Assembly: GCF_000003815.2 (NCBI RefSeq) | Contig: NC_049988.1 | Span: 1,190,309-1,254,308, forward strand | Direction: 5' to 3' | Source: Branchiostoma floridae | Taxonomy: Eukaryota; Chordata; Leptocardii; Amphioxiformes; Branchiostomatidae | DNA: 64,000 nucleotides | Shown: piece after piece, positions 1 through 64,000 of the stretch | Layout: each line of letters begins with the position of its first letter | Position numbering within the stretch: the first letter of the stretch is position 1 | Translations under genes and position numbers: made by a program | The notes under the pieces: generated by a model | What the model saw: only the letters and a program-made list of their open reading frames with translations | What the model was told of the DNA's origin: nothing | The model's database searches: none

Positions 1-1512
1 TGTATAATGAGAGAGACATTGCTAACAAGGAGCCAGTTCTAACAGGGACTGCCTTAGACAAGAAAAATGGAGAGCAAAGCATGGTATGTGCAAAGTAAGC
101 AAGAAAGCTTACATAGACTCTCACGGCATACCGGCTGGTTTCCTATGACGGCCTTGGTCTCGCCTTACATGGGGGACATTGCTAACAAGGAGCCAGTTCT
201 AACAGGGACTGCCTTAGACAAGAAAAATGGAGAGCAAAGCATGGTATGTGCAAAGTAAGCAAGAAAGCTTACATAGACTCTCACGGCATACCGGCTGGTT
301 TCCTATGACGGCCTTGGTCTCGCCTTACATGGGGGACATTGCTAACAAGGAGCCAGTTCTAACAGGGACTGCCTTAGACATTTTAGAAAAAAGGAGAGCA
401 AAGCATGGTATGTGCTGAGTAAGCAAGAAAGCTTACAGACTCTCACGGCATACCGGCTGGTTTCCTATGACGGCCTTGGTCTCGCCTTACATGGGGGACA
501 TTGCTAACAAGGAGCCAGTTCTAACAGGAACTGCCTTAGACAAGAAAAAAGGAGAGCAAAGCATGGTATGTGCTGAGTAAGCAAGAAAGCTTACATAGAC
601 TCTCACGGCATACCGGCTGGTTTCCTATGACGGCCTTGGTCTCGCCTTACATGGGGGACATTGCTAACAAGGAGCCAGTTCTAACAGGGACTGCCTTAGA
701 CAAGAAAAATGGAGAGCAAAGCATGGTATGTGCAAAGTAAGCAAGAAAGCTTAGTATAATACATAGACTCTCACGGCATACCGGCTGGTTTCCTATGACG
801 GCCTTGGTCTCGCCTTACATGGGGGACATTGCTAACAAGGAGCCAGTTCAAACAGGGACTGCCTTAGACAAGAAAAATGGAGAGCAAAGCATGGTATGTG
901 CAAAGTAAGCAAGAAAGCTTACATAGACTCTCACGGCATACCGGCTGGTTTCCTATGACGGCCTTGGTCTCACCTTACATGGGGGACATTGCTAACAAGG
1001 AGCCAGTTCTAACAGGGACTGCCTTAGACAAGAAAAATGGAGAGCAAAGCATGGTATGTGCAAAGTAAGCAAGAAAGCTAATACATAGACTCTCACGGCA
1101 TACCGGCTGGTTTCCTATGACGGCCTTGGTCTCGCCTTACATGGGGGACATTGCTAACAAGGAGCCAGTTCTAACAGGGACTGCCTTAGACAAGAAAAAA
1201 GGAGAGCAAAGCATGGTATGTGCTGAGTAAGCAAGAAAGCTTACATAGACTCTCACGGCATACCGGCTGGTTTCCTATGACGGCCTTGGTCTTGCCTTTA
1301 CATGGGGGACATTGCTAACAAGGAGCCAGTTTCACAGGGACTGCCTTAGACAAGAAAAAAGGAGAGCAAAGCATGGTATGTGCTGAGTAAGCAAGAAAGC
1401 TTGCATAGACTCTCACGGCATACCGGCTGTTTCCCTATGACGGCCTTGGTCTCGCCTTACATGGGGGACATTGCTAACAAGGGACCAGTTTCACAGGGAC
1501 TGCCTGACACCC
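1..1512. repeat. Tandem satellite, ~160-bp unit, about nine copies
   Basis: The same unit recurs with copies of its GGAGAGCAAAGCATGGTATG segment near 67, 227, 393, 551, 711, 877, 1037, 1200 and 1363, so the period is 158-166 bp. Units are nearly identical. They differ mainly in a short A-rich stretch and in AAAGTAAGC versus TGAGTAAGC. Each unit contains an open frame of about 63 codons on the plus strand, but 160 is not a multiple of three and the frame stops in every unit, so I do not read it as coding. The array runs off the left edge, and the last two units (1320 to 1510) are more diverged. Confidence 0.95.
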
Positions 1513-2390
1513 TAAGTGTCTCGTGAAACAAAGAGTGAATCATAATATATGATATATGCAAAATAAGCAATATATTCATGCCAATTATTGCTGAAGTTAC
1601 ATGAAAGAGAACCATTATATTTTAGACAGAAATTTTCCAATGAGACCTTATTTGCATAAGTGATAGAAAAGGAATTTTTGATTGAGACAACATTATGGTC
1701 TTCTTCAGTTTGGGTCCAGGAGATGATCAACTAATGCAACTGCCGACCTTATTTGCATAATTAATGAAAATACATATCAGTTCTTAGGGTTAAAATCATT
1801 TCGTGAATGTATGAGGTCGAAGAACTCTAGTTAAACAAAATAGTTTTCCATCTGTTGGAAGGTAAATGGTTTTGTCAATCCATGGAATTTTAAAGATTTG
1901 GGATTTCTCTTATTTGTGGCTGCCCATGTCTTCAAGCTTTGTCAGCTGTTAATATCGTCCAGGATGAGCATTATTCTTGGAAGCAAAGAAACAGCGATAA
2001 CATCAGTATGTTGTGCAAATACTTAAATGTGTAATATTTTGGGTTTGGTTATTGTATATGTTGATTTATAATGTATTTCCTTCAATAGTGTTACACAACA
2101 CCTTTTAGGAATTGTGTTTTCCACTGTATTGACTGGCCAATCATTCTGTATCTTGCAGTTTGTCAACTGTATCAGCATTGGTCATCTATGTTCATCGTGT
2201 GCAATTTGTTTGATGATTTAATCCAATGCTCAATCTTATCATATCTTGCCGTTGTCAACTATATTCATCATTTGTCATCTATATACATCATGTACAGTTT
2301 GTTTGATGATTTTGTCCTTTACATGTAGTTCCACCACATGTTATTCCTTTTTAAAGTTTAAAATGATATAATGATGTGTTCTTTTTCTTG
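1513..2390. other. Non-coding, AT-rich; diverged copy of a dispersed repeat
   Basis: No convincing gene. Positions 1640-1832 contain ACCTTATTTGCATAA twice and end in GGTCGAAGAACTCTAGTT. This matches the right part of the better preserved element at 11498-12708, so it is probably an old partial copy. The rest, 1840-2390, shows no recognisable feature. Confidence 0.5.
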
Positions 2391-2391
2391 C

Positions 2392-3017
2392 CCGTATGCC
2401 CGTTATCTTGAGGACCTGCTCTGTGCTGATGGCGGATGTGAGCTCTCAGTCACTGCCAGATCCTGTGTTGCCTGGGGTAAATCCAAGAAGCTCCTGCCCA
2501 TCCTTATGTCCAGGCACCTGCCTTTCAAAACCCGTGGCAAGGTGTTTGACTCCTGTGTGCGTGCACCTGAGCTCCTACCACCTCGGATCTACAGCGGTTG
2601 TGCCGCAGTGACCGTGCCATTATCAGATGGATTTGTGGCGTCCAACCCAAGGATGAGACTCCATCATCCGGTCTTCTTAAAAAACTTGGCATCTCGAACA
2701 TCACCTCAGTGTTGCAGTCTCGCCGTCTCAGGTGGTTTGATGTACTAGAAAGATCAAGTGACTGTATTAACACCAGATCAAGTGACTGTATTAACACCAG
2801 ATCAAGTGACTGTATTATCACCATCACCAAACTGAAAGTGTCAGGCAACAGGGGTCGTGGTAGACCGAGGAAAACTTGGATAGAGTGTGTTAGGAAGGAC
2901 ATCAAGGTGTGCGGTCGCACAGGGGTCGACCCACTGGACAGAGCTGCATGGAAACACGGTGTGAAGACTAGCCGACTGCTGCTTGCCCCTGCGTCAGGGA
3001 CTCCAGCAGAAGTATAA
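2392..3017 (+). pseudogene. Decayed LINE: C-terminal end of a non-LTR reverse transcriptase
   Basis: Two plus-strand frames together give the tail of a retrotransposon polymerase. The first (about 2400-2560) reads ARSCVAWGKSKKLLPILMSR then HLPFKTRGKVFDSCVR. The second (2598-3017) continues with DRAIIRWICGVQPKDETPS, SRRLRWFD and RGRGRPRKTWIECVRKDIK, motifs typical of the end of non-LTR polymerases. The segment between DSCVR and DRAIIRW, including the expected SALLHGSE-type stretch, is lost and the frame changes at about 2565-2600. In 2748-2821 a 24-bp unit coding RSSDCINT is present three times in tandem. No endonuclease or upstream polymerase domain is visible. It is a 5'-truncated dead copy; the clade (RTE- or CR1-like) is uncertain. 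Confidence 0.8.
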
Positions 3018-4795
3018 TCAAACAACGGATAGTGATGACTTATGACATAACTAGATCCTCAAATGATGTGTTGTTTCTTTACTTCATCATTCTGCTGTAA
3101 GTAGTTTAGTTCATTGCCGACTCCCACTCTCTGCCAGCAAAATGCTAAACTAAAATACCGGTGTTTGACACGAACTTCATTTTCTACATTAACACATTGT
3201 GTGTTTGAGTTGTACACAAGTTGACTGTTGATTTATGGACTGGTGTAGAGCAGGTGCTGGGAGAGGAGAAAAGGAAGACTAAGCCTTAGGACTTATTTTT
3301 ATTTGAGGCCATTCCAGCCATGATAAATACCACAGAAGAATTTCTCTAGTTGATTAAAAGTTTAATTTCTGTAAGAAATCTCAGAGGCAATACATGTATT
3401 TTTACATCTGACTTAGGAATACATGTTCTTTCCCTATTGGGCCATTTGTCCTTAGTCAAATTACATAATCAATGTGAAAGTGTCACAACTATTCTAAGTA
3501 CATGTAGTAAATGATTGGATTGTCAACATTGTGACCTGTGTAACATGTGTACATAACCAGGCATAAATGATGCAGATGTGCAAGTCATTTGCATAATCAG
3601 ACTATTTCATGGAGGTATCAGGTCTCCGAACTCTTGTTGACAACTGTTATGGATGGTTTACACTTCCTTGCATTTGGGACCGCATTGTAAATATTTGGCA
3701 TAAAGCAGACGGTAGATATGTACTAAATACTTTACGATTTGTAACCGCATCTCATGATAGATGGATGGAGTTACTTTGTAGTCAGAGACAAGTAACAAAT
3801 TATGGAAGTAAGATGCCAAAATTAATTGAACATGTATTGTACTGTAGTGATACTGCAAGATGAAGTTCTTTCATGCAGGACGTAGTATATATATCACTGA
3901 TATAGGAAGTGAAAATCAGATACACAAGAACTTACGAAGGTCAAAGTTAATGAAATAGATGTAGCCACGACTAGATCCTAAATGTGATGTAACAGGTTGC
4001 CATTTTGGCTGGTAATGGTCTAATGTTTTATAGGGATTGCAGATTAGATCATTGGTTAGATTGTTGAAAAGGGATTGTACATTATACATGGGCGGTAAAC
4101 AATGTAGTGGACTACATTGTGGAAAGAAATATTTTAACATTTTTTGGCAAGAAACAAGTAGTCAATGTTAACCTGCAATGTAGTGATATTGCATTATACG
4201 TATAGGGTTTACTAAGGTACTATATATTTCTTTTTGGAACTAAAAATATTGTTTTTTTTCCGTACAAAGTAATATAAGTCGGTAATCTTTATTTCGATAG
4301 TACATTATACGTATGGGGAATATATTCTGAATTATATTGTGGAGCAACAAAGTTACTGTCTCTTGTATATCGATAGTTTATTAGTGTTCAGTAGATTAAT
4401 GTGTTATGCATTACATGTATGCCTATGGAGGTATACAAAGCACTGTCCTAAATTTGTTTGAGTGCTGACATAATTGGGATTGTACATTATGGTCGTATGT
4501 AATGTACTGTACTACAGTGTAAAAGAAAGAATGTACCAACTTGTCTATATGAAACAGTAGTTCATTGATATTGAGATGCTCTATGGGTGTAATTCAATAT
4601 TCGTATGAAGTATATATAAAAACTGCATTTTGAAGCGGAGGAGTTACCCATGTGCATACAATATTGGAGATCCTGGATGTTAACATTTTTCTGCTAGTTT
4701 CGTATTCTGTAAGGTTTTTGTATACATGCTTTGTATAATGTATCATAAATTATATCAAATATAAACGTGTCCTTTTCATCATCATGTTGTTTCAA
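3018..4795. other. Non-coding stretch, nothing recognised
   Basis: AT-rich intergenic sequence. Short frames at 3609-3863 (+) and 3916-4140 (-) have no recognisable motif. Several phrases such as TACATTATACGTATGG and ACATTATGGTCGTATG recur loosely between 4070 and 4500, which suggests old low-copy repeats. No RNA gene or clear transposon end was found. Confidence 0.4.
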
Positions 4796-7155
4796 TCTTG
4801 TTCAGGATCAGGGATCTGTGTGGATGCATGTGGATGTGTGATTGTGAATGGTGTACAGCACCTAGGGATAGTGTGTTTACATGTGCGTGGATAGTGTTCT
4901 GCACCAGGGACAGGCGTGTTTACTACGTGTGGATGGTGTTCTGCACCAGGGACAGGTGTGTTTACTACGTGTGGATGGTGTTCTGCACCAGGGACAGGCA
5001 TGTTAACTACGTGTGGATGGTGTTCTGCACCAGGGACAGGTGTGTTTACTACGTGTGGATGGTGTTCTGCACCAGGGACAGGTGTGTTTGAGAATGGATG
5101 GTGGTCAGCACCAAGGACAGGTGTGTTTGTGTGTGGATGGTGGTCAGCATTAATGACAGGTGTGTTTTGTATGGATGTTGTTCATCACAAAAGGCAGATG
5201 TGTTTACTACGTATGGATGGTGTTCTGCACCAGGGACAGGTGTGTTTACTACGTGTGGATGGTGTTCTGCACCAGGGACAGGCATGTTTACTACGTGTGG
5301 ATGGTGTTCTGCACCATACCAGGGACAGGCGTGTTTACCACGTGTGGATGGTGTTCTGCACCAGGGACAGGCATGTTTACTACGTGTGGATTGTGTTCAG
5401 CACCAGGGACAGGCATGTTTACTACGTGTGGATGGTGTTCTGCACCAGCAGGGACAGGTGTGTTTACTACGTGTGGATGGTGTTCAGCACAAGGGACAGG
5501 CGTGTTTACTACGTGTGGATGGTGTTCTGCACCAGGGACAGGTGTGTTTGTGTATGGATGGTACGCAGGACAAAGGACACGTGTTTGTGTGTGGATGGTA
5601 GTCAACACCAAGAACAGGTGTGCTTAATGTGTGGATGGTGTTCAGCACCAAAGGCAGGTGTGTTTACCTGAATGCGAATGGTGTTCAGTACAGTACAAAG
5701 GACAGCTGTATTTAGCGTGGATGGTGTTTAGCGATAGGGAAAGGTTTGTTTGTGCGTTAATGGTGTTCAGCAACAAGTATATGTGTGCTTTACCTGTCTG
5801 TGGATGGTGTTCAGCACAAGGGACAGATATTAGATGTGTTTGTGTGTGAATGGTGCTCAGCACCAGCGACAGGTGTGTTTTTGTGTGGATTTTAGTCAAC
5901 ACCAGGGACAGGTCTGTAAGTCTGTGGATGGTGGTCAGTACCAAAGACAGGTGTGTTTGTGTGTGGATGGTGGTCTGCACCAGGGACAGGTGTGTTTGTG
6001 TATGAATGCTGGTCAGCACCAAGGGCACGTGTGTTTGAGTGTTGCTGGTGTTTAGCACCAGGGACAGGTCTGTTTGTCTGTGGATGGTGGTCAGCACCGA
6101 TGACACTTGTGTTTGTGTGTGGATGGCGGTCAGCACCAAGCACGCGTGTTTGTGTGTGGATGGTGTTCAGCACAAAGGACATGTGTGTCTGTGTTTGGAT
6201 GGTGGTCAACACCAAGGACAGGTGTGTTTATTATGTGGATGGTGTTAGGCACCAATGACAGGTGTGTTTTGTGTGGATGTTCTTCAGCACCAGGGACCGG
6301 TGTGTTTGTGTGTGGATGGTGTTCAGCAACAAGGACGTGGGAGCTTACCTGTGTGCGAATGGTGGTCAGCACCAGGGACAGGTGTATTTGTGTATGGGTG
6401 TTGGTTAGCACCAAGGACAGGTGTGTTTACTGTGTGGATGGTGTTCAGAACCAAGGGCAGGTGTGCTTACCTGAATGCGGATGGTGTTGAGTATCAAGGA
6501 TAGCTGTGTTTTTTGTGGATGGTGTTCAGCGATAGGGAAAGGTGTTTTTGTACGAGAATGGTGTTCAGCACCAAGGACAGGTGTGCTTTACCTGTGTGTG
6601 AATAGTGTTCAGCACTAAGGACAGGTGTGTTTGTTGATTTTGGTCACCATGGACAGGTGTGTTTGGGAAAGGATGGTGGTCAGCACCACGGACACGTGTG
6701 TTTTGTGTTGATGTTCTTCAGCACCAAGGACAGGTGTGTTTTTGTCGATGTTCTTCAGCACCAAGGACAGGTGTGTTTACCTGAATGTGGATGGTGGTCA
6801 GCACCAAGACACGTGTGATTGTGTGTGGATGGTGTTCAGCACAAAGGACATGTGTGTTTGTGTTTGGATGGTGGTCAACACCAAGGACAGGTGTGTTTAC
6901 TGTTTTGACGGTCTTCAGCGCCAAGGGCGCCAAGGACAGCTGTGTCTTGTGTTTATGGTGTTCAAAAAGTACCAATGACATGTGTTTCTGTACTGATGGT
7001 GTTTAGCAGGGACAGGTGTGTTTGGGAAAGGATGTTGTTCAGTACCAGGGACATTTGTGTTTGCATTTAGATACTGTTCAGCATCAGTGACGTATGAACA
7101 TGTGAACAGCATTCAGCACCAGGGACCGCGCGTTTGTTTGCGAGCGTGTGGATGG
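4796..7155. repeat. Minisatellite, 39-45-bp unit, more than 50 copies
   Basis: The unit is essentially GTGTGGATGGTGTTCTGCAC followed by CAGGGACAGGTGTGTTTACT. In 4907-5560 the units are 42 bp and very uniform. From about 5560 to 7155 they are more varied, with a common 39-bp form ending in TTTGTGTGTGG. Because most unit lengths are multiples of three and the unit lacks stops in most frames, long open frames appear on both strands, for example 4916-5671 (+, repeating VFTTCGWCSAPGTG) and 5642-6139 (-, repeating LSLVLTTIHTQTH). I treat these frames as by-products of the repeat. Confidence 0.95.
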
Positions 7156-7570
7156 TGTAATCTATCTTAGGTAGATACGGATATGGCTCTAGCCAGTTAT
7201 ACTGAGCAAGATTTGTCGAACACTGTTATGAAGGATCTACCCATAGGCTGAATATATCCAGATTCGCGAATATCCCCGTTTCCATGGGCTACAACACAAT
7301 GGGGATTGTTCACTGGCAATGGAGTATGTGCAATTCCGATACTCAGAGGTGCCGATTGCTAAGCAGAGAAAGAACTTCGTACATTTTTAAATGTTCTCCA
7401 TTGCAAATTCTCCCAAATTAATCTAGTGCCAAAGGGCGGATTGAAATGTGACACAGACACCGAAAGATTTAGTAAGGTATCCATATCATACTGCTCTCAC
7501 TGACTCTTATCAATGTAGGAGCACTGCATACTTTAGCAAAAGCTTCATTGTAAGGTTGGTGGTTGGATGT
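7156..7570. other. Intergenic, nothing recognised
   Basis: Unique-looking sequence between the minisatellite and the hAT-type MITE. No gene, no splice-bounded exon and no repeat were recognised. Confidence 0.3.
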
Positions 7571-7578
7571 GTTACGGC

Positions 7579-7818
7579 TAGGGGTGGGTACCGGTATAGG
7601 GTTTTACAGTCAATCATACAGAGGCAGTTAGTCTTGCAGGATTTTAAAACGCCAGTGGAAGTCAACTAGTCCACAAAACATACTTCTTTGTAGCGAAATT
7701 GACCATTTTTTAGTATCGTCCATTCACATGTTTTCTCATACTGAATCAGGTTCAGGTCCGGACCTGATCCTCTGGGCCTGAACCGGACCTAAATTTTCTG
7801 TACCGGTACCAACCCCTA
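7579..7818. mobile_element. hAT-type MITE, 240 bp, with 8-bp target duplication
   Basis: The element begins TAGGGGTGGGTACCGGTA and ends TACCGGTACCAACCCCTA, an inverted repeat with one mismatch over 18 bp. It is flanked by GTTACGGC (7571-7578) and GTTATGGC (7819-7826), an 8-bp direct repeat with one difference. An 8-bp duplication and a TIR beginning with a pyrimidine, then AGGGGTG, are typical of the hAT superfamily. A second internal inverted repeat, CAGGTTCAGGTCCGGACCTG with a CCTGAACCGGACC arm, lies at about 7747-7792. There is no coding capacity, so movement would need a transposase from elsewhere. Confidence 0.85.
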
Positions 7819-7826
7819 GTTATGGC

Positions 7827-9100
7827 CTTTCGTTACCGATATCTACTGAGACCTAACTTCCAAATATATGGCAAACACTAGGACTCTATCCCAGGCGCTA
7901 GCGCCCTATCCCCGATCAAGAAATGGGCATCTGATGTGCAAGATATTCCACTACAAAGTGTGTGTGTGTGTGTGTATGTGTATGTGTGTGTGTGTACATT
8001 AAGAATCAAAACCGAATCAAAACAACCCAAGCAATACTAAGTTACTAGCTGTTTATTGGTAGGCTATGGCGAAGACTAAAGCAAATCTCTTCTGAACCTA
8101 TGAAAATACATTTATTTTTTTAAATGTTCAACACAAGCTTAGCACAATCAATATACCAATACTATAATACTATGATATATACTAATTTATAGTTTATACA
8201 GTAGAGGTTAGTAAATAAGTCACTTAATGTACACTTGTTACATTGATTGAGGCTAAATATTTCCTAGGATGTCAGTAAAAAGTCGGCTAGCCTGACGAGA
8301 CTTTGATGGAATTATTTAGTTACATAGGTCTCCTTATCCTTGATATGTTTAGAATTTCTCACAATCTGTTGTGGAATTCGTTGCCGCTACCCAAAAGGAC
8401 TTGAGATTTCTACTGTATACTTTGATGCAGCCATCTGATATAAAAGGCTATATAGATACTCTAAAGCATTAACATACTTATGGGTATTAAAAAGTGTCTT
8501 ATATATAGATCTTTTCAACACAGTAGGACCTTGTGAGTAATGTTGGGGATTCAGAACTAAATACATTGTAAAAACATATAAAGAAAGAATCATGAACAAA
8601 GAAAGGTAAGTACAATCCACAATCATAACAGTTACTGTAAGTGTAAAGTACCTTACTTTACGATATTACTGTGGGACACATGTAGTAGTGTGCACACCTT
8701 GATATTCTACCTATTAGTGTGGCATGCATGTACAGGTATGGCTACAAACTTCTGCTGTAAAGTTGTCCAGTACCCTCACCATAAACACAGAGTTTCTCAT
8801 CAGTGTGATATTTCAGAAGGCAGGCAACAACATCTGACTTTTCAGCTGCTCAAATTACTCACACAGCTAACTCTTATAACGGTTTCTCTCAAGAGTGGGG
8901 TCATAGATGTGCAAATTTGGGACAAGTTAGACACACCTATTCTACTTTGTTCAAAATGGACCGTTCCAGCCGAACACCATAAGACCCGGCCAGCCCCCTG
9001 TTCTATTTCGAACACCTTGGTCAAAAACGACGCAAGTAGGACAGAACTCGCGAGTATTTTTTTCAAGTGTGTTTAGCTAGATGGCTGTCCAGAATGCATT
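7827..9100. other. 3' flank of ZNF-A; part of the duplicated gene unit
   Basis: No gene. The segment 8220-8440 (ACACTTGTTACATTGATTGA, AGGATGTCAGTAAAA, ACTTTGATGGAATTAT, TTTGCCGCTGCCCAAAAG-type phrases) is clearly homologous to 17180-17420 downstream of ZNF-C. The duplicated unit therefore includes the 3' flank as well as the coding exon. The rest, 8690-9100, holds nothing I recognise. Confidence 0.6.
7960..7997. repeat. GT microsatellite
   Basis: A run of GTGTGTGTGTGTGTATGTGTATGTGTGTGTGTGT with two interruptions. Confidence 0.9.
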
Positions 9101-10523
9101 TCACTTGTAGGGGTGAGTTCTCATATGTTTTGATAAGTGAGACTCTCGCACAGTGCCATACCCACAACCTTCACACATGTAGGGTTCCTTGCCCATGTTT
9201 TGCTAGATGGTTCTTCAAGGTGGATTTTTTGGTAGCAGAATAGTCACACTGGTCACACCTGTAGGGTTTTTCTCCTGTATGTCTTCTCATATGTAGGGAT
9301 AAGTGAGACTTCCGAGTTGTACTGTACCCACACTCCCCACACATGTAAGGTTTCTCACCAGTGTGTTTGAGAAGATGGTTGTCTAAGTTGGATTTATGTG
9401 CTGCAGAATAATCACACTGGTCACGTTTGTAGGGTCTTTCACCTGTATGAGTCCTCATATGCATGGATAGGCGACTCTTGACAGCTGTCCTGTACCCACA
9501 CTCCCCACACATGAAGGGCTCATCACCAGTGTGTTTTGCAACATGGCTGTTCAATGTGGCTTTCTCTGAAGCAGAATAATCACAGTGGTCACACTTGTAG
9601 GGTTTTTCACCCGTGTGAGTCCTCATATGTATGGATAAGGCAGACTTTTGAACTGCTCTGTACCCACACTCTCCACACATGAAGGGCTTATCACCAGTGT
9701 GTTTGCGGAGATGGCTGTCCAATGTGGATTTCTGTGCAGCACACAGTGTCACACTGGTCACATTTGTAGGGTTTTTCACCAGTATGGGTTCTCATATGCC
9801 TGGATAGGTGACTCCTGACAACTGTCCTGTAACCACACTGCCCACACATGAAAAGTTTCTCTCCGGTGTGTTTTGTTCGATGGTCGTTCAATGTGGATTT
9901 CTGTGCAGCAGAATAATCACACTGGTCACACTTGTAGCATTCACCTGTATGGATTCTAATATGCCTAGATAAGTGACTCTTTTTAGTTGTCCTGTACCCG
10001 CATTTCCCACACATGTAGGGTTTGTCACCAGTATGTTTGGCTCGATGATTATCCAAATGGTATTTTTGTGCAGCAGAATAATCACACTGGTCACACTTGT
10101 AAGGTTTCTCACCGGTATGAGTCATCATGTGTTTTGACAGGGTAGAGTGAAAAAGTGCCCTGTACCCGCATTCCCCACACATGTAGGGTTTGTTACCAGT
10201 GTGTTTGGCTTGATGATTATCAAGGCCGCTTCTGTTCCTTGCAGAATAATCACACTGGTCACACTTGTAGGGTTTTTCACCTGAATGAGTTCTCATATGT
10301 TGAGATAAGTTATGCTTCCAACGTGTCCGGTACCCACAATCCCCACATACGTAATGTTTTTTATCAGTGTGTGCTTCAGATTGATGGTTCAAACCGCTTT
10401 TGCCTTCTCGCTGCTGGTCTTTGACAATGTCTGCATCTCTGTCATCTAAAACTCCAATAGGAGAACCATCACCGAGTTCCTGGGGAACAGTAGTAGGAGA
10501 CCAATTTCCTGCCTCTGCCATGC
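9101..10523 (-). pseudogene. ZNF-A: C2H2 zinc-finger gene coding exon with two frameshifts
   Basis: A minus-strand frame starts at ATG 10521-10519 (MAEAGNWSPTTVPQELGDGS). The ATG is two bases after a splice acceptor, TTTCAG|GC, so exon 1 is untranslated. After an acidic leader of about 70 residues come C2H2 fingers alternating between the YMCGECGYRT type and the YKCDQCDYSA type. Seven fingers are intact. The frame then breaks inside finger 8 at 9741-9749, where CACAGTG replaces the usual GAATAA (net +1), and fingers 9-14 continue in the next frame (9174-9740). A second shift near 9190-9195 hides a last finger, YMCEGCGYGTVRESHLSKH, ending at a stop at 9101-9103. Finger 12 has lost its first Cys (YKRDQC). 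The family consists of sequence-specific DNA-binding nuclear proteins. No KRAB, SCAN or BTB domain is seen. The breaks could be real or assembly errors, so pseudogene is the likelier call but not certain. Confidence 0.75.
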
Positions 10524-11218
10524 CTGAAACCAAGGACAGAACAAAAATCAAAATAGATGAAACATTCCTCCATCTAAAGTTACTAAATAAGTAGTGTTAT
10601 AATGTCAGTATATCCACTCCAAATATATACTGTATTGTCCCCAGTATGTAACCCTGAACCCCAGTCACTGTACTAACATCTGGTTTGAATAAAACTTACA
10701 CAGCATCTACACCTCTGGTATATACTAGTACTCCAATAGATTGGCCCCGTAAACACAACAAGTAGAACCTTCACTGCTGAATTGAAAACTAAATCACGAA
10801 AAGTTGATTGAGCAACTGTCGAACCTTTACTCCCATCGAAACGACATTAAAACCCGGCCTGGTCACTTCTTAGTGCCACCCCATGACCATCTATGGCAAT
10901 GACTTGAAATTTTGTATCCCAAAGCTGTTCTAACATTGTTTCCACTGTACTATTTCTCAGTCACATTTGCAAAAGTACCGAAGTGATTCTTACACAATTT
11001 GGTGATACCGTGGTGCTTAAGTATCTTACAGTCGAACTTGTATTTAACCCTAGTATAAATATTTTCTCTCGAAATACATCTGACGTTTGGCGTGTGATTT
11101 CGCCCCCTCCCCCAATTGAATTTCGTCATCCTAATGCGGACTATGTACTATACAGATGACCTATACCTACTTTGGTTCATGATAAAGCAGTCATATTTTG
11201 TGCATTTCACGTTCTTAC
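10524..11218 (-). other. Intron 1 of ZNF-A
   Basis: Bounded by GCAG|GTAAGAACG (donor GT at 11218-11217) and TTGGTTTCAG (acceptor ending at 10524). Long parts match intron 1 of ZNF-B, for example GGTTTGAATAAAACT and the phrase TTTCGCCCCCTCCC, so the intron was duplicated together with the exons. Confidence 0.7.
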
Positions 11219-11395
11219 CTGCTTCTAGTATTGATTTTTACCTCCACACAACCGTCCTGCATACGTTTCGTACCGTTCGTCTGGAGCAGCAAGGGGTGAA
11301 AGGTGAACTATTTGCGGGGTGAAAGGTTATCCTCGTGTATACCTCGTTACCCATGTATTGTGATGAAACCGCTGCCTACATGTTACATTACATTT
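11219..11395 (-). other. Non-coding first exon and promoter-proximal region of ZNF-A
   Basis: Inferred from a consensus splice donor at 11219/11218 and from strong conservation with 16549-16720 (ZNF-B) and 20180-20340 (ZNF-C). The conserved block covers TTGATTTTTACCTCC, GGAGCAGCAAGGGGTGAAAG and GAAACCGCTGCCTACATG. The upstream limit (transcription start) cannot be fixed from sequence and is approximate. Confidence 0.5.
11294..11329. promoter_or_regulatory. Two DR1-like direct repeats near ZNF-A exon 1
   Basis: GGGTGA-A-AGGTGA (11294-11306) and GGGTGA-A-AGGTTA (11317-11329). Half-sites resembling AGGTCA spaced by one base are the DR1 arrangement bound by RXR/HNF4-type nuclear receptors. Both sites recur in the two paralogues, which supports function, although shared ancestry alone could also explain it. 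Confidence 0.4.
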
Positions 11396-11497
11396 ACAGA
11401 GGGACTGTCCCATTTCCACATTTTTTTTCGCCAAAGTGGCGTAAGGTTATGTTTTGACTTTTAAGCTTTGTAACTCGAGAACCCTTCTTCTGTTTTT

Positions 11498-12708
11498 TAC
11501 CTTCGCCAAGAAGGTTATATATTAGGTAGCGTCTGTGCCTATGTGTGTTTCACTTTGTAGAAGACCACTATAACTCAAGGACGTCTGCAGATTGTATTGA
11601 TGTTTGGCATGTGGGTAGGTCTTGGTGAGACCTAGAAAACGATTCGATTTTGGGCCTCCTAGCGGCTTGTTATTGTACTGCAACGGAACCTCCGGGCTGG
11701 ATATCTCAAGTTCTGAACATGCTGCGGCTATACGTTTTAAGTGGTAGACAGGTCTTGATGTCGAGAGTAAATGGTATAGGTTTGGGACTCCTAGCAGCTT
11801 GTTTTGGTAATGCAGGGCTGGTTTAGTGTCAGACTTTGAAAGGGAATAACTCAGGAAGGGGTGAACGAATTGTTAGGATTTTTGGTACGTAGCTTAAATA
11901 GTGGGACCGCGTGGCGCAGTGGCAGCCTGTTTGGATCCGCACCGAGAGGTTGTGTGTAAAGTGTTCGCCTTGCATTCGGTAGGTCGTGAGTTCGATCCCC
12001 GGCCGAGTCATACCAAAGACTTTAAACATGGTACATGCTGCTTTCTCTGCTAAGCACTCAGCATTCGGTAAAGAGTATGGAACTTGAACACAGACTAGCC
12101 CCCTGCTGTAGTGATTGCGTTGTGTGGCCCAGGGCTAAGGAATCAGAGATGGGCACCGCCCTATGCGCCACCAGGCGCGAGGAGGGTTTAACTTTTTAAA
12201 CTTTTAAATGATGCTTCATATAGTGACATATTGATTATGCAAATTAGTATCTTATTTTCATAATTAATTAGGGAATCGTATAAACACGCTCAGTTCCATT
12301 ATAGGACCATTGCAACATGTGACATTTGTAACTGAGAAGGAGAAGAATATTGATAGATAGATATTGTTGAAAAAGTCCTTATTTGTATAATTAATGAGAA
12401 AACACTATAATGTCATTGTGATAAATCACTGGAACTTCTTACTTGTAGCAATGAAAAATTATGTACAGGTCAACATCGTTGAACATTAATTATGCAAATA
12501 AGATCCTTATTTGCAATAATTATCAGAAAATGCGATAAAAGCATTTTTTGATATAGATGTGTATGTCTGTTATCTGATAGAGATGATCAGCTAATATAAT
12601 TTATGCAAATGAGAACCTTATTTGCATAATTAATGACAATTACTTAATAAACAGCAGTTGTAAAGGTAAGAATCATTTGGCGAAGGTATGGGGTCGTGGA
12701 ACTCTAGT
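11498..12708. mobile_element. Dispersed CCTTCGCC repeat element, TIR-bounded
   Basis: The left end TACCTTCGCCAA (11498-11509) is the exact inverse of TTGGCGAAGGTA (12677-12688), and the element continues to GGAACTCTAGT. Its left part includes GGTAGCGTCTGTG. Its right part is AT-rich with repeated CTTATTTGCATAATTAATGA (12372, 12500, 12612). From memory, CCTTCGCC/GGCGAAGG repeats of this kind occur in many invertebrate genomes. A SINE is nested within it at 11903-12195. No coding capacity was found. Confidence 0.6.
11903..12195 (+). mobile_element. tRNA-derived SINE
   Basis: The head has an A-box-like TGGCGCAGTGGC (11912) and a B-box GGTCGTGAGTTCGATCCCC (11983), preceded by GTTCGCCTTGCATTCGGTA, which resembles an anticodon arm of tRNA-Ala type (TGC). 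An insert of roughly 35 bp separates the A box from the anticodon arm, so it is not a working tRNA. A tRNA-unrelated body follows (CCAGGGCTAAGGAATCAGAG, CGCCCTATGCGCCACCAGG) and ends in a short T/A-rich stretch near 12190. Confidence 0.8.
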
Positions 12709-13625
12709 CTTTGTACATTTCTTTGTTGAAACGATGTGATTGATACTAATCTACAAAGGTACAGATACAGATAGTGCTATCACACTTGTCAAAGTTGTCT
12801 TCTGTGTAAATAAGACATCTCACAGTACAAGCAAAAAAATACAAATCCCAAACACATCTCAGCAAACAAGTAATCTTTGATCTTAAAGTTAATGCACACT
12901 CAAAACTGTGAGTGCGGCTTATTCAATTATATCAGCGGGAGACGTGTAATAAGTGTTCTCACATAGATCATAAACTTAGAGGAAACTTATGTTAAGAATT
13001 TGTTCTGTACCTGCACTATAAACAGTAATAGAGTTACTCATCATTGTATTTTGCTAAAGGCCAGATGACATCTGGAAAGCTGATAACAACTCGTGCTGCT
13101 CACTCTAATAGTCTAGGCGATTGGTGCAAAAAGTGCTCAAATTATGGTAAAAGCATGATACTTAGCACAAGTGTTCTATAGAACAATAGAAACAATTCTA
13201 GGGGTGGAGATAATAGAAACCTGCTTTTGCATAGCAACTGTTGCTAGGCAACTTGTTTTGCTTGGCAACGAGTACCATTGTCTGCATTTTCGTCAGATGA
13301 CACCTTAATTTGGGGGCCAAATGACATAAAATTGGGTACTATGGTATCTAAGATTCATTTCGTCAGACATGAGAATTTATTCTGTATTGTACATGTTCTA
13401 AAATCTACTTTATGGCACTTTTTGAATTTTTTCTTATAAAAAATGTACATTTGTGACTTTTTGAATCATGATAGTTCATGCGATAAGACTTAAATAAGTG
13501 AGCTTTTTGTTGCTGCAAGATCTCTGAATGGTACCAATGTGGACTACTGTGAAGAAAAATGATAAAAGAATGGTCACATTTGTATGCCTTATTTTACATG
13601 TATGTATATATATATATATATATCA
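12709..13625. other. Intergenic region between ZNF-A and ZNF-B
   Basis: 12715-12835 is homologous to 17400-17510 (AGGTACAGATACA, AATAAGACATCTCA), the 3' flank of ZNF-C, again marking the duplicated unit. 12840-13600 shows no gene. An AT microsatellite lies at 13603-13622. Confidence 0.6.
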
Positions 13626-13967
13626 GTATTCTTATACATTGGATAAGGCACCCTTTCGAGTTGTCCTGTACCGTCAATCCGCACACATGTAGGGTTTCTC
13701 ACCGGTGTTCTTGAGCCGATGGCTGTCCAAGCTGGATTTATGTACAGCAGAATAATCACTTGTCACATTTGTAGGGTTATCACCGGAATGGGTTCTCATA
13801 CGTTTGGATAAGGCAGACTTTTCAGTTGTCTTTTCAGTTGTACCCTCATTCTCCAAACTTGTAAGATAGGGTTTGTCACAAGTGTGCTTTGCAATATGGA
13901 TGTCCAAATGATGATTCCGTGGAGCAGAATAATCACACTGGTCATACTTGAAGAGTTTTATCACCAC
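13626..13967 (-). pseudogene. Decayed zinc fingers at the 3' end of ZNF-B
   Basis: Just after the ZNF-B stop, a shifted frame reads FKYDQCDYSAPRNHHLDIHIAKH (first Cys changed to Tyr). It is followed by a scrambled finger, then DYSAVHKSSLDSHRLKN and YMCAD with a stop, and finally a remnant RYRTTRKGALS near 13640. At least three fingers are recognisable and all are damaged by substitutions, small deletions or stops. They mark the ancestral 3' extension of the finger array. Confidence 0.8.
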
Positions 13968-15212
13968 TATGGATTTTCATATGTCTGGATAGGTGACTCC
14001 TTTGGGTTGTCCTGAACCCACACTCCCCACACATGTAGGGTTTATCACCAGCGTGTTTGAGTAGATGGCTTTTCAGGGTGGATTTCTGTGCAGCAGAATA
14101 GTCACACTGGTCACACTTGTAGGGCTTTTCTCCTGTATGCCTTCTCATGTGTTGGGATAAGTAAAACCTTCGCGTTGCCCTGTACCCACACTCCCCACAC
14201 ATGTAGGGTTTCTCACCGGTGTGTTTGAGAAGATGGCTGTCTAAGCTGGACTTCCGTGCTGCAGAATAGTCACACTGGTCACACTTGTAGGGTTTTTCAC
14301 CTGTATGAGTTCTCATATGCCTGGATAGGTGACTCTTGACAGCTGTCCTGTACCCACACTCCCCACACATGTAGGGTTTCTCACCAGCGTGTTTGAGAAG
14401 ATGGCTGTCTAAACTGGATTTCCGTGCAGCAGAATAGTCACACTGGTCACACTTGTAGGGCTTTTCACCAGTATGAACCAGCATGTGCCTGGATAGATGA
14501 CGCCTATAAGCTGTCCTGTACCCACACTCCCCACACATGAAAAGTTTCTCTCCGGTGTGTTTTGCTCGATGGCCGTCCAATGTGGATTTCTGCGCAGCAG
14601 AATAGTCACACTGGTCACACTTGTAGCGTTCACCAGTATGGATTCTAATATGCTTAGATAAGTGACACTTTTTAGTTGTCCTGTACCCGCATTCCCCACA
14701 CATGTAGGGTTTGTTACCAGTATGTTTGGCTAGATGATAATCCAAATTGCATTTGTTTCTTGCAGAATAATCACACTGGTCACACTTGTAGGGTTTTTCA
14801 CCGGTATGAGTCCTCATGTGTTGTGACAGGGTTGAGTGCAAAAGTGCTCTGTAACCACATGCCCCACACATGTAGGGTTTGTCACCAGTGTGTTTGGCTA
14901 GATGATTATCAAGGCCGCTTCTGTTCCTTGCAGAATAGTCACACTGGTCACACTTGTAGGGTTTTTCACCTGTATGAATTCTCATATGTTGAGATAAGTT
15001 ATGCTTCCAAGGTGTCCTGTACCCACATTCTCCACATACGTAACGTTTTTTATCAGTATGTGCTTCCAATTGATAGTTCGAACTGCTTTTGCCTTCTGTC
15101 GGCTGGTCTTCGACAATGCCTGCATCTCTGTCATCTAAAACTCCAATAGGAGAACCATCACCGAGTTTCTGGGGAACAGTAGTAGGAGACCCATTTCCTG
15201 CCTCTGCCATGC
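13942..15212 (-). CDS. ZNF-B: polydactyl C2H2 zinc-finger protein, 13 fingers
   Basis: 422 residues from ATG at 15210, two bases after the acceptor TTTAAG|GC. The leader (about 55 aa, MAEAGNGSPTTVPQKLGDGS) has no recognised domain. Thirteen C-x2-C-x12-H-x3-H fingers follow to the stop. They are joined by TGEKP/TGDKP linkers and alternate strictly between YMCGECGYRT and YKCDQCDYSA types. One linker (after finger 5, HTGERYKC) is one residue short. Fingers 8 and 10 are identical over KSSLDSHLLKH, which points to recent unit duplication or conversion. The product is expected to be a nuclear DNA-binding protein; its target and effect are unknown and no repressor domain is seen. The end, HSGDKTLQV, is a frameshifted linker (normally SGEKPFKC), so this protein is shorter than its ancestor. 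It lies between ZNF-A and ZNF-C in the same orientation. Confidence 0.88.
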
Positions 15213-16548
15213 CTTAAACCAAGGACAGAACAAAGATTTAAATAGATGAAACATTCATTGACTAAAAATGTAATAGATATGTTATATGGTCAGTATACCC
15301 ACTCCATATGTATACTGTACTGTCGCCATGATGTAGCCCTTAACCTGGCCACTGTAATAACATCTGGTTTGAATAAAACTCACTACTAGTAAGCATCTAC
15401 ACCACTCTGAGTCCGGGCGTGCCTCTTGTATACTCCAATAGATAGGCCCCGCAAGCACAACAAGTAGAGCCTCTAACGTTACTCCTATCGATACGACATT
15501 AAAACCCGACCGGGTCATTTCTTACTGTAACCCCACGAGCACAAACCATCCATGGCATGACCTGGAATTTTGCATTCCCAGGTTGTTCCAACATTGTTTC
15601 TGTTGTACGATTTCTGTCACATTTCCACACTGCCATCTATGCCAACACCGCCTCATTATAGCTGCAAAACATCTCTTTTTCAGCGTGGAAACTCTGAATA
15701 AAGTGCACATTTCATATTTTGACCGATATCTTCCGATCCTACCGATAAAATGAAACAAAAACTACTCCATTTGAAAGAGCAAAAGCCGCCCGCCATCTTG
15801 GTTTTCGTATTTGTTTTTCTATTGGTGCGTTCAGGAATTATGGGAGAAGAAAGTATCGTATATAGGAACAGAATTTTAAATGTATCAGACATAAAAAAAC
15901 TACACAGTAGAAATTGATTTTAGAAAGTTTGAGCTTAGATAAGGGTATGAATGTTTGATTCCAACGTAAATGAGAAAAAAAAGTCGGTGGGGTTCAGAGT
16001 TCAGCCCGTGACCGAAAGTGACTTTTGCCACGTCCCGTGAAAGCGGGGATTTGAGCACTGTATTACACTGACATTTTTAAAGTTTTACGTCGTTTCAAGG
16101 CTGACATTTTCATTTATCATGTATATACTTTTGTTAATTTATATCATAAACTAATCGATTGTAATCTTGGGAAATACTTCTGCTGCTTTCTGTATATATG
16201 CCGTGCGGCACTTCAGACCCGCCTGTGGGTGTGGCCTATTAGCATAGCAACGAGAAGAATAGCCTAGCAACGGACCAGCGTGAAAAGTACCGAAGCAATT
16301 TTTATTCTTACACATTGATGATACTGAGGTGCTTACAGCATGATGATACTGAGGTGCTTAAACTTGAGTGTAACCCTTTATTTTCTCTCGAAAGACTTCC
16401 AGGACGCTTCAGGCGTGTGATTTCGCCCCCTCCCCCAACTCAATTTCGTCGTCCTAATGTGGTCCATGTACCGTGCAGATGACCTACACCTACTTTGGCT
16501 CACGATAAGGTGGTCAGTTTATGTACATTTCAGGTTCTTTAGACTTAC
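15213..16548 (-). other. Intron 1 of ZNF-B
   Basis: Donor CAG|GTAAGTC (GT at 16548-16547) and acceptor TTTAAG (ending at 15213). It contains blocks shared with intron 1 of ZNF-A (GTCAGTATACCCACTCCA, AACATCTGGTTTGAATAAAA, TTTCGCCCCCTCCCCCAA), plus an extra segment, about 15700-16330, with no counterpart in ZNF-A and no recognisable gene. Confidence 0.7.
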
Positions 16549-16720
16549 CTGCCACTAGCGTTGATTTTTACCTCCCCAAACCCTCCTGTAGTCGTCTGGA
16601 GCAGCAAGGGGTGAAAGGTGAACTTTTTGCGGGTTAAAGGTCATCCTCGTGTATACCTTGTTCCCCATGTAATGTGATGAAACCGCTGCCTACATGTTAC
16701 ATTACATGTCCTCTTTCCTC
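16549..16720 (-). other. Non-coding first exon and promoter-proximal region of ZNF-B
   Basis: Positioned by the donor at 16549/16548 and by homology to the ZNF-A and ZNF-C first exons. The 5' limit is approximate. Confidence 0.5.
16609..16643. promoter_or_regulatory. Two DR1-like direct repeats near ZNF-B exon 1
   Basis: GGGTGA-A-AGGTGA (16609-16621) and GGGTTA-A-AGGTCA (16631-16643). The second has one perfect AGGTCA half-site. Spacing between the two sites matches the ZNF-A and ZNF-C copies within 2 bp. Confidence 0.4.
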
Positions 16721-17500
16721 ATTTTTACCTTCGCCAGAATGGCGTAAGGATATGTTTTGAGCGTGTGCGTCTGTGTGCCAACAGTATAACACGAGAAGCC
16801 TCGGTCTGTTTTCTTTGTATGTTTCATCTGACCTTTATAGTCTACACAATAAATTACAACTTCCACACATAAAAAATGGAATATACTCTGTACTTTTAAT
16901 ATCCTTATTTGTTTTCACTTGCCAGAAAAATACATATCTTGAATTAACTGAGCTCGATAGCCCATGTTATCTTTGCCGGTTATTATATACATGTACATGT
17001 AATGTAACTACATTATCTATTAGAGAAACTACATTTCATTTTTCACAGACTTCCAAAATATTTGTTTTGAAAATGTTTGACCTTAGTAATATCCTCAATA
17101 AACTACTACAATACATAGAAATATATTGTGTATACTTTATATGTAGTAAATAGGTGTTAAAAAGAACATCAGTCTTTCACTTTAGGTACACTTGTTACAA
17201 TGATTGAAGATCAATATTTTCTAGGATGTCAGTAAAAGTTACCTAGCAAGCCTGAACTTTGATGGAATTATCTTTCTTATCTCGGTTTAAAACTTTCTTA
17301 TTCTTGACATTTAAAGTATTTCTCATAAGCCATGGTTATCCAGATCACTGTTGTAGATTTCTTTGCCGCTGCCCAAAAGAACTAGAAATCTCTATTGTAC
17401 ATTGTTGAAACCATTTGATACATACTAATCTAAAAGGAAAGGTACAGATACAAATACCATATAGTGTTAGCACATTTGTTGAAATTTTCTTCTAAATAAG
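16721..17500. other. Intergenic region upstream of ZNF-B / downstream of ZNF-C
   Basis: Starts with a fragment of the CCTTCGCC repeat (16728-16800). 16919-16970 (CTTGCCAGAAAAATACATAT, ATAGCCCATG) is homologous to 20575-20625 upstream of ZNF-C. 17180-17500 is homologous to the 3' flank of ZNF-A. No gene was seen. Confidence 0.6.
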
Positions 17501-18020
17501 ACATCTCATGTGCTTTGCAATATGGATGTCCAAATGATGTTTCCGTGGAGCAGAATAATCACACTGGTCACACTTGAAAAGTTTTTTTACCACTATGGAT
17601 TTTCATATGTCTGGATAGGTAACGCCTTTGAGTTGTCCTGAACCCACACTCCCCACACATGAAGGATTTCTCACCAGTGTGTCTGAGTACATGGCTTTCC
17701 AGGGTCTATTTCTGTGGAGCAGAATAATCACACTGGCCACACTTGTAGGGCTTTTCACCGGTATGGGTTCTCATATGTCTGGATAAGTCAGACTTTTAAG
17801 TTGTCTTGTACTCATACTCCCCACACATGTAGGTTTGTCACCGGTGTGCTTTGCAACATGGATGTCCAAATGGTGTTTCCTTGCAGCAGAATAATCACAC
17901 TGGTCACACATGTAGGGTTTTTCAGCAGTATGAGTTCTCATATGTCGGGATAAGTTAGACTTCCGAGCTGTCCAGTACCCACATTCCCCACACATGAAGG
18001 GTTTGTCATCACTCATCAGA
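17500..18020 (-). pseudogene. Decayed zinc fingers at the 3' end of ZNF-C
   Basis: Immediately past the ZNF-C stop, a shifted frame encodes two good fingers, FMCGECGYWTARKSNLSRH and YMCDQCDYSAARKHHLDIH. A one-base deletion in the ACATGTAGG stretch at 17825-17835 then breaks the frame. Further remnants continue to about 17510: a YKCGQCDYSA-type finger carrying an in-frame stop (TGTGGAGCA..CTA region, 17700-17730), an FMCGECGFRTTQRRYLSRH finger, and FKCDQCDYSAPRKHHLDIH at 17520-17580. The first shift is explained by a duplicated TCATCAC at 18007-18016. Confidence 0.85.
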
Positions 18021-19450
18021 GTGTTTTGCTCTGAGATGGCGGTCCAAATTACTTTTATGTGCAGCAGAATAATCACACTTATCACATTTGTATGGTTTTA
18101 TACCAGTATGGGTTCTCATATGCATGGCTAAGGCAGACTTTTGAGTTGTCCTGTATCCACATTCCCCACACATGTAGGGTTTCTCACCAGTGTGTTTGAG
18201 TAGATGGCTTTCCAGGGTGGATTTCTGTGCAGAAGAATAATCACACTGGCCACACTTGTAGGGCTTTTCACTGGTATGAATTCTCATATGTCTGGATAAG
18301 TCAGACTTTTGAGTTGCCTTGTACTCACATTCCCCACACATGTAGGGTTTGTCACCGGTGTGCTTTGCAACATGGATGTCCAAATGGTGTTTCCTTGCAG
18401 CAGAATAATCACACTGGTCACATTTGTAGGGTTTTTCAGCAGTATGACTTCTCATATGTCCGGATAGGTGACGCCTATGAGCTGCCCTGAACCCACATTC
18501 CCCACACATGAAGGGTTTGTCATCAGAGTGTTCTGCTCTGAGATGGCGGTCCAAATTACTTTTATGTGCAGCAGAATAATCACACTTATCACATTCGTGT
18601 GGTTTTATACCAGTATGGATTCTCATATGTTGGGTTAAGGTAGATTTTTTAGTTGTCCTGTATCCACACTCCCCACACATGTAGGATTTCTCACCAGTGT
18701 GTTTGAGTAGATGGCTTTCCAGGGTGGATTTCTGTGCAGCAGAATAATCACACTGGCCACACTTGTAGAGATTTTCACCGGTATGAGTTCTCATATGTCT
18801 GGATAAGTCACACTTTTGAATTGTCTTGTACTCACACTCCCCACACATGTAGGGTTTTTCAGCAGTATGAGTTCTCATGTGTCTGGATAGGTGACGCCTA
18901 TGAGCTGTCCTGAACCCACATTCCTCACACATGAAGGGTTTTTCATCAGAGTGATTTGCAAGATGGCTGTCCAAATTACTTTTCTGTGCAGCAGAATAAT
19001 CACACTGGTCACATTTGTATGGTTTTATACCAGTATGGGTTCTCATATGTATGGCTAAGGCAGACTGTTGAGTTGTTCTGTGCCCACACTCCCCACACAT
19101 GTAGGGCTTATCACCAGTGTGTTGGAGTAGATGTCTTTCCAAATTGGCTTTCAGTGTAGCAGAATAATCACACTGGTCACACTTGTAGGGTTTTTCACCT
19201 GTATGCTTTCTGATATGTCTTGATAAGTCATTCTTGTTAGCTGTCCTGTACCCGCAATCCACGCATACGTACCGTCTTTCATTAGTTTGTGCTTCTAATT
19301 GACAGTCCAAACTGCTTTTGCTTGCTGCCTCCTTTGCTTGCTGATCTACGACAATGCCTGCATCTCTGTCACATAAAACTCCAACAGGAGACCCATAACT
19401 GCAATACAGGGGAACAGCAGTAGGAGACCCATTTCCTGCCTCTGCCATGT
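18009..19450 (-). CDS. ZNF-C: polydactyl C2H2 zinc-finger protein, 15 fingers
   Basis: 479 residues from ATG at 19448, two bases after the acceptor TCTTTAAG|AC. The leader MAEAGNGSPTAVPLYCSYGS resembles that of ZNF-A and -B but has an extra AAS insertion. Fifteen C2H2 fingers follow. Alternation of the two finger types is broken once (fingers 5 and 6 are both GEC/EEC type). Some linkers are unusual: HSDEKP, TAEKP and TGIKP. Fingers 5-9 and 10-15 are diverged copies of one block (AHRRHLS, ARKHHLDIH or IQKCDLS, QKSTLESHLLKH, AAHKSNLDRHLR), and a third partial copy continues in the broken tail. Fingers 9 and 15 have a one-residue longer His spacing (HLRAEH, HLRAKH). The protein ends prematurely at HSDE because of a frameshift in the linker. 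It is a likely nuclear DNA-binding protein with unknown targets. Confidence 0.88.
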
Positions 19451-20179
19451 CTTAAAGAGAGGTGGCACCAAATCCGGCTGTAGGGACTTTCTGTACAAAA
19501 AGACACATAAAGAAAGCTAAACATGTCTAGACTTACTGTTTGTGGCAAACGCAGAGGTTTGACTCTGGCAAAATCTCGCACTACAACTGTCTACACTACA
19601 CATTTTGCCGTCTTCCTAAGGAAGGTTTTAGCTTGTTCCACCTTTGTTTCGCATGCTGAGTCTACTAGTAGGAAGAGCAACTGTTGTAACATCCATTTTC
19701 GGAACCATGAAGCAACGGATTCTGGGAAGTATCAAAGAGGTGAATAGATGAAACATTCAAAGATAAAAATATTGAAAATTTTTATGCAGAACGTTTTCTG
19801 CTCAATGTGAAACATAAACACAGAAAGGTTAAGGGTTAATAAAAGCAACTTTCGAACCTTTACTCTCATCAAAACGACATAAAAAAAAACCCACCCACTA
19901 ATTTCTTACTTGCCCCTCCCCCTTTATTCCCGGGTTTACTTTAATAGTACTAGTAACAATTTTTTTTATTCGAACAAACCTGGCGCTAGCTTTTTGGGGT
20001 AGCCGGAGCATTTTGTCTCGAAGGACTAAATATCGCCCCCCCTCCCACACCTAAATTTTCATCACCCCGAAAAGTCTTGCATTTCGTCCTAATGCGGCCC
20101 ATATACCATACAAATGACCTATACCTCCTTAGGTTCATGATAATAAGGCAGTCATACTTTGCACATTTCACGTTCTTAC
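19451..20179 (-). other. Intron 1 of ZNF-C
   Basis: Donor CAG|GTAAGAACG (GT at 20179-20178) and acceptor CTCTTTAAG (ending at 19451). It shares GGTGAATAGATGAAACATTC-like and TAAAACCC..CACTAATTTCTTAC blocks with the paralogous introns but is more diverged. Confidence 0.65.
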
Positions 20180-20345
20180 CTGCTAACAGTGTTGATTTTT
20201 ACCTCCGCACAACAGTCCTGCAAACGTTTGTCAGGAGCAGTAAGGGGTGAAAGGTGAACTCTTTCTTGGGGTGAAAGGTCATCTCGTGTGCCTCGTTACC
20301 CATCTAGTGTGCTGACAACGCTGCCTACATTACGGAGGACTGTCT
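20180..20345 (-). other. Non-coding first exon and promoter-proximal region of ZNF-C
   Basis: Positioned by the donor at 20180/20179 and by homology with the other two paralogues. The 5' end is approximate. Confidence 0.5.
20245..20281. promoter_or_regulatory. Two DR1-like direct repeats near ZNF-C exon 1
   Basis: GGGTGA-A-AGGTGA (20245-20257) and GGGTGA-A-AGGTCA (20269-20281). The second is the closest to a consensus DR1 in the window. Confidence 0.45.
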
Positions 20346-20632
20346 CCTTTCACATGTTCCCGTTTTCTTCTTTTTCGAAAAAAGTGTATATAGTGAATAT
20401 AACGTTATAGTGCTAACCATATGTGATTTTTACTCTATCGTTTGATCCTAAAATTGACAACAACAGTTTAAAAATCTGATCTTCTATGGCCGACGTCACA
20501 ATTTGATTTACAAGTTACACACATGAGAAATTGAATGTTACCTGTTCTCTTAATTACCTCACTTGTTTCGCTTGCCAGAAAATAAGCATATCTTGAAATC
20601 ATAAACTAAGTTCCATAGCCCATGCTGTAGTA

Positions 20633-21480
20633 GTAGTAGATTGGTTTATTCAGAACTACACATGAAATATACAAAGCCTCGCAGTCAAACTATCAATGTT
20701 GACTGAATTGTGCCTGTGTTCACAAAAGTCGTATATTTGCACCATAATTGCACTTTAGGAAATAACAAGCATTATTTAAAATACGTACGAATTACCTGAT
20801 TGATTAAAATCTACATATAACGTTATAGACAGAATAAATTGTATTACTAAGGTCAAAAGTCAAGAACAACTTTCATCATCATTATACCAGGTAGATGCTT
20901 GGTATTGCACTTATAATGTACTGACATTTGCATCCTTGAACAACTTAGTCATTTAAGGTAATGCACTTTTTCTGAAGCGTTCGGTTCTAGTTTTGAAGTT
21001 GTCCAGTTGTTTGCTTGATAGTGCGACCGCTAATGTCTCCATGTCGAGCAGGGAACCAGTGGCGAAAGTCAGGAGACTGTGCTCAGGCACAGCTGATCTC
21101 GGCGCTGGTCCAAGGTTACAAGTCCTAGAACGTGCAGGGCATCTGCGTAGTTGGAGTACGTCCGGCCTAAGATGATCTTGCAGGCTTGACGTTGGATTCT
21201 CTCCAGTTGGTTGTTCTTGAATGAGTCCCGGTGCGGCGTACTTACACACTGGTCGGATGTTGCCGCGTACTCACACACTGGTCGGATGTAGCTAGTGTAG
21301 ATAGTGACCAGGTTCTCTGTAGACAGTCGAAATGACTTCAGTTTTCTGAGTAGGAACAGTCTCATGCTACCCTTCTTTACCATGGAGTCTACATGTGTTC
21401 CATTTGAGGTCAGCTTGAATGTACAGGTCCAGTAATTTAGCCACTTTAACCTCTTGAAGCGGGTATTCGTCAATTTTCAG
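20633..21480 (-). pseudogene. 5'-truncated CR1-like LINE, C-terminal RT and 3' end
   Basis: Minus-strand frames 21069-21473 and 20953-21249 overlap and together read LRKLKSFRLSTENLVTIYTS, YIRPVCEYAA, LERIQRQACKIILGRTYSN, YADALHVLGLVTLDQRRDQL. This is the conserved end of CR1/L2-type polymerases. A 36-bp duplication (VCEYAATSDQCVSTPHRD) disrupts it. The 3' UTR follows and ends at TGAATAAACCAATC next to a CTACTACTACTAC run (20627-20650), a typical LINE tail. Confidence 0.8.
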
Positions 21481-21714
21481 TGGTGGGAGAGGTGTTGGCG
21501 TTTTTTTTAAGTGGACGTACATCACTTTAGCATGAAAGCACATCTGTGTTGATATAATTCATATTGAAGTTTTTAAACTGTCATACAACACAAATTTTGC
21601 TCACCTCGAATTTTCTGTCGCACCTACGTCGACCTTCTTCAGGAGTGATGATTCAATTACTCTGATTACATGACTTGGAGACACGTGACTCGAATAACGA
21701 ATCCATAGCCCCCA

Positions 21715-21762
<48 letters not shown>

Positions 21763-22794
21763 TGAATGATCTGGGCCAAATATTTTATTTTTCCTTCCAT
21801 CTTATTTTTTTATTAACACAATCATCACCCACCATTTTGTGAATTACCATGACCTTGTAGCTACACAGCATTCGCAGTTTCGCAATCTGCTTCTGATAAC
21901 ACTTCAGGCAGCTATAGATATATTTCCCAAATCATTGGCCATTAATACACAGCAATATTAAAATGGTAAAACAAGTATACAGCAGTTATTTCACATCATG
22001 TTGATACATATATATCGTCGCATTACATTTGCTATCACCCCAACCTATTGTCGTGATTTTTTTAATGATTTCAAGCGAACAGATTTCAACAGAACATGGG
22101 ATATATTCGCGCATCATTTTTGTAACAAGACGGCATGGAAAAACTACTGTCCGACACATACAACACAATGCCGCATATTTGACAAAGATCACATCAACAT
22201 ATTTTCTTGGATATCGTATAAAAACATTGCTTAGTATGTAAAACATTCTGATGCATAATAACACAAAATCATCCTGTAATCTTTCTTTCATAATGAGCGA
22301 CCTCATCATACGCAAAAATATCACCTCTAATTCTATTAAGATAACCATAAGAAAGACAATTCTTAATGATATATATCATGTTGCCGTATAAATAAGTCAA
22401 GGTCATATGCAATGTAAGAAATTATTAATAACATAGGTGGATTGCCTTAACACGCGTGCATGATAAAACGTATTAAGCGTCTAGAGCAGTTATTCTTGTT
22501 TCCATTCACAGTATGTGTAAATGACACAGCCACACATTGCATGGTTGTTTCGAAAAAAAGTGATGAAATATAAAGAAGTTATCTTATTTGATAAGAGATC
22601 ATAAGACCCGAAATATTTCCCCACTGTTATATGGCATACAAATAAAAAAGACTCGTTCAGCTTATACTTCTTCACCTACGAGTATAATCTTGATCGGTTC
22701 AATGTACCAGAATAGTATTTATTAAAACTCAGATAAAAATTTCAGCATAAAATATTATTTCATAAAAGATACGTTCCGGCTATATATATATAAC
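21481..22794. other. Intergenic; CA microsatellite and no gene
   Basis: A (CA)n run lies at 21716-21761. Short frames between 21986 and 22348 have no motifs. This should include the 3' UTR of the SEA-EGF-TM gene just below 22795. The AT-rich stretch has several possible polyadenylation signals and none can be chosen. Confidence 0.4.
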
Positions 22795-22839
22795 TTATGG
22801 TTGCTTGTGGTGGTGGAGAGATGTCCATTTCTTTTGGAC
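22795..22839 (-). CDS. Probable last coding exon of the SEA-EGF-TM gene
   Basis: After the acceptor TTTTCTTTCCAG (ending at 22840) the frame left by the previous exon (phase 0) reads VQKKWTSLHHHKQP and a stop at 22795-22797. The strong pyrimidine-rich acceptor and the matching phase support it, but the exon is short and lies 1.6 kb from its neighbour, so it is provisional. Confidence 0.45.
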   Translation of the reverse strand, partial: VQKKWTSLHHHKQP

Positions 22840-23019
22840 CTGGAAAGAAAACGGCACAAATCACGACCTCTGTTGTATGTCAGCCTTAAATGCAATGCAA
22901 AATACGATGCCGTTTATGTAACTTAAATTCTAGTCTTGTCGAATCTTACTAAAGCAACCATCTCTATCAGAAATCCCCCTGCTGTAGGTAAGTTATAACC
23001 TTGGTAAACTGGTCTACAA

Positions 23020-23600
23020 TTCTTGATGATGATGATGATGACTGGTTTATTCAGAAAAATTCACATATACATGGCCCAAATGGCAGCCCTAAGGCTGAAT
23101 TGATAGGCACGTTTACATTTACAATTGAAATAAAATCTGTTAAAAATATTCACAACATGTCATCATTATACAAGAATATTTACTGAATATCGCCAATAAA
23201 CAATTTAAAAAGCTATTCACACAAAGTCATCGTTTAGCAAGGCAACCATGTAGTTAATCGGACTTCTCTTGAAACGAGTAGTATTCGCTTTCAGAGTCTG
23301 GAGTCTGTTACTAGACCGAGTCTCTCTACCCGAAATCTCCCCACGGCACGGTCGGAGCCAGTCTCTGAAGATCGGGGATCTTCAGAGAGAGCGAGCATAC
23401 GTTCTGCACAGTTCCTCTCGTCTCTGAGTCAGTGGTGTCAGAGAGAGTTCAGTGAGTGCTGACCTGTAGCAGGTGTAGTTCTGGTCAAGGATTATCTTGC
23501 AGGCTCTCTTCTGTACTCTCTCTATTGACTTAGATTCGGCAACAGTCAAACCTGGATGCCATACTCGGCATGTGTATTCTAAAACCGGGCGCACAAAACC
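23020..23600 (-). pseudogene. CR1-like LINE fragment inside the last intron
   Basis: Minus-strand frame 23382-23594 reads MRPVLEYTCRVWHPGLTVAE, RVQKRACKIILDQNYTCYRS, LTPLTQRREEL. It is the same protein end as the copy at 20633-21480 but a separate insertion. Its 3' UTR ends with TGAATAAACCAGTC followed by (ATC)n at 23023-23050. Confidence 0.85.
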
Positions 23601-24401
23601 GATATAGACAAGAACAAGGTCACTTGTCTTGTCTTGTTGTCTACAATTCTTGGCATATACTTTCCTGGCTTAAATCTGTCACGAGTGTGCTTGGGGAGAT
23701 TCTAAAAGACATACGCTACAACGAAATTGTAGGCCAGTTTGAAATTGGGATCGAGCGTGTATCAGCAGCCGTTAGCGGCGACAGTAGCAAGTCTGAATAG
23801 CAACATACCCCAGTATTTCTAGATCATATTTCTGATATGCAAAAGGTTGTGTTGGTAAAAACAATCGGACAGTAAGTCTGGACTTAGCTCATATTTTTAT
23901 ATTCAATTACTCTGGAATGTGTAAATAGATATTACGAATCTCAGCTACAACTGCTTGAATGAAAAGGAAACGACAAAGCTATAAAATACATACATGGCAG
24001 GCGTAGTCGATTATTTTACAAACACTCTGCTAACATTAGCACTACTTACATGTATGTCTAATTTCCATCGGGATTGTACTTCACACTGGGTCGTGGGATC
24101 CTTAACTGTAACACAACATGTTCAGTTCAGTTCATCCTCGGAGAACATGAAATTCATTAAAATTTCTGAAGAATCAAGATAAGTTACAGTCGTACCAACA
24201 AAAACACTTTGTAATGTGACAGTCTTTTCATATTTAGTGGCTGGTGATTAATTTGATGTTATAATTTTCGAAAATTAAACATTCGACCAGGTGAAATATC
24301 AAATACATTGCACATCCAAATCCATGTATTTTAAAACACCACACCCACAAGCAAAAAAAAAGAGAATAGTTCAATGAACTTTCAAACTAGGGTGACCATA
24401 C

Positions 24402-24510
24402 CTGGCTACCAGACACTTGCTTCTGTCCCATTGCGCTGTACCGCCGGGCCCGATCAGAGTAATCGGTGTAGGTTCCATAATTGTCGATAGTCAGTCCACC
24501 GGGACGGTAC
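24402..24510 (-). CDS. Exon: cytoplasmic tail of the SEA-EGF-TM protein
   Basis: 109 bp between the acceptor TTTTGAAG (24511) and donor CAG|GTATGG (24401). With the phase left by the transmembrane exon it encodes YRPGGLTIDNYGTYTDYSDR then ARRYSAMGQKQVSGSQ. The stretch has several Tyr residues (DNYGTY, TDYSD), which could be signalling sites; that is inference. It ends in phase 0. Confidence 0.7.
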
Positions 24511-24641
24511 CTTCAAAAGGAAACGTTCTCAAAGATTATTATAACATTTACTATGACATAGTAACTGCACTGGCAGAAGTCGAGTGCTAATCTGCTTATA
24601 CAACTAACTTTTCTATTTCTATGTTATGAATAGTAACATAC

Positions 24642-24818
24642 CTATTGCCTTGTCGGTTCTTGCCCACTTTCCGTGCCCTCCTGGCCATCTTAACGACTGT
24701 TACAATGATGATGAGAACGGCGCAGACACATCCTACACCGATACCGATGACGGCCGCCTGGGTTAAGAGAGGACTGCACCGATCTCCGTGGTAAACGGGT
24801 ACCAACACGGAGGGGCAC
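24642..24818 (-). CDS. Exon: end of EGF-like domain, transmembrane helix, start of tail
   Basis: 177 bp from the acceptor ATACAG (24819) to donor ATAG|GTATGT (24641). It begins CPSVLVPVYHGDRCSP, which supplies the last cysteines of the EGF-like domain begun in the preceding exon. A hydrophobic helix AAVIGIGVGCVCAVLIIIVT of about 22 residues follows, then a basic stop-transfer stretch KMARRARKVGKNRQGN. This order (SEA, EGF, TM, short basic tail) is that of membrane mucins and interphotoreceptor-matrix-type proteins, so the protein should be type I with its N-terminus outside. Confidence 0.85.
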
Positions 24819-25245
24819 CTGTATAACATGAAACATACAACAAGCTCGGTTGGAGCCTCCCCATTAGTGTATTAAGATTTTTCCTATCCTTCTTTAAAGC
24901 AATAAGTACGCTTTTTTGCAAGGCGATACCTTAAATAGACATTGATGAACTTTATATGTAATCAATTCATATTTACTACGTTAGTAAAATGATTGAAATA
25001 ACAGGTGACTATAATCATCCGAAGCTAGGTGATATTTTCACCCAGACTGAATTGGGGAAAGTCGCGTCATGTGCCTTTCCCAAGTGCACAAGATAGGTAG
25101 CATATCAGCTGATTTGAACCCAGGATCTAGGTAAACGATATATGATATTTTTTGGAAGAAGGTAAGGAAAATATTCAAAATGCTTACTTAAATTCGTACT
25201 ATTCGCAACTTAACTGTGTATATGTATAATCCTAATCTGACTTAC

Positions 25246-25417
25246 TCGCATTCAGGTCCCTTGTCGACCACCACTTTGCAGACACCTGCGTTGCAGTAGT
25301 TGTCTTCACAAACACATTCAAAGATCATGTCTCCATCCAGGTCACTAAGTTGGCAAACCGCACCTTCACCACATGTCAGTCCACAAAGACTGGGGTCCCC
25401 AGATATCTGCTGCAACT
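25246..25417 (-). CDS. Exon: membrane-proximal EGF-like domain
   Basis: 172 bp, acceptor CAATAG (25418) and donor CGA|GTAAGT (25245). It encodes LQQISGDPSLCGLTCGEGAV and CVCEDNYCNAGVCKVVVDKG and ends PECE. The cysteine pattern is completed by the next exon. Phases 1 (in) and 2 (out) match both neighbours. It differs strongly from the Notch-type repeats upstream and is the kind of EGF that follows a SEA domain. Confidence 0.8.
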
Positions 25418-25421
25418 CTAT

Positions 25422-26490
25422 TGAAATGTATATTTTTCAATTCCTTTTTGTCAAAATTGCATAAAAAGGTGGACGCTTGTTAATTCTATCGTATACTTAT
25501 AACATAAATCCGGGCGAACGTAGACCAATCAGAAAAGTCCATTTCATGCTGGTTATGACGCCGTAACACATAGAATTCTGGTGAGGTGGGTGTTAAACGT
25601 TGGCCTGGTGTTAAAGTAATTTTGAAAAAAAAAACGATCAGAAGAATTTTAACACAGGGAATTAAGGGAATTGAACAATCATAATGAGGGATATACACGC
25701 GGACATGGATTAAATCAAAACGTGTTTCGGACGTTTAAGATTCAATCACAAAGTAACAGTGCAGAGAGTGGTGTTTAGATTTCCTCGCTTGGCCATGCAG
25801 GTCAGGCGGCTCGAAGGAAGGGAGAGCAACAGTCTGGTCGGGCTAGTAAAGAAGAAAAAGGTCTGACGAAGAAAATGCAAAATCACCAGACTAGGTCCGA
25901 AACTTTCGTGGACACCCAATCCCCAGCATCCTTACGTGTTTTATGTGGCACTAATCAAAGGATATTTTATCACCTAACTCATGCATCACTTATGACACTA
26001 TTCAACATTATCATACAGCCAGGCGCCGTGGACTAATCAGAAGGCTACATTTCCACCCAAAACTAGATGATTATGAGGCCATAACCACCTGCTTTTTCCA
26101 AATTGGTCCAAAAATATGGGCATAGGTCTCGTTCTTAGAGTACTGGACATGATTTGTGAGTAGAAGATTTTACAACTCTGGGATCGAGAGCCACGAGAGT
26201 GCATTAAATGGCGCCAGTTCGGACGCGTTTGTAGTACATAGAGATAGTCGCAAACAGTGCTGTATACGAAAGGTGCAGGGAGTGTTGGTGAGATTTTATC
26301 GCCCAGCCACGTAGCTAAGAAGTTTCGAAAGGTAGGTAGAACAAGAATTAACCCCGGCCAGCAAGGAAAAGGACTCGGTCGCTTCATTCGGTGGTTATAG
26401 GAACCGCCATGAATTATGGCACCGTATACACCTCAGGGCGGGTCATTAACCCTATAATATTGTAAACTTCTTTCACGAATAATGGATTAC
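25422..26490 (-). other. Intron; no exon recognised
   Basis: Two diverged copies of one segment (about 25505-25735 and 26030-26380, sharing CATTTC.. and GGTTATGACGCC / GATTATGAGGCC phrases) suggest an old duplication. No coding exon with splice sites was found. Confidence 0.4.
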
Positions 26491-26502
26491 CCATACCTTT
26501 AC

Positions 26503-26678
26503 TCGTTAACGTAGTGGGTTGAAGTGCCTGGCTCCGTGTGACATTCAGCGTACTGTCAAAGGTACCATTGTCAATGGCTGCCATTAGGTTGTTCTGTGCA
26601 ATGGCAGTGATTGCACTGTCATTTTCAGCTCTCTCTCTGTCAAATGTCGCCATGTACCTAGTCACGACGCTTCCAGGG
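26503..26678 (-). CDS. Exon: C-terminal part of the SEA domain
   Basis: 176 bp, acceptor CCTTTTTTCCAG (26679) and donor ACGA|GTAAAG (26502). It encodes PGSVVTRYMATFDRERAEND then the helix SAITAIAQNNLMAAIDNG and SQALQPTTLT. The GSVV beta-turn is the position where many SEA domains cleave themselves, but those usually have G-S-[VI]-V-V, so cleavage is plausible rather than shown. Confidence 0.85.
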
Positions 26679-26689
26679 CTGGAAAAAAG

Positions 26690-27341
26690 GTGACCATAAA
26701 TTCCATTAGAATATTACACGTTTTTCGTATTTATCTTGCCTGTCTTAGGATTTTTTTTATCTAATGTCCATTGATGTTTCTGCCCCAATAAAGACAAAAC
26801 TCAACATTGTCAATAAAGACTTTATGTGCCCTGTGTTTTTTTTAAAAGATTAAAGCTTTCAGGGCTTGAGTAATCATTATTAGGCAGTGACAAAGATTTT
26901 GTCTAACATTTTTCTCTTTCTTTCTTAGCTAGTGGAAAAAAATTTCCTACATAAAGAATTAAAGAACAAATAGGCAAAAAAAATTGAATATTATTTCCGT
27001 GGCAAGTCCTACAAGAAACACTTCCTTATTTTTGTAAATAAGGAAATCATTTCTCAAAAAGATGTTTGCTCTAATGATTGGCAATAAATTCAAGTCGAAA
27101 TTCTTTACTTTCTTATCAAGCAATACTATTTTTTTCGTTATATTTAAAAAAGTATTATAGCTTCAAGAAGATAAATATTACCTCAAGAAAATTCTATGAA
27201 ATTACTTCAGAAATTTTTCTAAGTCGTGGACAAATGTTCTCCTTAAACACAAAAAAGTCTTCCTTTGAGAAAAATTTTCTATGTGCAAGAATAAAAAAAG
27301 CATTTTGTGATGCACTATTAAAGCTAGAGTGTGAGACTCAC
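26690..27341 (-). other. Intron within the SEA domain, AT-rich
   Basis: AT-rich intronic DNA with several related phrases (GGAAAAAAATTTCCTAC, AAGAAAATTCTATGAAATTA). No exon and no repeat family were recognised. Confidence 0.4.
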
Positions 27342-27400
27342 ATGAACTGAAGGATGATGATTTCCAGAAATCCAGGGATGCCTTCGTATATACGAGTTAG
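27342..27400 (-). CDS. Micro-exon: middle of the SEA domain
   Basis: Only 59 bp, between acceptor CTTATTTCCAAG (27401) and donor TTCAT|GTGAGT (27341). It encodes LTRIYEGIPGFLEIIILQF, the expected beta-strand segment between the first SEA helix and the GSVV turn. It enters in phase 0 and leaves in phase 2, exactly filling the gap between the flanking exons. Confidence 0.8.
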
Positions 27401-27538
27401 CTTGGAAATAAGAAAAATATTGTCACATATAGTAGCAAAATTTTACTTATGCCAGTACGGTGCAGATGTATGCAATCAAAATATGGTTAATATGGCAAAA
27501 GTAATAGGTGTAAAATGGCAATACAATTCCACACACAC

Positions 27539-27654
27539 CGAATCTTTGACTTTCCCAGCCAGTTCCGTGAATTCGGTCGAACTCCTTTCTTGATACGCTG
27601 CGATAAACGGGACCTGCATCGCCAGGCTTGCTGATACGATCTTCCGAGGACTCT
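27539..27654 (-). CDS. Exon: N-terminal part of the SEA domain
   Basis: 116 bp, acceptor ATTTTTAG (27655) and donor TCG|GTGTGT (27538). It encodes PRKIVSASLAMQVPFIAAYQ and ERSSTEFTELAGKVKDS. The S-x-E-F-x-E-L-A pattern is the standard start of SEA domains. Enters phase 1, leaves phase 0. Confidence 0.8.
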
Positions 27655-27659
27655 CTAAA

Positions 27660-28120
27660 AATGAGTAACACGTGGTCGATCTTGTATATCAGCAACATTG
27701 TCTGGCAGGTCTAATTACTTTCACAATATATTCACTGGTCAACGCTTTGTAAGATTATGTTGACAGTAAATGCAATTACACATAACGGAATGGTTTGATA
27801 TGGTAATATGATACACCATTATTGACACAGCATTTGGAATTAACAAACGGTTTGCAGGTTTCAATAACAAAATTGGGAGAATTATTTAGAGTTAAACGAT
27901 GTTGACGGCATGTGTAAGTTATAAGGCATGTGGATAAACAAAGTATTCCTTGCTACGTAGTAAACTTGGATTATGGATATAACAATTTCTGAGCAATACG
28001 CTGTAATACTAGTTTTGCCGATACATTGAACTTATGTTCAAATAATAACTGTAGCAGTAATCTTCTTCTTTCGAACTGCCTAGCCTCTTTAAAGAGATTA
28101 ACGACAAAGTCGCAAAGTAC
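27660..28120 (-). other. Intron between Ser/Thr-rich and SEA exons
   Basis: No exon or repeat recognised. Confidence 0.4.
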
Positions 28121-28258
28121 CTGGTTTTATATTTGATGTGGTTGAAACAGCTGCCGTAAATGAAGTCGGTGTCGCTTTTGAGGTACCCTCTTGTGAGGTT
28201 AACGTCAGTCTTGGTGACTTCAGTTCCGTCGTCGCCTGAGGTGATGTTGACTTGACAG
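28121..28258 (-). CDS. Exon: Ser/Thr/Pro-rich mucin-like stalk
   Basis: 138 bp, acceptor TTTCAATAG (28259) and donor CCAG|GTACTT (28120). In the phase that fits both sides it encodes VKSTSPQATTELKSPRLTLT and SQEGTSKATPTSFTAAVSTT, about half Ser, Thr and Pro, suited to O-glycosylation. Its phase-1 entry matches the phase-1 exit of every EGF exon upstream, which is the main evidence that the EGF array and the SEA/TM part are one gene. Confidence 0.65.
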
Positions 28259-28320
28259 CTATTGAAACGTTTGTGTCAAATAAGATACTGTTTTAAAGAT
28301 GTTAAAAAAACAATAACCAA

Positions 28321-31300
28321 CTAGAAAGGTAATATTTGCAAGCAAATACAGAATGTTACCTTCACACATGGTCTAGCCTAGCATTTCTACCTGATTTAGA
28401 TGATACAGGATAATCAAGAAGGGATCAAGAAGAGACGAATGAATTTCAATATTTTTTTTATCTGTAACGTTACGTATCTTGAATAATAAACACAGTGTCC
28501 CATTTTATTCTAAACAGGGGTTCTCATCATCCTCATATCTCAGTTGCATAGCTACCAACCACATGGGCACTGGGCAGTCTGTCCACAAAGGTTCTCCACT
28601 TTTGACGGTCGTCAACAGGGTTTACTCGACGACATTATCGTGAGAAAGGCTGTCGTCTGGGGGGGGGGGGGCTAGGAACTTTTTTGTTGGCTTGGGGGAG
28701 AGAAAAGGAGAACCGTCTTGGCTTGGGAGAGGGCCATGGATAAAACTGGTTTCCTTCAACATATTCATATGTTTAAAAAAACAAACCTTTGAATCACTCG
28801 GAAAAAATTCACAAGTATTGGACTTGGCGCGGAGCGCGCGTCGCGAAAATCAGTTGATAACACAAGAATACGTTAAATCTTGCGCTTTCCGTCATTGTTG
28901 ACGGACAAACTCGGCGCGTATACGTAAATATTGACAAAGTCTGCAAAAATCTTATTTCGGACGGTGCAGTCGTGCTGACAATTCCTAACGTCCGCCGGCC
29001 GCGAGAGAGAACAACCGGTCAAACCCGCGGCCGGTCGGCGCCCCTCCCCCTACCAGTGTTCCGGTCACGCGGTCGCATCGTGCTAGCGATGACTTTTTGT
29101 TGTCATTTTCATCTGATTAACTATCAGTTATTGCTACTACAGAAGTAACAAAAAAGTCGAAAATCTTTGTGAATTTAAATGTCTTTCAAAATAGTCTCCT
29201 GCAAGCCGCTCGGACCTCACATGCTTGTAATGCGTTCTTTCATAAAACGTGGAAAATAAGTTGCTTATAAAATATAAATTTCTACCGATGTCAGGCGTGC
29301 TGTACTTCCTTTAGGCTGACCGTCAATAAAACTGAAACTTGATAGAGAGATTTCGAAGATATTTTCCAAAAAGTACACGAAGATTTGTTGATGTAGGCGG
29401 TGTTGTTTTTTCGTAATGATTTTCTTACTAGTAGGGCCGTCGCAAATAGTGCATAAAACCCGTTCAACGTCTCGTGACATAAGACAAAAAATTCATACAG
29501 TCAAAGTTTAAATGTCAAAAGAAGCTAAGATATTATAGAAGTGAATTCTTATTTCTGTCTACTTTAATTCATCACTAACTTCTGAAGCAAAAGTAAAACA
29601 AGCGCACCAAGTTACGGCACACTGTCCAGCATGCCACAAAATCGGAAGGTACATTCACAAAACGTCTCACAGAGTTTGCAGCTTGTAATTGGAGCGCGAA
29701 GGGATCATGAACCGTATTAATGCGCATTTGTTAAAAATCCATTCATCAAAATTTGACCTGCCAAGTAGCGATGGAGCACCATGAGTTCTGGGCGTGAAAT
29801 GTGAGGCACCTCCCGTTACCAACAACTGTAAATCGCACAAATTCACAGAAATAGCTGGTTAGCGTAATCGCTAAAAATGCCACAAATCTATTCTATTCAT
29901 TCACTCAGCAGTTGCCACCATCTCACGCCAGAAATTGATCTCACGCCTGCACACTGCACGTGATCTTCACAGTACGCGCCACCGTGCTCGCTATGCTTCC
30001 TGTCACAGTCAATCTGTGTAAATTCATTCATACTTTGAACGGCCCAATCATTTTTTTCAGAGCCCGCAATCAATATTTCACAAATTTCTTTTATTTTTAG
30101 CAAACAATTTTGATTTACGTTTGATGTACGTAGTTTGTTTTTGCCCTCATTATCAATACATACCGCAGTCGGCACACTTCAAACCCGTCCGCCTGTCAAT
30201 CATGCAAAGTTCAAGGGGTTAGGTTTCTGCTACACTGAACTTTCGAGTAGACTTCTGCTGATTTGTGCCTGGAGATTTGTGCTGTGGCTTTATACACTCC
30301 CACCGTGTATAAAGCTGTACGTAGATAAATTGTAATTTTCCCAGAGTCCAGACTTCGTTTGCTGGGGACCAACGCAGCGCTGTGGTAACTTACATGATGA
30401 ACAACAAGGTGAACGGAATGACCGTGACCTATAGCCTAAGATGGGGAGGGCGTTCCACGCTTCAGTTAATCTTGTTTGATCAGGTCAGTTTGATAGCGAA
30501 ATAAATTCATCAACTCCACCCCTTGTGCTTCACATACCTTTATGTCTCAGGCGTAAAATTGTATGACGATCGTTATGCATGCTTTTTTTTAAATGTAACG
30601 TTAACAGCCGGCAACACGCAGTGACCTTGCGTCTAATATAACGTAGTCATAATTTTTTTTTGTTTTTGCTCAAATGTTCTTGTTGACTCAAAAATCGGTT
30701 AACTACAACCGTGACACCGATCCGTGTTTTATTTAGACGACAGCTCTATGCATGAACTTGATTTCCTATTCAGTACCGTGGATAAAAACGAACATGTCTC
30801 GCTACATTATTAAGATGATACGCCAGTTACTTATCATGTCAGGAGACATCCGAAGAAATCCCCACGTTAACAACATACATGTAACGTTACCACAGTTGTA
30901 GGCCTGTCTGAGAAGATTCTACTAATACTAGTATTCTCTCTGAACACGTTTGTTCGCCAAATTATCGCGTGAGCACGCAACTCAACCTCGACTTTTACAG
31001 AATCACGAAAACACAAGTGGCAGACTAGTGCTGGCGAACTACACACCGTGTGTGTTCTCGATTCGACGTAACTCAAACACAACGTAGAATTTGAACAATG
31101 TTTGGAAGGCTCAGAGTAAAACTTGTGCATGCAGATTGCAAAACGTTTAAAACAAAATCAAGAAAAGCATCGAAACAAATACTTGAAATTAACTCGATAT
31201 AGACCCAGACCGAGACACGTTTTGATACTTTGGGGGCATTAAATTTCAATATTGTGTCGGCGCATTCTACCTTCCTTTAAGTTGATATGCAAAGGGTGCC

Positions 31301-31793
31301 GATATTCGGCAAAATAAAGTCAAAGCTATCTTTTATTACTTCTTGGCAAAATGAATTCCACAAGTCATTCTGAGGACGGCTTCTGCCTTAATTCAGGCCG
31401 TCCAAAGCAAGATGAAGTCATCATTTGACGGGCGGCCACTTCCGTGTTGCGTAGCAGCGGTCGTTGACCTCGTTCGAAGTCACGTTCCATAACTCCCGGG
31501 CGGGTTCTACAGCTACCGGTCGTTGACCCCGGGTCCTTGGAGCCTAGTTCTAACGTTCTATGGGGGCTCGAAAGTTCGATTTTGTGTTAAAATTGCTAGT
31601 TTTTTCACCCTTTTTTGCCCCATAAAATCATTTTTTTGGTATCTTTAGGGGACCAAATGACCAAGGTGCAGTGTCTTATGTGCAGACCTACCAGCTTGCT
31701 GAATTACGAGATATTCCAAGGTCTAGTTTCGGAGATATTCATGTTTTTTATTTGTGCGGAAAAGAAGAAGAAGAAGAAGAAACAAACCAAAAA
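28321..31793. repeat. Copy 1 of a large tandem duplication
   Basis: Aligns over its length with 31794-35895. Shared anchors are GCAAATACAGAATGTTACCT (28340/31818), CCAAGTTACGGCACACTGTC (29608/32308), CCGTCCGCCTGTCAATCATG (30186/32917), AAGAAATCCCCACGTTA (30853/33549) and GGTGCAGTGTCTTATGTG (31664/35780). Copy 1 has an extra ~0.8 kb (about 28675-29465, G-run, GC-rich) absent from copy 2. No exon was recognised; the scattered frames do not agree between copies. Confidence 0.8.
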
Positions 31794-34700
31794 CTAGACA
31801 GGTAACATTTGCAAGCAAATACAGAATGTTACCTTCACATGGTCTAGCCTAGCATTTCTACCAGGAAGGGTAAACTGAAATAGTTGCAGATGTTGACACA
31901 GGATAAGACAAGAAGGTACAAATAAATGTTGATAATTTTTTATCTGTAACGTTATGCATCTTGAATAATGAACACAACGTCTAATATTGTTCCACACAGG
32001 GTTTCTCATCATCATCTCATCTCAGTCCCATAGCTACAAGCCACAGGGCAGTCTGTCTGTCCACAAAGGTTCTCCATTTCTGACGGTCGTCAACAGGGTT
32101 TACTCGACGACATTTAGCGTGGGGAAGACGGCCGTCTGCGGGAGGGTCAGGGCCTAGGAATTTTTTTCAGCCTCACGTGAGACAAGAAGCACACACAGTC
32201 ACAATTTTATTGTCAAAAGGAAGCCAAAATATTATAGAATTGAATTCTCGTTTCTGTCTTCTTGAATTAGACTAACTTTGAACAGAGCAAAATTAAAACA
32301 AGCCTACCAAGTTACGGCACACTGTCTAGCGTAGCACAAAAATCGGAAGGTACATTCACAAAAACGTCTCACAGAGTTTGCCGCTTGTACTACGCAGCGC
32401 GAAGGGTTCTCCTCAGCATGCTCTGTCACACTTTTACGTTTTCTATAATATACCCAGTGTGAAATCGAAGGCTACACAATCCTATTTATGTCGCAGTAAG
32501 AGCGCGGCGCGATCGCCGTCTAGTGGTTACCAACTACTGTAAATCGCACAAATTCATAGAAACAGCTGGTTAGCGTAATCGCTAAAATTGCCACAAATCT
32601 ATTATATTCGTTCACGTCACGCAGTTGACGGATACTCTCAGAGCTGAAATTGATATGGCTACCCCTGCACACTCCATGTAATCTTCACAGTACGCAGCTC
32701 TTCTCCGCTATATGCTTCCTCCGCTATATGATTCCTGTCAATCTGTGTAAATTCATTCATATTTGAACGGCTCGATCATTTTTTTCAGAGTCCGCAATTC
32801 TTATTTCATAAATTTCTTTTAATTTTTAGCAAACAATTTTGATTTACGTTTGATGTACGTAGTTTGTTTATGCCCTCATTATCAATACGTGCCGCCCGGC
32901 ACACTTCGAACCCGTCCGCCTGTCAATCATGCAAACTTTAAGGGGTTAGGTTTCTGCTACACTAAACTTTCGCGTTGACTTTGTGCCTGGGGTTTTGTGC
33001 TGTGCCGGCCACTCCCACCGTGTATAAAGCTGCACGTAGCTTAATTGTAATGTACCCAGCTGACTTCGTTTCCGTGCTCCACTTGCTTGCTGGGGACCAA
33101 CGCAGCGCTGTGGTAACTTACATGATGAACATTACAAGGTGAAAGGAATGACCGTGACCTAAGATGGGGCGGGCGTTCCACGCTGCAGTTAATCATGTTT
33201 GTTCAAGGTCAGTTTAATAGCGAAATAAACTCATCAAGTCCATCGTTTTTGTTTCACATACCTTTATGTCTCAGGCGTAAAACTTTGAGTTTTTTATGTA
33301 ACCGCCGGCGACACGCAGTGACCTTGCGTCTAACGTAGTCATGTGTTTCTTTTTGCTCAAAGGTTTTTTTTTTTACTCAAAAATCGGTTAACTAGAACCG
33401 TGACACCATTCCGTGTTTCATTTGGACGACAGCTCTATGCATGAACTTGAGTAAACGTTCCTATTCAGTACTGTGGATAAAAAGGAACAGGTCTCGCTAC
33501 ATTATTATGATTATATGTCAGTTACTTATAATGTCAGGAAACATCCAAAGAAATCCCCACGTTACCAAATACACGTAGCGTTACCACAGTTATTAGCCTG
33601 TCTGAGAAAATTGCACTAGTGCTAACGTTAGTAGTTATTCTCTCTGAGTGCGTTTGTTCACCAAATTATCGCGCGGAGCACGCAACTCAACCTCGGCTTG
33701 TACAGAATCGTGAAAACACCAGTGGAATCAAAAGACGAGTGCTGGCGCACTACACACCGTGTGTGTTCTCGATTCTACGTAACTCAAACACAACATAGAA
33801 TTCTCGCCAGGCCTTTTCAGCATAGTGGGCCGATACGCTGTCGGCTGGAAAATGACGCTGTAAAAAGCCCGCTACGCTGCTTTTTCATCCAGCGTAGCGG
33901 CAAAACATGGGGAAAAAATAACAAAATATCGTAGTAAAAACACAAAAAGCACGCGCCAAGCACGCGCCTTCGCTATTTCAAGAAGTTATCAGCTCGAAGG
34001 GAGGTGTTTCAGAGCACCCGCCGTGCCGTTGTCTCGCAGCCCCTCCCACCCAGGATCGCCCTTGCGTTCGCCCGAAATGATTGTAAACAGAGGACTTGCC
34101 GCCACGAGTGACCAGCGGGGTGGGATCCCTTCCCGGAACAGCCAAAATGTATAAGATTTCCCGCGAAAGTCCTTATTTGGGGAGCGGGGTTGATCAACAC
34201 AAAGGCGCTTACAACTAGTTGTGTCATTTCTTTTTCACCACGGAAAACAGAATCAATTCTTTCTGACATATTTCTAGAGCAAGACCGTCCGCGTTTCCAA
34301 ATTTCCTGTTCTAAATTTGAAGCTCTTTGATTCGGCAATGTAAAATTCAAACCATCGTAAGTTTGTATGTAAAACCCGGGCATTTCCTTTCGGGGCCGGG
34401 GCTTTCGGGGGAGAAGCCTCGCCATGTGGCCCCGACCACACCGTCGGCTTCCTTGTTACCAAGGCAGTGCACTTTTTCGCCCACTTCATCAAAGGCCGCC
34501 GCTGTTGGTTAGAGTTTCAAACAGCCGCGTGCCAGTTGACAGCGAACTTCATATGCTACGTGATTATTGCATTCCTTGGACTTCCCCACAGCGGTGCTTC
34601 TACAAAATATTTATTAGACTGTAACGTTAACATTTATTCCCACGTAACGTTACGTGTTTTATAGAATAGAATCTGACGTGGAACAGCGGTTTCGCCGGAT

Positions 34701-35895
34701 ATTTTCCTTGAAACATGTCCGTTGGAATATCGTCTGACAGCGAGGCGGCGACGTACGGTAGGGATATAAGACCGTCAACAACGCACGTCACGGCAGCGCA
34801 GCGAAGGTACTAGCGCTATAAAGAAGCGCTTCAGCTTCGGATGGCAAACCGGACGATAGTTATAAGTACTGTTGAGCTGAGTAAAGTTTGTTGTTTATGA
34901 GTTTTTAGTTGTCTTTGACTCTTTGACCCGAAATACTGCTAAGTTAAACTGCTGAAAAGAAGTTAAGTGACTGCTACGATTATCGTAGATATGGCCCTAA
35001 AAACTGATAGAATAAGCCTTCTGATTAGCCTAAAATGCAAGAGCTTAAGGGGGGCTTCGCCCCCCTGGGCCGCCCCCCCCCCCTGGACCCCGGCCCCCTG
35101 CCCCGACGCTGTGACAAAATCATGGCGAGAACACCGCGCCGGGCGCCCCGGCCGCCGCCGCCCCGCCGCCACCGCCGCCGCCCCGACTCAGTCTGAACAA
35201 TGTTTGGATGGCTCATGGTAAAGCTGGCTTGTGCAGGTTGCAAAACCTATAGCTTAAACAAAATCAAGGAAAGTATTGAAACAAATACTTAGAACTGACC
35301 TAGACCGAGACACATTTTGATACTTTGGGGGCATTAAATTTCATTCTACCTGCGCTCAATTTCATTCTACCTTCCTTGAATTTGATTGCAAAGGGTGCCG
35401 ATATTCGACAAAATAAAGTCAAAGCTCTGTGAATTTCTTGATCTCTTATTACTTCTTGGCAAAATGAATTCCACAAATCATTCAGAGGACGGCTTCTGGC
35501 TCAATTCAGGCCGTCTAAAGCAAGATGAAGTCATCATTTGACGGGCGGACACTTCCGTGTTGCTTAGCAGCGGTCGTTGACCTCGTTCGAACACCATGTT
35601 CCATATCTCCCGGGCGGGTTCCATAGCTACCGGTCGTTGACCTCGGGTCCTTGGAACGTAGTTCCAAAGTTCTATTGGGGCTCGAAAGTTCGATTTTGTG
35701 TTAAAATTGCTAGTTTTTTCACCCTTTTTTGCCCCATAAAATCATTTTTTGGTATCTTTAGGGGACCAAATGACCAAGGTGCAGTGTCTTATGTGCCGAC
35801 CTACCAGCTTGCTGAATTACGAGATATTCCAAGGTCTAGTTTCGGAGATATTCATGTTTTTTATTTGTGCGGAAAAGAAGAAGAAACAGAGCAAA
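31794..35895. repeat. Copy 2 of the large tandem duplication
   Basis: See copy 1 for the anchors. It differs by a 1.38-kb insertion at 33811-35189. A 34-bp phrase with TGTACCTTCTGTGAAGGTAA is repeated twice right after it (35900-35955). The same AGGTAACATT / AATGTTACCT inverted pair opens both copies, so the unit may have started as a mobile element. Confidence 0.8.
33811..35189. mobile_element. 1.38-kb insertion in duplication copy 2
   Basis: Present in copy 2 but absent at the matching place in copy 1 (about 31090-31100). It is GC-richer than its surroundings. Contents are an inverted CGCTACGCTG / CAGCGTAGCG pair (33868-33900), a TATA-like ATATAAG (34765), AAGGGGGGCTTCGCCCCCCT (35046-35065, a perfect hairpin) and a CCGCCGCC run to 35185. 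No recognisable protein. The superfamily is unknown. Confidence 0.5.
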
Positions 35896-36195
35896 AACAG
35901 TATGTACCTTCTGTGAAGGTAACATAACAATATGTACCTTCTGTGAAGGTAACATAATTATATGGCAATGTCACAAGTACAAATACGTATCAAAAGAATT
36001 TTAAAATGCTTCACTTATGTTTTTTTATTCCTTTTGTCACAAGATTCAGGAGAACGTAATTCATAGTGTTAGAAAAAGATAGTTACAAATAAATAGTATC
36101 GCCAACTGACATGCACTTATTAAACAGCTTGACACACAAGCTCATCAGTTAGCGACTTGTATTTTTCACACTATGTGATTATAAGCATTACGTAC

Positions 36196-36309
36196 CGATT
36201 TCACAATGTAGACCCTCCCAGCCAGACCCACATTCGCACGTGTAGCTGTTTAGTTCGTCATGGCACGTGGCACCGTTCTGACATGGATCAGAGGTGCATT
36301 CAACGATTT
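36196..36309 (-). CDS. EGF exon 31 of the array (closest to the stalk)
   Basis: One complete six-cysteine EGF domain, 114 bp, phase 1-1. It starts [20 protein letters not shown], so the calcium-binding D-x-[DN]-E-C motif is lost (I-V-E-C). The O-glucose (C-x-S-x-P-C) and O-fucose (C-x4-T-C) sites remain. Its donor is GTACGT rather than the usual GTAAAT. Confidence 0.85.
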
Positions 36310-36495
36310 CTACAGATTCAAAACAATAGTCAGTCCGACTACTTTCATGTATCAAAAGATCAACGTTACAAACTTAAGGTCGTACAGAAGGTTGCATGAG
36401 TAGAGCATTTATCTGTGCATTCAACGGCAGAAAATTAGTCACAAGGTTTGGTCTTGTTTGCAGAAACATCAGGTATTAGCTATCTTTTAAACTAC

Positions 36496-36609
36496 CGTCT
36501 TCGCAGTGTGTATCCTTCAAATCCGCACATTCACACAAGTCATGTAGCTGTTCTGTTTATGTTTATGCGACAGGTGTCACCGTTTTTACTGGATCACACT
36601 CGTCTGCAT
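36496..36609 (-). pseudogene. Dead EGF exon
   Basis: Keeps the 114-bp spacing and splice-site positions, but the frame after DADECD is broken by small deletions and reaches a stop. Only D-A-D-E-C and a later C-E-C-like stretch are recognisable. Confidence 0.75.
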
Positions 36610-36780
36610 CTACACAAAAGGCTTCTAGTAAACCAGGTAACTAAGACCTACGTAATACTATACTTTAAACAACCCCCACCCCAAAAACACTTTCCCCTTA
36701 ATCTACGGTAGTACTTTTGTTTAACTTGACAACATAGACTCGTTTAATGAATATTATAACGTCATCACGAGTACTAGTAC

Positions 36781-36894
36781 CTATGTCGCAATGTGTGCCC
36801 TCCCAGCCAATAACACATTCACACGTGTAGCTGTTCAGTTCGTCATGACACGTGGCACCGTTCTGACAGGGGTCGGAGGAACAGTCATTGGTGT
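36781..36894 (-). CDS. EGF exon 30
   Basis: Complete domain starting [16 protein letters not shown]. The fourth position of the calcium motif is D instead of E. It ends [12 protein letters not shown]. Donor CATAG|GTACTA. Confidence 0.85.
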
Positions 36895-37085
36895 CTGTAG
36901 GAGTTAGAACAATAAAAAGAGATAAAATATGTAAACATATTCAGTGTATTATCTTCGCATACGAGCCTATTTTAGTAGAATCTTGTACCAGATATTGACA
37001 GAGCATTTTCAAAGAATAACAAAAAAATCGAATGTCTTCTGTATACAAGGCAAAGTAGCTAAAATCCTAAAATACTGCCATTTAC

Positions 37086-37199
37086 CAATATCACAATGCA
37101 GACCCTCCCAGCCAGCCACACATTCACACGTGTAGCTGTTCAGTCCGTCATGACACGTGGCACCGTTCTTACATGGGTTGGATAAACACTCATCCGTCT
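37086..37199 (-). CDS. EGF exon 29
   Basis: [20 protein letters not shown]; complete six cysteines, calcium, O-glucose and O-fucose motifs present; ends [11 protein letters not shown]. Confidence 0.88.
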
Positions 37200-37446
37200 C
37201 TGTACATAATAGAACAAAAAATACAACATTTATCGCGAGAAATGCCAACAGACTTTATACTTGTCTGTGCAATAATTATAGCTTATTATATGTTAAAACT
37301 TTTGTCTAATATTCAATCAACGGAATACAAAATAAATTTCAAAAATGACTTAACAACAATACCAATCCGTCCTTAGCGTTGTTTTATCATAACCGTGCCT
37401 GATTCATTCTAGTATATTAAATATGAAAGGCATTGTCATTATTTAC

Positions 37447-37560
37447 CGATGTCACAATGAGTGCCCTCCCAGCCAGCCACACATGCACACGTGTAGCTGT
37501 TCAGTTCGTCATGACACGTGGCACCGTTCTGACATGGGTCAGAGGAACACTCGTCGCTGT
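37447..37560 (-). CDS. EGF exon 28 (first exon of block copy 2)
   Basis: [16 protein letters not shown], ends [13 protein letters not shown]. Nearly identical to the exon at 38807-38920, its partner in the four-exon duplication. Confidence 0.88.
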
Positions 37561-37708
37561 CTGTAGGAGAGAGAACAATATATAATATGTAAACAGATTC
37601 AGTGCATTATATTTGCATACAAAAATATGGTACCAGACATTGTAAGAGCAAGTTTTAAAAAATAAATCTTCCGAATTCAACATAAATAGCTAGAATACTG
37701 CCATTTAC

Positions 37709-37822
37709 CAATATCACAATGCAGACCCTCCCAGCCATTCGAACATGCACACGTGTAGCTGTTCAGTCCGTCATGACACGTGGCATCGTTGTTACATGGG
37801 TTGGATAAACACTCATCCGTCT
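37709..37822 (-). CDS. EGF exon 27
   Basis: [16 protein letters not shown]; the O-fucose consensus is kept with an unusual NNDA filling; ends [13 protein letters not shown]. Partner of 39085-39198. Confidence 0.88.
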
Positions 37823-38072
37823 CTGTACAAAACAGTATAAATACAACATCTAACGCGTAAAGAAAATGTCAACAGACTTTAACATTGTGTATGCAAGGAT
37901 TCCAGTTTATTATATGTTAAACCTTTTGTTTAATATTCAATTACAGCAGTACAAAATAAATTTCACAAATGACTTAACAACAGTAACATTTTGTCCTCAT
38001 CGTTGTTATATTATAACATAGACATGTTTAATTTCTAAATCTTTAAATATCAAAGCTATTTTCATTACTTAC

Positions 38073-38186
38073 CGATGTCACAATGAACACCCTCCCAGCC
38101 ATCCACACATGCACACGTGTAACTGTTCAGTCCGTCATGACACGTGGCACCGTTCTTACATGGGTCAGAGGAACACTCATCCGTTT
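38073..38186 (-). CDS. EGF exon 26
   Basis: [16 protein letters not shown], ends [13 protein letters not shown]. Partner of 39453-39566. Confidence 0.88.
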
Positions 38187-38440
38187 CTGTACAAAATAGA
38201 ACGATAAACACAAAATTTAATGTGTGAAGAAAATGTGAAAAGGCCTGTAACTTTATTTTTGTCTGTAACTTTGACTTTATTATATGTTAAAACTTATGTC
38301 GAATATCCAATTAAAGGGATACAAAAGGAATTCAAAAATGACTTAACAGCAGTTGCAGTTCGTCTTGAGCGTCGTTATATCATAATCGTGCCAGTTTATT
38401 TTCTAATTATTTGAATATTAAAGGCATTTCTATTATTTAC

Positions 38441-38554
38441 CGATGTCACAATGTATGCCCTCCCAGCCATCCACACATGCACACGTGTAACTGTTTAGCT
38501 CGTCATGACATGTGGCGCCGTTCTGACACGGATTGGAGGAACACTCATCCGTTT
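38441..38554 (-). CDS. EGF exon 25
   Basis: [16 protein letters not shown], ends CVDGWEGIHCDIG. The protein is identical to that of its partner 39817-39930, indicating recent duplication or conversion. Confidence 0.88.
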
Positions 38555-38806
38555 CTGTACAAAATAGAACGATAAATACAAAATTTAATGTAAAGAAAAT
38601 GTGAAAAGGCCTGTAAGTTTATTTTGTCTGTAACTTTGACTTTATTATATGTTAAAAAAATTGGCGAATATCCAATTAAAGGGATACAAAAGAAATTTAA
38701 AAAGGACTTAGCAGCAGTTACAATTCGTCTTAATTGTCGTTATATCATAACCGTGCCAGTTTATTTTTCTAATTATTTGAATATGAAAGGCATTTTCATT
38801 ATTTAC

Positions 38807-38920
38807 CGATGTCACAATGAGTGCCCTCCCAGCCAGCCACACATGCACACGTGTAGCTGTTCAGTTCGTCATGACACGTGGCACCGTTCTGACATGGGTC
38901 AGAGGAACACTCATCGGTGT
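38807..38920 (-). CDS. EGF exon 24 (first exon of block copy 1)
   Basis: [16 protein letters not shown], ends [13 protein letters not shown]. Confidence 0.88.
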
Positions 38921-39084
38921 CTGTAGGAGAGAGAACAATATATAATATGTAAACAGATTCAGTGCATTATATTTGCATACAAAAGTATAGTGTAAAATAT
39001 TGTACCAGACATTGTAAGAGCAAGTTTTAAAAAAGAAATCTTCCGAATTCAACAAATACCGAATTCTAAAATACTGCCGTTTAC

Positions 39085-39198
39085 CGATTTTACAATGTAG
39101 ACCCTCCCAGCCATCCACACATTCACACGTGTAGCTGTTCAGTCCGTCATGACACGTGGAATTGTTCTTACATGGGTCGGATAAACACTCATCCGTCT
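39085..39198 (-). CDS. EGF exon 23
   Basis: ETDECLSDPCKNNSTC; NNS creates a possible N-glycosylation site and Ser remains at the O-fucose position +1; ends [11 protein letters not shown]. Confidence 0.88.
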
Positions 39199-39452
39199 CT
39201 GTACAAAATAGTATAAATACAACATCTAACGCGTAAAGAAAATGTCAACAGACTTTATAATTGTGTATGCAATGATTCGAGTTTATTAATATTATGTTAA
39301 ACCTTTTGTTTAATATTCAATTACAGCAGTACAAAATAAATTTCAAAAATGACTTAACAACAGTAACAAATTGTCCTTATCGTTGTTATATCATAACATA
39401 GACATGTTTAATTTCTAATTCTTTAAATATCAAAGCTATTTTCAGTATTTAC

Positions 39453-39566
39453 CGATGTCACAATGAGCACCCTCCCAGCCATCCACACATGCACACGTGT
39501 AACTGTTTAGTCCGTCATGACACGTGGCACCGTTCTGACAGGGGTCAGAGGAACACTCATCCGTTT
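39453..39566 (-). CDS. EGF exon 22
   Basis: [16 protein letters not shown], ends [13 protein letters not shown]. Confidence 0.88.
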
Positions 39567-39816
39567 CTGTACAAAATACAACGATAAATACATTTAATGT
39601 GTGAAGAAAATGTGGAATGGCTTGTAACTTTAGTGTTGTCTGTAACTTTGATTTTATTATGTTAAAACTTTTTTCGAATATTCATTTAAAGGGATACAAA
39701 AGAAATTAAAAAAGGACTTAGCAGCAGTTACAATTTGTTTTAAGTGTTGTTATATCATAACCGTGCCAGTTTATTTTTCTAATTATTTGAATATTAAAGG
39801 CATTTTCATTATTTAC

Positions 39817-39930
39817 CGATGTCACAATGTATGCCCTCCCAGCCATCCACACATGCACACGTGTAGCTGTTTAGTTCGTCATGACACGTGGCACCGTTCT
39901 GACACGGGTTGGAAGAACACTCATCCGTTT
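39817..39930 (-). CDS. EGF exon 21
   Basis: [16 protein letters not shown], ends CVDGWEGIHCDIG. Confidence 0.88.
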
Positions 39931-40189
39931 CTGTACAAAATAGAACAATAAATACAGCATTTAACGCGTGGAAAAAGTCAACAGGTTTGTAACTTTATCT
40001 TTGTAATTGTCAGTGCAATGATTTATTTTTTGTTAAAAGTTCTCTCGTATATCTACTTAAAGCAATGCAAAAAAAAATTGCAAATGTACATAATAGTAGT
40101 TACAACAATTCGTCATTAGTTTTGTTATATCATAAACGTGTAAGTTTATTTTCTAGTAATTTGAAGATTAAGGGCATTTTATCATTTAC

Positions 40190-40303
40190 CGATGTCACAA
40201 TTATTGCCCTCCCAGCCAGCCACACATGCACACGTGTAGCTGTTCAGTCCGTCATGACACGTGGCACCGTTCTTACATGGGTCGGTGGAACACTCATCAG
40301 TGT
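40190..40303 (-). CDS. EGF exon 20
   Basis: [16 protein letters not shown]. The O-glucose serine is replaced by threonine (C-S-T-D-P-C), so that modification is probably lost. Ends [11 protein letters not shown]. Confidence 0.88.
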
Positions 40304-40442
40304 CTGTAGGATAGAGAACAATAAATAGAGATATCATTTGCTTTATGACGAGTAGTTAAAACATAAAACTAAAACAGAGATATGTAAGTACCCTTATTCT
40401 TATCTGTGTCCATTCGGTAGAAAGACAATTTGTTTGGTTTAC

Positions 40443-40556
40443 CGTTGTCACAATGTAGACCCTCCCACCCATCCCCGCATTCACACGTGTAGCTATTCGC
40501 TTCATCATGACAGGTGGCACCGTTCTGACATGGGTTGGATGAACACTCATTGGTGT
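40443..40556 (-). CDS. EGF exon 19 (EANSY subtype)
   Basis: [20 protein letters not shown], ends [13 protein letters not shown], donor AACG|GTAAAC. Belongs to a recurring subtype (see 41419, 51717, 56736, 58190) that follows a normal-type exon at about 250 bp. Confidence 0.88.
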
Positions 40557-40793
40557 CTGTACAAAAGAGAAAGATAAATACAACATTTAATGTGTGAAGA
40601 AAATGTGAAAAGGCTTGTAACTTTATTGTTGTCTTTAACTTTGATTCTATAATATGTTAAAACTTTTGTCGAATATTCATTTGAAGGGATACAAAATAAA
40701 TTACAGCAGTTACAATTCGTTTATAGCGTTGTTATATCGTAACCGTGCCAGTTTATTTACTATTTTTCATATCAAAGACATTTTATTATTTAC

Positions 40794-40907
40794 CGATGTC
40801 ACAATGCAGGCCCTCCCATCCAGCCACACATCCACACGTGTAGCTGTTCAGTCCGTCATGACACGTGGCACCGTTCTTACATGGGTCAGAGGAACACTCG
40901 TCGGTGT
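40794..40907 (-). CDS. EGF exon 18
   Basis: [16 protein letters not shown], then [16 protein letters not shown]. Complete. Confidence 0.88.
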
Positions 40908-41028
40908 CTGTAGTAGAGAGAGCAATAAAAAGGCATATTACATGCTTTATGGCTTTCAGTTGTAACCTGAAACCAAAATAGGGATATGTAAGTACTCTAA
41001 TTTTTATCAGTGCCCATTTGATAGAAAC

Positions 41029-41400
41029 TTTGAAACTTTATTCGAAAATCCATTAGTGACGTGCCCTAAGGCACGCCACTAATCTTCCTGGACTTCATAC
41101 ATATACACAGATAACACATACAGTGGACAATATTTACAAACATAGTTAAAAACAGTCATGATATATACACAATACGCAAGTTATGGAACAGCCAAGATCA
41201 TTTTTCCATACAGGAGACCAGGTCACAGAGATCAGTTTTGAAGGACCTTGAAGATAGGGCGGACTGTAGTGCTATAGGTAGCCGATTCCACATTGATGTT
41301 GCTCTATACCTGAAAGTTCTTTTTAAGGAGTTTGTTCTAGGTTTGTCCAACTTGAAAGTTCTACCTGAAGCAAAATGAGTGCTGTATTTGTGATAGAAGG
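41029..41400 (-). pseudogene. LINE 3' fragment inserted in an intron of the EGF gene
   Basis: On the minus strand about 41190-41395 reads [55 protein letters not shown]. The [12 protein letters not shown] motif is the usual end of many non-LTR reverse transcriptases. A non-coding tail to 41029 contains a GTGCCTTAGGGCAC hairpin. Severely 5'-truncated. Confidence 0.65.
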
Positions 41401-41418
41401 GCGATTTGTTTGGTTTAC

Positions 41419-41532
41419 CGTTGTCACAATGTAGACCCTCCCACCCATCCTCGCATTCACACGTGTAGCTGTTCGCTACATCATGACAGGTGGCACCGTT
41501 CTGACATGGATTGGATGAACACTCATCGGTGT
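41419..41532 (-). CDS. EGF exon 17 (EANSY subtype)
   Basis: [20 protein letters not shown], ends [13 protein letters not shown]. Last EGF exon before the 9.5-kb transposon in the next intron. Confidence 0.88.
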
Positions 41533-41821
41533 CTGTACAAAAGAGAACATGTAATATATATTATCTTACGCGTAAGGAAAATGTCAACATGTTTATAAAT
41601 TTATCTTTGCCAACGTAATGATAGGAGTTTTTTTTATGTAAATGGTTTTTCTTTAAATATTCAATAAAAAAATACAAAATAATTTTACAACGGACTTATA
41701 ATAACATACATATTTTGAAGCAAATAGTGCAAAAAACAAATAATGTTGTTTATAATAATCATTATTCTTCCCGTCATTCACACAGTCGTGTATTTGTTAC
41801 AGCAGTCACAACAATGCGTCC

Positions 41822-41825
41822 TTAA
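41822..41825. other. Left TTAA target duplication of the 9.5-kb element
   Basis: GCGTCC-TTAA followed by CACTTTATTA. The same TTAA recurs at 51371-51374. Joining the outer flanks gives an intron closely matching 57165-57220. Confidence 0.85.
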
Positions 41826-42117
41826 CACTTTATTAGTCGCAATAAAAAATGGGAAAACCCGGCGGCAATCATGCGGGATCGCCCGGTGACATTGTCCCAT
41901 CTCCCGGCAACGCGGAATTGCTGTCCGTAAGTGCCAGCGGCGGTGTTGGGACCATGCCTCCCCGAAAGATGACCGAGCAAGTTGTGGTGGGTCCCGGGAG
42001 CTAGTGAGTTCATGGGCCGGCGAGAGCTGTGAAACTCCGGCGGCGATTATGCGGGGTCGCCCACCCGATGCTAGCCTTGCAATGTCCGTCACGGGCTCTA
42101 GATCGGGCGGCGAGAGC

Positions 42118-42440
42118 CGTGCTAAGTATGCCTCCAATGTTGGTCGGGCCCGTTGCCGATCAAGACCGCGGAGACACGCCGGCGGGGGCAGTGGCCGGCA
42201 CGCAGAGCAAGGTCGCTCGGTAATGCCCGACAGGCGGACTCGCCGGTAAGGACTCCTCCAATCTTGATCGGGCCCGTTGCCGATCGAGAGCGCGGGGACT
42301 CGCCTGCGGGGGCAGTGGCCGGCACGCCGAGCAAGGCCGCTCGGTAATGCCCGGCAGGCGGGCTCGCTGGCAGAGACTCCTCCAATGTTGGTTGGTGCCG
42401 TTGATGACCGAGAGCTGTGGCGAAACGCATGCTTTAGCGG
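42118..42440. repeat. ~125-bp spacer-like repeat, array 1 (about 2.5 copies)
   Basis: Unit contains CTCCTCCAATGTTGGTCGGG, CCGTTGCCGAYCRAGA, CACGCCGGCGGGGGCAGTGG and CCGCTCGGTAATGCCCGGCA. Same unit as the arrays at 43885 and 46590. Confidence 0.9.
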
Positions 42441-42483
42441 ATGCCCAGGCCTCCAGGCGCCGAGGAGAAGCCCGTAAACTCTC

Positions 42484-43168
42484 CCGGTCGCGTAAGGCAG
42501 GTCCCCGGTCACGTAAGACAGGTCCCAGTGACCGCTTTGGCGGGCCGGGTGTCGGTGCCAAAGGCCGGTTGGCGCCGATCGGGGTCGACCGGGTCGGGTC
42601 CGGACAGCCGGCGGTGATCAGGTCACCAGGCCCCGGCACCCACCCCGTGGAGCATTTTTCAAAAAAGTGCTTTACAGGGTGTCTGACCATGTCGTGGCTC
42701 GCTCAATCTACCTTGAGAGAGTGGTCGTTTTTTGACTAGCTCGGCTTTCCGCGGAGCCTGACGGGTTTCTGCCGGTGGCTGTCGAGTCAGGGATGGATCG
42801 ACAGTGACCGTGGGTGTGCGGGGAACATGCCCACGGAGAGAAAAGTCGGGATGGTCCGGTGACTTTTCCCTCTCCGGCGGTGCCAACGGGCTCTGCACCG
42901 GCCGAGCTGTCAGCCGTGGGCGGGCGGTTTGTGTCTCCGGCTCCAGCCGACTTCGATCGCGGTGGTGGAGTTCCCGGGCCGTCAAGGCACGAGAGAACGA
43001 TGCTGCCGTGTCAGGTAGGTCCATGTGACCGCACTGGCGGACGAAGTAACGGCACACGGGGCCGGAGTGGACCGTACCGGCTCTGACTGTGTTGCAGACA
43101 TGGCGTAATACATTAAGTATTGGCTATGTATTAGCCTCTCTGCGCTGAGGCAAAACCCGTGACCGTCC
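42484..43168. repeat. 685-bp spacer-like unit, copy 1
   Basis: Starts CCGGTCGCGTAAGGCAGG and repeats at 43169 with very few differences. Includes the conserved CAAAAAAGTGCTTTACAGGG block at 42657. Confidence 0.9.
42653..42738 (+). promoter_or_regulatory. Spacer promoter/terminator-like block, copy 1 of 5
   Basis: T-tract TTTTTCAAAAAAGTGC, then TTTACAGGGTGTCTGACCAT, CTTGAGAGAGTGGTCG and TTTTTTGAC. The block recurs at 43338, 44253, 47967 and 48611 in otherwise different surroundings. Reiterated blocks of this kind in rDNA spacers are usually RNA polymerase I promoters or terminators; that role is inferred here. Confidence 0.4.
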
Positions 43169-43815
43169 CCGGTTGCGTAAGGCAGGTCCCCGGTCACGTA
43201 AGGCAGGTCCCAGTGACCGCTTTGGCGGGCCGGGTGTCGGTGCCAAAGGCCGGTTGGCGCCGATCGGGGTCGACCGGGTCGGGTCCGGACAGCCGGCGGT
43301 GATCAGGTCACCAGGCCCCGGCACCCACCCCGTGGAGCATTTTTCAAAAAAGTGCTTTACAGGGTGTCTGACCATGTCGTGGCTCGCTCAATCTACCTTG
43401 AGAGAGTGGTCGTTTTTTGACTAGCTCGGCTTTCCGCGGAGCCTGACGGGTTTCTGCCGGTGGCTGTCGAGTCCGGGATGGATCGACAGTGACCTTGGAT
43501 GTGCGGGGAACACGCCCACGGAGAGAAAAGTCGGGATGGTCCGGTGACTTTTCCCTCTCCGGCGGTGCCAACGGGCTCTGCACCGGCCGAGCTGTCAGCC
43601 GTGGGCGGGCGGTTTGTGTCTCCGGCTCCAGCCGACTTCGATCGCGGTGGTGGAGTTCCCGGGCCGTCAAGGCACGAGAGAACGATGCTGCCGTGTCAGG
43701 TAGGTCCATGTGACCGCACTGGCGGACGAAGTAACGGCACACGGGGCCGGAGTGGACTGTACCGGCCCTGATCGTGTTGCAGGCATGGCGTAATGCATTA
43801 AGTATTGGCTATGTA
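43169..43815. repeat. 685-bp spacer-like unit, copy 2
   Basis: Near-identical to copy 1; ends at about 43815 where GTAACCGAGACGGG begins unrelated sequence. Confidence 0.9.
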
Positions 43816-43884
43816 ACCGAGACGGGCCTGCTTGGCCGGCGGGGGACTTTTAACCCGGCACCCGAGGCCCACCCCTCTCGGTGG

Positions 43885-44180
43885 GGCTCGCCGGCAAGAA
43901 CTCCTCCAATGTTGGTCGGGCCCGTTGCCGATCAAGACCGCGGAGACACGCCGGCGGGGGCAGTGGCCGGCACGCCGAGCAAGGTCGCTCGGTAATGCCC
44001 GGCAGGCGGACTCGCCGGTAAGGACTCCTCCAATCTTGATCGGGCCCGTTGCCGACCGAGAGTGCGGGGCCTCGCCTGCGGGGGTAGTGGCCGGCACGCC
44101 GAGCAAGGCCGCTCGGTAATGCCCTGCAGGCTGGCTCGCTGGCAGAAACTCCTCCAATGTTGGTTGGTGCCGTTGATGAC
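43885..44180. repeat. ~125-bp spacer-like repeat, array 2 (about 2.5 copies)
   Basis: Very close to array 1, including the junction to GTTGGTTGGTGCCGTTGATG. The stretch 42118-44180 therefore looks like one larger unit duplicated. Confidence 0.9.
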
Positions 44181-44252
44181 CGAGAGCCGGGTCGGGTCCG
44201 GACAGCCGGCGGTGATCAGGTCACCAGGCCCCGACACCCACCCCGTGGAGCG

Positions 44253-44337
44253 TTTTTCAAAAAGGGCTCTACAGGGTGTCTGACCATGTCGTGGCTCGCT
44301 CAATCTATCTTGAGAGAGTGGTCGTTTTTTGACTGGC
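44253..44337 (+). promoter_or_regulatory. Spacer promoter-like block, copy 3, just upstream of the 18S leader
   Basis: CAAAAAGGGCTCTACAGGGT, then GTCTGACCATGTCGTGGC and CTTGAGAGAGTGGTCG. This is the copy nearest the 18S fragment, so it is the candidate pre-rRNA promoter or the terminator preceding it. Confidence 0.4.
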
Positions 44338-45316
44338 TCGGGAAACGGCAGCGAGTGGCGAGTGATCGCACACTCTCTCGCCAGTCGTTTTGCTGCCCCG
44401 CCGACCAGGCTGCCACTCCCAGCGAGGGCAGCCGGAGGTCGACATCCTACTTGTCGGCGGTTTCCATAAGTAGCACCTCGGACACTTCCTCCGCGGAGGC
44501 TGAGTCTGGGTCCACCGCCATTTCTACCTGCGTGCGAGCAAGCGTTGCCAAACAGTGTCTAATTGTGGCACACTTCGTTTTTGAGACAGGAGAGGTGAAG
44601 TGATACAGCCTGCATTCTTAGCCGCAAGACAAGTTCTTGTTGTCGTTGAGCAAGAACGTGAGCTCGTGGTATGGAGCGGGCGGTCCGCCCGCACCGAACC
44701 ACTCTTGGAACGTAGTCGGGCCCGTAAAAAGCGCGGGCCCCACGTTCGGGCGCCTTGAGTGCGCGCCCGTCGTTCCTACTTGCCTTTATGAGGCGCCAGT
44801 CGTTTTGCTACCCACTCCCCGCGAGGGCAGCCGGAGGTCGACAACCGGCTAGGAAGGCGGCCGTTCCTCCGTTCCTGCGGGCGAGGACGGCCGTGCCGAG
44901 GGCGTCCGGAAGCAGCGCCGGGGCCGGCCTCCGCGGAGGCAGCGCCCGGGTCAACCAGGGACCCAAACGGCGACGGCTCGCCCCTTCCGTCTGCGTGCGA
45001 GTACGCCTTGCGGTCTTGGCAGTTCGAGACCCGGCCGTCCGTCTGCTCGGCAGACGCGTCGGTCGTGAGAGTGCGGGACCGTTCCCTCGCGGGGACGGCT
45101 CGGGCGTTGAAGGGAAGCAACGATCAGGTGTGGTCGGGAGTTCTGCGCTCAGGCTCCCGTGGGTTTGCGGCACCGCTGCGCATTCCCAATTTACTGTAGC
45201 TACGGACTTTGGCGGTGGCGGTTCTCGGGTGCTTGGCGCGGTCCCGGTCGAGACGCCTAGAGCGTCTCCCGGAGCGACTGTGACGCCCGCCCGCCTTGCC
45301 ACCAGGGCGTCCTCGC
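44338..45316 (+). other. Probable 5' external transcribed spacer
   Basis: About 1 kb of GC-rich sequence directly upstream of the 18S 5' end. It contains a diverged internal duplication (CCAGTCGTTTTGCT..GAGGGCAGCCGGAGGTCGAC at 44380 and 44800). Assigned by position only. Confidence 0.55.
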
Positions 45317-45530
45317 TACCTGGTTGATCCTGCCAGTGGTCATATGCTTGTCTCAAAGATTAAGCCATGCACGTGCAAGTTCAACTGTCCCAGTGAAACT
45401 GCGAATGGCTCAGTAAATCAGTTATGGTTCCTTTGATCGTCACATCCTACATGGATAACTGTGGTAATTCTAGAGCTAATACATGCGGAAGAAGCGCCGA
45501 CCTCACGGTTTGGCGTGCATTTATTTATTT
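45317..45530 (+). rRNA. 18S rRNA, 5' fragment (about 210 nt), decayed
   Basis: Begins TACCTGGTTGATCCTGCCAG, the canonical 5' end of eukaryotic small-subunit rRNA. It continues through CATATGCTTGTCTCAAAGAT, TAAGCCATGCACG, GTGAAACTGCGAATGGCTCA, TAAATCAGTTATGGTTC, GATAACTGTGGTAATTCTAG and AGCTAATACATGCGG to GCGTGCATTTATT. Several otherwise invariant positions differ (for example CAGTGGTCATATG for CAGTAGTCATATG, and GGCTCAGTAAATC for GGCTCATTAAATC), so it is not under rRNA selection. After an ATTT tandem run the sequence leaves 18S. Confidence 0.9.
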
Positions 45531-46589
45531 ATTTATTTATTTGCACACCTCGTGGCAAGGAGCGGGCGGTGCCCCTGGCCTCCCGCCCCGACCCACTCTT
45601 CCTTACCGCCTCGACAAGGTGGCGCTCCGACGGTGCTCTCGCGTCAATCGCTTGTCGTCCGTCTTAAGACGACGTCGAGCGCGGGCGGAGAGTCAGGAGC
45701 GCCCAGGCCGACCCGCTCGGTGGCGGGACCCGGCAGCTCCCTTGGAACGTTGGTCGGGGGCCTTCATTGAGCGCCCGTCGTTCCCCAGACTCAATCAGCG
45801 AGCCGCTCCGAGTAGCCTGGTCGAGGACGGAGTTAGGTCCTCCCGGCGAAAAGTTTAGGGCGGGCGAGCGAAAATGGGAGCACCTATATCCTGGCGGAGG
45901 GGCGACGCGTCGCGGGTTTGCGCGGAATGGGGTCACGGTTTAGTCTCACGGCGGGGCCTAGGTGAGACGGCTCTTCCCCGGCACCCCGGCGTGGCGTTTC
46001 AGTCTCTGACTCAATGCAATCGGTCTTGCGGACGAGTGGCCTAACCTTAAGCGTCGGACTTCGAGCGGGCGTCCCGCGGTCCAAGGCCTCCTTTGGGCAG
46101 AGGGGAGGACTGCTGTCTCGGTCCCGCCGGCTAGCCACCGGCGGTCTCGACCGGATGCTACACTCCCCGAGGTCTTAAAGAGAAGGGCGGGCGTCACCGT
46201 CCCCTCTGCGTCTAACCGGGTCCGGCCGGCCGGCAGGGATGCTCAGGGGGCGTGAGGCGGTCTTCGCAGCGGGTCCCGGTTCGCGGAGCGACCCCCAGCC
46301 CTTCCGCTCGTTTGCGCCCTTCACCACGAAGGGCACCTTCCACGTCTCGGAAACGATAGTGCCGAACGACAGGCTTTCTATGTGTTCAGCTTCCTGGCGG
46401 AGACGCTCTCCCCGGTAGAGACTGTGCTCTGTAGAATGTCTTCCCTGCGAGCCCGTGTCACGGGTGTCCAAGGGGGCACCCCTCGATACTGGGGTGTCTC
46501 CGCCGATTAGAAGATCGGAGGGACTACAGGGTTACGCGGGCCGGGCCTGTTGAAGACCAGACGTTCGGCGGGGGCGGTGACCGGCGCCC
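45531..46589 (+). other. GC-rich cargo of unknown origin after the 18S fragment
   Basis: Starts with (ATTT)n and CACACCTCGTGGCAAGGAGC, then about 1 kb of rRNA-like GC-rich sequence. I cannot match it to 5.8S, 28S or the rest of 18S. It could be spacer, a diverged rRNA expansion segment or transposon-specific sequence. Open frames here are caused by base composition. Confidence 0.4.
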
Positions 46590-47900
46590 CGAGCTCGCCG
46601 CTCGGTAATGCCCGGCAGGCGGGCTCGCCGGCTAAGACTCCTCCAATGTTGGTCGGGCCCGTTGCCGACCAAGACCGCGGGGGCACGCCGGTGGCGGCAG
46701 TGGCCGGAACGCCGAGCAAGGCCGCTCGGTAATACACGGCAGGCGGGCTCGCCGGCAAGAACTCCTCCGATGCTGATCGGGCCCGTTGCCGACCAAGACC
46801 GAGGGGACACGCCGGCGGAGGCCGGGCGGGTGCCCCCAGCAACCCTGCTCGGTAATACCCGGCAGGCGTTCCTCGCCGGCAAGAACTCCTCCAATGTTGA
46901 TCGGGCCCGTTGTCGACCAAGACCGCGGGCGCACGCCGGCCGGGGCAGTGGCCGGCGCCCCGAGCAGGGCCGCTCGGTAATGCCCGGCAGGCGTGCTCGC
47001 CGGCAAGAACTCCTGCAATGTTGATCGGGCCCGTTGCCGACCAAGCCTGAGGAGACACGCCGGCGGGGGCAGTGGCCGGCACGCCGATCAAGGCCGCTCG
47101 GTAATACCCGGCAGGCGTTCCTCGCCGGTAAGGACTCCTCCCTTGTTCGTCGGGCCCGTTGCCGACGGAGAGCCCGGGGGCACGCCGGCGGGGGCAGTGG
47201 CCGGCACGCTGAGCAAGGCCGCTCGGTAATGCCCGGCAGGCGGGCTCGCCGGTAAGGACTCCTCCAATGTTGGTCGGGCCCGTTGCCGACCAAGACCTCG
47301 GAGACACGCCGGCGGGGGCAGTGGCCGGCACGCCGAGCAAGGCCGCTCGGTAATACCCGGCAGGCGTTCCTCGCCGGTAAGGACTCCTCCAATGTTGGTC
47401 GGGCCCGTTGTCGACCAAGACCGCGGGCGCACGCCGGCGGGGGCAGTGGCCGGCACGCCGAGCAAGGCCGCTCGGTAATGCCCGGTAGGCGGGCTCGCCG
47501 GCAAGAACTCCTCCAATGTTCGTCGGGCCCGAGGCCGACGGAGAGCCCGGGGGTACGCCGGCGGGGGCAGTGGCCGGCACGCTGAGCAAGGCCGCTCGGT
47601 AATACCCGGCAGGCGTTCCTCGCCGGTAAGGACTCCTCCGATGTTGGTCGGGCCCGTTGCCGACCAAGACCTCGGAGACACGCCGACCCTGGCAGTGGCC
47701 GGCACGCCGAGCAAGGCCGCTCGGTAATGCCCGGTAGGCGGGCTCGCCGGCAAGAACTCCTCCAATGTTCGTCGGGCCCGAGGCCGACGGAGAGCCCGGG
47801 GGTACGCCGGCGGGGGCAGTGGCCGGCACGCTGAGCAAGGCCGCTCGGTAATGCCCGGCAGGCGGGCTCGCCGGTAAAGACTCCTCCGATCTTGGTCGGG
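46590..47900. repeat. ~125-bp spacer-like repeat, array 3 (about 10-11 copies)
   Basis: The GCTCGGTAATRCCCGGCAGG phrase recurs near 46598, 46722, 46846, 46970, 47097, 47220, 47347, 47470, 47597, 47722 and 47846 (spacing 123-127 bp). Some neighbouring pairs form a higher-order ~250-bp dimer (alternating GGCAGGCGTTCCTCGC and GGCAGGCGGGCTCGC). Long minus-strand frames (46507-47838, 46532-48007) arise because the unit is GC-rich with few stops. Confidence 0.92.
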
Positions 47901-48670
47901 GTCGACCGGGTCGGGTCCGGATAGCCAGCGGTGATCAGGTCACCAGGCTCCGGCACCCACCCCGTGAAGCGTTTTTCAAAAAAGTGCTTTACAGGGTGTC
48001 TGACCATGTTGTAGGTCGCTCAATCTACATTGAGAGAGTGGACGCTTTTTGACCTGTTCGGAGTCAGCCAGCCTTCCGCGGACCCTGACGGGTTTCTGCC
48101 GATGGCTGGCCAGTCCGGGACTGGTCGACAGGGACCGTGGCTGAGCGGGCAAGATTTCCGCACGGTGAAAAGACGGGCTTGCCCGGTGACTTTTCCCTGT
48201 TTGGCGGGTCCAACGGGCTTTGCACCGGGCAGCGGTGAAGCCTTGGGCGGGCGGTGTGTGACCTTTGCACCGCCCGACTGCAATCGTGTCAGAGGAAGCC
48301 CCGGGCTGGCCATGCGAGCGAGCACGATGCGGCGGTGGCAGGAAGGTCCCGCCGAGCCTCGAGGTGACGCCAAGGCACGGTTCCTTTGTACAGGCCTTGT
48401 TACATCGGATGCATGACCGGATGTCGGCCATAAGGGTGACCGTCAGCTCACGGCGGCGGAACGAGGTCGGCGGCGGTTGGAGGCGCCTCTCGCCGCCGAT
48501 GACTACCTCGTAGCGGGCGCCGTGTCCACCACATGCGGGCGCAGCGCGCTTTTTTCGGCCTAAGTTCGGCCTCCCGGTGCCGAGACCAAGCCCGAGACCG
48601 TGTCTCGGTGGTTTTTCAAAAAAGTGCTCTACTGGGTGTCTGACCATGTCGTGGGTCGCTCTGCCTACCT
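47901..48670. repeat. Diverged third copy of the 685-bp spacer-like unit
   Basis: Shares GGTCGACCGGGTCGGGTCCG, the block at 47967, TTCCGCGGACCCTGACGGGT, TGACTTTTCCCT and CTTTGCACCGGGCAGC with copies 1 and 2 but is much more diverged, then ends in a fifth, truncated promoter-like block at 48611. Confidence 0.75.
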
Positions 48671-48880
48671 AGGTAGCGCGTAGTCCAGTGGTTAGCGGCC
48701 TTGCCTCTGGAACTAGAAGCCGTGGGTTCGATCCCGGCTGTGTCGTTCACCCGACATGCACGCTACCGGAAAGGGTTGCAGTCCTTAGGACAGGACGTTA
48801 AGCCGTGGTCCATTGTTCATGGTAGGGCGATTGATCTGTGAGCTGTTGTGGGATGTTGATTTGATTGCTCACGGACCAAT
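48671..48880 (+). mobile_element. tRNA-derived SINE inside the piggyBac element
   Basis: GGTAGCGCGTAGTCCAGTGG (A box) and CCGTGGGTTCGATCCCGGC (B box) with an anticodon-arm-like GCCTCTGGAACTAGAAG between. A tRNA-sized head of about 75 nt is followed by a non-tRNA body (CACGCTACCGGAAAGGG, CCTTAGGACAGGACGTTAAG). It breaks the fifth spacer block and lies about 30-240 bp upstream of the transposase start. Its 3' limit is approximate. Confidence 0.75.
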
Positions 48881-48910
48881 AAGGAGGGGAATGTTCGTAT
48901 GTTTTAGGAG

Positions 48911-50857
48911 ATGGCAAGCGGGGACGACGAAGAGATAGAGGAGGACATTGAAATGTATCTCTGGGAAGCAGCGGTGGCTGAGAGAGCCGAGGCGGCCGGG
49001 GCGAATGGAGCTGTTGGGCAGAATATCGCTGGGGAGGTCGACAGCGACGACAGCGACGATTTTGACTTGTATTCCGTCACGAAGCAGGTCAGAGGTGCCC
49101 GAGTCGGGGAGTTTTCACGACGGAACAAAGCGAGGGGTCGAGCTGAACGGCCGTGGGCATCCGTCAGTGCCGGTGAGGTTCATCCGTACAAGCCCCAGAA
49201 ATTCAGGGCACCCGGGCCCGTCGGCCCGAGGCGAGCCGAGGACAACCGGAATGAACTGTCTTTCTTTCTGGAGGTGTTGGACCAGTATCTTATCCGGTAT
49301 ATCGTGCGTTGCACCAATAGGTACGCCCGGCAGAGGCGAAGGGTATTCCGCAAAGAAAGGCGCTCGCGTTGGTCACCCACCTCGACCACCGAGCTGAAAG
49401 CCTTTTTGGGCTGCATGATATGCGCCGGCTACACGTACCAACCGAGACTCGATTTGTACTGGTCTGATGACGATGACGTTGGGTGTACGCTGATGAAAAG
49501 GACTTTTCCTTCTCATCGTTTTCGTCAAATCTTGCGGTACCTTCACTACTCCCCCGAAGGGTTCTGTCCTCCTGGCAGCGAGCGTCTGAAGAGTTTTAAA
49601 GCAAGGGAGAAGTTGGACCGAGTTATGAAGGTACGCAGAGTTATGGAGAGGGTCAGTCGGAATAGTTGCCGTGCCCGCCATGTCGGCGAGCATCTCGTAG
49701 TTGACGAAGCGACAGTAGCGTTTAGGGGAAGGCACAGTCTTCGGCGCTACAACCCTTCGAAGCCGACAAAGTATGGATACTGTCTCCGAGCTCTGGCTGA
49801 GACAGACGGCTACATATTGTCCGACGAAGTGTGTGGAGGGCGTGCGGACCCAGAGGACATGTCGCCGGACGAAAGATGCATGCACGGCATTGGTGACGAA
49901 TATGTCAGCCCTCTTGATCTGAAGCCCGCCCGAGTCGTCAATAGACTGACGATGCCATTTCAGGGATGCTACCGCACCGTTTATTGCGATTCCTACTACA
50001 CAGGAGTCCAACTGGCAGATTACCTTTTCACCAAAGACACTTACATTGTGGGGACGGTGAGACGAAATGCGTCAGGCCTACCGACGGAAGGGCATCCCGT
50101 TCCACGCAAACCTAGGCCTGGGCCAGGCAGGCCGCCATTGCTGAAGTTCCCAGACCCCTATCCTAAGAGTGTACCGAGAGGCACTTCTGTCCGGTACCAC
50201 GACGGGCCGGTAACGGTTGTGAAATGGCAAGACACCAAATCGCTCATACTGCTTTCTACGGGAACTAGTGTCTGTGCTCCCGACGAACTAACCACCAGGC
50301 GATGCAAGGGTCCCAGTGGTGCTACCCGACTAGAGGTGACATGTCCTGCAGCGATGAACATGTACAATCTCCACTACAAGGCGGTGGACACAGCCGACCA
50401 GCTCCGGGCAGGGTACGAATTCGGTCGGCCTTCGAAGAAATGGCACAGGCAAATCTTCTGGTACGCCATGAACAAAGCTGTGGTGAACGCCTTCTTGAAC
50501 TGGAAGATATACACTGCTGGCAGACAGGATCTCCCAGCACATAGGGTTGCCCAGCTGAGCTTTCGACGGGCGTTAGTGCGGCAGCTAATCGGCAATTTCT
50601 CCGCAAGGCACCGAACACCCACTGCGAGCGTGGCCCTGCCAGGAGTCATCAGCAACCACCGGCAGATAAGCCAAGGGAAACCCACTAAAGCCTGTCGTTA
50701 CTGCGCAAAAGCTGGCCGTCATATGCCACGAGCGAAACGGTGCAGACCGTTCGAGACTGTCTACAAATGCGAGATGTGCAACGTGTCCGTATGCCACGTC
50801 AGTTTGCGCCCCGAGTGTTGGCGTGAGCACTTGCAGGACATGCAGGGCGATGCATAG
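48911..50857 (+). CDS. PiggyBac-family DDE transposase, full length
   Basis: 648 residues, no internal stop. The first 60 are acidic (DDEEIEEDIEMY, DSDDSDDFDLY), as is usual for the family. The DDE_Tnp_1_7 catalytic core follows. Its three aspartates can be placed at D265 (HLVVDEATVAFRGR), D360 (VYCDSYYTGVQLADYL) and D493 (AVDTADQLRAGYEF), with GTVRRNASGLP after the second and KKWHRQIFWYAMNKAVVNAF after the third. The C-terminal 55 residues form a cysteine-rich zinc-binding domain (CRYCAKAG, CEMCNVSVCHV, CWREH) that in this family binds the terminal repeats. The enzyme excises and inserts DNA at TTAA, which agrees with the flanks of the element. Length, catalytic residues and an uninterrupted frame suggest it could be active. 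The start is the first ATG after TTTTAGGAG; an intronless gene. Confidence 0.95.
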   Translation: MASGDDEEIEEDIEMYLWEAAVAERAEAAGANGAVGQNIAGEVDSDDSDDFDLYSVTKQVRGARVGEFSRRNKARGRAERPWASVSAGEVHPYKPQKFRAPGPVGPRRAEDNRNELSFFLEVLDQYLIRYIVRCTNRYARQRRRVFRKERRSRWSPTSTTELKAFLGCMICAGYTYQPRLDLYWSDDDDVGCTLMKRTFPSHRFRQILRYLHYSPEGFCPPGSERLKSFKAREKLDRVMKVRRVMERVSRNSCRARHVGEHLVVDEATVAFRGRHSLRRYNPSKPTKYGYCLRALAETDGYILSDEVCGGRADPEDMSPDERCMHGIGDEYVSPLDLKPARVVNRLTMPFQGCYRTVYCDSYYTGVQLADYLFTKDTYIVGTVRRNASGLPTEGHPVPRKPRPGPGRPPLLKFPDPYPKSVPRGTSVRYHDGPVTVVKWQDTKSLILLSTGTSVCAPDELTTRRCKGPSGATRLEVTCPAAMNMYNLHYKAVDTADQLRAGYEFGRPSKKWHRQIFWYAMNKAVVNAFLNWKIYTAGRQDLPAHRVAQLSFRRALVRQLIGNFSARHRTPTASVALPGVISNHRQISQGKPTKACRYCAKAGRHMPRAKRCRPFETVYKCEMCNVSVCHVSLRPECWREHLQDMQGDA

Positions 50858-50864
50858 ATGGTTT

Positions 50865-51345
50865 AGGATCGAGGAAAGTGTGTTGCAAGACCGGCCAAAT
50901 GTTGTAAAGTTACTGGGAGAAGATGCGATTCTGTCCGGTGGCAACTTTGTGTCTAACCGGCAACTACCGATAATCCGACTTGTAAAGTTTTAGGACTAAG
51001 GAAAATGTGTTGCAAGACCGGCCAAAGGTTGTAAAGTTACTGGGAGAAGATGCGATTATGTCCGGTGGAAACTTTGTGTCTAACCGGCAACTACCGATAA
51101 TCCGACATGTAAAGTTATAGGACTAAAGAAAATGTGTTGCAAGACCGGCCAAAGGTTGTAAAGTTACTGGGAGAAGATGCGATTATGTCCGGTGGAAACT
51201 TTGTGTCTAACCGGCAACTACCGATAATCCGACTTGTAAAGTTATAGGACTAAAGAAAATGTGTTGCAAGACCGGCCAACGGTTGTAAAGTTACTGGGAG
51301 AAGATGCGATTCTGTCCGATGGCAACTTTGTGTCTAACCGACAAA
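50865..51345. repeat. 127-bp subterminal tandem repeat, four copies
   Basis: TGTTGCAAGACCGGCC recurs at 50881, 51008, 51135 and 51262, exactly 127 bp apart. Units share GTAAAGTTACTGGGAGAAGA and TAACCGGCAACTACCGATAA. They lie between the transposase stop and the right inverted repeat, where transposase-binding sites would be expected. Confidence 0.92.
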
Positions 51346-51370
51346 TACCGATACTCTGCGTAATAAAGTG

Positions 51371-51374
51371 TTAA
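51371..51374. other. Right TTAA target duplication of the 9.5-kb element
   Basis: GTAATAAAGTG-TTAA-CGTTGTTAGTATTGAG; intron sequence resumes immediately. Confidence 0.85.
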
Positions 51375-51463
51375 CGTTGTTAGTATTGAGTTCTTTTTGA
51401 TATTAGAACCGTGCCAGTTTATTTTCTAGTTACTTAAATATTAAAAGCCTTTTTCTTATTTAC

Positions 51464-51577
51464 CGATGTCACAATGAGCTCCCTCCCAACCAGCCACACA
51501 TGCACACGTGTAGCTGTTCAGTCCGTCATGACACGTGGCACCGTTCTGACATGGGTTGGAGGAACACTCATTGGTGT
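51464..51577 (-). CDS. EGF exon 16
   Basis: [20 protein letters not shown], ends [13 protein letters not shown]; complete, first exon on the far side of the transposon. Confidence 0.88.
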
Positions 51578-51716
51578 CTGTAGAAGAAAGAACAATAAGT
51601 AGAGATATCATATGCTTTACGGCGAGTAGTTAATACCCAAAACCAAAACAAAGATATGTAGGTACCCTAATTATTATCTGTTTTCATTTTGTAGAAAGGC
51701 AATTTGTTTGGTTTAC

Positions 51717-51830
51717 CGTTATTACAATGTATACCCTCCCAGCCAGCCACACATGCACACGTGTAGCTGTTCAGTTCGTCATGACACGTGGCACCGTTCT
51801 GACATGGATCGGAGGAACACTCATTGGCGT
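51717..51830 (-). CDS. EGF exon 15
   Basis: [16 protein letters not shown], ends [13 protein letters not shown]. Acceptor is CCCAAAG instead of the usual CTGTAG. Confidence 0.87.
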
Positions 51831-52014
51831 CTTTGGGAGAGAGAACAATAAATAGAAACATAATATTCAAACATATTCAGTGCTTTTTTTTATTCCTAAA
51901 TTATATGGTGCCGGTAGAATATTGCACCAGAGATTGTTAGGGCAATTTGAAAGAATACAAGTTTTCCAGATTTTTTCGTATTCAACAAAAAGTAGCTCTA
52001 ATACTGCCATTTAC

Positions 52015-52128
52015 CAATGTCACAATGCAGACCATCCCAGCCATTCGTACATGCACACGTGTAGTTATCTAGTCCGTCATGACACGTTGCACCGTTCTTA
52101 CATGGGTTGGAGGAACACTCATCCGTTT
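52015..52128 (-). CDS. EGF exon 14
   Basis: [20 protein letters not shown] then DNYTCACTNGWDGLHCDIG; complete. Confidence 0.88.
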
Positions 52129-52189
52129 CTGTACAAAATAGAACAATAAATACAACATTTAACTTGTGAGGAAAATGTCAACATGTTTG

Positions 52190-53206
52190 TAACTTTATCC
52201 TTGTAATTTTTTTTTAGTTTTGTTGAAAGTTAAAAGAGCTCTTGGATAAATTTTCTATTGATTTTCAAAGAAAAGAAACACATACAAACACATGCATGGC
52301 ATGTAGATCAAAAACACAAAGAAACAAGTGAGAACCTATAGAACTGATAAGTAAAACAAAGTGAACGTAATAACAAATGAAGTTCAAGAAATTGTACCCC
52401 AATTACTGTTGCAGTAGAGTCGATTCCAAGGTTTTTAGGTGACATTTGTAATTAGTCTGAATTATTTTGAATAAAAGAATATCTGAGCCACAATGATTAA
52501 ATTCTTTTCAAAAAATTGACTAAGAAAATACTCATCTATTTGAATTCCTTTGAATATTTTAGAAACATTTTGAAAGTAACTGTACAAAAATATCTTTATT
52601 TAGAATAATTGTAAAACCTCTGTGTGATTATTTCACATTTACAAATATTTACAAATATTTGTAATCTTTGCCAAATGGTAGAATTAGTTTATTGCCCCCC
52701 AAAAAGTAAGCCCTATTGTTGCATCTGTATATTTTTAGATTTCACTCATGGGCACTGGCGGATCCTTTTTGGTGGGCCATTGTTGCATGGCACCCAACCA
52801 TACTTTGCAAGGATATGTGATATGTGAATTGCTATCCAGCCTACTGAACCATTTACAAAAAATGGTAGAAAATGGTAAATAATGGTAGAATGCTGTTATC
52901 ATTATTTAAAAACCATTAGAAGTATCCAATTCCACACCATGAATATTTCCAAAGTTTTACAGGACCAGGAAAATATTTATAAAGTTGAAACAGTGTTGAA
53001 AATATTTCTGAAGTATCAAATGTCCTAGACATCTAATTACACATCCGCATGGTGTCTTGGAATGGACTCTAGTACATAAGACATATCAAATTAAAAATAA
53101 CCAATCAGTTCCCCCCATTTACCAATATGCTTGTTAATTTTGTCTAGTATTCTAGCAATGATATTTTCTAATTTAAAATAATATGACATATACGAAATAA
53201 ATGATT
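52190..53206. other. AT-rich intronic sequence, probable LINE 3' UTR
   Basis: No EGF exon. It adjoins the polymerase fragment at 53207-53530 on its 3' side and is probably part of the same retrotransposon. Confidence 0.4.
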
Positions 53207-53530
53207 CTAAGCTAAGACGCCTGTTGCGGTATTTGAAAATTTGGACAAAGCTGGATAACTATCACTTATAACACCAAATGACACATTGAACAAAGCAAGA
53301 TGTAAATGACTTCCAGTGTGTTTGAAATACCAATCTTCTACCTGTATCCAAAATTGTGTAACCACCCTACATTGATGAATATCTGATTCGTCCTCTTCTC
53401 TACAATAGCTACATATTAATGTGTCTATTAACCCCCAACTGTGCCATATCTTATTGGTAGTTAGAAATTTAAATAGTAATGTATATTGCAACATGCGCAG
53501 TTGGGAGTTTTTATAAGGTAGACTGTACAC
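53207..53530 (-). pseudogene. L1/Tx1-like LINE fragment, C-terminal zinc-binding region
   Basis: Reads LQYTLLFKFLTTNKIWHSWG then LIDTLICSYCREEDESDIHQ and FWIQVEDWYF. The C-x2-C..H pattern after an I-x-x-x-x-C motif is the zinc-binding-like end of reverse transcriptase in L1/Tx1-type elements. No upstream polymerase domain remains. Confidence 0.7.
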
Positions 53531-53682
53531 TATTTGTCATGGTATGGGTGTGTTCAAATATTCCCCCCCATGACTATTGGATCCGGTCAGAGGTATCCCA
53601 TAGCCTGGCCTCAGACATGAAAAATGAATGCAAATGTTTGTTGATATTTGGAAATTAAAGCCAGGTTATGTTTCTGCATGCC

Positions 53683-54593
53683 GGTGTGACAGCGATCTCG
53701 CCCCCCCGGCGATTTCGCCCCCCCGGGGGGCGAGATCACTAGCGTTTTCGCCCCCCTTTAGCGTTTTCGCCCCCCCCAAGAGCAGCTGGTTACTACATAT
53801 TACAGGTGCGCTACCTGGTACTATACTGCACCTGGGGAGTAACGTGTATGGTGTGTTACCTGGTACCTTATGGCACCTTATTACCGTACCGTAAGATGCC
53901 TGTCATACCTGGAAAGTCGATACTATATTGTTCGGTGCAAACATGACATTGAAATGAAAAAGACAATTTTTGCAGCTGAGGTGGCATAAAAACAGTGCTA
54001 CTGCGAACGTATAAATCAACACCGTCTATGGTACGGAATACGTCAGCTATATGTTTTCAATTTGTCACAGTGTTTTCTTTCTTGTGCTGGAAACATTTCA
54101 AAAGCACTAACAAAAACACACGTGAATAATAGTTTCTCATTATAAACACTATCTACGCGCAAGTTGATATAGCTGTTGCTAAATGCTACACAAACACTGG
54201 TAAAGTACCAGTCTTAAGAAACACGGGTAAATGCATCAGTTCCTAAATACTAGAAAAAACAGTTATGTTGGAGGTGAAGATATCCCTTGGCCAGGTGCAT
54301 ATACCAAAATGTGCGTTATTCTAATTAATACCTAATATTTGCATAATTAATAAAGACATTACATAGTTCTTTTGTGGTCACTTCATGGTAGAGACTTCAT
54401 ATTGGAGATATATAGGTTGTTTGAGGACAGGTGAATACAATGAAATACATATTATGTCAAGACTCAGGTATATGCAATAANNNNNNNNNNNNNNNNNNNN
54501 NNNNNNNNNNNNNNNNNNNNNNNNNNNNNNNNNNNNNNNNNNNNNNNNNNNNNNNNNNNNNNNNNNNNNNNNNNNNNNNNGCTGTCACACCGG
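53683..54593. mobile_element. Possible inverted-repeat element spanning the gap
   Basis: CCGGTGTGACAGC at 53683-53695 is the exact inverse of GCTGTCACACCGG at 54581-54593. Between them are C-rich GCGTTTTCGCCCCCC repeats, ACCTGGTACT phrases and the N gap. No target duplication was seen, so this is tentative. Confidence 0.3.
54481..54580. other. Assembly gap (100 N)
   Basis: A run of exactly 100 N, probably of arbitrary length. Confidence 0.99.
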
Positions 54594-55039
54594 AAACAAA
54601 CCATTAACTCTGGTAACACCTGTCTCAGTAGATTCTCCCAATTACTAATAATTTGATTTTAAACTCTGCACAGGTGTCCCCAAATTTTTATATAAAATCT
54701 TGAATATTTACTTAAAGCAATACAAAATTAATTGCAAAAGGACTAAACAGCAGTTTCAACAATTCGTCCTTATTGTTGTTATATCATAACCGTGCTAGCT
54801 TATGTTCTAGTTATTATATTTCAGCCATACCATAGGTATGGTGAAATATATTGCATTCGTAATGTTTCTTCTCCTGTCAAATCTTCAAATCGAATCATCT
54901 CCGTCGTTCCTGAACCGAATGACCTGAAATTTGGCATAAGGGTAGAGCGGGCCAATACCCTCGGGCTTTTTTTTAAATTTTTTTTTTCATATCTGTCTCT
55001 TAAATGATTTTATTAAGGTTTTTGTCAATTTTTATGTAT

Positions 55040-55690
55040 AATTTGGCCCCCTGTACCCTGGTATTACAACCGAATTACCTGAAAATTGGCATAGAGGTGC
55101 CTTGAACATATTCCCATATAGATTCAATAACATTTTTGGCATAAAATACAACAAAATGCCTGATTTTCAATTTTTCTGGCAATTTTTTGAGAAAAAAGGA
55201 CATTTTTGTATCCTGTACCCTGGTTTTACAACCGAATGACCTGAAATTTGGTATAGAAGTGCCTTGATCATTTGCCCATATAAATTCAAAAACAGTTTCG
55301 GCATACAGTACAACAAAATACTTAGTTTTGCGATTTTTTGCCAATTTTCTTTACCAAAAAAGGACATTTTTGGCTCCTGTACCCTAGTTTTACAACCAGA
55401 TGACCTGAAATTTGGTATAGAGGTGCCTTGATCATTTGCCCATATAAATTCAATAACACTTTTGGCATACATAACAAGAAAATGCTTAATTTTGTGATTT
55501 TTTTTCCATTTTCCCCCCAAAAAATACACTTTTGGCTCCTGTACCCTGGTTTAGCAACCAAATGACCTAAATTTTGGTGAAGAGGTGCACTAGATATTTA
55601 TTCAAATGACTCACGTATAATGTTTGGCATAAACCACTTCAAAATGATATATTTGGAGATTTTGGGGGTCATTTTCCAATGGCCAGAGGG
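55040..55690. repeat. Tandem repeat of ~163 bp, four copies
   Basis: TGTACCCTGG recurs at 55051, 55214, 55378 (TAG) and 55539. Each is followed by ACCTGAAATTTGGTATAGA, a GTGCCTTGATCATTTGCCCA phrase and an A-rich AAAAAAGGACATTTTTGG. The preceding segment 54890-55010 is a fifth, much diverged copy. Open frames on the minus strand are due to the repeat. Confidence 0.9.
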
Positions 55691-55799
55691 GTCAATGACC
55701 TCAAGGACGTTGACCCCTGAAGTCTGCACCTTCTAGGCCTGTTGTACATGTCTATATAACTTGATTAAATAGGCAACCAGTCACTTAGCCTAAATCAAT

Positions 55800-56400
55800 A
55801 TTCTGAATATGATTTGGCAGCCAATCAGCGAGCCTGGTGTTATCTGGAAGAGCCCATTCTCGCACGGAGGGGTTCTTTTTTGTAATTCATTTTTGGACTT
55901 TCGTGATTATGTAAAGACTTTTAGTGGAAGTACTTTTGGACTGGTCTGATTTGGAATTTTACATTGGGTGTGTTGGAAGAGTTCATTATTGCTCGGAGGA
56001 GGGCATTTTTCTTAAAATTCATGTTAGGACTTTGGTGATTATGTCAAACTGCTCCACTTTACATGGGGGTATCACAGGAAGATTACATTCTTGGTCGGGG
56101 GTGTGTATTCAAATTTAGTTTTGGACGGGTGATGATTCAAAATTACATTTTTACCTTTTAATGCACCCTTTTTCAAAAGTCAATTTTGGACAGGGTTTCT
56201 TATTCAAAATACCATGTTTTCAGTTTGAGTATTTCTGGACTGGTCTATTGTGCGAATTCATATGGGATGCACTGAAAGAGTCCATTCTTACATAAGGAAA
56301 TTTTGTAAAATTCATTTTTGGGCTGATTAGTAGAAGTGATTTTTAAGCAGAAGTGTTCCGTTTTTTCACTTAGGTGATTTTGGAACAGTCTATTGTTGTA
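55800..56400. repeat. Loose tandem repeat of about 120-130 bp
   Basis: Phrases GGAAGAGCCCATTCTCGCAC, GGAAGAGTTCATTATTGCTC and GAAAGAGTCCATTCTTACAT, each followed by AAATTCATTTTTGGACTTT-like sequence, recur three times. Old and diverged. Confidence 0.55.
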
Positions 56401-56492
56401 TGGGGAGGGAGATGGCTGAAATATGCTTTTTTTGCTCTCAAGCAAATGTTGGCCTTTCTAGTTTGAAGACTAAAGGCATTTTTATTACTTAC

Positions 56493-56606
56493 CGATGTCA
56501 CAATGAGCGCCCTCCCAGCCAGCCACACATGTACACGTGTAGTTATTCAGTCCGTCATGACAGGTGGCACCGTTCTGACATGGGTTGGAGGTACACTCAT
56601 TGGTGT
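56493..56606 (-). CDS. EGF exon 13
   Basis: [35 protein letters not shown]; complete. With the next exon it forms a pair repeated at 57937/58190 and 51464/51717. Confidence 0.88.
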
Positions 56607-56735
56607 CTGTTGGAGAAAGAACAATAAATAGAGCTTTTTGGCGAGTAGTTAAAACCTAAAACCAAATCGGGGATCTGTAAGTACCCTAATTATTATCTGT
56701 GTCTATTTGGTAGAAAGGCGATTTGTTTGGTTTAC

Positions 56736-56849
56736 CGTTGTCACAATGCAGACCTTCCCACCCATCCCCGCATTCACACGTGTAGCTATTCGCTTCATCA
56801 TGACACGTGGCACCGTTCTGACATGGATTGGATGAACACTCATTGGTGT
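56736..56849 (-). CDS. EGF exon 12 (EANSY subtype)
   Basis: [20 protein letters not shown], ends [13 protein letters not shown]. Protein identical to exon 19 at 40443. Confidence 0.88.
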
Positions 56850-57266
56850 CTGTACAAAAGAGCAAAAGTAATTATCATTTTACGTGGAACAAAAATGTTA
56901 ACAGGATTGTAACTTTATCATTGAATAATAAAATGGTGAATGATAAACTTTATCATTGTCTATGCAATGATAGGAGTTTTATTAAATGTTGAAGGTTTTT
57001 TTCTTTGAATATTCAATACAAATAATACAAAATGAATCTTAAAAGGGACGTATAATAACATACATATTTTGGAAGCATAAAGTGCAAAAACAAATAATTT
57101 GTTTACAATTGTTCTTCCAATCATTTACATTGTCGTAGCTGTAACTGTTACAGCAGTTACAAAAATTCGTCTTTAACGTATTTAATAATGAGTTCTTTGT
57201 TATATTACAACCGTGCCAGTTTATTTTCTAGCTATTTTAATATTTAAAGGCATTTTCATTATTTAC
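56850..57266 (-). other. Intron that preserves the empty insertion site
   Basis: 57165-57225 (AATTCGTCTTTAACGTATTT, AATAATGAGTTCTTTG) is homologous to the sequence on both sides of the 9.5-kb element and contains a single TTAA. It is therefore an unoccupied version of that target. Confidence 0.75.
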
Positions 57267-57380
57267 CGATGTCACAATGAGTGCCCTCCCAGCCAGCCAC
57301 ACATGCACACGTGTAGCTGTTTAGTTCGTCATGACACGTGGCACCGTTCTGACATGGGTCAGAGGAACACTCATCGGTGT
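57267..57380 (-). CDS. EGF exon 11
   Basis: [16 protein letters not shown], ends [13 protein letters not shown]; protein identical to exon 24 at 38807. Confidence 0.88.
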
Positions 57381-57557
57381 CTGTATAGGAGAGAGAACAA
57401 TAAATAGAGATATAACATTAACATATTCAGTGCATTATCTTTGCATATGAAATTAGAGGGTAAAAATGTACCAGACAATGTTAAGTTATTTCAAAGAATA
57501 TAAGTTTTCCAACATCTTCAGAATACAACACGAATTAGCTAAAAGACTGTCATTTAC

Positions 57558-57671
57558 CAATACCACAATGCAGACCCTCCCAGCCATCCGTACATGTACA
57601 CGTGTAGTTATTCAGTCCATCATGACACGTGGCACCGTTCTGACATGGGCTGGAAGAACACTCATCCGTTT
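57558..57671 (-). CDS. EGF exon 10
   Basis: [35 protein letters not shown]; complete. Confidence 0.88.
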
Positions 57672-57936
57672 CTGTATAAAAAAGAAAAAAAATACAACAT
57701 TTAACGTGTGAAGAAAATGTCAACAGGTTTGTATCTTAATCTTTGTGCAATGAACTGAGTTTTGTTGAAATTTGAAAGTTTTCTTGAATATTCAATTAAA
57801 GCAATACAAAATAAATGGCAAATAGGACTTAACAGCAGTTACAACAATTCGTCTTTTTAATTTAGTGTTGTTATTAAATAAACGTGCCAGTTTATTTTCC
57901 AGGTTGTTGAAGATTAAAGGCATTTTCATCATTTAC

Positions 57937-58050
57937 CTATGTCACAATGTTCACCCTCCCAGCCAGCCACACATACACACGTGTAGTTATTCAGTTCGTC
58001 ATGGCACGTGGCACCGTTCTTACATGGGTCGGAGGAACACTCATTGGTGT
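57937..58050 (-). CDS. EGF exon 9
   Basis: [35 protein letters not shown]. Acceptor CGTATAG. Complete. Confidence 0.88.
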
Positions 58051-58189
58051 CTATACGAAACAGAACCACAAATAGAGATACAATATGCTTTATGGCGAGT
58101 AGTTCAAACATGAAACTTAAACGGGGATATGCAAGTACCCTAATTATTATCTGTGTCTATTTGGTAGAAAGGCGATTTGTTTGGTTTAC

Positions 58190-58303
58190 CGTTGTCACAA
58201 TGTTGACCCTCCCACCCATCCCCGCATTCACAGGTGTAGCTATTCGCTTCATCCTGACAGGTGGCACCGTTCTGACATGGATTGGATGAACACTCATTGG
58301 TGT
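58190..58303 (-). CDS. EGF exon 8 (EANSY subtype)
   Basis: [20 protein letters not shown], ends [13 protein letters not shown]. The residue after the third Cys is Q rather than H. Confidence 0.88.
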
Positions 58304-58664
58304 CTGTACAAAAGAGATCATTCTACGCGTGACGAAAATGTCTATAGGATTGTAACTGTAATCTTTGTCTATGCAAGGATCTTATTAAATGTTAAAAGTT
58401 TTTTCTTGGAATATTCAATCAAACTAATAGAAAACTAATTTTGAATAGGACTTATGATAACATACATATTTTGGAAGAAGATATTGCCAAACAAAAAAAT
58501 GTCAATTACAATTGTTCTTCCTTCCATTCACGCAGTCGTAAAAGTAACAGCAATTACAACAATTCGTACTTAAGGTTGTTGATATTGAATTGTTTGTTAC
58601 GTCATATAACTGTGCCAGTTTATTTTCTAGTAATTTGAATATAAAAGGTATTTTCATTATTCAC

Positions 58665-58778
58665 CGATGTCACAATGAGCTCCCTCCCAGCCAGCCACAC
58701 ATGCACACGTGTAGCTGTTCAGTCCGTCATGACATGTGGCATTGTTGTTACATGGGTTAGAGGAACAATCGTTGGTGT
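58665..58778 (-). CDS. EGF exon 7
   Basis: [16 protein letters not shown], ends [17 protein letters not shown] supplies a possible N-glycosylation site next to the O-fucose threonine. Donor GTGAAT. Confidence 0.87.
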
Positions 58779-58954
58779 CTGTAGTACAGAGACCAGTAAA
58801 TAGAGATAAACATGTAAACATATTCGGTGTATTATATTGGCATACGAACGTTTAGTAGAATCTTGTACCGGAAATTATAAGACCATTTTTAAAGAATAAC
58901 GATTTCTCAATATCTTCTGTATTCAACGTAAAGTAGCTAAACACTGCTATTTAC

Positions 58955-59068
58955 CAATATCACAATGCAGACCCTCCCAGCCTTTCACACATTCACACGT
59001 GTAACTGTTCAGTTCGTCATGACACGTGGCACCGTTCTGACATGGATCGGAGGAACACTCGTTGGTGT
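58955..59068 (-). CDS. EGF exon 6
   Basis: [16 protein letters not shown], ends [13 protein letters not shown]; complete. Confidence 0.88.
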
Positions 59069-59215
59069 CTGTAGAAGTTAGAACAATGAATTTAGATATA
59101 ATATGTAAACATATTCAGTGTATCATCTTGGCATAGAACGTTTAGTAGAATACTGTACCAGAGATTGTTAAAACATTTTTAAAGAATAAAATTCTCTTTT
59201 ATATTTAACGCAAAG

Positions 59216-59276
59216 TTTAGTCCATCATGACACGTGGCACCGTTCTGACATGGGCTAGAAGAGCATTTGTCTCTGT
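59216..59276 (-). pseudogene. Half EGF exon (N-terminal half only)
   Basis: Acceptor TTACAG then [20 protein letters not shown], after which the sequence runs straight into intron-like AACTTTGCGTTAAATATAAA. The last three cysteines and the donor are deleted. Confidence 0.8.
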
Positions 59277-59497
59277 CTGTAATTGAGGAATCGAACAAAT
59301 GCTGCCTTTTTATACTGTACACAATTCAACAGTGTAACAATGAAATAGCATTTATCATAGTGATAGATGAGTTATTTAATTTGGTTTTTAGAATATAAGT
59401 ACATGTTTGCAGTACTCAATTAAGTCCAAACATTTTCAGTGTTTGTTAGATAAAGTTAAATTTGTTTAACAGTGCTATTCAAGTTTCTTTTATGCAC

Positions 59498-59611
59498 CGT
59501 TTTCACAATGCAGACCCTCCCAACCTGCTCCACATTCACACGTGTAGCTGTTCAGACCGTCGTGACACGTGGCACCGTTCTTACATGGGTTACAAAAGCA
59601 TTCGTCTATGT
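59498..59611 (-). CDS. EGF exon 5 (seven cysteines)
   Basis: [16 protein letters not shown]: the O-glucose serine is replaced by an extra cysteine, giving an odd number of cysteines. Ends [13 protein letters not shown], donor GTGCAT. Splice sites and frame are otherwise intact. Confidence 0.82.
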
Positions 59612-59810
59612 CTGTAATTGAGGAATAGAACGAACCGTTGACTCAACAAAGGCCACAATTCAACAGTGTAACAATAAATACCATTTCTGATAGTTAAAAT
59701 TAGTTACTTAATTTATAATATTCGTACATTTAGGTAGTACTCAATCAAATCCGAACATATTCAGTCTTTGTTAGATAAATTTAAGTATGTTTAAAGTTTC
59801 AATTAAGCAC

Positions 59811-59924
59811 CGTTATCACAATGCAGACCCTCCCAACCAGCCACACATCCACACGTGTAGCTGTTTATCCCGTCATGACACGTGGCGCCGTTCTGACATG
59901 GGTTGGAGGAACACTCATTGGTGT
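59811..59924 (-). CDS. EGF exon 4
   Basis: [20 protein letters not shown], ends [13 protein letters not shown]; donor GTGCTT; complete. Confidence 0.86.
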
Positions 59925-60104
59925 CTGTAGGAGTTAGAACAATAATAAGAGATAGCTTATGTAAACATATTCAGTGTATTATCTTGGCAAACGAACGTTT
60001 TAGTAGAATCTTGTACCAGAGATTGAAAGAGCATTTTCAAAGAATAACGATTTCCCGATATCTTGGGTATTCAATGCAAAGTAGCTAAGATACTGCTTTT
60101 TACC

Positions 60105-60156
60105 AATATTACAATGCAGACCCTCCCAGCCTTCCATGCATCCACACGTATAGCTA
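60105..60156 (-). pseudogene. Half EGF exon (C-terminal half only)
   Basis: SYTCGCMEGWEGLHCNIG with a good donor, but the first half and acceptor are deleted: upstream it joins directly to TAACAATACATTTAG, sequence that normally lies in the intron. Confidence 0.8.
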
Positions 60157-60297
60157 ACAATACATTTAGATATAATATGTGAACGTATTCAGTGTATTAT
60201 CTTGTCATACAATCTTTGTAGCAGAATCTTTACCAGAGATTGTAGAAACATTTTTAAAGAATAAAAGTCTCCAATATCTTTCGTATTTAAGGCAAAG

Positions 60298-60358
60298 TTT
60301 AGTCCATCATGACACGTGGCACCGTACTGACATGAGCTAGAAGAGCATTCGTCTATGT
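60298..60358 (-). pseudogene. Half EGF exon, duplicate of the one at 59216
   Basis: [20 protein letters not shown] then the same AACTTTGCCTTAAATAC junction as 59216. The identical breakpoint shows that the truncated exon was itself duplicated in a unit of about 1.08 kb. Confidence 0.82.
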
Positions 60359-60580
60359 CTGTAATTGAGGAATCAAACAAACCGTTGCCATTTTATACTG
60401 TACACAATTTAACAATGTAGCAATGAAATAGCATTTATCATGGTTATAGATACGTTATTTAATTTGATTTTAATAATATTAGTAAATTTTAGTAGTACTC
60501 AATCAAGTCTAAACTTTTTCCGTGTTTGCTATATAAACTTAAGCTTGTTTAACAGTACTATTCAAGTTTCTTTTACGCAC

Positions 60581-60694
60581 CGTTATCACAATGCAGACCC
60601 TTCCAACCTGCCAAACATTTGCACGTGTAGTTGTTCAGTCCGTCATGACACGTGGCACCGTTCTTACATGGGTTGGAGGAACACTCATTGGTGT
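60581..60694 (-). CDS. EGF exon 3
   Basis: [35 protein letters not shown]; complete. Confidence 0.86.
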
Positions 60695-60869
60695 CTGTAG
60701 GAGTAAAAACAATAACTAGTGATATAATATGTAAACAAATTTAGTGTATTATCTTTACAAACATTTTAGTAGAATCTTCTACAAGAGGTTGTAAGAGCAT
60801 TTTCAATGAATAGAAATTTCCCAATTGCTTCTGTATTCAACGCAATGTAGCTAAAATACTGCAATTTAC

Positions 60870-60983
60870 CGATATCACAATGCAGACCCTCCCAGCCATC
60901 CGCACATGCACACGTGTAGCTGTTTAGTTCGTCATGACAAGTGGCATTGTTCTTACACGGGTTGGAGGAACACTCATCGGTGT
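60870..60983 (-). CDS. EGF exon 2
   Basis: [16 protein letters not shown], ends [13 protein letters not shown]; complete. Confidence 0.87.
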
Positions 60984-61345
60984 CTGTAGGAGTTAGAGAA
61001 ATAGATGAACAAATTTAGTGTATTATCTTCATCTACGAACGTTTTCAGCAGAATCTTGTACAAGAAATTGTAAGAGCATTTTGAAAGAATAACAGTTTTC
61101 CAATATCTTCCGCATTTAACGCAAACTAGCTAAAACACTACTTTAAGCCTTCTCACATTAGTTAGGACGCATGTGCGGCGACAGGAATTCTAGGTAATAT
61201 GTCAAAGGCTAAGGCACACGAAAAGAAAACAGAACCTGTCTGAACATTGTTATGCAAATCGAAACAATGGTGAAAACAAGGACTGTTTACTTTTTGTGTG
61301 CCTTACCCTTTGACATATTACCTAGAATTCCTGTCGCCGCACATG

Positions 61346-61465
61346 NNNNNNNNNNNNNNNNNNNNNNNNNNNNNNNNNNNNNNNNNNNNNNNNNNNNNNN
61401 NNNNNNNNNNNNNNNNNNNNNNNNNNNNNNNNNNNNNNNNNNNNNNNNNNNNNNNNNNNNNNNNN
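61346..61465. other. Assembly gap (120 N)
   Basis: 120 N inside a long hairpin; the hairpin probably caused the gap. Confidence 0.99.
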
Positions 61466-61571
61466 CAATGCAGACCCTACAAGCGAGACGGACTTCGGCA
61501 GGGGTAGTGGTTCAGTCGCTCATGACAGGTGTCATGTTTCATACAGGGGTTGTAGGAACATTGGTTGGTTT
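61466..61571 (-). pseudogene. Dead EGF exon inside the inverted-repeat element
   Basis: TNQCSYNPCMKHDTCHERLN is recognisable, but the fourth to fifth cysteine region reads CRSPSRL followed by a stop, and the acceptor AG has become AA (CCTACAA|AAACC). Its C-terminal end touches the gap. Confidence 0.8.
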
Positions 61572-61746
61572 TTGTAGGCGTAGGCACACGAACTGGTCAT
61601 ATAACATGTCAGCACATTGTGAGTAATATCGTTACAAACGTGATAACAGAGTCTGTTTCCTGAGTGTGTGCGGTCCCCTTTGACGTATTACCTTGAATTC
61701 CTGTCGCCGCACATGCGCCCTAACTAATGTGAGAAGGCTTATTTAC

Positions 61747-61860
61747 CAATATCACAATGCAGACCCTCCCAGCCATCCGCACACGCACACGCGTAACTGT
61801 TCACTTCGTCACGACACGTTGCATTGTTGTTACATGGGTTGGAGGAACACTCATTGGTGT
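61747..61860 (-). CDS. EGF exon 1 of the Notch-type array
   Basis: [39 protein letters not shown]; complete. The donor lies only 7 bp from the end of the TA-flanked element. Confidence 0.86.
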
Positions 61861-62182
61861 CTGTGGGAGTTAGAACAATAAATAGAGATTTAATACTTAA
61901 AGGTTCAGATATCCAGTGTATCATCTTCGCATACGACCTTTCTTACTGGAATCTTGAATCAAAGATTGTAAGTTATTTTTAAAGATCAAAAATTTCCAAT
62001 ATCTTCCGTATTTATAGCAAAGTTTGCTATAGTTTGTCAATATAATGAATTATGTTCAAGTGTCATAGTAGTCAGTACCCAAGAAAATGCAGTCAGTATC
62101 ATTGACAGTGTAGTCAGTATAATAGACAGATTTTACCAAGCGAAATATAATCAGCACAAAGCTTTGGACCATGTACCTTTAA

Positions 62183-63107
62183 CCCTATTCAGACCGGGGG
62201 GGGGGGGGGTCTTTTGAGGCCCGCGCGAACTTTGATGTCCTATAACGCCAGAACGGCTTACGCTAGAGCCACCAAACTTTGTGAGTTTTCCAAAAATTTT
62301 TGGCAACGATTTCTCGAAGTTTGACAAATTTTCCATTTTTTCGTGTTGCCATGGCAACCGTTTGTTGACAGGCTGTTTTGCCAAAAATCACTATTTTTGG
62401 TTCTAACAATGTATTTTTCACATTTATTTGCTATATTACTGCTATTTTGTTACATAAATAAAATCTTATATTATTTAGCATATCTTTCATAATTATATAT
62501 GCATAAATTATGCTAATTTGATGACGTCATCAGCCCAAAATCCAAGATGGCGGACCGTATGGCCAGGTCAAGAATAACAAGCTAATTATCCCTTAAAATT
62601 TATAACTACCTGGTATTTTTTCACCAAAAACCATCTAAATAAATGAATTGAGTCTATTTCCATTGCCCTTTGTGATTATTTGTTGCAGACAAAGGATTTA
62701 AAAAAATTCAAGATGGTGGATATAATATGGCGGAGCCCAACTGGTATCTTAGATGTGCATGACGTCATTTTATGACGTCATCTTGACGTCATTGATGTTG
62801 CACATTATTATTCTGTTATCTGCACTTGTTGTTACATTTTTGTAGAATAACTTGAAGTTTTCTGAGAATACCCTTTTTTCATGGGTCAGGCCAATATAAT
62901 CAAATTGATGACGTCATAGTTACGTCATCTTACGTCAACGCAACGTCAAACGTCAAATACTTGTCAGATATTATGTCGATATCATGTCCTGAAAATTTGG
63001 TGGCCTTACGGCAAGTCGTTTTAGAGTTATAGGACTTCAAAGTGGAGGGCCTCAAAAGCCCCCCCCCCCGGTCCAGGGATGACCAAAAAAGCCCGGTCTG
63101 AATAGGG
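62183..63107. mobile_element. Non-autonomous piggyBac-type element, 925 bp
   Basis: Flanked by TTAA (62179-62182 and 63108-63111). Ends CCCTATTCAGACCGGG inverted at both sides, followed inside by a G/C homopolymer and a further inverted match of about 90 bp (CTTTTGAGGCC, TCCTATAAC). Interior is AT-rich with many TGACGTCA-type palindromes between 62520 and 62930. No protein is encoded. The ends differ from those of the 9.5-kb element, so it is a different family. Confidence 0.8.
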
Positions 63108-63209
63108 TTAAAAGATCACCACAGAATAACATAAAATGTTTAACTGGATAATCTTGGTATGTTTTATATAACAGATAAAACACTATAAAGATAAAGACAT
63201 CACCCTAAC

Positions 63210-63332
63210 CTTCACAAGATTTACCATCCGCTGCCACCACATATCCGTCTGGACAGGCACATTCATACCCGCCTGGTGTATTAGCACACTGGTACTCACA
63301 GCCATGGTTCGTCAGTACACACTCATCAATAT
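63210..63332 (-). CDS. Fibrillin/fibulin-type calcium-binding EGF exon
   Basis: 123 bp, phase 1-1, acceptor TACCACAG and donor GAAG|GTTAGG. It encodes DIDECVLTNHGCEYQCANTP then GGYECACPDGYVVAADGKSC. The spacing (short C1-C2, G-Y before C5, long C5-C6) is that of cbEGF in fibulins, and it lacks the O-fucose motif. It marks a different domain class upstream of the Notch-type array. Confidence 0.88.
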
Positions 63333-63731
63333 CTGTGGTAGAATATAATTTGTCACATGCCACATTTTGAGTAATTAAGAAAGAGAAATAAGCATGAAGG
63401 TGACATTCTGGGTATCTAATATGCGCAAAACATATTACTACAGATTTAGGATAGGAAGTGCTTAAGGGAAAAATTTTGACAGGTAGACATTGATCATAAA
63501 AAATATCATATTTGTATTTAACAACATTTGGTTTAAGACTTTTAAAGCTTAAAACACTCTATTGCCAATAGATGCTTGGTTTGCAAAATGATTATGTGAA
63601 TGGAATGTGTGTGGAATGAGGTGTTGAAAATTGTTCGTTGAAAATCAAACGTAGGACCCAAACACTTGGTCATGCATAAGAAACATATAGTATAATATGA
63701 TTTGATATTTGAAATGTCATTATATCTGTAC

Positions 63732-63845
63732 CTTCTTCACAGGTTAGTCCTATCCACCCACGGGAGCAGATACACATGTAATGGTTGTCTTGATTGTGGC
63801 ATTGACCTCCGTTCTTGCAAGGGCTGCTCGCACACTCATTAATAT
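63732..63845 (-). CDS. Notch-type EGF exon, most N-terminal in the window
   Basis: DINECASSPCKNGGQCHNQD, NHYMCICSRGWIGLTCEEG; acceptor CATAG, donor GAAG|GTACAG. O-glucose motif present, O-fucose Thr/Ser replaced by Gln. It is diverged from the array, so it belongs to the older N-terminal part. The gene must continue past the right edge. Confidence 0.88.
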
Positions 63846-64000
63846 CTATGGCATTAAAATGTTTATTTTGGATTTTAGCCTGTTCAGCAGAACGGTTAAA
63901 ATAAATGATAATGATGCACACCGTAAGTCTGTGCACTTACTCTACTGTAATGGGAATTTCGTGACATGTATTTATAATTTATAAACCATTTTGAAAAGAT

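What the first reader, a model, noticed from the sequence alone, without database searches (positions are those of the whole stretch)
41826..51370. A 9.5-kb piggyBac-type transposon that carries host ribosomal DNA and spacer
Seen: TTAA on both sides, inverted ends CACTTTATTA, an uninterrupted DDE transposase, and between them the true 5' end of 18S rRNA, its leader, spacer-like repeat arrays and five copies of one promoter-like block. Known: piggyBac elements cut at TTAA, and Daphnia Pokey (piggyBac, rDNA-resident) carries rDNA spacer repeats (recalled, not searched). Inferred: an amphioxus element took up rDNA, perhaps while residing in rDNA, and has spread outside it. Carrying rDNA homology could help it recombine into rDNA or use Pol I transcription. 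An rDNA-laden piggyBac in a chordate would be new to me.
Basis: partly seen in the sequence, partly recalled or inferred. Interest (0 to 1): 0.92.

Follow-up and report, generated by a model that had tools for sequence, protein, structure and literature searches.

The report
Jumping gene carrying ribosomal RNA genes
In what looks like an amphioxus genome, a cut-and-paste jumping gene of the piggyBac kind carries part of the host's ribosomal RNA gene unit with it, some other copies carry a whole (though decayed) 18S gene, and a piece of what is probably the rRNA promoter sits just in front of the transposase gene in two distantly related families of the element.

Summary
Window 41826-51370 is a complete piggyBac-superfamily element: TTAA on both sides, 10-bp inverted ends, an intact 648-aa DDE transposase, and paralogous empty sites in the window. 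It is not a chimera: this family (E1) lies at 8 places (5 distinct insertion sites); 6 of the 8 carry 18S sequence. The window copy keeps only the first 210 nt of 18S because of an internal deletion. The gap-free 11,252-bp copy on contig C2 carries promoter, 5' ETS, full-length 18S and ITS1. That 18S is decayed and diverges from the host type about as fast as ITS1: cargo, not a working gene. A second, distant family (E2; transposase 62% aa identity, dS saturated), at three other sites, has the same order: spacer, promoter, ETS, 18S, ITS1, assembly gap, promoter piece, transposase. In both families the 5' half of the promoter block ends at the same base shortly before the transposase. Best reading: a piggyBac lineage with an old promoter-transposase fusion that repeatedly takes up or refreshes host rDNA; it works like Daphnia Pokey but carries much more. 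Residence in rDNA and Pol I transcription are inferred; 28S is not in the assembly.

The parts
41822..41825 (.). TTAA target duplication, left
   Evidence: single TTAA in paralogous empty sites
41826..41835 (+). left terminal inverted repeat CACTTTATTA
42131..42415 (+). 124-bp tandem repeats, first array
42663..42744 (+). rRNA-promoter-like block, copy 1
   Evidence: matched by the host-type promoter region
43348..43429 (+). rRNA-promoter-like block, copy 2 (inside a ~685-bp duplication)
43887..44187 (+). 124-bp tandem repeats, second array
44260..44341 (+). rRNA-promoter-like block, copy 3, the one upstream of ETS and 18S
44342..45316 (+). 5' external transcribed spacer, 10.5% diverged from host-type C13; includes ~360 bp (about 44454-44811) without match in the host-type ETS
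45317..45527 (+). 18S rRNA gene, first ~210 nt only
   Evidence: sub-threshold Rfam SSU hit at 45418-45544
45527..45543 (+). junction of the internal deletion (18S to ITS1) filled with TTTA repeats
45544..46365 (+). ITS1 (the match ends at 46365 where the host-type sequence held runs into a gap)
46566..47900 (+). 124-bp tandem repeats, third array (10.8 copies)
47980..48061 (+). rRNA-promoter-like block, copy 4, followed by spacer-like sequence
48573..48670 (+). 5' half of the promoter block plus ~45 bp upstream, 240 bp before the transposase ATG; same 3' end in family E2
48676..48810 (+). tRNA-like/SINE-like stretch (by eye only); ARAGORN finds no tRNA, and among the loci searched only another E1 copy matched
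48911..50857 (+). piggyBac-superfamily transposase, 648 aa, intact
50874..51353 (+). 127-bp subterminal repeats, 3.8 copies
51361..51370 (-). right terminal inverted repeat
51371..51374 (.). TTAA target duplication, right

Best explanation
SHOWN: an autonomous-looking piggyBac-superfamily element (E1) carries host-like rDNA (promoter block, 5' ETS, 18S, ITS1) between its ends and sits at five distinct sites, at TTAA wherever a flank was read except CTAA on the left of the C2 copy. SHOWN: a distant relative (E2) has the same order of parts at three other sites, with an assembly gap in its middle. SHOWN: the 18S in the E1 copies read in full is decayed cargo. SHOWN: both families have the 5' half of the block that lies upstream of host-type 18S shortly before the transposase, ending at the same base. 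INFERRED: the block is the rRNA promoter; the ancestor stood in the rDNA array just behind such a promoter and came to use a left end beyond the preceding rDNA unit, so that one unit travels inside; the promoter piece was kept because it drives or regulates the transposase; the rDNA cargo was taken up anew, or refreshed by recombination with the array, at different times (about 7% divergence ago in E1, about 1% in E2) and then decays.
For: Eight E1 places, five distinct sites by flank; 18S at 6 of 8. C2 copy gap-free, 11,252 bp, full 18S of 1,758 nt at 1457.5 Rfam bits. Paralogous empty sites. Four of four full-length E1 transposase ORFs intact (window, C2, C183, second C192 copy), the three others 6-12 nt from the window copy. 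E2: common left ends on C10, C9, C15 and right ends, TTAA/TTAA on C15 and TTAT/TTAT on C10. Cargo ages: E1 C2 copy to host-type ETS 10.1% (C13), 18S 6.8% and ITS1 6.9% (C1); E2 C10 copy 2.6%, 0.8%, 0.7%. E1-E2 transposase dN 0.32, dS 2.73 against 7-12% for the cargo: the cargo is far younger than the split, or was homogenised. Promoter-transposase junction: the host query matched up to nt 104 in seven E1 copies and up to nt 103 in E2 C10; apart from the coding region, this ~85 bp (84%) is the only stretch just before the transposase that aligns between E1 (C2) and E2 (C10).
Against: No copy is seen inside an rDNA unit; the assembly has no 28S core, so residence in rDNA is untested. No transcript data. 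E1 cargo is 7% off the host type, so it is not being homogenised now, unlike Pokey. Among six diverged relatives scanned (L008, L011, L013, L014, L015, L019) none gave a promoter-block hit at up to 38 mismatches; the three read just upstream of the transposase lack it (L008, L011 on C363) or, by eye, keep a remnant (L015). They may be dead, but this weakens a strict requirement. The E2 transposase junction is readable in C10 only (gaps in C9 and C15). In E2 C10 a 7,292-N gap lies between ITS1 and transposase, so contiguity rests on matching target duplications in two copies and like spacing in three; the C9 right junction is irregular. Differences between E1 transposase copies are mostly amino-acid changing (1-2 silent against 4-11 changed codons per pair), so intactness is by recency, not visible selection. 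ITS1 of E1 copies differs by 1.8-4.6% although ETS and 18S differ by about 0.4-0.6%, which I cannot explain. The 124-bp arrays were not tied to host spacer. The host-type reference is the 18S shared by C1, C13 and C14, not a proven array unit.
Confidence: 0.7

Rival explanations
1. Assembly chimera: rDNA reads were joined by mistake to transposon copies.
For: rDNA is prone to misassembly; the 28S core is missing altogether and several related loci have gaps.
Against: Window and C2 copies have no N inside; rDNA lies in E1 at all five distinct sites; the E1 18S of C2 and C15 share 177 columns that differ from both C1 and E2, so it is not host rDNA misplaced.
Confidence: 0.03
2. Pure passenger: the rDNA was picked up by chance and neither the promoter piece nor the cargo does anything; the promoter piece looks conserved only because host rDNA occasionally converts it.
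For: 18S drifts like ITS1 in both families; relatives on C363 lack the block; the window copy lost most of its 18S and is otherwise complete; the C3 copy lost ETS, 18S and ITS1.
Against: The same promoter piece with the same 3' end stands before the transposase in two families whose silent sites are saturated, while the sequence around it does not align.
Confidence: 0.35
3. One ancient uptake before the E1/E2 split, with the cargo kept similar by exchange with the host rDNA (concerted evolution, as reported for Pokey IGS repeats), rather than separate uptakes. It can hold together with the main reading.
For: Same order of parts in both families; the shared promoter-transposase junction; Pokey precedent (PMC3849761, passages read).
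Against: E1 is 7% off the host type and the two copies compared share their decay, so exchange has not reached E1 for long; the left ends of E1 and E2 are alike only in their first few bases.
Confidence: 0.35
4. The E2 loci are not elements but ordinary rDNA fragments that happened to be hit by a transposon.
For: The middle of each E2 copy is a gap.
Against: Three chromosomes share the same left and right end points with different flanks, and target duplications match across the gap on C15 (TTAA) and C10 (TTAT).
Confidence: 0.05

Closest known systems
Pokey (Daphnia, piggyBac superfamily; PMC3849761, passages read)
   Same: piggyBac superfamily; rDNA-derived sequence upstream of the transposase in two divergent families of one genome; the rDNA part far less diverged between families than the transposase (Pokey 5.3% among A repeats against nearly 40%; here 7-12% against saturated silent sites); TTAA with occasional TTAT and CTAA targets; copies outside rDNA.
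   Different: Pokey carries ~200-bp IGS repeats and a ~50-bp ITS2 piece. Here promoter, 5' ETS, whole 18S and ITS1 are carried and a promoter piece lies shortly before the transposase. The fourth acidic residue is D (N in Pokey) and the transposase ORF is uninterrupted (Pokey has a 68-84 bp intron). Insertion in 28S is not testable here.
piggyBac / piggyBat type transposons
   Same: DDE_Tnp_1_7 domain, DDD residues, TTAA, short inverted ends, Cys-rich C terminus.
   Different: Ordinary members carry no rRNA gene sequence (recalled).
R-elements (R1, R2) in 28S (as background in PMC3849761; details recalled)
   Same: Association of a mobile element with rDNA.
   Different: Those are non-LTR retrotransposons without rDNA cargo; this is a DNA transposon at dispersed sites.
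DNA transposons targeting multicopy small RNA genes (PMC3706591; listing and start of abstract only)
   Same: DNA transposons tied to multicopy RNA genes.
   Different: There the tie is by target site; whether they carry RNA gene sequence was not read. Not compared by sequence.

Membership tests
piggyBac superfamily | DDE_Tnp_1_7 transposase domain | tested here: met
   PF13843 E=1.8e-64 (E1) and 3.6e-68 (E2); piggyBat chain E=1.2e-24
piggyBac superfamily | DDD catalytic residues | tested here: met
   VDEATV, YCDSYY and AVDTAD align to D-bearing words of piggyBat; D265, D360 and D493 by the positions (that these are the catalytic ones is recalled)
piggyBac superfamily | TTAA target duplication and short inverted ends | tested here: met
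   paralogous empty sites with one TTAA. Exceptions: C2 copy has CTAA on the left; E2 has TTAT on C10 and an irregular C9 copy
piggyBac superfamily | Cys-rich C-terminal domain | tested here: inconclusive
   paired Cys seen by eye in the C terminus printed; no domain model matched there
piggyBac superfamily | footprint-free excision | not testable with these tools
   needs an excision assay
Pokey | N in place of the fourth acidic residue | tested here: not met
   D in E1 (VDTADQ) and E2 (VDLADQ), taking the second D of this word as the fourth residue (placement recalled); Pokey residue from PMC3849761
Pokey | small intron in the transposase gene | tested here: not met
   uninterrupted ORF in E1 and E2
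Pokey | rDNA-derived sequence upstream of the transposase | tested here: met
   (different and larger rDNA parts)
Pokey | insertion at one TTAA site in 28S | not testable with these tools
   28S core absent from the assembly, 0 matches with up to 2 mismatches
Pokey | transposase phylogeny within the Pokey clade | not tested
   no Pokey protein sequence was at hand

The most novel reading that the evidence does not exclude
The lineage has turned the host's rRNA promoter into the promoter of its own transposase gene (a protein-coding gene driven from a Pol I-type promoter or tied to nucleolar activity), and E2 moves a whole rRNA transcription unit that is renewed from the array, so that this transposon can seed new rDNA loci.
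Probability: 0.2. Interest if true: 0.95.

Novelty: new variant of a known kind. Interest (0 to 1): 0.77.

Why it matters
[quoted passage not shown] A chordate lineage that carries promoter, ETS, entire 18S and ITS1, in two old families with cargo of different ages, suggests that the tie between piggyBac elements and rDNA is recurrent rather than a Daphnia oddity. It gives a concrete route by which rDNA pieces scatter over chromosomes, warns that 18S and ITS1 hits in such genomes can be transposon cargo, and makes two questions directly testable: whether the transposase is made from an rRNA promoter, and whether cargo homology lets an element trade sequence with the rDNA array.

Tried and rejected
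Assembly chimera: rejected for E1. Functional 18S inside E1: rejected for the two copies read in full; C2 copy 119 substitutions and 68 gap columns against C1, with two large deletions shared by both. Functional constraint on E2 18S: not supported; 14 of 1,816 differ (0.8%) against 6 of 809 in ITS1 (0.7%) on C10, and the C15 copy of E2 lacks about 21 nt of 18S; by eye two or three of the 14 changes keep a V2 helix paired. 5.8S or 28S remains in E1: none in the window element at E up to 0.1 or in C2 copy positions 6100-9901 of L047 at E up to 1. 124-bp arrays as host spacer: no match in nine loci tried. tRNA gene before the transposase: none. Literature searches: listings and starts of abstracts only, plus passages of PMC3849761; nothing listed described an amphioxus piggyBac with rDNA. 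This covers only the open-licence papers held.

Full report
What is there. The window lies in a 513-Mb assembly of 431 contigs. Amphioxus is inferred from nine mir-2060 matches (that this family is of amphioxus is recalled) and from genome size; no call named the species. At 41826-51370 stands a complete element of the piggyBac superfamily: TTAA on both sides, ends CACTTTATTA and TAATAAAGTG, an intact 648-aa transposase at 48911-50857 with the DDE_Tnp_1_7 domain, and piggyBat as nearest solved relative. The surroundings are tandem paralogous units; the two flanks joined run straight through two paralogues at 56700-57413 and 58154-58808, each with one TTAA at the join. The insertion is therefore precise. 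GC is 0.65 left of the transposase and 0.36 in the flanks.

Other copies of the same family (E1). DNA searches of the assembly with transposase, 18S piece, left end and right end (counts are lower bounds) show close copies at 8 places: C10 (window), C2, C15, C183, C192 twice, C193 and C3; more diverged relatives (89% and less, for example C217, C363, C9, C14) are not counted. Flanks reduce the 8 to five sites: C3, C193 and one C192 copy share a left flank (for C192 only the nearest ~55 bp), and C183 and the other C192 copy share a right flank. The left flank is TTAA at four of five sites and CTAA at C2; the right flank is TTAA at the four sites where it was read. E1-type 18S is found at 6 of 8 places. 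The C3 copy lost ETS, 18S and ITS1 by a join between 124-bp arrays, and its match ends inside the transposase. For the second C192 copy no 18S match was returned and its left part was not read. The other five copies with 18S continue past nt 210, where the window copy has an internal deletion into ITS1. The C2 copy is 11,252 bp without a gap and holds a full-length 18S (1,758 nt, 1457.5 bits against Rfam RF01960). The C15 copy also has it, with 761 N in its transposase. Four of four full-length transposase genes are intact; C183, C192 and C2 differ from the window copy by 6, 8 and 12 nt. Most of these changes alter the protein (1-2 silent against 4-11 changed codons per pair), so the copies are intact because they are young. 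ITS1, however, differs by 1.8-4.6% between E1 copies while ETS and 18S differ by 0.4-0.6%; I have no explanation.

The cargo against host rDNA. The assembly has no 28S core (0 matches with up to 2 mismatches), so the true arrays seem not to be in it. The best host-type reference is the 18S of C1 and C13 (no mismatch over 1,775 nt, 41-nt deletion in C13), with C14 partial. The C2 copy of E1 differs by 10.1% in ETS (C13), 6.8% in 18S and 6.9% in ITS1 (C1): 18S has drifted like ITS1, so it has been an unselected passenger since uptake. C2 and C15 share 177 columns that differ from both C1 and E2, and differ from each other at 7, so the decayed cargo has been inherited inside the element.

A second family (E2). 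Near-host 18S at C10:3032495, C9:5036132 and C15:1657839 each lies 9.5-10.9 kb upstream of a second transposase. In the C10 copy, the one read, the protein is intact (629 aa), PF13843 E=3.6e-68, 62% identical to E1 over 601 aa; E1-E2 dN 0.32, dS 2.73. The three loci share left ends (CTCTTTGGCAG) and right ends (GGTAAAGAG) with different flanks: TTAA/TTAA on C15, TTAT/TTAT on C10; C9 has CTAA on the left and an unexplained 10 extra bases on the right. A search with the left 629 bp finds these three complete and no other complete copy. The order inside is spacer with 585-bp and 132-bp repeats, promoter block, ETS, 18S, ITS1, an assembly gap (7,292 N on C10), promoter half, transposase. The C10 18S is full length, 1732 bits, and differs from C1 at 14 of 1,816 positions, 13 of them transitions; the C15 copy lacks about 21 nt and C9 was readable over 863 nt. 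ITS1 differs at 6 of 809 (C10) and ETS at 2.6% on C10 and 4.7% on C9 and C15. Here too 18S drifts no slower than ITS1, though the numbers are small.

The promoter. An 82-bp block stands about 660 bp upstream of 18S in host-type C13 and C14 and in E2, with a variant (a spacer promoter by its place) further upstream. That it is the rRNA promoter is inferred from position and repetition. In the window it occurs at 42663, 43348, 44260 and 47980 in full, and as its 5' half at 48620. A genome search with the host block returned 40 scored matches of 50 candidates; all 40 lie in host-type rDNA, E1, E2 or one C4 relic. The half copy before the transposase matches the host query up to nt 104 in seven E1 copies and up to nt 103 in E2 C10; C9 and C15 have gaps there. 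Just before the transposase E1 and E2 do not otherwise align; the piece itself is 84% identical over 85 bp, and 87-90% to the host promoter. A shared junction in front of genes with saturated silent sites points to an old fusion kept by selection, or refreshed by conversion. Against a strict need: none of six diverged relatives scanned gave a block hit; of the three read just upstream of the transposase two lack it and one has a remnant by eye.

Mechanism. The order of parts reads like a slice of tandem rDNA from one spacer through 18S and ITS1 to the next unit's promoter, behind which the transposase stands. The simplest history (inferred) is an ancestor standing just behind an rRNA promoter in the array which later moved with a left end beyond the preceding unit. 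In E1 no 5.8S or 28S remains were found; in E2 they could fill the gap, which is untested. Cargo of 7% (E1) and about 1% (E2) against a transposase split with saturated silent sites means repeated uptake or refreshment. The likely role of the promoter piece is transposase expression (inferred). The window copy, complete but for most of its 18S, shows that the 18S is not needed for a copy to be present with intact ends and transposase.

Against the known. Pokey of Daphnia (PMC3849761; passages read) is the close parallel: two families, IGS repeats upstream of the transposase, repeats 5.3% diverged against nearly 40% for the transposase, targets TTAA 88%, TTAT 5.9%, ATAA 5.1%, CTAA 0.85%. The present families work like it but fail two Pokey markers (N at the fourth acidic residue; intron), and residence in 28S could not be tested; I do not file them as Pokey. 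Carriage of promoter, ETS, full 18S and ITS1 goes beyond what those passages describe. Paper searches (listings and starts of abstracts) showed nothing on such an element in amphioxus; Repbase and closed journals were not searchable.

Noticed in passing
window 4832-6902: Nine matches to Rfam mir-2060 within 2.1 kb, which look like units of a repeat; the family may be a minisatellite rather than a microRNA gene. A similar-looking sequence was seen by eye beside the C13 rDNA.
   Followed up: no
L018 about 3380-3420 and L071 1942 (C9 copy of E2): Right junction has 10 extra bases and an 11-bp flank duplication instead of a plain 4-bp target duplication.
   Followed up: partly
L034, L035, L036 (C4) and L010 (C14:3042373): Diverged loci with promoter-block, ETS and (on C4) 18S pieces, sharing a further segment with each other; L010 also has a transposase C-terminal piece. 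Perhaps relics of older rDNA-carrying families.
   Followed up: partly
C363 (27 kb), L008, L011, L014, L019, L020: Several diverged transposase fragments of this lineage crowded on one small contig with gaps.
   Followed up: no
L031 position 942 (C1): Host-type rDNA on C1 starts abruptly inside the ETS next to unrelated sequence; the break might mark a transcription start or a retro-copy.
   Followed up: no
C3 against C192 and C193 copies of E1: Same left flank, but the C3 copy lacks the ETS-18S-ITS1 cargo; perhaps alleles, one after a deletion between 124-bp arrays.
   Followed up: partly
window 45544-46420 against L047 and L050/L051: ITS1 of E1 copies differs by 1.8-4.6% although their ETS and 18S differ by only 0.4-0.6%.
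   Followed up: no
window 48676-48810: tRNA-like, SINE-like stretch between the promoter half and the transposase ATG in E1 (by eye; no tRNA called; no match in the rest of the window).
   Followed up: partly
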